A DNA stretch of 34,025 nt, from contig SLKS01000340.1 of NCBI GenBank assembly GCA_007134465.1, positions 1 to 34,025 on the forward strand, written 5' to 3'. Both the position numbers and the translations under genes were made by a program. Below, in pieces: positions 1 to 34,025 of the stretch. The number at the start of each line of letters is the position of its first letter. Position 1 is the stretch's first letter. This DNA is from Kiritimatiellia bacterium. GTDB taxonomy: Bacteria; Verrucomicrobiota; Kiritimatiellia; UBA8416; SLMC01. The notes under the pieces were generated by a model. The model made no database searches and was not told where the DNA came from. It was given only the letters and a program-made list of their open reading frames with translations.

Positions 1-1396
1 CGACCCGACGGCCGTCGGCGAGCGCGCGCACGGCCAGCGAGGCGCCGTGGGCCATATCGCCGGCAATAAAGACGCGAGGCTGCGAAGTCATGCCGTTCGC
101 ATCGCGGCGAACGACGCCGCGTCCGTCCGTTTCCAACGCCAGCGTTTCGGCATACGGGTTGCGCTCCATGCCCGTGAAGCCCATGGCCAGCAGGACGAGA
201 TCGGCTTCGATCCGGAAATCGGTTCCCGGCCTTTCGCGCGGAACGCGGCGGCCGGCCGCATCGGATTGCCATTCGACTTCGCAGCCGTGCAGCGCGACGA
301 CCCGGCCGTCGCGTCCTTCCAGCCGCTTGGTCGTAACGCTCCACCGCCGTTCGCCGCCCTCCTGATGGCTGCTGGATTCGCGGAAGACATTCGGCCATTC
401 CGGCCATGGATTGTCCGGCAGGCGTTGCGGGGGCGGCTTCGGAAGAATTTCGAGCTGCCAGACTTTTTTGGCGCCCTGCCGCAAAGCGGTCCCCAGACAA
501 TCGGAGCCGGTATCGCCGCCGCCGACAATGGCAACCGTTCGCCCGCCCGCCAGAATATTGTCCGTATCCGGCAGCACGACGCCTTCGTTGCGCAGGTTTT
601 GTTGCGCGAGAAAATCCATGGCGAAATGAACGCCGCCCAGTTCGCGGCCGGGAACCGGCAAATCGCGCGGGGCGCGCGCGCCTGCGGCGAGCAGAATGGC
701 GTCGAAGCGGTCGTGCAGATAGCGCGCGGACACATCGGCGCCCACATCCACATCCGTCTCGAACACGATCCCGTTGGCCTCCATCAGCCGAACGCGCCGC
801 TCGACGATCCCTTTGTCCAGCTTGAAGTCCGGTATGCCGTAGCGCAGAATGCCGCCGGGTTTGCGCGCGCGCTCGAACACCGTGACGGCCCAGCCCATGC
901 GGTTCAAATGCCAGGCGGCCGCCAGGCCGGCCGGCCCGGAGCCGATCACCGCCGCCTTGGCCGCGGGCGGCCCGGGAATCGGCGCGGGACGCACCCACCC
1001 TTCCTGAAACGCGCGCTCGACAATCGCGCGCTCGACCTGACGAATGGCCACCGGCTCGCCATGCAACCCGGCCACGCACGCCCCCTCGCAGGGCGCCGGA
1101 CATATGCGGGCGGTAAACTCCGCGAGCGGATGCGTCGCCGAAAGCACGTCCCACGCCTCCGCCCAGCGCCCGCGCCATGCCAGCTCGTTGAACTCGGGGA
1201 TGACATTCTCGAGCGGACAGCCGCAACCGTGACAGAACGGCACGCCGCAATCCATGCAACGCGCCGCCTGCTCGCGCAGCGTTTCCTCCGGAAACACGCG
1301 CTCGACTTCGCGCCAATCCCGCACGCGTTCCCGGCTGTCGCGATAGCCGGGGTTCCGGCGGGGAATCTCCAGGAATGCCCGTTCCCGATCACTCAT
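1..1396 (-). CDS. gltD: Glutamate synthase (NADPH) small subunit, truncated by left window edge (not in the ORF track because it lacks a stop in the window)
   Basis: Minus-strand translation from ATG at 1396: MSDRERAFLEIPRRNPGYRDSRERVRDW..., Cys-rich CMDCGVPFCHGCGCPLENVIPEFNELAW, then VIGSGPAGLAAAWHLNRMGWAVTVFERARKPGGILRYGIPDFKLDK; open to base 1. Confidence 0.95.
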   Translation of the reverse strand, partial: MSDRERAFLEIPRRNPGYRDSRERVRDWREVERVFPEETLREQAARCMDCGVPFCHGCGCPLENVIPEFNELAWRGRWAEAWDVLSATHPLAEFTARICPAPCEGACVAGLHGEPVAIRQVERAIVERAFQEGWVRPAPIPGPPAAKAAVIGSGPAGLAAAWHLNRMGWAVTVFERARKPGGILRYGIPDFKLDKGIVERRVRLMEANGIVFETDVDVGADVSARYLHDRFDAILLAAGARAPRDLPVPGRELGGVHFAMDFLAQQNLRNEGVVLPDTDNILAGGRTVAIVGGGDTGSDCLGTALRQGAKKVWQLEILPKPPPQRLPDNPWPEWPNVFRESSSHQEGGERRWSVTTKRLEGRDGRVVALHGCEVEWQSDAAGRRVPRERPGTDFRIEADLVLLAMGFTGMERNPYAETLALETDGRGVVRRDANGMTSQPRVFIAGDMAHGASLAVRALADGRRV

Positions 1397-4300
1397 GCTC
1401 GCCTGTCTTTCTTGCCGTGGCGGCGTCTTCCGGCGTCATGCGCCCGAGCGCCAAGCGGTATTCCATGGGGAACACCTTGATGAAAAAGGGCAAGGCCGCC
1501 GCCCAATCGTCCAGCAAAGCGCGCCCGCGCGGACTGCCGGTGAGCGCGACATGCCGCGCGACGATCCCGCGCAGTTCGCGTTCGTCTTCCGGCTCGACAA
1601 CCCGTTCCAGGTCTATCGTGTCCAGATTGCAACGGCTGTCGAACAGACCGGTGGGATCGTATACATAGGCGATGCCGCCGCTCATGCCGGCGCCGAAGTT
1701 GACGCCCGTCGAGCCGAGCACGACCACGCGCCCGCCCGTCATGTATTCGCAGCCATGGTCGCCCACCCCTTCGGCTACGGCCACGGCGCCGCTGTTGCGA
1801 ATGGCGAAACGTTCGCCCGCGCGCCCGTTCACATACAGTTCGCCCGCCGTGGCGCCATACAGCAGCACATTGCCGGCTATCATGTTCTCGGCGGGATCGA
1901 ACGCGCTGCCGGGCGCGGGCCGAATGACCACCGTCGCCCCGGACAGCCCCTTGGCCGCGTAATCGTTCGCTTCCCCTTCGAGAAAGAAGGAAATGCCGCG
2001 GGCGCCGAACGCCGCGAAACTTTGGCCGGCCGTCCCGCGCAAGCGCAAAACAATCGTATCCGGCGACAGCCCGTCGGGCCCGAAACGCCGCGCGATTTCG
2101 CCAGAAAGCCCAGTGCCGACCGCCCGATGCACATTGCGCACGGCCAGCTCCGTTTCGACCTTCTCCCCGTGTTCCAGCGCCGGTTGGCAGGCTTCGATCA
2201 GCGCGCCATCCGGGGCCGGCTCGCTTTTTCGCGCCGCGGCGCGATCGTGGCGGCGCGCGGCGGGAGCAGGATCCGGGCAATGGAACAGCGGCGTCAAATC
2301 GAGCCCGGCCGCCTTGCCGACCATGCGCGACGGATCGGCTTCGAGAAGATCGGCGCGCCCGACCGCCTCGTCGAGCGTTCGCAAACCCAGCCCGGCCATC
2401 AGGGAACGAACCTCTTCGGCCACCATAAGGAAATAGTTCTGGACATGGTCGGGTTTCCCGGCAAAGCGTTTTCGCAAAGCGGGATCCTGGGTTGCCACGC
2501 CCACCGGACAGGTGTTCGCGTGGCATTTTCTCATCATCAAACAGCCGCACACCACAAGCGGGGCCGTGGCGAACCCGAACTCCTCGGCGCCGAGCAGCGC
2601 GGCCACAAGCACGTCGCGGCCGGTCCGGAGCTGGCCGTCGGTCTGCAAGCGCACGCGCCCGCGCAGCCCGTTCAGCACGAGAGTCTGCTGAGCTTCCGCC
2701 AGGCCGAGTTCCCAGGGCAGGCCGGCGTGAACGATGGAGGAAAGCGGCGCCGCGCCGGTCCCGCCATCGCCGCCACTGATCAGGATAACGTCCGCGCCGC
2801 CTTTCGCCACGCCGGCGGCCACGGTTCCCACGCCGCATTCGGACACCAGTTTAACCGCGATGCGCGCGGCAGGATTGGCGCAGTGAAGATCGTAGATCAG
2901 TTGCGCGATGTCCTCGATCGAATAAATGTCGTGGTGCGGCGGCGGCGAGATCAGCGTGACGCCCGGCGTGGAATGGCGCACGGCCGCAATGGCCGCATCC
3001 ACCTTGTGTCCCGGCAAATGCCCGCCTTCGCCCGGCTTGGCGCCTTGCGCGATCTTGATCTGAATTTCGCGGGCGCTGACCAAGTAGGAAATGGTAACGC
3101 CGAACCGGCCGCTGGCCACTTGCTTGACGGCGCTGCACACGCTGTCGCCATCGGGCAAGGGCTGGAAGCGTTCGGCCTCCTCGCCGCCCTCCCCGCTATT
3201 GCTCATGGCGCCCAGCCGGTTCATGGCCAGCGCCAGCGTTCGGTGGGCCTCGCGGCTGAGCGAACCGAACGACATGGCGCCGGTCGCGAACCGCTTGACA
3301 ATGGCGGAGGCCGGCTCCACCTCCTCGAGCGGCGCCGCCGCGCCGTTCGGCTTGAAACGAAAGAGCGAGCGCACCGTATGCAGCCGGCAGGTTTGATCGT
3401 GGATATCGGCGGAGAACGCCTCGTAGAGATCGCGCCGGTTCTCGCGCGCCGCGCGCTGCAGCAGGGTCAGGCTGTTCGGAGTCCAATAATGACGCTCGCC
3501 GTCCGTGCGAAAACGGTAGCGGCCGCCGGAAGGCAGAACGTTCGGCATGGCAAGCGGCGGATGCCAGGCGGACGCATGTCGCGCATGGGCTTCGGCCGCG
3601 ATATCGTCCATGCCCGCGCCGCCAATGCGGCTGGCCGTGCCTTCGAAATAGCGGTCGGTCACGGCCCGGCTTAGTCCGATCGCCTCGAAAATGCGCGCGC
3701 TGCGATAGCTGCGCAACGTGGAAATGCCCATCTTGGACAGGATCCGCAACAAGCCGTCGCACAGCGCCTTGACATAGTTTTCGACCGCCTCGACCGCCGA
3801 TAGTGGCCTGTCCAAACGGCCGTTCGCCGCCAAAGCCGCCACGGTTTCATAAGCCAGGCGCGGATTGATCGCCGAGGCGCCGTAGCCGAGCAGCAGCGCC
3901 ATATGCATGGTTTCGCGCGCTTCGCCGGTTTCGGCCACAATGCCGATCCGCGTCCGCAAGCTATCGCGGATCAAACGCCGATGCACGGCGGCCACCGCCA
4001 GCAGCATGGGAATCGGACAACGCTCCTGCGGCAGACCGACATCGGAAAGCACGAGAATGCGCGCCCCTTCGCGCACGGCGGCCACCGCGCAGTCGCACAG
4101 CTCGTCCACGGCCTCTTCCAGCGCCGCGCCGTCCCCGCCCGCCGCGAAACCGGCAGGCAGGCGGCGCAACTGGAAATCGGCATCCGGCAACCGGCCGATC
4201 CGTTCCAAGTCCTCGTTGGACAGGAACGGGTGCGGCATTTTGATCAGGCGCGCATGGCCGGGCTTCTCGGCCAGAATCGAATCGCTGTTGCCGATGCCGG

Positions 4301-5921
4301 TCATCAGCGACATGACCTGCGCCTCGCGAATGGGATCGATAGCCGGATTCGTCACCTGCGCGAACATCTGCTTGAAATAGGCGTACAGCAACTGGGGCTG
4401 TTCGGACAGAACCGCCAACGGCACGTCGGCGCCCATGGATCCCTTCGGTTCCTGGCCCGTGGCGGCCATGACGCCGAGCAGCAAACGCTCGTCCTCGCGC
4501 GTGTATCCGAACAGCCGCTGGCGACGCCGCAAGGTTTCGGGATCGGATTGCGTTTCGGACACGGCGCCGAACAGGCCGCGCACGTCAATGCGGTTCTCCT
4601 GCACCCAGCGGCGATAGGGACGGCGTCGCGCCAGCGCCATTTTGATTTCGCAATCCTTGAGCAAGCGGCCCTTGCGCGTGTCGGCCAGCAGAATCTGGCC
4701 GGGCCGCAAGCCGCCTTTTTCGCATACCGTTTCGGGGGCGAGATCGAGCACGCCCGCCTCGGAGGCAAACACCACCAATCCGTCGCGCGTCACCGCATAG
4801 CGCGCCGGCCGCAACCCGTTGCGGTCCAGCATGCCCCCGACCACGCAGCCATCGGTGAACGCGATGGCGGCGGGCCCGTCCCATGGCTCCATGAACCCGG
4901 CGTGATATTCGAAGAACCCGCGCAAATCCGGGCCCATCGGATATTTCGGGCCCCAGCCTTGCGGAATCGTCATCACCGCCGCATGATCGGGATCGCGCCC
5001 CGCCATGACAAGCAGCTCGATCACATTGTCGAGCGCGGCCGAATCGCTGCCGCCGGGCTCGATAATCGGCCGCAATTTCGCCACGGCAGAGCCAAACGCT
5101 TCCGACTCGAGATTCGGCTCGCGCGCTTCCATGTTGAAGCGATTCCCTTTGAGCGTGTTGATCTCGCCGTTATGCGCCAGGCAACGGAACGGCTGCGCCA
5201 GCGGCCAGGACGGAAACGTGTTGGTGCTGTAGCGCTGATGCACCACGGCCAGCGCGCTTTCCAGCCTCGGATCGCGCAGGTCGGGATAGAAGGCAGGCAC
5301 TTGCGGCGCCTGCATCAAGCCCTTGTAGACGATCGTACGGCAGGACAAACTGGCCACATACAGGGCGTCGGCCGCTCCGCCCCCATCATGGACCGCCCGC
5401 TGCCATAGCTTGCGCATCAGGTACAGCTTGCGTTCGAACAACGGTTCCGCGAGCCCGTCGCCCGTGACGAAACACTGGCGTATGACCGGCATCTCGCGCC
5501 GCGCCTGCTCGCCAAGCACGGCGGGGTCCACAGGCACCTCGCGCCAGCCCGCCAGGACGAGCCCGGCCTCCTCCGCCGCGGCCCGGCCCAACGCCAGGCA
5601 ACTCTCGCGTTCCGCTTCGTCCCGGGAGAGAAAGCACATGCCGACGCCGAACCGGCCGCTTTCGGGCAGTCGAATCGCCGTTTCGGAACAGACAGCGCGC
5701 AGGAAACGCTCCGGCATCTGAAAAAGAAGCCCGGCACCGTCGCCCGTATTCGCGTCGGCGCCGGTCGCGCCCCGGTGCAGCAAATTCTCCAGAATGGCCA
5801 CGCCCTTCTCGATCACATCATGCGACGCGACCCCGTCCAGCCGAGCCACGAACCCGACGCCGCAGGCATCGTGCTCGAAGGCCGGATCGTACAGACCCTG
5901 TCTGTTCGGGAAACCGGTCAT
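1389..5921 (-). CDS. gltB: Glutamate synthase large subunit (GltB type, N-terminal Ntn amidotransferase plus FMN/3Fe-4S synthase domains)
   Basis: MTGFPNRQGLYDPAFEHDACGVGFVARLDG (catalytic Cys after the processed N-terminus), GDGGTGAAPLSS, CHANTCPVGVATQDP, C-terminal GXXGXXXG-rich domain. Start set at 5921, not 5981, because the next gene upstream ends at 5923. Confidence 0.97.
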   Translation of the reverse strand: MTGFPNRQGLYDPAFEHDACGVGFVARLDGVASHDVIEKGVAILENLLHRGATGADANTGDGAGLLFQMPERFLRAVCSETAIRLPESGRFGVGMCFLSRDEAERESCLALGRAAAEEAGLVLAGWREVPVDPAVLGEQARREMPVIRQCFVTGDGLAEPLFERKLYLMRKLWQRAVHDGGGAADALYVASLSCRTIVYKGLMQAPQVPAFYPDLRDPRLESALAVVHQRYSTNTFPSWPLAQPFRCLAHNGEINTLKGNRFNMEAREPNLESEAFGSAVAKLRPIIEPGGSDSAALDNVIELLVMAGRDPDHAAVMTIPQGWGPKYPMGPDLRGFFEYHAGFMEPWDGPAAIAFTDGCVVGGMLDRNGLRPARYAVTRDGLVVFASEAGVLDLAPETVCEKGGLRPGQILLADTRKGRLLKDCEIKMALARRRPYRRWVQENRIDVRGLFGAVSETQSDPETLRRRQRLFGYTREDERLLLGVMAATGQEPKGSMGADVPLAVLSEQPQLLYAYFKQMFAQVTNPAIDPIREAQVMSLMTGIGNSDSILAEKPGHARLIKMPHPFLSNEDLERIGRLPDADFQLRRLPAGFAAGGDGAALEEAVDELCDCAVAAVREGARILVLSDVGLPQERCPIPMLLAVAAVHRRLIRDSLRTRIGIVAETGEARETMHMALLLGYGASAINPRLAYETVAALAANGRLDRPLSAVEAVENYVKALCDGLLRILSKMGISTLRSYRSARIFEAIGLSRAVTDRYFEGTASRIGGAGMDDIAAEAHARHASAWHPPLAMPNVLPSGGRYRFRTDGERHYWTPNSLTLLQRAARENRRDLYEAFSADIHDQTCRLHTVRSLFRFKPNGAAAPLEEVEPASAIVKRFATGAMSFGSLSREAHRTLALAMNRLGAMSNSGEGGEEAERFQPLPDGDSVCSAVKQVASGRFGVTISYLVSAREIQIKIAQGAKPGEGGHLPGHKVDAAIAAVRHSTPGVTLISPPPHHDIYSIEDIAQLIYDLHCANPAARIAVKLVSECGVGTVAAGVAKGGADVILISGGDGGTGAAPLSSIVHAGLPWELGLAEAQQTLVLNGLRGRVRLQTDGQLRTGRDVLVAALLGAEEFGFATAPLVVCGCLMMRKCHANTCPVGVATQDPALRKRFAGKPDHVQNYFLMVAEEVRSLMAGLGLRTLDEAVGRADLLEADPSRMVGKAAGLDLTPLFHCPDPAPAARRHDRAAARKSEPAPDGALIEACQPALEHGEKVETELAVRNVHRAVGTGLSGEIARRFGPDGLSPDTIVLRLRGTAGQSFAAFGARGISFFLEGEANDYAAKGLSGATVVIRPAPGSAFDPAENMIAGNVLLYGATAGELYVNGRAGERFAIRNSGAVAVAEGVGDHGCEYMTGGRVVVLGSTGVNFGAGMSGGIAYVYDPTGLFDSRCNLDTIDLERVVEPEDERELRGIVARHVALTGSPRGRALLDDWAAALPFFIKVFPMEYRLALGRMTPEDAATARKTGEHE

Positions 5922-5922
5922 G

Positions 5923-8007
5923 TCACTGAGCAAACAGCATTTCCGCGTAGGACGGCATCGGCCAGCGGTCGTCCGGCACAAGCTCTTCCAAGGCGTCGGC
6001 CGCTTCGCGCACCGCCGCCATGGCCGCCAGCTTCGCCGGCCCTTTGGCCGTCAGCCGATTCTCCAGTTCCGTCACGCCTTTCGCCAGCGCATCGGTCAGC
6101 TCGCAAAGGCGGACGAGCACGCCGCGCGCCGCCTCGGCCGACATCTGGCAGGCCTCGAGTCCTGTCACCGTGGCGACCGTATCGCGCTGATACTCGAGCG
6201 CCGCCGGCAATATCATGGTTTTCGCCAAATACAGCGCGCAGTGGGCTTCGATCGAAACCTGCTTCTCGTACTGCTCCATGTACACTTCGTAGCGCGACTC
6301 CAGTTCCTGCTCGCTCAGCACGCCGTACTTGGCGAACAGATCGCGGGCCTTCGCCGTCCGCAACGGCTGCAACGCTTCCGGGGTCGTCCGCAAGTTCGGC
6401 AGCCCGCGGCGCTCCGCCTCGGCCAGCCATTCTGCCGTGTAGTTGTCGCCATGGAACAGGATGCGCTTGTGGTTCACGACGATTTCCCGCAAGACGCCGG
6501 GCAGAACATCGGTCAAATCTTTGCCACCGGCGATATCCGCCTCCAGCCGGTCGCAGATGCCGTCGAGCGCCTCGGCCACGATCGTATTCATCACCACGTT
6601 CGGCCCCGCGCAGCTCTGATTGGAACCCACCGCCCGAAACTCGAACTTGTTGCCGGTAAAAGCAAGGGGCGACGTGCGGTTGCGGTCCGTCTCGTAGCGC
6701 GGCAATGCCGGCAGCGTCGCGACACCCAACTGAATCGTCTTGCCGGCGCGGCCGGCGCCCTTGACGCCCTGCTCGATCTGCCCAATGATCTCGGAGAGCT
6801 GCTCGCCCAGATAGATGGACATGACCGCCGGCGGCGCCTCGTTCGCGCCCAGCCGATGATCGTTGCCGGACGAGGCGATCGAAGCGCGCAGCACGTCCGC
6901 ATGCTTGTCCACCGCCTGGATCAGCGCGCAGATCATCGTCAGGAACTTCGCGTTCTCGTGCGGACTGTCGCCCGGCGAGAGCCAGTTCTTGCCGTCCGGC
7001 CCGCACACCGCCCAGTTATTGTGCTTGCCCGACCCGTTCACGCCCGCGAACGGCTTCTCGTGCAGCAGGCACACGAACCCGTGCCGATTCGCCACATGCG
7101 GCAGCAGCTCCATCACCAGCATGTTGTGATCCACCGCCAGGTTCAGTCCCTCGTACACCGGCGCCAGTTCGAACTGGGCGGGGCTCACCTCGTTGTGCCG
7201 GGTCTTCGCCGGCACGCCCAGCCGCCAGAGATGATGGTCCAAATCGGTCATGAACGCCATCACCCGCGGCTTGATCGCCCCGAAATAATGGTCTTCCATC
7301 TGCTGATGCTTCGCCGGCGAACAGCCGAACAGGGTGCGGCCCGTCTGCAACAAATCGAGCCGAGCATCCACATACTGCTTGTCCACCAGAAAATACTCCT
7401 GCTCCGCTCCCATCGTCGCATAGGCCCGCTTGCCGTCCGATTCGATCCCGAACAGCTTGCCCAGCCGGCAGACCTGCTTCGACAGAACGTCCATTGAACG
7501 CAACAGCGGCGTCTTCTTGTCCAGCGCCTCGCCGTTATGCCCGCAGAATACCGTGGGAATGCACAGCACGGCACCGTTTTCGCACTCCTTGATGAACGCC
7601 GGACTGGTCGGGTCCCAGGAGGTGTAGCCCCGTGCCTCGAATGTCGCCCGCAGGCCGCCCGAAGGGAAGCTGGACGCGTCCGGTTCGCCCTGGATCAGTT
7701 CCTTGCCCGAGAACTGCATCAGCGCGCCGCCTTCGTGATCGGGTGTTAGAAACGACTCGTGCTTCTCAGCCGTCGCGCCGGTCAGCGGCAGGAACCAATG
7801 CGTGAAATGCGTTGCGCCCTTCTCCACCGCCCAGGTCTTCATCGCTTCCGCCACATCGTCCGCGATCGCCGCATCCAGCCGCTGCCCCTGCCGAATCGTG
7901 GAAATGAGCGACGCATAGGTCGCTTCCGACAAATAGTTGCGCATCGTCTTAATGCTGAACACGTTTTCCCCGAACGACCGCGCCGCTTTCGACAACTCTT
8001 CTTTCAC
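5923..8007 (-). CDS. glnN: Type III glutamine synthetase (GlnN family)
   Basis: 694 aa [26 protein letters not shown]...[22 protein letters not shown]...[23 protein letters not shown], typical of GSIII. Confidence 0.95.
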
Positions 8008-8037
8008 CGCTTTTCCCTCCTCGCTGTTTACCGAAAC

Positions 8038-8793
8038 CTACCGCAACACCTCGAAAATCTGGGGCAAGACACGCTTATGATGCGAGCGCGACTTCATTTC
8101 GCCCACTTTCTGGACCAGGCGCGTATCCAGGCTGCCCACCTTGCCCGCCTCCAACGCGCGAAATACGTTGTCCAACACCTCGTAGGACAGCCCCATCTCG
8201 CCTTCGTCCGTCTGACCGGCCCACAATCCGGCGCTCGGCGGCTTGACAACCACCGGTTCCGGCACCCCCAGCTCCCGCGCCAGCGCCCATACTTCCGTCT
8301 TGTACAATCCGGCCAGCGGCAACAGGTCCGCCCCGCCATCGCCGTATTTCGTAAAATAGCCGGCCAGCCATTCGCTCCGGTTGCCCGTGCCGATCACCAT
8401 GGCCGAACGCAAGTTCGCCCAGTAATACAACACCGCCATTCTCAGCCTCGGCTTAACGTTGGCAACCACCTCGCGACCCGCCTCCGGCAACGTTTCCATC
8501 AACGCCCGAAACGTCTTGTCCAACCGAACCGTCACCGTCTCCAACTCGAGTGTCTCCGCCACCAGACGCGCATCGCTCTCGTCGGATTCCGACGAATCGC
8601 ACGGCATAATCACACCCAGCGCATGCTCGCCCAACGCCCGCTTGCACAGCGCCGCCACCACCGCCGAATCCACGCCGCCACTCAACCCGAACACCACGCC
8701 CTTCAAACCGGCATGGCTCACGCAGTCGGCAATCCATTCCGTCAAACGATCCGATAACGATCTCAAATCAAACCTCCATTCGCTATGCCACAC
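8038..8793 (-). CDS. nadE: NH3-dependent NAD+ synthetase (no glutaminase domain)
   Basis: 251 aa with GVVFGLSGGVDSAVVAALCKRALG P-loop, MVIGTGNRSEWLAGYFTKYGDGGADLLPLAGLYKTEVWALARELGVP, KPPSAGLWAGQTDEGEMGLSYEVLD. Confidence 0.95.
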   Translation of the reverse strand: MWHSEWRFDLRSLSDRLTEWIADCVSHAGLKGVVFGLSGGVDSAVVAALCKRALGEHALGVIMPCDSSESDESDARLVAETLELETVTVRLDKTFRALMETLPEAGREVVANVKPRLRMAVLYYWANLRSAMVIGTGNRSEWLAGYFTKYGDGGADLLPLAGLYKTEVWALARELGVPEPVVVKPPSAGLWAGQTDEGEMGLSYEVLDNVFRALEAGKVGSLDTRLVQKVGEMKSRSHHKRVLPQIFEVLR

Positions 8794-8820
8794 TGTCCCG
8801 AGCGCCGTGCCCGTCCAATT

Positions 8821-8901
8821 CCGTCTGATCTGTCCGATCCGTCGGATTCGTCTGACAAGCCGGACCTGTCAGACCCGTCGGACCTGTCGGACAAATCGGA
8901 C
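8821..8901. repeat. Nine contiguous degenerate 9-bp units (consensus about CYGTCNGAY), halves approximately inverted
   Basis: ccgtctgat ctgtccgat ccgtcggat tcgtctgac aagccggac ctgtcagac ccgtcggac ctgtcggac aaatcggac. Confidence 0.9.
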
Positions 8902-9140
8902 ACAACAACCATTATCATTTTCCGTGCCAACAAGCTTGATTCACCAAAACTCAAAACATAAACAATACGTTTAACTTTGCAATACAAAAGATTACAACCG
9001 CAAAAGACTTGTTCTCCGGAACAACACCAGCACACCCATGAGGCCATATGTTTGCCATTGGCCAATATCTTGCCAAAGCGAGACTGGGTTTCAAAGACGG
9101 ACTGGCCGACTACGGCGGGGGAATGAATCTTAGACCTATC

Positions 9141-9170
9141 GTCCTCGTCGTCGTTCTCGTTCTCGTCCTC
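9141..9170. repeat. Five 6-bp units GTYSTC
   Basis: gtcctc gtcgtc gttctc gttctc gtcctc. Confidence 0.8.
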
Positions 9171-9274
9171 GATTTCTCCCGTCAGGGGCAATGAATCGGG
9201 GATGCCCCCTGGCAAAAGCCATTCCCCGCTTTGCGCTTGCAGTTTCAGGCTTCCGACTGCTAGGGTGGGTTCCG

Positions 9275-10506
9275 ATGAACTGGGCAGCCATAGCATGGGT
9301 AGCGGCGGCGCTTCTCGCCTTGTTGATTCTCGGCGTATGGATTCGCAGGGCTCGCCGAATGGTCCGCCTCGTGAGAATACTGCCATTGTGTGCCGCGTCG
9401 CTTGTCTTCTCGGTTTGCTCCTGCACCACATCGCAACCCTGCCAACCCGATGTGTCAACCAAAGCGTACGAGAGAGCCATGGCGGAGTTCGAGAGACTCG
9501 ATTTTCCTCGGCAGACCTATGAGGACTGGAAACTTTTTCAGGAGCAAGACAATCTCCGCAGGCTTTATCTTTCTCTTTTGGACGTGGACCCGGAGAAGGC
9601 CATGGCGGAAAGCAACAAGGCCAACGTCGAATACCAGCAAGCATTTGATGCCTTCCGACAGGCGCAAGGCATCGCTAACGACAACGCATTCATTGATATT
9701 GAACAGGAAGCAGCCCTTCATCGCGAGTTCAGAAGACAATTCAAGCCCGGTCAAACCAATCACGTTGCCGCGATTCTGATTGTGTGGGAGATGTGGGCGG
9801 AGCTTCAGGCGGCAGAGCAGTTCTTCCGGAACCGGATGGCTGCGGCAGGTGTCCGTCCCCAAGACGCCTTCGAAGCTCTATCCTTGTCCAATCGGCACCG
9901 CCGGGCGATGGGACAATGGGAACAGGCCGGAGCCGGAATGTGGCAGCTTCATTACGTTGGCGGCGACATCCCTCATCCGGACCCCGAGGTTCGAAAACAA
10001 CTTGCCGAAGGCGAGTCTCCGTACCAGATCGAAGGAATGGTGTTCAAGGAGGCCAACATCGAACATTCTCGCGACATGGCGGAGAAGGTTCTCGGCGCAT
10101 TCAGCCAGGAATCCGAGTTGACGCCGTTTAGCGCAGAGCTTGCGGCGCGAGCACGCGAGGAAATTGCGAATTCCGTTGTCGAAGAGATAGAAGAGCGCTG
10201 GGGCAACGCGTTTCAGTGGGCTTCAGACGCCATCGTCACAGCTCGCTCCGCTCGCGCGCTCTACGAACTGGAAATGGAGCACATCGGACGGGGGATGTTC
10301 CGATTACCTACGGCTACCCGGCGGCGCCGCCGGAAGGCTATCGGGAAGCTCGACGCGCGCTGTTCCGCAACGCCGGCATGCCCGTCTTGGGCGGCTGCGT
10401 TATCTCCGACAGGTCTCCCAAGAGCCTTCGCATCGCGGTTTGCCCCGCATGCGCAGAAGCGAGACGCCTGTGGCTGGAAAAGCATGAGCGCCAAGGCGCA
10501 CAATAG
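9275..10506 (+). CDS. Hypothetical membrane-anchored/lipoprotein-like protein; reading frame appears to shift by -1 in the G5 run at 10290-10294
   Basis: ORF 9191..10555 carries plausible protein (MVRLVRILPLCAASLVFSVCSCTTSQPCQPDVSTKAYERAMAEFERLDF...ELEMEHIGRG), then becomes Arg-rich/low quality. Frame 1 continues plausibly as GDVPITYGYPAAPPEGYREARRALFRNAGMPVLGGCVISDRSPKSLRIAVCPACAEARRLWLEKHERQGAQ* ending at 10506, just before a hairpin. Confidence 0.6.
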
Positions 10507-10510
10507 GGAC

Positions 10511-10551
10511 ACGGATGGTTTCGAAACAATTCTTTCTTCCCATCCGTTTTC
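10511..10551 (+). terminator. Hairpin ACGGATGG...CCATCCGT followed by TTTT
   Basis: 10511-10518 and 10540-10547 are exact reverse complements; TTTT follows; lies 4 nt after the frame-1 stop. Confidence 0.5.
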
Positions 10552-10879
10552 ATGATTCTGTCCTCAATGATTCTGTCCAATCCCGCATCGCTCTCTCCTG
10601 ATTTGCCGAAACATCATCTTGTTGTCCGTACAACATTGTCAATCAGCAAGACCGGTGGAACCGGTGGCAGAAGGAAGGTCCCTAAAAGTGGCCGCACACC
10701 AAATGTTCGGAACGCCTCCAAACCCTTTCGCATAGCAACCCGCCGCTTTCGGCTTGCGAACCTTCCTCCGCCGCGATACATTGTCCGAATCACCATCGGG
10801 CGCATTCTGCCCAAGGGGTAAAATGGCGGTTTGATGTATTCGCGAAATCAAGCCGTCCAATACGAACGGGGAAAGCCAT

Positions 10880-12250
10880 ATGCGCACATTCGATGCCATA
10901 GTTCTCGGCAGCGGCGGCGGCCTGAAAATCGCGCAGGGCGCGGCGCGACAGGGCTGGCGTGTCGCGCTGGCCGAGCCCGGCGCCTGCGGCGGCACCTGCC
11001 TCAATCGCGGCTGCATTCCGTCCAAGATGCTGATCTGGCCCGCCGAACTGGCCGACCGCATGCGCGAGGCGAGCCGCGTGAACATTGCCGCCGCGCCGCC
11101 GCGCATCGAATTCGCGCAACTGGTCGGCCGCGTATCCGACACGGTGGACGACATGTCGCGCGCGTTGCGCGCCCGTTGCGAGAACACCGAACGCCTCGAC
11201 TACTACCCGCATCGCGCCCGTTTCGTCGGCCGCCATGTCTTGCGAGCGGGCGACGAAGACATCACGGCGCCTCGCATCTTTATCGCGACCGGCTCGCGCC
11301 CTTTCCTCCCCGCCATTCCCGGCCTGGCCGACGTCCCTTTCCTGACCAGCGCCGACGCCTTGCGCCAGACGAGCCTGCCCGAACGTCTGCTCGTAATCGG
11401 CGGCGGCTATATCGCCACGGAACTGGGCAACGCCTATCGCTCGGCCGGCAGCCAGACAACCTTTCTGGTTCGCAGCCGCCTGTTGCGGCATGAAGATCGC
11501 GAAATCGCCGATCTTTTCGCCCGCGCTTTCCGACGACGCCATACTGTATGCGAAAACTTCGCCTTTGCCGTCGTGCGCCAGACCGACGACGGCATCGAAG
11601 TCGCCGGGCGCGACGAACAGGGACATAGCCGTCGCGCGACAGGCGACGCCTTGCTCGTGGCCGCCGGCGTGATCCCCAACACCGAAGATCTCGGCCTGGA
11701 CAAGGCCGACGTCCGAGTGACCGACGAGGGGCATATCCTCGTGGACCATTGCCTGCGCACGACAGCCGACGGCGTCTACGCGCTCGGCGACGCGGTCGGC
11801 AACCACCTGTTTCGACATACGGTCAACCGCGAAGCCGACTACCTGCTACGCACGGCGTTTTCCGGCGCAAAACCGGCTCCGCTCGATTACGGGCCCGTCC
11901 CGCACGCCGTCTTCGCCGACCCCGAAATCGCCGGGGTGGGTCTCACGGAAGAAGAGGCGCGCGAACGCGGCGCCGACTATGTTGTGGGCCGGGCCGCCTA
12001 TGCCGACAGCAACCAGGGCCTGGCGCGGCAATTCGAGCATGGTTTGTGCAAAATTCTGGTGGATCGCGCCACGCGCCGTTTGCTCGGCGCGCACCTGGTG
12101 GGCGACGAAGCCTCCGACATGATCCATCTCCTGATCCTGCTCATGAAGACCGGCGGCACGCTCGACGAGCTGCTGGACATGATCTTCATTCATCCGGCCC
12201 TGCCCGAGATCGTGCGCGACGCCGCCCGCGACGCGCAAGCGAATTGTTAA
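10880..12250 (+). CDS. Class I pyridine nucleotide-disulfide oxidoreductase (dihydrolipoamide dehydrogenase/mycothione reductase-like)
   Basis: GGTCLNRGCIPSKMLIWPAELADRM redox-active CxxxxC, LLVIGGGYIATELGNAYRSAG, GVYALGDAVGN, C-terminal FIHPALPEIVRDAA. Confidence 0.9.
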   Translation: MRTFDAIVLGSGGGLKIAQGAARQGWRVALAEPGACGGTCLNRGCIPSKMLIWPAELADRMREASRVNIAAAPPRIEFAQLVGRVSDTVDDMSRALRARCENTERLDYYPHRARFVGRHVLRAGDEDITAPRIFIATGSRPFLPAIPGLADVPFLTSADALRQTSLPERLLVIGGGYIATELGNAYRSAGSQTTFLVRSRLLRHEDREIADLFARAFRRRHTVCENFAFAVVRQTDDGIEVAGRDEQGHSRRATGDALLVAAGVIPNTEDLGLDKADVRVTDEGHILVDHCLRTTADGVYALGDAVGNHLFRHTVNREADYLLRTAFSGAKPAPLDYGPVPHAVFADPEIAGVGLTEEEARERGADYVVGRAAYADSNQGLARQFEHGLCKILVDRATRRLLGAHLVGDEASDMIHLLILLMKTGGTLDELLDMIFIHPALPEIVRDAARDAQANC

Positions 12251-12274
12251 CCGCAAAAGAAAGGAAGCGATCGC

Positions 12275-13723
12275 ATGTCACGACCGAATGTGCTGCTGCT
12301 GATGACCGATCAGATGCAAGGGCGGGTGTTGGACCCGCACCATCCCTGCCAAACGCCGCATTTGGATCGCCTGGCGGCGCGCGGGGTTCGTTTCGCGCGG
12401 GCCGTCACGCCCAACGCCGTCTGTTCGCCTGCGCGCGCTTCGCTGATGACAGGGCTGTTGCCGCACAATCATGGCGTGATGTGGGTGACCCATGTCGTGG
12501 ATGGAGATCAAGGCCTTTTGCGGACCGATCGGCCACATTGGGCGCAGCGCCTGCAGGCGGTCGGCTACGACACGGCCTATTTCGGCAAATGGCATGTGGA
12601 ACGTTCCGACTCGCCCGAACGATACGGCTGGGCGACGGACGGGGCGATGCCGAGCGCAGCCTACAAGGCCTTCGCGGCTGAACATGCGGACAAGACATAC
12701 CGGGACCCGGAAACGCTGTCCAGTCACCGGTTCGTGCGGACGCCGGGCTATGCGGATACGCTGCACTATGGCGTGACCCGCGTGCCGCCCGAGCGGCGGC
12801 CGATGGGCGTCGTGACCGCCATGGCCGAGCAGTGGCTCGAATCGGCATTGCGTAGCGACCGGCCCTGGTGCGCCTGCGTCAGCATTCCCGAGCCGCACGA
12901 TCCGTTCGTCTGCGGCGAGGAGGCCTTTGCGCAATATCGGCCCGCCGACCTGGCCCTGCCGCCGAACGCCGGCGATGCGATGAGCGACAAGCCCGGCCTC
13001 TATCGCCGCGCCCGCGCGCTTTGGCAGGACATGAGCGATGCGGAGAAGAAAGAGGCCGCCGCATGCTACTACGCCTCCATAACCGAACTGGACGCGCAAT
13101 TCGGACGGCTGATCGAACGTATCGCGCAGGCGGGTCAGGAAGACCGTACCCTGGTGATTCTGACAGCCGATCATGGCGAATTTCTGGGTGCGCACGGCTT
13201 GTATTGCAAAAATTTCGGAGCATTCGAGGAAGCCTACAACGTCCCGCTTGTCATGGCCGGGCCGGGCGTGGCGCACGGCGCCGTGGCGCGCGAACGTGTC
13301 GCCCTCCAGGACTTGTGCCCCACGATAACGGAACTGACCGGCGCCGAACCGATCGCCTCTCCCGACTCGCGTTCGTTTGCCGCCGTCCTGCGCGAACCGG
13401 GCCGATACGAGAACGAATGGCAAACGGCCTTTGCCGAGTATCATGGCGGCCGCTACCTGATCACGCAACGCATGGTCTGGGACGACAACTGGAAGTTCGT
13501 GTTCAACGGGTTCGACTTCGACGAACTGTACGACTTGGAGAACGACCCCTTTGAAACGGTCAACCTTGCCGCGCGCCCCGAGCATCGGGCGCGTGTCGAG
13601 CAGATGACGGCCCGCATGTGGGCGCGCATGCGCGAAACCGGCGACCAATCGCTTATGAACACCGGCTATCCGATCCTGCGCATCGCGGCGGTCGGGCCGG
13701 AATCGAAAACGCGGAAAGGATAG
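12275..13723 (+). CDS. Sulfatase (formylglycine-dependent, Cys type)
   Basis: MSRPNVLLLMTDQMQGRVLDPHHPCQTPHLDRLAARGVRFARAVTPNAVCSPARASLMTGLLPHNHG: metal-binding D residues and C-S-P-A-R formylglycine motif; ILTADHGEFLGAHGLYCKNFGAFEEAYNVPLVMAGPG. Confidence 0.95.
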   Translation: MSRPNVLLLMTDQMQGRVLDPHHPCQTPHLDRLAARGVRFARAVTPNAVCSPARASLMTGLLPHNHGVMWVTHVVDGDQGLLRTDRPHWAQRLQAVGYDTAYFGKWHVERSDSPERYGWATDGAMPSAAYKAFAAEHADKTYRDPETLSSHRFVRTPGYADTLHYGVTRVPPERRPMGVVTAMAEQWLESALRSDRPWCACVSIPEPHDPFVCGEEAFAQYRPADLALPPNAGDAMSDKPGLYRRARALWQDMSDAEKKEAAACYYASITELDAQFGRLIERIAQAGQEDRTLVILTADHGEFLGAHGLYCKNFGAFEEAYNVPLVMAGPGVAHGAVARERVALQDLCPTITELTGAEPIASPDSRSFAAVLREPGRYENEWQTAFAEYHGGRYLITQRMVWDDNWKFVFNGFDFDELYDLENDPFETVNLAARPEHRARVEQMTARMWARMRETGDQSLMNTGYPILRIAAVGPESKTRKG

Positions 13724-13724
13724 C

Positions 13725-14873
13725 ATGCCCGCACAGAAACAAGCCCGGAACGAAACAGACCCTGCGCATTGGCTGCGAATCGCGGAGCCGCTAATGCGAT
13801 TGCCGACCGCGCCCTTCCGCGAGGATGCGGTGCGCACTCATATCCGCGCGTTCTGCCGTCGGATCGGCATGCGCGTGCGGCAGGACGGCCTGGGCAACCT
13901 GATGGCCGATTGGCGGCCGCGCGGCCCGGCGCCAACCCTGATTCTGGAAGCGCACATGGATCATCCGGGCTTCATCATGGAGGCGGACTCGCGGCGCAAC
14001 CGGACTACGGCGGTCTTCTACGGACGCGTCGAAGACGAGTATTTCCCCGGTTCGCCCGTACGCGTCTTTGCCGAGGACGGGGAACGCCGCGGTCGAGTTG
14101 CGGGACGGCCGAAAGCGATATCCGAACGAGGCCGCCGCGTGGCGCTGGCGCTCGACGGACCGGTACGGCGCGGCGATATCGGAATGTGGGACGTTCCCGC
14201 TTTTCGCCAGCGCAATGGCATGATCGAAGCGCGGGCCTGCGACGATTTGGCGGGGTGCGCCACGCTGCTGGCGTTTCTCGACGCCATGGCCGACCGTCCG
14301 CAACGGCGCAATGTCGGCGCGCTGTTTACCGTGGCCGAAGAAGCGGGCCTGAACGGTGCGCTGTATGTTTGCCGACGACGCCGATTGCCGGCCCAGGCTA
14401 CGATCGTCAGCATCGAAACCAGCCGCGAATGGCCTCACGCCCGCCGCGGCGAAGGCGTGGCGATACGCGTCGGCGATATCGCCCGCGTATTCGACCCGCC
14501 TGTCACCGCGTTCATGCTGCAGGCGGCGCGCGCCGTTGCCGCAAGAGATCCGGCCTTTCGCTGGCAGCGCAAACTGATGGACGGCGGCACCTGCGAGTCG
14601 TCGGTGTATCAAGCGTTCGGCTATGCGACCGGGGCGGTATGCGTTCCGCTGGCCAACTATCACAACCGCGATTTCGCCCGCCGCAGAATCGCCGCCGAAC
14701 GCGTGGCGCTCGGCGATCTGACGTCCATGGTCAAGCTCTTCGTCGCCATGGCGGAATCGTGGCCGACAGGCGGCCGCTTCCGACGCCCGGGCCGGCCGGT
14801 CTACGAAGAAAAGCGCGGTCCGCTCGGCGAACGGTTCCTGGTACGGAAAGATGGGCGAACCTTGTCCGAATAG
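13725..14873 (+). CDS. M42/M20-like metallopeptidase (FrvX-type aminopeptidase)
   Basis: LILEAHMDHPGFIME, ARACDDLAGCATLLAFLDA, GALFTVAEEAGLNGA, IVSIETS motifs. Starts 1 nt after the sulfatase stop. Confidence 0.85.
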   Translation: MPAQKQARNETDPAHWLRIAEPLMRLPTAPFREDAVRTHIRAFCRRIGMRVRQDGLGNLMADWRPRGPAPTLILEAHMDHPGFIMEADSRRNRTTAVFYGRVEDEYFPGSPVRVFAEDGERRGRVAGRPKAISERGRRVALALDGPVRRGDIGMWDVPAFRQRNGMIEARACDDLAGCATLLAFLDAMADRPQRRNVGALFTVAEEAGLNGALYVCRRRRLPAQATIVSIETSREWPHARRGEGVAIRVGDIARVFDPPVTAFMLQAARAVAARDPAFRWQRKLMDGGTCESSVYQAFGYATGAVCVPLANYHNRDFARRRIAAERVALGDLTSMVKLFVAMAESWPTGGRFRRPGRPVYEEKRGPLGERFLVRKDGRTLSE

Positions 14874-14884
14874 CCGGAAACAGA

Positions 14885-16822
14885 TTAAGCCTTATCCAGA
14901 TTCATGCGGCCGCCTGCCAGCAGAATGGCGATGTGGCGATCGGTTAAATCGCAGTGCAGCGGGATGGTTTCGCTTCGGGTTGCGTTCTCCAGCGCGAGCG
15001 GACGCCGCTCTTGCAGCGCGCGGCGGATGTCGGCCAGGCGCAACCGGTCGCCGGCGGCGATGCGGTCGTAGTCGGCCGGGTTGGCAAAGGCAAGCGGCAC
15101 GATGCCGAAGTTGATCAAATTCGCGCGGTGAATCCGTTCGATGGACTTGGCGATCACCGCCTTGACGCCCAGATGCATGGGACACAGCGCCGCATGTTCG
15201 CGGCTCGAGCCCTGTCCGTAGGATTCGCCGGCCACGAGAAAGCCGTGCTCGCCGGCATCGCGCAGCTCGCGCATGCGCTGCGCGAACGTCGGATCCACAT
15301 GCTCGAACACGAAGCGGCTGTAGGTTTCGATATTGGACCTGTGCTTCAGCCGCGGACCGGCCGGCATGATGTGATCGGTGGTGACATTGTCCCCCGCCTT
15401 GATGGCTGCCACGCCCGCCAGCGTTTCCGGCAAGGGCCCGTTCTTCGGCGGCGGTCCGATGCCGGGCCCCTTGACCAGTTCCGTTCGCCCGATGGTTGTT
15501 TCGTCCGGAAACACGAATTGCGAGTCGTCGTGCGGATAGGATTTCGGGGTCGGTACGCGCGGCCATTTCAGGTCTGGCACATCTTCCGACAGGCTGGCCC
15601 GTCCGGTCAGCGCCGCCAGCGCGGCCGTTTCCGGGCTCACCAGATAGACGCGGGCCGACGGCGTGCCGGAGCGTCCCTCGAAATTGCGGTTCGAGGTGCG
15701 GAACGAGACCGCGTTGGTTTCCGGCGACATCGAATTGCCGATGCAGAAACCGCATGCGCTTTCCAGGATGCGCGCGCCCGATTCGATCAGAGCCGCGAGC
15801 CGTCCGTCGGCCGCCAGCATGCCCAGAATCTGTCGCGAGCCCGGCGCGATGCCCAGCGTCGTGTCCGGCGCCACATGCCGGCCTCGCAGCAGGTCGGCCA
15901 CCCGCCGCAAATCGCGGTAGGAGGCGTTGGTGCACGAACCGATCAGGACCTGGTTCACACGCGTCCCGCGCAAGGACGCCACGGTCGCGACGTTGCCCGG
16001 CGAGTGCGGCGCGGCCGCCAGCGGCTCCAGACAAGACAAATCCACCGTCACGGTCCGGTCGTACTCCGCGTCGGGATCGGCGGTCAGTTCCTTCCACGCT
16101 TCCGCGCGGCCTTGCGCTTCCAGAAACGCGCGCGTGATGTCGTCGCTCGGAAACACCGAGGCGGTTACGCCGCATTCCGCGCCCATGTTCGCGATCGTCG
16201 CGCGTTCGGGCACGTCCAAATGCCGCAACGCCGGTCCGGCATACTCGAACACGGTGTTCACGTTGCCCTTCGTCGAAAACATCTCGAGAATTTTCAGGAT
16301 CGCGTCCTTGGCCGATACCCACGGCCTGAAACGACCTTTCAGCTCGATACGCACCACGGTCGGCATCGTCAGCGTAAACGGGCCGCCGCCCATGGCCACC
16401 GCCACATCGAGCCCGCCCGCGCCGATCGCCAGCATGCCGAGTCCGCCCGCCATGGGCGTGTGCGAATCCGATCCCAGCAACGTTTTGCCCGGCTCCCCGA
16501 ACCGTTCCAAGTGGACCTGATGGCAAATCCCGTTGCCCGCCTTCGAGAACACGGCGCCGAACCGGGCCGCCGCCGATTTCAGGTAGGCATGATCGTCCGC
16601 GTTTTCCGGCCCGACCTGCACCGTGTTGTGATCTACGTAGCTGACCGTCCGTTCCGTGCGAATGCGGTCCAGCCCCATCCCTTCGAACTGCAGATAGGCC
16701 ATCGTGCCCGTCGCGTCCTGGGTCAGGGTCTGGTCAATGCGGATGGCGATTTCCTCGCCCGCCTTCGGCGCGCCTTGCGTCAAATGCCGTTCGATGATTT
16801 TCCGGACAATATTCATTCCCAT
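14885..16822 (-). CDS. Aconitate hydratase (Aquifex-type/putative aconitase family)
   Basis: MGMNIVRKIIERHLTQGAPKAGEEIAIRIDQTLTQDATGTMAYLQFEGMGLDRI...LLGSDSHTPMAGGLGMLAIGAGGLDVAVAMGG; VLIGSCTNASYRDL; ACGFCIGN; GESYGQGSSREHAALCPMHLGVKAVIAKS. Start could be 16822 or 16816. Confidence 0.93.
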   Translation of the reverse strand: MGMNIVRKIIERHLTQGAPKAGEEIAIRIDQTLTQDATGTMAYLQFEGMGLDRIRTERTVSYVDHNTVQVGPENADDHAYLKSAAARFGAVFSKAGNGICHQVHLERFGEPGKTLLGSDSHTPMAGGLGMLAIGAGGLDVAVAMGGGPFTLTMPTVVRIELKGRFRPWVSAKDAILKILEMFSTKGNVNTVFEYAGPALRHLDVPERATIANMGAECGVTASVFPSDDITRAFLEAQGRAEAWKELTADPDAEYDRTVTVDLSCLEPLAAAPHSPGNVATVASLRGTRVNQVLIGSCTNASYRDLRRVADLLRGRHVAPDTTLGIAPGSRQILGMLAADGRLAALIESGARILESACGFCIGNSMSPETNAVSFRTSNRNFEGRSGTPSARVYLVSPETAALAALTGRASLSEDVPDLKWPRVPTPKSYPHDDSQFVFPDETTIGRTELVKGPGIGPPPKNGPLPETLAGVAAIKAGDNVTTDHIMPAGPRLKHRSNIETYSRFVFEHVDPTFAQRMRELRDAGEHGFLVAGESYGQGSSREHAALCPMHLGVKAVIAKSIERIHRANLINFGIVPLAFANPADYDRIAAGDRLRLADIRRALQERRPLALENATRSETIPLHCDLTDRHIAILLAGGRMNLDKA

Positions 16823-17023
16823 GCTGTCGTCTCCCGAATGTGCGTGCGAACCGTATGGTTCATGGAAGCGAAAATGACACGGAGCGATCCCATTGTCAAA
16901 CGATTGCGGAACGGCGAAATGAACACAATTTCCCTTACAGCGCAAAAATGCGCGGAAAATTTCGCTCTAACACCGTTTTTAGGCCCGAAAAACACCGTAA
17001 TCCACTGTGCTTCAATGCAATAA

Positions 17024-17038
17024 CGACGCTAAGCGTCG
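17024..17038. promoter_or_regulatory. 15-bp palindrome CGACGCT-A-AGCGTCG in the aconitase/deacetylase divergent intergenic region
   Basis: Perfect 7-bp arms around a central base; could be an operator. Confidence 0.3.
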
Positions 17039-17169
17039 GACAGGGCTGCCTTTGCTATTGACGGCGGGTGTTTCGGGATGGCACGCTGAGATTATTGGGG
17101 TGTCGCACGCGGCAGCGCGTATGGATCGCAGCCGCAAGGCCGGCTGCGGCGAGAGAGAAAGGGAAAAGC

Positions 17170-18018
17170 ATGATCCAATCCGGCAAGGAACAAGAGGCGG
17201 CTTCGTCCGAGTCCTCCATTCGGCTCAGCGTCATAGCGGACGATTTCGGAATGCACGAAGCGATCAACGAAGCGATAGCGGAAACCTTTCGGGACGGACT
17301 GCTTACCGATGCCAACGTGATGGCGCCATGCCCCGCGTTCGAGGAGGCCGTTCGGCTGGCGAAGGAAACCGGGCTGCCGGTCGGCATGCACACGACCTTC
17401 ACCTGCGAATTCGACCTCTATCGCTGGGGTCCGCTTCTGTCGGCGAAGACGCTTGTCGTCGAGGACGGCAACTTTCCGCAGGCGCACGCATGGGGTTCCG
17501 TGGATCTTGCCGAGGCGCGCCGCGAAATGTTCGCCCAGCACGACCGGTTGCGGGATGCGGGCCTTGTCCTCACCCATTTGTCCGAACACATGGGGCTGGG
17601 GGAGCCGGGCGACGCGCTGGCCGCTCTGCAAGCCGAGCTGGGGCGGGAAAGGAACCTGCCGCATCGCACGCACGGCAAGCGGCCCGGCGCGCCTCCGTTC
17701 CGCTATGCGGTTGACGGGCTCGTGCACGTCAGCGCCGTGGCCGGACTGGAGACGCGCAAAAATCGCCTGCGCGAACGGCTCCAAGCCATGCGTCCCGGGG
17801 GCAGGTACATATGGGTGGTGCATCCAGGAGCCGATCATGCTTCGCTGGATCGGCTGGCGACGCCCGGTTCGCCCGTTTTCGACTGGGGCCGCCCGTTTCG
17901 CGCGCTCGACCGCGCCTTGCTGCTGGATCCGGACGTCCGGCAGTGGATGGCCGACCTGAACATTGTGCCGACCCCGATCGCCGAGTTTCCGATAACGGGC
18001 AGTCCGGCAGCTCGGTAA
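17170..18018 (+). CDS. ChbG/HpnK (YdjC-like) family carbohydrate deacetylase
   Basis: RLSVIADDFGMHEAINEAIAETFRDGLLTDANVMAPCPAFEEAV...VGMHTTFTCEFD...LTHLSEHMG; start ATG 17170 preceded by gagagaaaggg. Confidence 0.85.
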   Translation: MIQSGKEQEAASSESSIRLSVIADDFGMHEAINEAIAETFRDGLLTDANVMAPCPAFEEAVRLAKETGLPVGMHTTFTCEFDLYRWGPLLSAKTLVVEDGNFPQAHAWGSVDLAEARREMFAQHDRLRDAGLVLTHLSEHMGLGEPGDALAALQAELGRERNLPHRTHGKRPGAPPFRYAVDGLVHVSAVAGLETRKNRLRERLQAMRPGGRYIWVVHPGADHASLDRLATPGSPVFDWGRPFRALDRALLLDPDVRQWMADLNIVPTPIAEFPITGSPAAR

Positions 18019-18050
18019 GACCCAAGACGGGCTTCGCCAGCAACCCAAGT

Positions 18051-18182
18051 GGTCGGAAATCAGAGGTCGGAGGTCACGGAACACGACTACGGCGACGACT
18101 ACGGGGGACGACCTGCCCGCAGTGCTACAGCGTTGCAGGCGGGCTTCTGTCACTCGTAATCCGTAGTCGTCGCCGTAGTCGT
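18051..18182. repeat. 7-bp tandem block (18051-18078) followed by a perfect 22-bp inverted repeat of a 12-bp-period motif
   Basis: GGTCGGA AATCAGA GGTCGGA GGTCACG; arms 18083-18104 ACGACTACGGCGACGACTACGG and 18161-18182 CCGTAGTCGTCGCCGTAGTCGT are exact reverse complements, with GCCCGC...GCGGGC nested between. Confidence 0.9.
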
Positions 18183-18248
18183 CCACCGAATCCTCTTGTT
18201 TTTTTTCGACAGGACGTCGTGACGAAGGCGCCAACGCTTCATGTCTTT

Positions 18249-18270
18249 GGGCGCGAATTCGCGCCCTTTT
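18249..18270 (+). terminator. 18-bp perfect palindrome GGGCGCGAATTCGCGCCC followed by TTTT
   Basis: 18249-18266 is self-complementary; sits between convergent genes (deacetylase + and xerC -). Confidence 0.55.
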
Positions 18271-18319
18271 CGGCTTCGGGCCCTGTCCATGCATGTCCTC
18301 GTTTCAATCTATCCCTGCA

Positions 18320-19306
18320 TCACGCCCGCGGATGGGCATCTTCGTAAGCCTGTTTCAGGCGTTCGATGCTGACATGCGTATAGATCTGGGTGGTGGACAG
18401 GCTGGCATGGCCCAGCAGTTCCTGGACGCTGCGCAGGTCGGCGCCGCGGTCGAGCAGATGCGTGGCGAACGAATGCCGGAGCGCATGCGGCGACAGGTTC
18501 GCGTTCAGTCCGGCTTCCATCAGCCGTTGTTTCATCATGCGCTCGGCCGAGCGCGGGGTGAGCGCGCCGCCATGCTTGTTGCGGAAGATCGGTCCGTTCT
18601 CTCGCGCGCCCGGCGTTCGGCCGCGCCAGGCTTCTTCGGCCTCGAACAGCGCGGTCAGGGCGTCGCCGGCGGGCCGGCCCAGCGGGCACAGCCGCTCCTT
18701 CTTGCCTTTGCCGCGCACCTTGACAATGCCCGAAAGCATATCCGCGTCGCTACGACGCAACGCGACGATTTCGCTCAGACGCGCGCCGGAGCTGTAGAGC
18801 GTTTCGAGCAAGGCCGTGTCGCGGGCGGCGGCGTAGCGTTCGAACTGAGTTGGCGGCTTGTCGCGTCGTTCCTCCCGCGCGCGCAAAGCGCGCGCCGGCG
18901 CGGCGAGCAAGGCGGTTACGTCCTGTACGGACAGGATTTCCGGCAATGGGCTATTTCGCTTGGGCGCGCGCAAGCCGGAAAACGGATTGTGCGACACCTG
19001 TTCCTCGCGTTCGAGAAAGCGGTAGAACATGCGCAAGCCGGACAGCTTTCGGCCCGCCGTGGCCGGCGCCATTTTCCGTTTCTGGAATTCGATCACGAAC
19101 CGGCGCGCGCCATAGACGTCCAATGCGCTCCACGGCCAAGGCGGCTTCTTGTCCGCCCCCCAAATCAGGGCCGCGCATTGGCCGATGTCCGAGGCGTAGG
19201 CGGCCAGCGTATGCGGCGACGCGTTGCGTTCCACCCGCAGGTAGTCCAGAAACCGGTGGACCTGCGGATCGGCTTCCGCCGCGAATCGGGCTGCCGTCGC
19301 GCTCAT
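18320..19306 (-). CDS. xerC: Tyrosine recombinase XerC/XerD
   Basis: LYSSGARLSEIVALRRSDAD...VRGKGKKERLCPLG...LSPHALRHSFATHLLDRGADLRSVQELLGHASLSTTQIYTHVSIERLKQAYEDAHPRA. ATG overlaps the rsmE stop. Confidence 0.93.
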   Translation of the reverse strand: MSATAARFAAEADPQVHRFLDYLRVERNASPHTLAAYASDIGQCAALIWGADKKPPWPWSALDVYGARRFVIEFQKRKMAPATAGRKLSGLRMFYRFLEREEQVSHNPFSGLRAPKRNSPLPEILSVQDVTALLAAPARALRAREERRDKPPTQFERYAAARDTALLETLYSSGARLSEIVALRRSDADMLSGIVKVRGKGKKERLCPLGRPAGDALTALFEAEEAWRGRTPGARENGPIFRNKHGGALTPRSAERMMKQRLMEAGLNANLSPHALRHSFATHLLDRGADLRSVQELLGHASLSTTQIYTHVSIERLKQAYEDAHPRA

Positions 19307-20049
19307 GAGCCATTCTCCCGCCGCGCGGCATGGGCCAGCGCCAGCAGCGCCACGCACGCCGTATCGCTGCGCAACGTGCGCGCGCCCATGGAAACGCCGC
19401 GAAAACCGCGCGCTTCCAACGAAGCCCGCTCTTGCGCCGTCCAGCCGCCTTCCGGCCCCACGGCCACCAGCAGCCGCTCCGTGTCGCAACCGGTGGCTGC
19501 CACGGCCGACGCCGACGTGTCCGCCGCCGGATCGGCCAGCCACCTAGTTTCGTTCGCGACCGGGTCGCCCAACGCCTCGTCCAGCATGGTTGCGAAACGG
19601 CGCCAAATCCGCACGTCGGGCACGCGCGTATCCTGCGCCTGCTGCAAGCCTTCGACGAGCAGCGGACGATAGGTTTCCGGCCGAATCGCATGCGAATCGA
19701 AATAGCCGCGCTCCACTTTCCAGGCGGCGGTCAGCAGGATGCGGCCCACGCCCAACGCCGCCATCTGCGCCCAGAGCCGACGCAGAACTTTGGGACGCGG
19801 CAACGCCAGCAGCACATCCACGGCCGGCCGTTCCGGCACGCACGGCTCGAATGCGCACGCCAGCCTCACGCCGCCAGGCCCAACCTCGACAACCGTGCCC
19901 GTCCCTTTCGGCCCGTCGGCCAGACCGACGCGCACTGTTTGGCCCGGTTCCGCGCGGAGCACGTCGCGCAGGTGCCGCGCGCGAACGTCGCGCACAACAG
20001 CCGTTCCGTCCTCCGCCACCTCTTCGCGATCGAACAGCAGCAAATTCAC
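19303..20049 (-). CDS. rsmE: 16S rRNA (uracil-1498-N3)-methyltransferase RsmE
   Basis: VNLLLFDREEV...RARHLRDVLRAEPGQTVRVG...LLVAVGPEGGWTAQERASLEARGFRGVSMGARTLRSDTACVALLALAHA. Likely GTG start at 20049; ATG at 20127 is an alternative. Confidence 0.88.
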   Translation of the reverse strand: MNLLLFDREEVAEDGTAVVRDVRARHLRDVLRAEPGQTVRVGLADGPKGTGTVVEVGPGGVRLACAFEPCVPERPAVDVLLALPRPKVLRRLWAQMAALGVGRILLTAAWKVERGYFDSHAIRPETYRPLLVEGLQQAQDTRVPDVRIWRRFATMLDEALGDPVANETRWLADPAADTSASAVAATGCDTERLLVAVGPEGGWTAQERASLEARGFRGVSMGARTLRSDTACVALLALAHAARRENGS

Positions 20050-20153
20050 GCCAAGCCCCCGAGAAAACGTTTGCGTCGTCTGGCTAACCGCGTTAGATTC
20101 CGGAACCGTAGCAAAGACTGCGACCATACCGCAACAGAGAAGCGAGGCAACGC

Positions 20154-20696
20154 ATGAATGTATTCGAAGCGATCGAACAGCGTCACAGCTATCGCGGCGC
20201 TCTGAAGAACGAACCGGTACCCCGCGACGACCTGCGCGCCATTGTGGACGCCGGCCTGCGCGCGCCGTCCGGTTGCAACGCGCAAACCACGCAATTCGCC
20301 ATCGTGGACGATCCGGAGCTGATCGAACGCATCCACGCCATGCCCCAGGCCAACACGCCTGTGCTGCAGGCGCCCGCCTATATCGTCTGCATCGTGGACA
20401 AGAGCCCGCCGGATGTTTACAAGGGGTTGTCGTTCCAGGTGGAAGACTGTGCCGCCGCCGTGCAGAACATGCTGCTGGCCGTGACGGCGCTGGGCTATGC
20501 CACCGTCTGGATTGACGGCTGGCTGCGCAAGGACGCCCGCGCCGAAACGCTGGCCGCCTGGCTCGGCCTTCCGCACGGCAAGACCCCTCGCGTTCTGCTG
20601 CCGATCGGACGCCCGGCGGAAACGGCGCCGCGCCGCGAAAAGAAGCCGTTCGCGGAACGCGCCTGGTTCAACCGCTACGGATCGGAACAAGGATAA
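20154..20696 (+). CDS. Nitroreductase family protein
   Basis: MNVFEAIEQRHSYRGALKNEPVPRDDLRAIVDAGLRAPSGCNAQTTQFAIVDD...QNMLLAVTALGYATVWIDGW. Confidence 0.9.
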   Translation: MNVFEAIEQRHSYRGALKNEPVPRDDLRAIVDAGLRAPSGCNAQTTQFAIVDDPELIERIHAMPQANTPVLQAPAYIVCIVDKSPPDVYKGLSFQVEDCAAAVQNMLLAVTALGYATVWIDGWLRKDARAETLAAWLGLPHGKTPRVLLPIGRPAETAPRREKKPFAERAWFNRYGSEQG

Positions 20697-20773
20697 CCGC
20701 CGCCTGGCGTTGAACAGGCGAAGCACGGGCTTGCACGGACACGCATGAACATTCTCTGAAACAGGCTTGTTGG

Positions 20774-20919
20774 CGGGCTTGCGCCCGCAACCCAACGAAG
20801 GATACTCTCGCCAAGACACCAAGAACGCAAAGAACCGACTCTGCTTGGCGAACTTTGCGGCTTTGCGAGAGAAACAGTTGCAAAAGACACGCGCAAAACG
20901 TGTATCCTTGTCGGAAAGG
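20774..20919. repeat. Composite intergenic element, copy A
   Basis: 20774-20795 CGGGCTTGCGCCCGCAACCCAA; about 20807-20877 array of 9-bp units with inverted halves; 20891-20919 GCGCAAAACGTGTATCCTTGTCGGAAAGG. Confidence 0.8.
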
Positions 20920-20924
20920 GTTTT

Positions 20925-21818
20925 ATGCCTGTGCAAATAACTGGCTCCGCTTTTCCCGCGCCGCAACCGCTGATCGCGCGGGCCTGCCGCACGGGCGAAG
21001 GCCCGCTTTGGCATCCGGACGAACAGCGCATCTACTGGACGGACATTCCGGCCTGCCGACTCTACCGCTGCGCGGCCGACGGATCGGAACAGGAAGCGTT
21101 CGACACCGGCGAGCCGACCGGCGGCATTGCCTTGCAGGCCGACGGCGCTTTGGCTCTGTTCATGGCCCGCGGCGCCGTCCGGCGCTGGAAGCACGGCCGC
21201 TTCGAAGACACGCTCCTCGAAGAGATTCCCGCCGAACGCGATTCCCGTTTCAACGATGTCGTTGCCGATCCGCGCGGCCGCGTATTCGCCGGGACCATGT
21301 CCAGTCCGGCCCATGGCGGACGCCTTTACCGACTCGATCCGGACGGCACGCTCGCTCTGCTCGCCGAGAATATGGGCACGCCGAACGGCATGGGCTTTTC
21401 GCCAGATCTGCGCTTCTTCTATCAGAACGACTCGCGCGCGGCCTGCCTGTACCGTTATCGCTACGACGAAGCCTCCGGTTCCATCGCCGAGCGCGAAACC
21501 CTGTTCGAAGCGCGAGCGGAAGACGGCAAAGGCCGACCCGACGGCCTGACCGTGGACGCGGACGGCTGCCTCTGGACGGCCCGCTGGGACGGCGCATGCC
21601 TTGTCCGGCATGCGCCCGACGGCGAACCGCTTGCGGACATGCCGTTCCCGGTTCGGAAAGTGTCGAGCCTGACGTTCGGCGGCGCCGGATGCGACACGCT
21701 GTTCGCCACGACGGCCGGCGGCGACCGGCCGGACGAAAACGGCGCCCTGGCCGGCGCTTTGTTCGTTTGCCGCGCCATGCCCGTGCGCGGCCGGCCCGAA
21801 TACCGCTCCCGGCTCTGA
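20925..21818 (+). CDS. SMP-30/gluconolactonase/LRE family protein
   Basis: GEGPLWHPDEQRIYWTDIPACRLYRC, DSRFNDVVADPRGRVFAGTMSS, NGMGFSPDLRFFYQNDS, RPDGLTVDADGCLWTARWDGACLVRHAPDG. Confidence 0.92.
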   Translation: MPVQITGSAFPAPQPLIARACRTGEGPLWHPDEQRIYWTDIPACRLYRCAADGSEQEAFDTGEPTGGIALQADGALALFMARGAVRRWKHGRFEDTLLEEIPAERDSRFNDVVADPRGRVFAGTMSSPAHGGRLYRLDPDGTLALLAENMGTPNGMGFSPDLRFFYQNDSRAACLYRYRYDEASGSIAERETLFEARAEDGKGRPDGLTVDADGCLWTARWDGACLVRHAPDGEPLADMPFPVRKVSSLTFGGAGCDTLFATTAGGDRPDENGALAGALFVCRAMPVRGRPEYRSRL

Positions 21819-21935
21819 CGCAAGGGAGAAGATATCCCATCGTCTGTAATCCTTGATCAGAAGAATGGTTGCTGATGCAAGATTGATTGATGGCCGTTTT
21901 TTGTGTCCTCGCAGCAACAACTCTCCTATTAAAAA

Positions 21936-22107
21936 CTGCCGCATTCGACCCGGAGGGCGATGCGGCAGGCGCCCCTGTGGCTCCGCCTTCGCCCAAGCGC
22001 TACGGCGGACAATGGGATTCGGGGTCAGAGCGCCAGGAGGCTTCGCCGCGACACACCCGGCCTGCCCCGACTTGTCCGCCGTAGTCCGTCCGCCGGACGA
22101 AGGCGGA
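21936..22107. repeat. Cluster of four consecutive inverted repeats including two TCCGCC...GGCGGA palindromes in opposite orientation
   Basis: CTGCCGCAT (21936-21944)/ATGCGGCAG (21960-21968); TCCGCCTTCGCCCAAGCGCTACGGCGGA (21982-22009); TCGGGG (22019-22024)/CCCCGA (22065-22070); TCCGCCGTAGTCCGTCCGCCGGACGAAGGCGGA (22075-22107). Confidence 0.85.
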
Positions 22108-22184
22108 AAACGCCACAACCCATGGCCGGAATTTCTGCCATTTGGAACCGGCAACTGTATGCACACAATAACGTGCGCCACGCG

Positions 22185-23117
22185 CTACACGTGCCCGTAG
22201 CCGGGCGTCATGCGGAATCCGGCCAAGGGCGCGGCCATGCCCTCCTCGAATTCCTGCACCCAGCCCTCGCAGCCGAGCTCCTCCACGGCGGCCACGACCG
22301 TTTCGTATTCCGCGCGCTCCACGAGCCGGTTCCAGGGCGCGCCCCGTTCGAGCGCCTGCCAGGCGGGCCGGTATTGCGCCATGACCGCCACCGGCACATC
22401 CGAGCCGACCTGCGCGGCCAGCCAGCGCAGATTGGCCACGGCTTCGTCGGCATGACCGGGCAGCACGAGCAGGCGGCAAATCGTTCCTGAACGGGCGATG
22501 CCGTCGTCGTTCAGCTTCAACGGGCCGGTTTGCCGCCGCATTTCGAGCAGCGCATCGCGCGCGACTTCGACGTAATCCGGCGCATTCGAGCCTTCGCGGG
22601 CGGTTTCGGCGCGGGCATAGCGCAGATCGGTCAGATACACGTCGGCCAGCCCCTCGTATTCCCGAAGCGTTTCCGTTCGTTCGTACCCGCTCGTGTTGCA
22701 TACGACCGGCAGCCGTTCGGCGTCCGTATTGGCCTCGGCCAGCGCGATGCGAATCCACGGCAGCCAGGGTGTCGGCGAAACAAGGTTAAGATTGTGCGCG
22801 CCATCCTGCCGCAAACGGCGGAACCGCTTCGCCAATTCTTGCGCGCCGAAGGTTTCGCCGCGGTTTTCCTGGCTCCAGGCCCAGTTCTGGCAATAGAGGC
22901 AGGACAGCGGACAATGGCTGAAGAAAAGCGTGCCCGAACCGCGCGTTCCGGAAATGGGCGGCTCCTCGCCCCGATGCAAGCCGTAGCGGAACATGCGGAC
23001 TTCGGCGCCGGCTCCGCATGCGCCGGCGCGGTTGGCCATTCGATCCGCTCCGCACTGGCGCGGACAGAGCCGACAGGCGGACGGAGCGGGCAGCTCCGCA
23101 TCTGTCCGTTCGCTCAT
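22185..23117 (-). CDS. Radical SAM protein, PflA/AmmeMemoRadiSam-like activase family
   Basis: CRLCPRQCGADRMANRAGACGAG; TLFFSHCPLSCLYCQNWAWSQENRG (CxxxCxxC); NLNLVSPTPWLP; VCNTSGYERTETL. Confidence 0.9.
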   Translation of the reverse strand: MSERTDAELPAPSACRLCPRQCGADRMANRAGACGAGAEVRMFRYGLHRGEEPPISGTRGSGTLFFSHCPLSCLYCQNWAWSQENRGETFGAQELAKRFRRLRQDGAHNLNLVSPTPWLPWIRIALAEANTDAERLPVVCNTSGYERTETLREYEGLADVYLTDLRYARAETAREGSNAPDYVEVARDALLEMRRQTGPLKLNDDGIARSGTICRLLVLPGHADEAVANLRWLAAQVGSDVPVAVMAQYRPAWQALERGAPWNRLVERAEYETVVAAVEELGCEGWVQEFEEGMAAPLAGFRMTPGYGHV

Positions 23118-23188
23118 GGCATTCGTTCTCCGTTTCGCGTTGGAAGGCCTTCAACAAACAGACCATTCCCGAACTTTCCAAATACGTT

Positions 23189-23208
23189 CGTGTCTTTGCC
23201 GGAAAGGC
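23189..23208. repeat. Partial copy (C) of the composite element tail module
   Basis: 19-nt identity (23190-23208 GTGTCTTTGCCGGAAAGGC) with 29018-29036. Confidence 0.8.
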
Positions 23209-23233
23209 CTATTGTCACGGAGCTGTCGCGGTT

Positions 23234-25048
23234 TCACGATTTGGCGGCCAGTTCCATATCAATGACATCCTGGCCGTCTTCCCAGGTTTTCAGGTGGTAG
23301 AGGTCGTATGTGATTTGGGTTTGGCGCTCGGCGGTGTCGGGACCGGCCAGGGTTTGCCGTTCGCGTTTGAGCTTGTTGCGCCATAGGCGCAGAATCATAT
23401 CCTTGACGGCATCGGCATGCGACGACTCAGGCCCCATGATTTTGGGCGGACTGGCCAGCAAGCCGGAGAAGAAGCGCTGGAATTCGCTGTCGGGTCCGGC
23501 CTGTTCGAACAGAGCGTCCTGTATCTCGCGCCCGTCCCGCGCGGCGGACACAACGGTCTCCAGCACAGTCTTGCATGCGGGATCCGCGAGCGCGTCCCAC
23601 GGAAGCCGTTGCGCGATCAGCTCCACAATTTCCGGATTGGCCGCGGCATGAACGGCATGCGCGCAGAGTTCCACTTCTTCGCGTGGGCGAACGGCTTCCT
23701 CGCGGGCCGGCGCGGCGGGGTCGGGCTCCGAATCGCCGCGCCTGCGGCGGGCCAGCAAGCGGTTCAGGTCGCCGAAAAGCCGGCTTTCCGGTATGAGCAG
23801 CAGCTCGCCGAGTTCCTTGAGCAACTCGCTGCGCTGAATATCGCCGGGACAGTGCGCGACGGTTTCCAGCATTTCGTTGGCGGCCCGTTTCGTCCAGGTC
23901 GCGCTTCCGAAATCCTTGGCGTCGGCAAGAATTTTGTGCTGGAATCTCAGCGCAGACGGCGCATGCGTCAACCGTTCCCGAAAAGCGTCCAGCCCGTGTT
24001 CGCGAATGAACGAATCCGTATCCTCGCCGGCCGGCAAAGCGGCGATGCGTACGGCCAAACCGGCCTGAAAAAAGATGCGGGCGGCGCGCACGGCCGCTTC
24101 CTGGCCGGCCTTGTCGGGATCGAATGCGATCAGCACGCCGTTGGCATAGCGTTGCAGGATGCGGGCGTGGTCTTCGGTGAACGCGGTGCCTTGCGAAGCC
24201 ACGGCGGCGGTCAGCCCTTCCTGATGGCAGCGAATGACGTCTATCTGGCCTTCGCACAGCAGCGCTTCGCCGGCATCGAGAATGGCGCGCCGCGCGCGGT
24301 GCAAAGCGAACAGGATGCGGCTTTTTCGGAACAGCGGCGTTTCCGGGCTGTTGACGTATTTGGCCGCCTTCTCGTCGGAACCCAGCGTGCGGCCGCTGAA
24401 GCCGATTACGCGGTTTTGCTCGTCGCAGATCGGGAACATGACGCGGTCGCGGAAACGGTCGTAACCGCCGGCGGAATTTTCTCTTTTAAGAACAAGCCCG
24501 GCCGTTTCCAGTTGCTCGTCGCTGTAGCCTTTCTTGCGCGCGCCGTTCAGGACGGAATCCCAGCCGGGCGACGCATAGCCGATCTGGAACGTCTCGATGG
24601 TCTCCGCGTTCAGGCGCCGTTGCGCGAGATAGTCGCGCGCGCGCGCGGCGCTCGGGCTCTCGAGCAGGGTGCGGTGATAAAAGGAGGCGGCGTCGGCCAG
24701 CAGCCGGTAGAGCGCGTTCTTGTCGAGCCCGCCCTCTTCGGCGCGTTCGTCGAGGTCGAGAACCACGCCGGCCTTTTCGGCCAGCATGGCGACCGTGTCG
24801 GGGAACGGCATGCCTTCGTGCCGCATCACGAAGGAAAAGATGTCGCCGCCGGCGCCGCATCCGAAGCAGTGGAAAATCTGCCGGTGCGGATTGACATGGA
24901 AAGAAGGCGTTTTTTCCCTGTGGAACGGGCAGAGCGCCCGGAAGGTGGAGCCGGCCCTCTTCAAGGCGATGTAGCTGCCGATCAGTTCGACGATGTCCAG
25001 GCGCGCGCGAATGCTTTCGAGCGTGTTTTTGGAAATGGTTTTACTCAC
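23234..25048 (-). CDS. dnaG: DNA primase
   Basis: N-terminal Zn finger CPFHREKTPSFHVNPHRQIFHCFGCGAGGDIFSFVM; VIGFSGRTLG; TOPRIM EALLCEGQIDVIRCHQEGL...AFDPDKAGQEA. Confidence 0.97.
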   Translation of the reverse strand: MSKTISKNTLESIRARLDIVELIGSYIALKRAGSTFRALCPFHREKTPSFHVNPHRQIFHCFGCGAGGDIFSFVMRHEGMPFPDTVAMLAEKAGVVLDLDERAEEGGLDKNALYRLLADAASFYHRTLLESPSAARARDYLAQRRLNAETIETFQIGYASPGWDSVLNGARKKGYSDEQLETAGLVLKRENSAGGYDRFRDRVMFPICDEQNRVIGFSGRTLGSDEKAAKYVNSPETPLFRKSRILFALHRARRAILDAGEALLCEGQIDVIRCHQEGLTAAVASQGTAFTEDHARILQRYANGVLIAFDPDKAGQEAAVRAARIFFQAGLAVRIAALPAGEDTDSFIREHGLDAFRERLTHAPSALRFQHKILADAKDFGSATWTKRAANEMLETVAHCPGDIQRSELLKELGELLLIPESRLFGDLNRLLARRRRGDSEPDPAAPAREEAVRPREEVELCAHAVHAAANPEIVELIAQRLPWDALADPACKTVLETVVSAARDGREIQDALFEQAGPDSEFQRFFSGLLASPPKIMGPESSHADAVKDMILRLWRNKLKRERQTLAGPDTAERQTQITYDLYHLKTWEDGQDVIDMELAAKS

Positions 25049-25541
25049 GGCCGTTCTCCGTTGCGGCCTGACGCACGGTTTCCTCTAACGCGGGCGCGTA
25101 TCGGATTGCTAGCCGCCCGAAAAACGACCGTTCGCCGAACACGCGCCGCAACGTTTCGTTCGCGGTCATGTTCACGACGAGAAACACGAGCGCCAAAACG
25201 ACCGCCGCCCGAACGAAACCGGCCACGGCGCCGCCGTATTTGTCAACCTCTTCCTCGAACACGACGCGCATGGTCTTGCGCAGCAGCGCGCGTGTGGCGG
25301 CCATGGCCAGAGCCGAGAGGATCAGGACGCCCAGGAAAGCAACAACCCAGGCGACACCCGGGCTCAAACGGCTGTGTTCGAGCAGCCATTGTCCCAGCGG
25401 CCGACTCGCGAACAGGCCGACCGCCACGGCGACGATCAGGCTGAGAACATGGGCCAATTCGCCGGAAAGCCTGCGTCGCCAGCCGACAGCCGTGCCGAGC
25501 GCCAACAGAACGACGGCGATCGTATCAACGAGCGTCCACAT
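25041..25541 (-). CDS. cvpA: CvpA family membrane protein
   Basis: MWTLVDTIAVVLLALGTAVGWRRRLSGELAHVLSLIVAVAVG, four hydrophobic segments; overlaps the dnaG start by 8 nt. Confidence 0.75.
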   Translation of the reverse strand: MWTLVDTIAVVLLALGTAVGWRRRLSGELAHVLSLIVAVAVGLFASRPLGQWLLEHSRLSPGVAWVVAFLGVLILSALAMAATRALLRKTMRVVFEEEVDKYGGAVAGFVRAAVVLALVFLVVNMTANETLRRVFGERSFFGRLAIRYAPALEETVRQAATENGRE

Positions 25542-27243
25542 GTTTTTCCATCCATATCCGCACACGTTCCGCCGCGGCGCCGTCGGGCTCCAGTTGCAGG
25601 AAACGCTGGAAATGCCTGCGCGCCGCGCCAGGCCGCGCCTGTTGGCTATGGATCAATCCGAGCAGATAATGGGCTTGCGCATGGTTGGGCTCGCGCAGCA
25701 GCGCCTGATTCAAATGCCCGATCGCTTCGTCGAACCGCTTGGCATCGAAACAAACCACCGCCAGCATGTACTGCGTCCGCACGTCGGCCGGTTTGATCCG
25801 CACGGCGCGCATAAAGGCCCGGCGCGCATTCTCGGCATCGCCCCGGGAACGATAGGCCAAGCCCAGATTGTACCATGCACTGAACAATGCGGGATCCTTT
25901 TTCACCGCCTGCCTGTAGGCGGCAATGGCGCCCGCCCAGTCCTGACGGTCCTGCCGCTCCTTGCCTTGCGCCCAGAACCGCATGGCCTGCCGCGTATCGG
26001 AGCTGCCGACAGGAGCGGGCGCAGGCGGGCGCACAGGCTCGGTCCGTACCGGCGCAGGCCGAGTCGGCGGTTCGTCCGGCTTGGGCGCCGGTTCCGGCGG
26101 CGACGCGGGCTTGGGCGCAGGCTTGGGCTCCGGCCGAATTGTCGTCTGGCGCGGATCGTCGGGGAAACGTTTGCGAAACAGCGCGTAAGCCTCGCGAGCT
26201 TCCGTCCGGAATTTCAAATGCCGATCGTACAAAGCGATCAGCGCCCACAGCGTATCGGCGTGATCGGGATGACGAGTCACGGCCTGGTTCAAAATAATCA
26301 AGGCTTCGTCGAAAGATTCGTTGGCTATGGCGGCGTTCGCCTGACGCAACAACGCGACGGCCGGATGTTCGCGTGGCGGTGGCGGCTGAGCCGAACGTTC
26401 GGGCGCGGGCTTGGGCGGCGGGCTCGGCGCTTCGACCGAAGAGGGTGGCGGACTCGGCGATTCATCCGCCGACGTCGGATCGGGCGCGCGCTCGGGTTCG
26501 GATTCCGGCGCAGGCTCGGCTTCCGGTTGACGCTGTTCGGATGCGCTTTGCAAAAAATCCTGAGCCGCATTCAGGCGCCGCAGCAACTCCGGACTGTCAA
26601 TGCCGGGTTCCGCATCGCCGGCGGCTGCCAGAAAACGACGAAAGGCTGCTTCGGCCTCGGATCGGGTATCGGGGTTGCCCCGATACAGCAAGCCCAGGTT
26701 GTACAAGGCAGGCGGATAGTCGGGATCCCAATCGAGCGCGCGCTGGAGAAGGACCAGCGCCTCGCGGAATTCGCCTGCCTCGAACTCGACAAGGGCGCGG
26801 GCAGTGAGGAGCCGGGGCGAGACAGGCGAACGTCGCAAGGCGGCATCGAACGCTTCGCGCGCCTGCTGCCACTGCTTCCGATTCAGGTGAAGATGCCCCA
26901 GAAATTCGAGCGGACGCGGATCGTCGTCGGCAATCTCGGCCGCCTGCGTCAGGTAGGCGATGGCGCGATCGTCGCGGTTCATGCGGGCATAGGCTACGCC
27001 CAGATTGGCAAGCGTCGTGGCATGGCCGGGCGCTTCGGCTTCGGCTTGTTCCAGCAACGCGATCGCCTCCGAGTACCGGCCGTCGCGCAAGCGGTTCAAG
27101 CCGGCCCGGGATTCCGGCGCCGCCGTTTCCGGCCGTCCGCAGCCAACAGCGAAAAACAGCGCCCCGCACGCTGCCGTACGCGCTATCGCCGGCCATCCGC
27201 ATTCGCCTGTTCCGCGCCCCATGCCCCATTCCTTCTTTTGCAC
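25525..27243 (-). CDS. TPR-repeat lipoprotein with two Pro-rich linkers
   Basis: Signal/lipobox-like ACGALFFAVGCGRPE; repeated TPR motifs (ALYNLGLLYRG, SAWYNLGLAYRSRGDAENARRAFMRAVRIKP, AHYLLGLIHSQQARPGAARRHFQRFLQLEP). Confidence 0.85.
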   Translation of the reverse strand: MQKKEWGMGRGTGECGWPAIARTAACGALFFAVGCGRPETAAPESRAGLNRLRDGRYSEAIALLEQAEAEAPGHATTLANLGVAYARMNRDDRAIAYLTQAAEIADDDPRPLEFLGHLHLNRKQWQQAREAFDAALRRSPVSPRLLTARALVEFEAGEFREALVLLQRALDWDPDYPPALYNLGLLYRGNPDTRSEAEAAFRRFLAAAGDAEPGIDSPELLRRLNAAQDFLQSASEQRQPEAEPAPESEPERAPDPTSADESPSPPPSSVEAPSPPPKPAPERSAQPPPPREHPAVALLRQANAAIANESFDEALIILNQAVTRHPDHADTLWALIALYDRHLKFRTEAREAYALFRKRFPDDPRQTTIRPEPKPAPKPASPPEPAPKPDEPPTRPAPVRTEPVRPPAPAPVGSSDTRQAMRFWAQGKERQDRQDWAGAIAAYRQAVKKDPALFSAWYNLGLAYRSRGDAENARRAFMRAVRIKPADVRTQYMLAVVCFDAKRFDEAIGHLNQALLREPNHAQAHYLLGLIHSQQARPGAARRHFQRFLQLEPDGAAAERVRIWMEKHVDAR

Positions 27244-27368
27244 AGGGCCTTTCCTACCATACTGTCGCGGATGACCGCAATACTTTTCCTTGGCTTGCGG
27301 AAATAGCGCTTGCCAAGGACAGACCGAGCGTGTAGGGTGCGCATCGTTTTCAGGAAGGAAAGACCATT

Positions 27369-27578
27369 ATGAAGAAAGACATTCATCCCCAGTACAGCGA
27401 AGCGTCCATTACTTGCGCGTGCGGAAACGTGCTGGAAACCCGTTCCACCGTCAAGGAAATGAGCATCAACACTTGTTCCAAGTGCCACCCGTTCTTTACC
27501 GGACAAGCGACGTTCATTGACTCGGCCGGCCGTATCGAGCAGTTCAAGAAACGCTACAGCGCTGTGAAAAAGGCGTAG
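27369..27578 (+). CDS. rpmE: 50S ribosomal protein L31 (zinc-binding type)
   Basis: MKKDIHPQYSEASITCACGNVLETRSTVKEMSINTCSKCHPFFTGQATFIDSAGRIEQFKKRY; CxC and CxxC; preceded by aggaagg. Confidence 0.97.
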   Translation: MKKDIHPQYSEASITCACGNVLETRSTVKEMSINTCSKCHPFFTGQATFIDSAGRIEQFKKRYSAVKKA

Positions 27579-27855
27579 CGCGGGCTACGCTGCAAGAGCA
27601 AAAGCGTGAAAGAACCGGCGCACGGCTTGCAAGAACAGCGGTCCCGATGCGCTGTGCGGGCGGGAAGGAATACGAGTTGGGGCTTGATTTCCCCACCCTT
27701 CTCGCATGCCTGCCGTCGGCCTTCGCGCGCAGATGGCTTGCCGTGATCGGCCGCAGATTCATGCCGAAACGCGGCCGGAGACCATACACGCCGGAATATC
27801 TGTCGTTTTGAGAAGGCTCCATGCGCTGTCCGCGACCAACCCGACCTGCCATTCC

Positions 27856-28938
27856 ATGATTGACCGCCGTCAAATCGAAAAGAGGCTGAACCGCCTGCAG
27901 GAACTCGAAAGCGAGCTGGCGCAACCGGACTTGGCCAAGCGCCCCGCCAAGCTTCGCCAGTTGGTGCAGGAGCATGCCGCGCTCAAGAAACTGGGCGAAA
28001 AATCCGACCGCTATTTCCGGCTGGCGACACAGATTGAAGAGAACGAAGCGATGGTCGCGGCGGACGAGACGGACGCCGAACTCAAGGCGCTGGCGGAACA
28101 GGATATCGAAGAATGCCGGCCCGCGCTCGAAACCGCGCGCGCCGATTTGCTTGTCGCCCTCTTGCCGCCCGATCCGACCGCCGCCCGCAATGCGATCATG
28201 GAAATCCGCGCGGGCACCGGCGGCGACGAAGCCGGCCTGTTCGCCGCCAACCTGTTGCGCATGTATCAGCGCTATGCCGAATCGCACGGCTGGAAAATCG
28301 GCATGATCGACGCCCATGCCGGTTCGATGGGCGGCTGCAAGGAAGCGGTATTCATGGTGGAAGGCGACAACGCCTACGGCACGCTGCGCTTTGAAAGCGG
28401 TGGCCATCGCGTGCAGCGCGTGCCGGTCACCGAGTCGCAGGGCCGCATCCACACGTCGGCCGCGACCGTGGCCGTGTTTCCGGAGGCGGAACCCGAAGAC
28501 GAGATCGAATTGCCGGCCGACGAACTGCGCGTGGACATTTTCTGCTCGTCCGGACCCGGCGGACAAGGCGTCAACACCACCTATTCGGCCGTGCGCGTAA
28601 CGCATCTGCCAACGGGCATCGTTGCGCAAAGCCAGGACGAACGCTCTCAGCACCGCAACCGCGAAAAGGCGCTCACCGTACTCAAGTCGAGAATCCTCGA
28701 CGCCCGCCGCCGGGAAGAGGAAGAGCGACAAGGCCGCAACCGGCGCTCGCTCATGGGCTCCGGCGACCGCAGCGAGCGGATTCGCACCTACAATTTCCCC
28801 CAGAACCGCGTCACGGACCACCGCATCAATCTCACGCTGTACAATCTGGATGCCGTCATGGAGGGGGATTTGGAAGAGTTGCTGGCCGCGCTGCGCCAGC
28901 ACGATCAGAACAGCCGGCTCGAAGAGCAAACGGCTTAA
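27856..28938 (+). CDS. prfA: Peptide chain release factor 1
   Basis: [48 protein letters not shown] (PxT motif); [25 protein letters not shown] (GGQ). Confidence 0.96.
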
Positions 28939-28940
28939 CT

Positions 28941-29036
28941 CGGGCTGCGCCCGCAACCCAATTTGTTTTTCCACCACGGAATACGCGGAACACACGGAAA
29001 AATGCGCGCAAAAACGTGTGTCTTTGCCGGAAAGGC
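28941..29036. repeat. Composite intergenic element, copy B, between prfA and prmC
   Basis: 28941-28961 CGGGCTGCGCCCGCAACCCAA; three 9-bp units 28973-28999 (accacggaa tacgcggaa cacacggaa); 29006-29035 GCGCAAAAACGTGTGTCTTTGCCGGAAAGG. Confidence 0.85.
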
Positions 29037-29044
29037 ACGGCATT

Positions 29045-29920
29045 ATGGCGGAAGGTATCCCGGATCGCACTGTGGACGCAGTCCTGCGCGGCGGTGCCGA
29101 CTGGCTCGCTCGCCGGGGCGTCGACCAGCCTCGCATCGCCTGCGAATTGTTGCTGGCCCGGCTGCTGGCCCGACCGCGGCTGTCGTTGCACCTGATCGGC
29201 GACCAAACGCTCGACGACCGCCGGCTCGAAGCCATGCGTCGGGGTTTGCGGCGGGTGGCAGCCGACGAGCCGGTCCAGTACGTAACCGGGCAAGCCGAGT
29301 TCATGGGCCATGTCTTCGCTACCGACAAGCGCGCCCTGATTCCCCGCCCCGAAACGGAAGTTCTGGTTCGCGAAGTTCTGGCCTGCGCTCCCTTGTGGCA
29401 GGACAAGACGCCGGCCATCGTGGATGCGGGAACCGGGTCCGGCTGCATTGTGCTTAGCCTGGCTCTGGAACGGCCCGCCGCGCACTATATCGGGCTCGAC
29501 ATCAGTCCGGACGCCGTGGCGCTGGCCCAGGAGAACCGGCAAGCTTTGGGTGCGCAAGACCGCGTTGCGCTCGCCGAGGGCGAACTGGCCGATACGGTCG
29601 AACCCGGCATGCTGGACGCGCTGGTATCGAATCCGCCCTACATTCCTACTTCTGTCTGGGAAACGCTGCCCGCGCACATTCGCGAGCATGAGCCGCGGCT
29701 GGCGCTCGACGGCGGCCCCGACGGGCTGGCCGTTCTCGAGCAGATGGTGCAGGACGCGACCTTCGCTCTCAAGCCGCAGGGTCGGCTATTTCTGGAAATC
29801 GGCTACGATCAGGGGCCGCGCGTCCGCGCGCTGTGCGAGGAAGCCGGATTCGCCGACATCGTCGTCGCGCCCGACCTGGCCGGCCGCGACCGCGTCGTCC
29901 ACGCCCGCTGGCCGGGGTGA
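29045..29920 (+). CDS. prmC: Release factor glutamine methyltransferase PrmC
   Basis: QYVTGQAEFMGHVFATDKRALIPRPETEVLV; VDAGTGSGCIVLSLALERP; LDALVSNPPYIP (NPPY motif). Confidence 0.95.
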   Translation: MAEGIPDRTVDAVLRGGADWLARRGVDQPRIACELLLARLLARPRLSLHLIGDQTLDDRRLEAMRRGLRRVAADEPVQYVTGQAEFMGHVFATDKRALIPRPETEVLVREVLACAPLWQDKTPAIVDAGTGSGCIVLSLALERPAAHYIGLDISPDAVALAQENRQALGAQDRVALAEGELADTVEPGMLDALVSNPPYIPTSVWETLPAHIREHEPRLALDGGPDGLAVLEQMVQDATFALKPQGRLFLEIGYDQGPRVRALCEEAGFADIVVAPDLAGRDRVVHARWPG

Positions 29921-30070
29921 AGTTGTTTGCTCGCATTGTTTTTGGCTTGTAGCGCAGTCGTCCTGGTTGTAGATTGCCTGTTGAACTGCGCTTCCTTTAC
30001 CCGTGCGTCTGGATGGTTCGCTGTGCTGTTCGCGCCGATGCCGTCCACCCTTTTTGCGAGGGCGACAGCC

Positions 30071-30319
30071 ATGAAAGAACAAGACCGACCCCGCGCGACG
30101 AGCAAGCCCGGCCAAACGGCTGCTCTTGCGGAACGCGCGGAGGAGCGACGGCGACGCATGACAGCGCACGTCGCCGCGAATTGGCGGGAAGCCGAGGACT
30201 GGGATTTGGATTTCTGGCAGCGGCAAGGAGCCGAAGCCCGTCTGTCCGCGCTGGTTGCGCTGCGCAACGACTTGGCCGCCATACGGGGAACCGGCGCCGC
30301 GTTAGATGGGGACGACTGA
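30071..30319 (+). CDS. Small charged protein, putative partner (antitoxin-like) of the following nucleotidyltransferase
   Basis: MKEQDRPRATSKPGQTAALAERAEERRRRMTAHVAANWREAEDWDLDFWQRQGAEARLSALVALRNDLAAIRG...; stop overlaps next ATG (TGATG). Confidence 0.6.
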   Translation: MKEQDRPRATSKPGQTAALAERAEERRRRMTAHVAANWREAEDWDLDFWQRQGAEARLSALVALRNDLAAIRGTGAALDGDD

Positions 30320-30768
30320 TGGACACTATCCGGGATTTCGCGGATTTGCTTGATGCTTTCGGCCGACACGGCGTGCGCTATCTCATTGTCGGAGGGCTCG
30401 CATTCGTCTACCACGCAAAACCGCGCTTCACCAAGGATATGGACGTATGGGTCGAACCGACACCGGTCAATCTGGAGAAGGCCAACCGGGCGCTCGCGGA
30501 ATTTGGCAGCCCCAACTTGCTGGATGCGGATCGGCCGGAGAGCATTCTGCAGATCGGTCTGCCGCCGAACCGGATTGATGTTTTGCAAACGATCGAAGGC
30601 GCATCTTTCATGGCCGCCTGGCCGAAACGCGAGATTTCGGCGTATGGTCCGGCACAGGCCAATTGGATCGATCTCGACAGTCTTATCCGCATCAAAGAGA
30701 GAATAGACGATCCGCGCCATCAGGCCGACGCCAGAGACTTGCGCAAGGTGCGCGACAGGTCGGAATAG
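30319..30768 (+). CDS. Nucleotidyltransferase-fold protein (AbiEii/DUF6036-like)
   Basis: MDTIRDFADLLDAFGRHGVRYLIVGGLAFVYHAKPRFTKDMDVWVEPT: GG...DxD NTase signature. Confidence 0.75.
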   Translation: MDTIRDFADLLDAFGRHGVRYLIVGGLAFVYHAKPRFTKDMDVWVEPTPVNLEKANRALAEFGSPNLLDADRPESILQIGLPPNRIDVLQTIEGASFMAAWPKREISAYGPAQANWIDLDSLIRIKERIDDPRHQADARDLRKVRDRSE

Positions 30769-30820
30769 GGGGGACGAAAAGCGAGATGATTCCGCCTCCC
30801 CGCGGTTTTCCGGCAGGCCG

Positions 30821-31141
30821 TTACGGCGCGGGCGCGAGCTTGCGGGCCAACCCGATCTCGTCCTTCAGCGTTTCCTCGATCATGGCTCTTTGGATGGAAG
30901 GAACCGGGATCAGGGCCAATTGCAAAACCATCATATCCCGCCGGGGCAAATCGCGGCGTTGTCTTTTCGCGTCCTCTTCCTGTTCCCGATACCGCTTCGC
31001 CATTGTAAGGATGCCGGATTGCTCCGCTTGCCGAATCGCTTCGGCCCGCCCCATTTGCTTTACGGATTCCGCCAGCAAAAAGGAAATGCCGATGCCATGG
31101 CCTATCCCGTTATCATTCCCTCGCCCCGCGTGCAAGATCAT
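30821..31141 (-). CDS. Hypothetical short ORF or gene remnant
   Basis: C-terminal half QAEQSGILTMAKRYREQEEDAKRQRRDLPRRDMMVLQLALIPVPSIQRAMIEETLKDEIGLARK looks protein-like; no family recognised. Confidence 0.3.
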   Translation of the reverse strand: MILHAGRGNDNGIGHGIGISFLLAESVKQMGRAEAIRQAEQSGILTMAKRYREQEEDAKRQRRDLPRRDMMVLQLALIPVPSIQRAMIEETLKDEIGLARKLAPAP

Positions 31142-31165
31142 TCGCCACAGTTGTCATTCGTCTTA

Positions 31166-31527
31166 TCTTGGGCCGCCGTATCGAAGCGCAGCGAGCCTGT
31201 GGCCGGCCTTCCCAAGACCCCCAGGCCGGGGGAACGGGGGACGGAACGGAACCGAATCGGCCCGTGTGGGGCCGCGCCGGTCGGCGTCGGGATGGCCGGG
31301 GAAGCCGGAGGGAACAGAAGACCGCGTTATGCGCACGTTGGCGGCGGAAGCGAGGAGCGACTGCACCGCAGATTCCGCATTAACGCCCACGTCGTCATAA
31401 CGCGCTTCTGTTCAGGGAGGACGCCGCAGGCTTTGCGCAGGCGGACGACCGGCCTCCGGCAAGCATGAACGCGTGCCGAGCTTGTCCGGCAAGCTTCATG
31501 CCCCCGGCCATCCCGACGCCGTCCGGC
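31166..31527. repeat. Nested inverted-repeat region (candidate structured RNA or palindromic mobile repeat)
   Basis: Exact 20-bp IR 31282-31301/31502-31521; inner IR about 31323-31343/31388-31408; hairpins 31166-31172/31211-31217, 31203-31209/31223-31229 and AGCTTG-tccgg-CAAGCT near 31479-31495. Confidence 0.75.
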
Positions 31528-31577
31528 TGTGGTTCCGCCGGGCCGTCCGATTTAAACCGCTTCTGCCTTGCGCTTCT

Positions 31578-31901
31578 TCAATTGTCGGATCTCGGGACAT
31601 GGCACCTCTTTTTAGAGTGACACCTTTTTTTTAAAGATGATGCGCATCCGCTCCTTCGATACAATTTATATGCGTAGATGCCAGCTACCCCCATCAATAC
31701 TATGCCGCCTAGGAAAAGCATCCTTTGGTGGCGAACTATCGCCTCTTCAAATCCTGGTTCGCCTTTATTGATGAGAACGTTATTGAATGTAATGCTGTTT
31801 GCCGATTCCGCTGTCACAGCAGCCGCCAGAAATAAACAACCCAAAGCGAAACTCACAATCAGGCCAAGGATGCGTTCATTCCGTTTCGATCCAAGAAACA
31901 T
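31578..31901 (-). CDS. Small two-TM hypothetical protein downstream of the RHS gene (candidate immunity protein)
   Basis: MFLGSKRNERILGLIVSFALGCLFLAAAVTAESANSITFNNVLINKGEPGFEEAIVRHQRMLFLGGIVLMGVAGIYAYKLYRRSG; GGAGGT SD on the minus strand just upstream of the ATG; 24 nt after the RHS stop. Confidence 0.65.
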   Translation of the reverse strand: MFLGSKRNERILGLIVSFALGCLFLAAAVTAESANSITFNNVLINKGEPGFEEAIVRHQRMLFLGGIVLMGVAGIYAYKLYRRSGCASSLKKRCHSKKRCHVPRSDN

Positions 31902-31925
31902 CGTTATACCTCCATATCATTTGAG

Positions 31926-34025
31926 TTATCTAGGACCAAGATACCGCCTGTGTATAACGGTTTCAGTGCCGTATGTAAAAGTGCCGCTAATGCTAATCCC
32001 GCTCAGTCCTCGACTTGTGTGTCGATGCGGACTACCCCAGAAAAAATTGTTCCACTCAAGACCTTCAGCCCCACCATACAGTAAAGAGGCAGAGAGTGCA
32101 GCGCGCCAAGATTCTGTGGCGTCAGCAGGTTGATTACAAGGATCGCTTGAGTAATCTGCGGATATGCTCGGCATAGAAGGCCCGAGGCTTGCTCCCAAGC
32201 CAAACCCTGAGCGAACGGATAAAATCAGATAACGATACCTGCCATCTGGCCGCAAAACAGTGGTTTCAACAAAGCTAAATTCTCCTCCCATAAACTTGTA
32301 CGCGCCAAAACCCGCTCCTCTGTTGCGCAAGTCAATAGGACCAGGATCAGGTAATCCTCGACTGGATCGGATAGTTCGTTCAATCCCATAGGTTACTTCA
32401 TCAATGCCCGTTACCCCATTGATAATGCGACCAAACCAAGAATTGTCCAACCATGCGGCAATTCGTTCTCCACGACTCGGATTCATGCCGAACGCATCAG
32501 AAAACATCACGGGATTGTTGTCGAACGCCACGAACTGGTTGAGACCGCCGTTGATGCCGATGGGGTCTTTGGAGAGCCATCTCCCTGTTTCTGGATCGTA
32601 CCATCTTGCACGGAAATAATAAAGCCCGGTGGCCCAACTGTATTCGCGGCCTTGGAACAAGTAACGGTTGCCAAGCGCGGATTCGGAAAGCGGCGAGCCA
32701 TTGCCATCGAACACGCCGAGCACGTTGCCCCAGGCGTCGAACCGGTAGCTTTCGACGATGGCGCCGATCTCGTCGGCGAAGGCGTGGACAGTGCCGAGAT
32801 GGTCGGTGAGCACGTAGTAGGTGTTGGTTTGGTTTTGGCCATGCACGGTCATGGCGAGCAGGTTGTCTATGCCGGCGCCCCAGGTGTAGGAACGCAACAC
32901 GGCGCCGTTGTCGTCCACGTCGGCTACGACATGGATGCCGTCGTACACATGCCAGTTGGTGACGCCGTTTTGGACGGTGTACAGCCTGCGGCCGAGCGCG
33001 TCATGGCCGTAGGTTTCGGCGAGCACGCCGTTGGTGGCGATGCTTTCGAGTTGATACAGCCCGTTCCAGGCCAGAGCGAGGTCGGGCTTTCCTGCGCGGA
33101 CGATGTTGGTGACGCAGCCCGCGGCGTCTTGGGCGTAGCTGCCGCCGGTCCATGTGTCGAGCCGGTTGCCGAGTCCGAGCGTGTAGGCGTTGGTGACGCC
33201 GTTGATGACGGTCTGCGTTCGGTTCCCGGCCAAATCGTAGCCGTAGAACGTGCCGGGTTCGCCGGAGCGGATTTCGCCGGTCAGCCGGTCGAGGTCGTCG
33301 TACTGGTAGACGATGTTGGCGCCGGTCTCCAGCAGGACGTTTGTGATCATTCCGGCGGCGTTGTAGCCGTAGTCGAAGGAGCGCAGAACGCCGCCGTCGC
33401 CCGCGCGCCAGACGATGTTCGTCAGCTCGTCCATCTGGCTGTAGGCGTATTCGGCGAAGATGCCGGAAGTCGCGTTGGTCAGCGATGAGAGAAGTCCGTT
33501 GTAGGGATTGTAGTCGTTTAGGAAAGACAAGGGCTGAGGGCCGAGACCTGAAACCTGAATTTCGGAGAGGCGTTCGGCGGCGTCGAAGGCGTAGCGGACG
33601 GGGCCGGCGATGCCGACAACGCCGGTGACGTTGCCGACGGGGTCATGGCTGTAGTGCAGGGTTCCGCCGGGCGCGGGCTGGGTCTGGGCGGTCAGCCGCC
33701 CGGCCAGGTCCCAGGCGTTGGAGACGGAGCCGTGCGCGTTGACGGCTTCGCGCGGCAGGCCGTTGCCGAGCCAGGAATAGTAGACAACGCCGCCGGGGTA
33801 ATGCTGCGCGGAGAGCCGGGCGGCGGAATCGTATTCGTTGCTGACGACGGTGCCGTCGAAGCGCTGCACGGAAAGGACCATGTCGTCGAGCCCGTAGCTC
33901 ACGGTCATGACCTGGCCTTCGAGGTTGGTGACGGCGACGGGCCGGGCCTGGATGTCGAGGGCGTAGGCTTCGACAAGGCGGTCGAGCGGGTCGGTGATGT
34001 GCAGCGTGTTGAACTGCTGATCGTA
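31926..34025 (-). CDS. RHS repeat-associated core domain protein with unique C-terminal tail, truncated by right window edge
   Basis: YD/RHS repeats (YDDLDRLTGEIRSGEPGTFYGYDLAGNRTQTVINGVTN); core YYFRARWYDPETGRWLSKDPIGINGGLNQFVAFDNNPVMFSDAFG; reading frame open to 34025 (YDQQFNTLHITDPLDRLVEAYALDIQARPVAVTNLEGQ). Confidence 0.93.
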   Translation of the reverse strand, partial: YDQQFNTLHITDPLDRLVEAYALDIQARPVAVTNLEGQVMTVSYGLDDMVLSVQRFDGTVVSNEYDSAARLSAQHYPGGVVYYSWLGNGLPREAVNAHGSVSNAWDLAGRLTAQTQPAPGGTLHYSHDPVGNVTGVVGIAGPVRYAFDAAERLSEIQVSGLGPQPLSFLNDYNPYNGLLSSLTNATSGIFAEYAYSQMDELTNIVWRAGDGGVLRSFDYGYNAAGMITNVLLETGANIVYQYDDLDRLTGEIRSGEPGTFYGYDLAGNRTQTVINGVTNAYTLGLGNRLDTWTGGSYAQDAAGCVTNIVRAGKPDLALAWNGLYQLESIATNGVLAETYGHDALGRRLYTVQNGVTNWHVYDGIHVVADVDDNGAVLRSYTWGAGIDNLLAMTVHGQNQTNTYYVLTDHLGTVHAFADEIGAIVESYRFDAWGNVLGVFDGNGSPLSESALGNRYLFQGREYSWATGLYYFRARWYDPETGRWLSKDPIGINGGLNQFVAFDNNPVMFSDAFGMNPSRGERIAAWLDNSWFGRIINGVTGIDEVTYGIERTIRSSRGLPDPGPIDLRNRGAGFGAYKFMGGEFSFVETTVLRPDGRYRYLILSVRSGFGLGASLGPSMPSISADYSSDPCNQPADATESWRAALSASLLYGGAEGLEWNNFFWGSPHRHTSRGLSGISISGTFTYGTETVIHRRYLGPR

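Follow-up and report, generated by a model that had tools for sequence, protein, structure and literature searches.

BOX elements of streptococci are organised as boxA-boxB(n)-boxC, and in S. suis the ends boxE and boxF occur with shared boxB and boxD modules (PMC3049150, in which NIME are also named). REP, BIME and REPIN sequences are described together with RAYT (TnpA-REP) transposases (PMC2817692, PMC3733652, PMC6006769). Among short periodic intergenic repeats, heptamer repeats are reported from cyanobacteria and from Beggiatoaceae (PMC4679880). Despite decades of description, the particular combinations in which the modules of mosaic intergenic repeats occur mostly lack an explanation. 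A search of the open literature, with most subscription journals outside its scope, retrieved no earlier description of such repeats in Kiritimatiellota.

The window, i.e. the whole stretch of 34,025 nucleotides analysed here, contains two copies (A and B) of a composite repeat consisting of a left end (module 1), a core (module 2) and a right end (module 3). The closest described architecture is that of BOX elements. Compared by architecture, both are short intergenic composites with constant ends and a variable middle, nested or clustered with other repeats; in the present composites, the constant ends are unlike each other. Both also have different pairs of ends around the same middle, in the case of BOX in S. 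suis. BOX middles comprise one or two module types, whereas at least 11 unrelated ones were found here in one genome and others elsewhere. BOX elements were reported with terminal inverted repeats and target duplications, whereas no duplication was supported here, and both the sequence and the phylum are different. In NIME, variable units are bounded by dRS3, the same repeat on both sides. The present elements likewise have different internal units bounded by a conserved short repeat, but the repeat on the left is not related to that on the right. Arrays of 7-9-bp units make up several cores, which in this respect resemble the heptamer repeats; for the latter, no mention of bracketing conserved hairpin ends was found (PMC4679880). 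As in MITEs, the elements are short (<300 bp by that definition; ~100-300 bp here), intergenic, non-coding and of high copy number. Terminal inverted repeats in common with an autonomous IS were not found, as no such IS was present among the loci examined.

Composite elements of the window

Copy A is located on the forward strand between a nitroreductase-family gene (20154-20696; Pfam PF00881, E 1e-24) and an SMP-30/gluconolactonase-like gene (20925-21818; Pfam PF08450, E 3.5e-67), both on the same strand. The left end, module 1 (20772-20795), is the hairpin GCGGGC-TTGC-GCCCGC with a 6-bp stem (GCGGGC/GCCCGC), followed by AACCCAA. The position equivalent to YYAA (20768-20771) carries a deviant TGTT; in most copies TTAA, CCAA or TCAA is found there. 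The core (20796-20883) is an inverted 9-bp periodic array with the forward units TCGCCAAGA CACCAAGAA CGCAAAGAA at 20808-20834 and the inverted half CTTGGCGAA CTTTGCGGC TTTGCGAGA at 20844-20870. Module 3 (20884-20924) comprises the hairpin ACACG/CGTGT, a second weak hairpin and GGAAAGG, which could act as a ribosome-binding site, judging from its sequence; the ATG at 20925 abuts this module. In the earlier note, which was made from the letters of the window, module 3 had been described as a conserved tail; it is conserved, but is also a hairpin itself.

Copy B follows prfA (peptide chain release factor 1; 27706-28938, forward strand; Pfam PCRF and RF-1). Its left boundary TTAA (28935-28938) includes the prfA stop codon (TAA, 28936-28938). 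On the same strand, module 1 (28939-28961), a core of three direct 9-bp units, ACCACGGAA TACGCGGAA CACACGGAA (28962-28998; core type a), and module 3 (28999-29038) follow, and the ATG of prmC is located downstream at 29045. Copy B hence agrees with the earlier claim that modules 1 and 3 recur in the same order at a second site with a different module 2. A third, diverged member of the family (18019-18235, forward strand) has the module 1 variant ACCCAAGACGGGCTTCGCCAGCAACCC, a different fold-back core with inverted arms at 18070-18111 and 18154-18195, and terminates on the right in an alternative end, termed Y (...TCTTGTTTTTTTTCGACAGGACGTCGTGACGAAGGCGCCAA). The window further contains a 26-nt inverted repeat (31276-31301/31502-31527; 96% complementary, 200 nt between the arms) and, at 9133-9183, another dispersed repeat (cctatcgtcctcgtcgtcgttctcg...) which is found at many loci, e.g. 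beside the composite in L004.

Conserved ends and exchangeable cores

The source genome (G000) is a MAG of a Kiritimatiellae-related bacterium (409 contigs, 4.0-Mb assembly, 85% complete); because of its fragmentation, many element copies are situated at contig ends. Exact matches in this genome amounted to 117 for a module 1 13-mer and 64 for the module 3 core pattern, with 0 for each of the reversed-pattern controls (0-1 for the controls overall). About 167 copies of module 1 were found with a relaxed pattern (at most 1 mismatch), and about 137 copies of module 3 with a covariance model, by which the window copies were classified as diverged members (E 7e-9 and 5e-9, these values being rough). 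In view of the excess over the reversed controls and the presence throughout the genome, the copies are neither due to chance nor a local accident. The consensus of module 1 (109 seed copies) is TTAA-GGCGGGC-TTC-GCCCGCAACCCAA. That of module 3 (64 seed copies) is ATACACGCAAAA[AG]CGTGTAT-C-TTTTTGAAAAAGGCTCTAA, in another rendering ATACACGCAAAA[AG]CGTGTAT, then CTTTTTGAAAAAGGCTCTAA. The ends of the element, YYAA-GCGGGC...GCCCGC-AACCC on the left and ATACACGCAAAAACGTGTAT...CTAA on the right, are unlike each other, and both are hairpins as judged from their sequence. Compensatory stem changes were not found among the copies of the source genome, which are too alike for this test to have power; it is therefore their conservation that points to a function of the hairpins.

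Pairing was tallied for 67 unique copies of module 3 (loci baited with module 3 plus the window), and module 1 was sought within 250 bp, with categories that can overlap. Module 1 was located upstream on the same strand in 49/67, downstream on the same strand in 4 and on the opposite strand in 1, and was missing in 17. About one quarter of the module 3 copies have no recognisable module 1 nearby, a figure that is biased since loci were chosen by module hits. As a paired pattern, modules 1 and 3 thus show a preferred order and orientation throughout the genome instead of occurring independently.

At least 11 unrelated core types, comprising periodic 7-9-bp arrays and fold-backs, were distinguished in the source genome. 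Among the 67 composites, the core was of type a (9-bp ACCACGGAA, direct) in 15, type b (9-bp ACTACGAAA, inverted) in 14, type c (CCACAAAAAACAC, inverted) in 10, type d (GAACAGAAGGCAAC) in 9, type f (CTTCGGCCGAGATTCC) in 5, type g (7-bp GGCGTTAG) in 4 and type h (CACCATGAAGGGCATGAAG) in 3. Types e, i, j and k were found once each, copy A being the sole copy of type k, and three composites are almost core-less (22-28 nt). The periodicity ascribed earlier to the core therefore applies to several 7-9-bp arrays, but other cores are non-periodic inverted sequences or gene fragments, or are nearly absent. A ~30-bp repeat, ACCCGCCTTCGCAAAGCCTACGGCGAGGC (ACCCGCCTTCGC...GGCGAGGC), is nested in 13 of the 9-bp cores of types a and b, in either orientation (e.g. 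L012, L027, L028, L036, L112, L119).

Core similarity was 0.73 within types vs 0.46 between types. The corresponding values were 0.789 within and 0.790 between core types for module 1 (permutation p 0.49) and, barely higher within, 0.780 and 0.757 for module 3 (p 0.028). Mutual information with core type was high as far as CCCAA at the left edge and as far as the base preceding ATACACG at the right edge; within both ends it fell to near zero, apart from weak exceptions at module 3 positions 16, 35 and 41. Most copies retrieved by genome searches with cores b and d adjoin at least one end (module 1 and/or module 3); those core b copies for which neither end was scored are for the most part reverse readings of the palindromic core.

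Another composite repeat, 'Z', has a 9-bp ACCGCAAAGAACACAGAG core and the end TTTCCAGG followed by NTAA (L111, L128, L137, L140, L134, L445, L446, L157). It appears to be inserted at TAA into cores f and d, and also abuts module 1 elements. Inverted, REPIN-like pairs with module 1 at both ends were observed at L054/L055, L165 and L104.

Boundaries, orthologous sites and related genomes

The left tetranucleotide of the 67 composites of the source genome was TTAA in 39, CCAA in 4, ACAA in 4 and TCAA in 3, besides others, and the left stem begins 0-1 nt after YYAA. The right triplet was TAA in 38/67 (flanks registered by model position, with a few rows shifted). Among copies with CAA on the left, the right triplet was TAA in 13 vs TCA in 3, so that the flanks are unmatched, unlike a duplication. 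Target-site duplication, which is characteristic of MITEs and had been proposed as a check, is accordingly not supported. Among 33 upstream genes judged confidently to be coding (called with a simple codon model of our own), the boundary TAA is exactly the stop codon in 14, and in a further 15 the stop codon precedes it by no more than 25 nt. Genes on the reverse strand to the right often end at the CTA/TTA of the right boundary, and in several copies a start codon follows module 3 at a distance of a few nt. The distance of 5 nt from module 3 to the ATG, as given in the earlier note, held for copy A but is not general; the position of left ends at stop codons is the stronger rule. Tandem elements abut, with one TAA common to both.

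Comparison genomes were used as one representative per species, including G001 (same genus as the source genome) and G031 (same class, different family). The genes argB and argD overlap in G002 and are separated in the source genome by a composite with core b, where the stop codon of argB is formed by the boundary TAA and argD is intact. In front of rubrerythrin, there is a short gap in G001 vs a composite with core d in the source genome (the names argB, argD and rubrerythrin were taken from protein sequences, not from Pfam). Nearly adjacent in many relatives, prfA and prmC are separated by copy B in the source genome and by another module 1-like element in G001. The site of copy A is occupied in G001 by other repeats, including module 1 with core e in reverse orientation. 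The comparison with relatives suggested earlier thus revealed loci where the element is absent or different, but no base-level empty site with exact joints, the compared sites being orthologous but diverged. Precise empty sites inside other repeats were not found. In several relatives (L193, L188, L182, L183), different short periodic repeats were observed after the prfA stop codon in the prfA-prmC gap, without module 1.

When a 21-nt module 3 pattern was searched against 84,980 species representatives, matches elsewhere were confined to five MAGs, which are labelled Kiritimatiellae, Kiritimatiellaeota, Lentisphaerae or Verrucomicrobia. The module 1-module 3 pair was found in six further genomes, i.e. 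G001, G031, KR13, NC_groundwater_387, STD1_155 and MMG_102. Copies of module 3 according to the covariance model numbered 137 in G000, 29 in KR13, 27 in NC_groundwater_387, 17 in G001, 6 in STD1_155, 4 in MMG_102 and 2 in G031. In KR13, NC_groundwater_387, STD1_155, MMG_102 and G001, the cores that separate module 1 from the module 3 behind it are quite different; at one locus of KR13 (L343), the two modules are separated by 4 nt. The earlier claim of conserved ends with an exchangeable core hence holds both genome-wide and in seven genomes. G001 has ~74 copies of module 1 vs 17 of module 3, and behind most of these module 1 copies, core e and the right end Y are found.

One module 1-module 3 pair (L276) was found in G031. 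Some module 1 elements of this genome contain a broken open reading frame and terminate with CAGGTGCTAA; the multi-copy broken frame MNSF.QRFSNKIKG.ISGFDR... (L283 1498-2367, L289) is located in L283 between module 1 and such an end. The G031 open reading frame after module 1 (MNSFTQRFSNKIKGVISGFDR...) was considered as an autonomous element and rejected: it had no Pfam/NCBIfam match, was present in only 1/38 genomes, and its copies are interrupted by other repeats and a stop codon. For these reasons it was treated as captured cargo. A possible link of GxxExxY proteins to periodic repeats was also followed, and nothing relevant was found in the literature.

Probable mobility and alternative explanations

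Copies A and B probably belong to a single family of intergenic elements of Kiritimatiellae that are MITE-like and non-autonomous; that these are mobile is held with moderate confidence. Modules 1 and 3 would be the two unlike ends, which may form hairpins when single-stranded and be recognised by a mobilising enzyme acting in trans. The core would be a passenger, exchanged in the course of time between ends that persist. Left ends are located at YYAA, which frequently coincides with the TAA that terminates the gene upstream, and in this way the element could settle between genes without breaking their reading frames. The fixed order and orientation, the conservation of the ends in seven genomes, the cores unlinked to them, the absence at orthologous sites and the position at stop codons argue for this reading.

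Some of these observations may also be explained by separate repeats, BIME- or NIME-like, which, like the cores, gather where genes end and are reassorted through homologous recombination and gene conversion without ever being one mobile unit. End variants are indeed not linked to core type, module 1 also pairs with Y and, inverted, with itself (L165, L054), and tandem elements abut with a common TAA. Such an origin is nevertheless unlikely, as order and orientation are one-sided, the same pair persists across class-level distance, nearly core-less pairs exist, and cores b and d are hardly found without at least one end. A MITE of a DDE transposase, with the terminal repeats TTARRGC and a duplicated TAA target, would be in line with TAA as the commonest flanking triplet on both sides and with the one TAA common to tandem copies; TTARRGC-like termini are TTAAGGCG on the left and, read inward, TTAGAGCC/TTAGCGCC/TTAGACGC on the right. 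This origin appears rather improbable, since left CAA usually goes with right TAA, the boundaries differ in G031 (CCAA left, CTAA right), and the terminal similarity extends over only a few bases. The right end was also compared by eye with integron attC sites (paired R''/L''-L'/R' boxes with GTTRRRY). Read inward, it is TTAGAGC/TTAGCGC in the source genome, which departs from RRRY, and KR13 has TTAGAC; the TAA is followed by a random base.

Alternatively, the composite might be kept as a 3'/5' untranslated module for gene expression, with module 3 providing a hairpin and the GGAAAGG ribosome-binding site, and the ends providing stop codons. The stop codons exactly at the left boundary and the start codons shortly after module 3, including the end of copy A at an ATG, are compatible with this function. 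It is however quite improbable: orientation relative to genes is inconsistent, the element is missing at the orthologous genes of relatives, conservation of the T-run behind the hairpin does not extend to KR13 and NC_groundwater_387, neither a terminator nor a promoter was found at copy A on the forward strand, and an Rfam search of the window gave no match.

Provided that the elements are mobile, the enzyme has a somewhat less than even chance of being a single-strand (HUH/Y1, REP- or IS200-like) transposase. HUH features (PMC6006769) fit better than those of DDE enzymes because of the unlike hairpin ends, the fixed left motif, the constant CTAA right end and the lack of duplication. REP sequences are likewise high-copy extragenic hairpins in pairs and arrays, Y1 transposase genes are present in all seven genomes, and the GC-rich stem of module 1 is preceded by a tetranucleotide at a distance of 0-1 nt. 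This tetranucleotide is, however, YYAA instead of GT[AG]G or CGTC, modules 1/3 flank no RAYT gene, and here two unlike ends surround an unrelated core. IS200/IS605 derivatives (PATE-like) are similar in the predicted subterminal hairpins at both ends, the fixed short left sequence, the constant right-end tetranucleotide and the lack of target duplication. They differ in that the left hairpin of the present elements abuts the boundary, leaving no room for a guide sequence, and no autonomous tnpA copy was found. Confidence in the enzyme class is low because the IS608-type guide geometry and the REP tetranucleotides are both missing and the modules do not flank Y1 genes. Among the loci examined, no autonomous copy with both ends and a transposase gene, and no mobilising enzyme, was found. 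Modules 1/3 did not flank the genes at 22 Y1 loci, with the exception of one inverted module 1 pair ~240 bp away. This pair was observed in L104 downstream of a Y1 transposase gene. At the same locus, inverted repeats (ATCGTGCATTCGACACG; 1320-1350 and 2275-2295) that have no relation to modules 1 and 3 flank a Y1 transposase gene in a REPtron-like arrangement.

From BOX elements, the family is set apart by how many unrelated middles it has, by the conservation of unlike ends across genomes and by the lack of duplication. It seems doubtful, though conceivable, that it represents a lineage-wide, cargo-agnostic class of elements mobilised as single strands, in which interior exchange would be part of the life cycle and the ends would capture repeats or dead gene fragments as miniature cassettes directed to stop codons. 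A single pair of unlike ends has been kept over class-level distance while the middle was wholly replaced, with sharp switch-over points. The defined end sequence may serve as bait for the mobilising enzyme, and the same ends with any middle offer a natural comparison by which the needs of mobility can be separated from the passenger. As the case of argB and argD illustrates, overlapping genes can become separated by 170 bp with both reading frames retained.

Follow-up and report, generated by a model that had tools for sequence, protein, structure and literature searches.

The spacer between prfA and prmC in this Kiritimatiellia genome is filled by an element of about 110 bp that belongs, with a probability of about 0.72, to a family of non-autonomous, mosaic small interspersed repeats of the Kiritimatiellia, similar in kind to BOX and NIME. 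The element is probably a passenger, a regulator only secondarily. The family offers a concrete example of a repeat in bacteria whose ends are constant while its middles are interchangeable, together with a clean pair of filled and empty sites and a statistical link to stop codons; what is less usual about it is that, in a class that has been little studied, cores are exchanged within a constant frame. A search of the literature on the core strings, including the ACCACGGAA 9-mer type, and on Kiritimatiellia repeats found nothing relevant.

The window, that is, the whole stretch of 34,025 nt that was analyzed, is contig C144 of a genome of 3.99 Mb in 409 contigs, all of which were searched. Both genes were named by passing NCBIfam equivalog cut-offs (PRK00591.1/TIGR00019 for prfA and TIGR03534 for prmC), and the sequence between them reads CTTAACTCGGGCTGCGCCCGCAACCCAATTTGTTTTTCCACCACGGAATACGCGGAACACACGGAAAAATGCGCGCAAAAACGTGTGTCTTTGCCGGAAAGGCACGGCATT, followed by ATG. 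The parts of the locus are these:

27856..28938, + strand: prfA, peptide chain release factor 1, 360 aa (NCBIfam); its stop, TAA at 28936-28938, is part of the element's left terminus
28934-29041: the element, with approximate borders from the family alignment
28934..28971, + strand: module 1 (m1), CTTAACTCGGGCTGCGCCCGCAACCCAATTTGTTTTTC (nhmmer 35.6 bits; alignment of copies)
28941-28945 and 28949-28953, + strand: stem of m1 in this copy, CGGGC / GCCCG
28973..28999, + strand: core of three 9-mers, ACCACGGAA TACGCGGAA CACACGGAA, one type among many interchangeable cores
29000..29041, + strand: module 3 (m3), a diverged copy of the family consensus AAACATACACGCAAAAGCGTGTATCTTTTTGAAAAAGGCTCTAA (nhmmer 37.5 bits; family alignment)
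29002-29008 and 29015-29021, + strand: hairpin of m3 in this copy, ATGCGCG / CGTGTGT, then CTTTGCCGGAAAGGCACGGC
29029..29035, + strand: GGAAAGG, a possible Shine-Dalgarno sequence, 9 nt before the prmC ATG
29045..29920, + strand: prmC, release factor N5-glutamine methyltransferase, 291 aa (NCBIfam); ATG at 29045-29047

Further members or fragments of the family lie elsewhere in the window:

18021..18053, + strand: a further m1 copy without m3, followed by a different repeat core (GAGGTCGGAGGTCACGG...)
20767..20925, + strand: copy A, the same m1 and m3 around an inverted-repeat core, CGCCAAGACACCAAGAACGCAAAG..CTTTGCGGCTTTGCGAGAGA; its right end directly adjoins an ATG
23179..23209, + strand: an isolated 3' part of m3 (GTGTCTTTGCCGGAAAGGCC)

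A preliminary description of this DNA had already placed an element between prfA and prmC, and its presence there was confirmed far beyond chance, the best other copy in the same genome matching with an E value of 4e-29. That description also had the element begin 2 nt after the prfA stop; in fact, the stop is overlapped, since its TAA falls within CTTAA|CTCGGGC. The claim that the element ends before the prmC ATG is sound, with the right border at about 29041, 3 nt before the start codon, but the span of 28941-29047 given for it takes in the ATG and had to be corrected. The further claim that copy A shares m1 and m3 with the prfA-prmC copy and differs in its core is borne out by nhmmer, which scores 15.6 bits for m1 and 25.0 bits for m3 in copy A.

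Searching the whole genome with the element gave 51 matches at E<=10, and such a number of matching places identifies a dispersed repeat rather than a local curiosity. The census of copies was drawn from the match lists and from the stretches retrieved around them. Alignment of the copies gives YTAAGGCGGGCTNCGCCCGCAACCCAATTTG as the consensus of m1, and the modules stand in the order m1, core, m3 on one strand; this fixed order was found in 37 locus entries with a composite, a few of which overlap. Between the same m1 and m3 lie at least six types of core: direct 9-mers of the ACCACGGAA type, as at prfA-prmC; inverted 9-mers, ACTACGAAA...TTTCGTAGT; CCATGAAGGGCATGAAG types; the CGCCAAGACACCAAGAACGCAAAG core of copy A; AAATCTGAAATTTC types; and, in the congener G001, inverted heptads (GTGTGTGGGTATGTGGG...). 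A further repeat (CCCGCCTTCGCAAAGCCTACGGCGAGGCAAG) is nested at one point in some of the cores. An alternative right module, TCTTGTTTTTTTCGGCAGGACGGCGTGATTAAGGCGCTAAGG, is also paired with m1, and this combination is the one usually seen in G001. Elsewhere in the class, in other families, wholly different cores lie between the same two modules, m1 and m3 (L280, L282, and L284; G073, G082, and G150). In G099, m1 and m3 are separated by 16 nt only (ATAACTCGGCTAAAAC), a nearly core-less form that may be the bare element.

The core can also be found on its own. In 25 stretches of viral contigs (L243-L267), a bare 9-mer core of the ACCACGGAA type, often as an inverted pair, lies between unrelated flanks, and no m1-core-m3 composite was found in the viral contigs searched. 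Because the 9-mer core occurs there without its frame, the two appear to spread independently of each other. A further dispersed repeat, GAGATTCCTCG...CTCGGAATGACA, also forms part of the intergenic mosaics in which the m1/m3 family occurs (L013, L003, and upstream of prmC in L108).

Within the class, the distribution of the family is patchy and bursty. In the genome of the window, 45 exact matches to the m3 pattern were counted, against none for a reversed control pattern; the m3 pattern is present in 8 of 193 genomes of the class, and the reversed control in none. Outside the genome of the window, the congener has one exact m3 copy, G062 and G099 of family f17 have 8 and 9, and there are few in the rest. 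The exact m1 consensus pattern was counted 39 times in the genome of the window and 24 times in the congener and is present in three other genomes. In addition, the composite occurs in the Kiritimatiellae MAG STD1_155, where the position of m3 matches that in G082 of the same class; the PrmC of STD1_155 is only about 46% identical over its length to that of the window, yet a 29-nt stretch of m3 is 97% identical to the query. Such an uneven distribution in bursts, together with the conservation of the ends, speaks for mobility.

The best proof of insertion comes from argB-argD, where a filled site can be compared with a nearly perfect empty one. In the genome of the window, a composite of about 165 bp lies exactly between the TAA and the ribosome-binding site of argD, while the bin contains another argB-argD locus that encodes proteins 87% and 88% identical and is empty. 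The empty locus reads GAGATCTAA GCTGAGGAACGGAACCT ATGAGC and the filled locus CAAGCTTAA (GGCGGGC...GGCAC)TAA AGGAGAAGA ATGAGC, with the composite in parentheses. TAA thus stands on both sides of the composite, and the length of argB is kept. This arrangement is consistent with a 3-bp duplication, seen at this one site, where the TAA may also be the element's own. argB and argD overlap or lie less than 30 nt apart in most relatives of the order and in the family member G002. The two loci in the bin (L242 and L212, on C200 and C292 of G000) are either a paralogous pair or derive from a related second population that was co-binned.

At prfA-prmC, the comparison is less direct. The two genes are normally close: in most genomes of the order in which they are neighbors, they overlap or have less than about 60 nt between them. 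Several lineages of the order have their own unrelated, often repeat-rich spacers at this junction (about 395 nt in G026 versus about 0 in three congeners). Looking for an empty site, as had been proposed, gave a divided answer: the order's other families have the two genes overlapping or almost in contact, but no empty prfA-prmC site was found within the genus or family, prfA and prmC being apart in the nearest relatives, G001 and G002. In G001, prfA is closely followed by AAGGCGGCCTTCAGCCGCATCCC, a relative of m1 with another core; either m1 predates the split of the species and the core was changed, or a site of this kind was hit on two occasions. A check of the order for an element conserved at this junction across relatives, which would have marked an ancestral leader, found nothing alike. 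The prfA-prmC element is not an ancestral leader, and it was probably inserted at this very site.

For the other copies, orthologous gene pairs in G001 were obtained directly in one case among the contigs examined and by protein search in one more. At these two orthologous junctions, the two genomes carry different repeats, and the spacers of the pair found by protein search are unrelated in sequence (MAFFT). In an apparent ornithine aminomutase-type operon, the genome of the window has inverted TAAGTGT heptads at the junction (L292, 1314-1500), and the same junction in the congener (L098, 6413-6564) has an m1-heptad-m3 composite. In contig C181 of G001 (L092/L286), a composite lies between apparent MNT nucleotidyltransferase and HEPN toxin-antitoxin genes, named by sequence inspection only.

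The left end of the element coincides with stop codons more often than chance would allow. With gene ends judged by a coding model trained on the genome of the window, the stop falls at one single offset, in the terminal TAA/TGA of m1, at 14 of 40 m1 sites that face the 3' end of a gene in two genomes. Where an upstream frame reaches m1, it stops at that terminal TAA/TGA in 13 of 18 cases and reads on in 5 (P about 0.0009); with random frames, one third would stop at the terminus, and 12 of 18 would read into m1. The prfA-prmC copy follows this rule, the prfA stop lying inside CTTAA. Furthermore, the right terminus carries the TAG/TAA of genes on the opposite strand (offset -4; L008, L010, L014, and L017) or abuts start codons in copy A, L032, L035, and L092. 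Stop codons supplied by the termini of repeats have already been reported for GTAG REPs (PMC3733652), which makes this feature less surprising.

One way to explain these data is that the element donates the TAA: insertions would have occurred in the 3' ends of genes, and only those fused in frame to the TAA would have persisted, with no targeting of stop codons. TTAA does belong to the consensus of the element even where no gene ends, and the congener's prfA continues for 4 more residues. However, argB is of equal length with and without the element, and the 5 of 18 frames that read into m1 fall well short of the 12 expected by chance. Donation of the TAA is therefore possible but doubtful. 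A wider and rather speculative hypothesis is that mobile mosaic repeats throughout the class have hairpin ends that target stop codons, duplicating the TAA, so that tight operon junctions are entered without damage to genes, unrelated cores are exchanged within the frame that the ends provide, and spacers are repeatedly rebuilt from cassettes. If such targeting were true, it would explain how short repeats colonize operons without breaking genes, and it would give a handle both on the enzyme that spreads them and on the uncoupling of translationally coupled gene pairs.

As to how the repeat may move, the parts of the genome examined yielded neither an autonomous parent nor a mobilizing gene bearing m1 and m3 at its ends. 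Distances of more than 260 nt between m1 and m3 occur only three times in the retrieved stretches of G000 and once in those of G001. The ends of the element show at most 7 of 14 ungapped inverted-repeat identities in any copy, which is not convincing. There are five Y1_Tnp genes in the genome of the window, and this would suit repeats of the REP/REPIN type that are mobilized by RAYTs (Y1 tyrosine transposases), as would the report that REP termini donate stop codons to flanking ORFs and that GTAG REPs occur in the PVC superphylum (PMC3733652). However, the m1 hairpin has a GTAG-like context in only 2 of 37 copies and CGTC in 0 of 37, and the Y1_Tnp genes are not systematically flanked by m1/m3: the one at L081 has m1 copies nearby, and the others have no flanking m1/m3 pair. 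A RAYT-driven REP family is consequently unlikely.

The non-autonomous mosaic repeat favored here has its closest counterparts among other repeats of this kind. Like BOX of Streptococcus pneumoniae (boxA-boxB(n)-boxC; PMC3049150), the family consists of small, modular intergenic repeats, BOX having about 100 copies per genome, with conserved outer modules, a variable middle, hairpins, and an apparently parasitic nature; the likeness concerns architecture, and BOX is reported to be nearly confined to a few streptococci (PMC3049150). However, the middle of BOX consists of copies of one boxB module rather than of unrelated short-period repeats, and BOX has known TIRs and TSDs, whereas the m1/m3 family shows no clear TIRs and its left end coincides with stop codons. 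The neisserial NIME (dRS3 + RS; PMC3898611) likewise combine conserved short palindromic modules with diverse longer repeat units into intergenic mosaics, but dRS3 (ATTCCC N8 GGGAAT) is present in 0 of 37 composites, and the left and right modules of the m1/m3 family differ from each other and are fixed in order and orientation. REP/GTAG palindromes and BIMEs (PMC3733652) resemble the family as palindromic extragenic repeats near genes, with stop-giving termini and mosaic combinations; unlike them, it has no GTAG/CGTC tag, and no RAYT gene flanked by the modules was seen in the DNA examined. Correia termini (TATAG[CT]GGATTAA) were found in 0 of 37 composites. In general terms, the family behaves as a MITE, being short, non-coding, multi-copy, absent at an orthologous site (argB-argD), and patchy in the class.

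The effect of the element on the prfA-prmC pair is most likely mild. The proposal that m1 together with a T-rich tract terminates prfA is unsupported and unlikely for this copy: a terminator scan found no terminator-like site on the + strand of the element, and the m1 hairpin is weak (-8.3 kcal/mol, z -1.1). The scan called one such site only on the - strand, over m3. This site, and the resemblance of consensus m3 copies to intrinsic, bidirectional terminators, would fit a mobile transcription terminator or insulator like SPRITE of S. pneumoniae (PMC3049150), whose terminator-like stem with A-tract and T-tract ends recalls the m3 consensus; ATACACGCAAAAGCGTGTATCTTTTT with its upstream A-tract would then terminate both ways. 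However, m3 is only the right part of the composite, and the prfA-prmC copy has lost the T-run, reading CTTTGCC, with no terminator called on its + strand. Furthermore, copies lie inside operons (argB-argD and the apparent MNT-HEPN pair in G001), in which complete termination would shut off the second gene. A terminator role of this kind is thus quite improbable.

A different functional reading is that the element is a conserved cis-acting leader or attenuator of prmC, or a 3' processing element of prfA, acting as a structured RNA. It occupies the entire spacer, is co-directional with both genes, has hairpins, and sets a possible ribosome-binding site before the ATG at its right end. Nevertheless, it is not conserved at the prfA-prmC junction in any relative, and its copies stand at unrelated genes; Rfam gives no match, and the window copy does not fold better as RNA than its shuffled versions do (z -0.19). 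In a covariation test, changes in the m3 stem pairs did not exceed shuffled expectation, giving no sign that copies are kept for RNA structure; the excess of G-U over A-C pairs in m3 (13 versus 8) largely reflects one inherited subfamily variant and hence is unusable. Taken together, these results make a conserved RNA element very unlikely. GGAAAGG had also been suggested as a ribosome-binding site. Its position, 9 nt before the ATG, makes this plausible, but its strength is weak or ordinary (anti-SD pairing of -4.1 kcal/mol): in the genome of the window, 64% of gene starts pair at least as strongly, and 32% of random stretches reach -4.

If the element is a mosaic repeat that moved into this junction, insertion at or beside the prfA stop would have made the TAA its left edge and left the prmC start a few nucleotides past its right edge. 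The repeat would probably be mobilized by a trans-acting enzyme recognizing its hairpin ends, and cores would be swapped or nested over time. Because the element stands between two genes whose counterparts in relatives overlap or almost touch, translational coupling of the pair has probably been lost. Transcription would mostly read through the element, and prmC would be started from the ordinary ribosome-binding site at the end of m3.

Two other repeats were observed in the window. At 31276-31527, there is an inverted repeat, unrelated to the m1/m3 family, whose 26-nt arms are 96% complementary and 200 nt apart, and at 8811-8901 lies a degenerate 9/18-nt tandem array (CCGTCGGACCTGTCAGAC).
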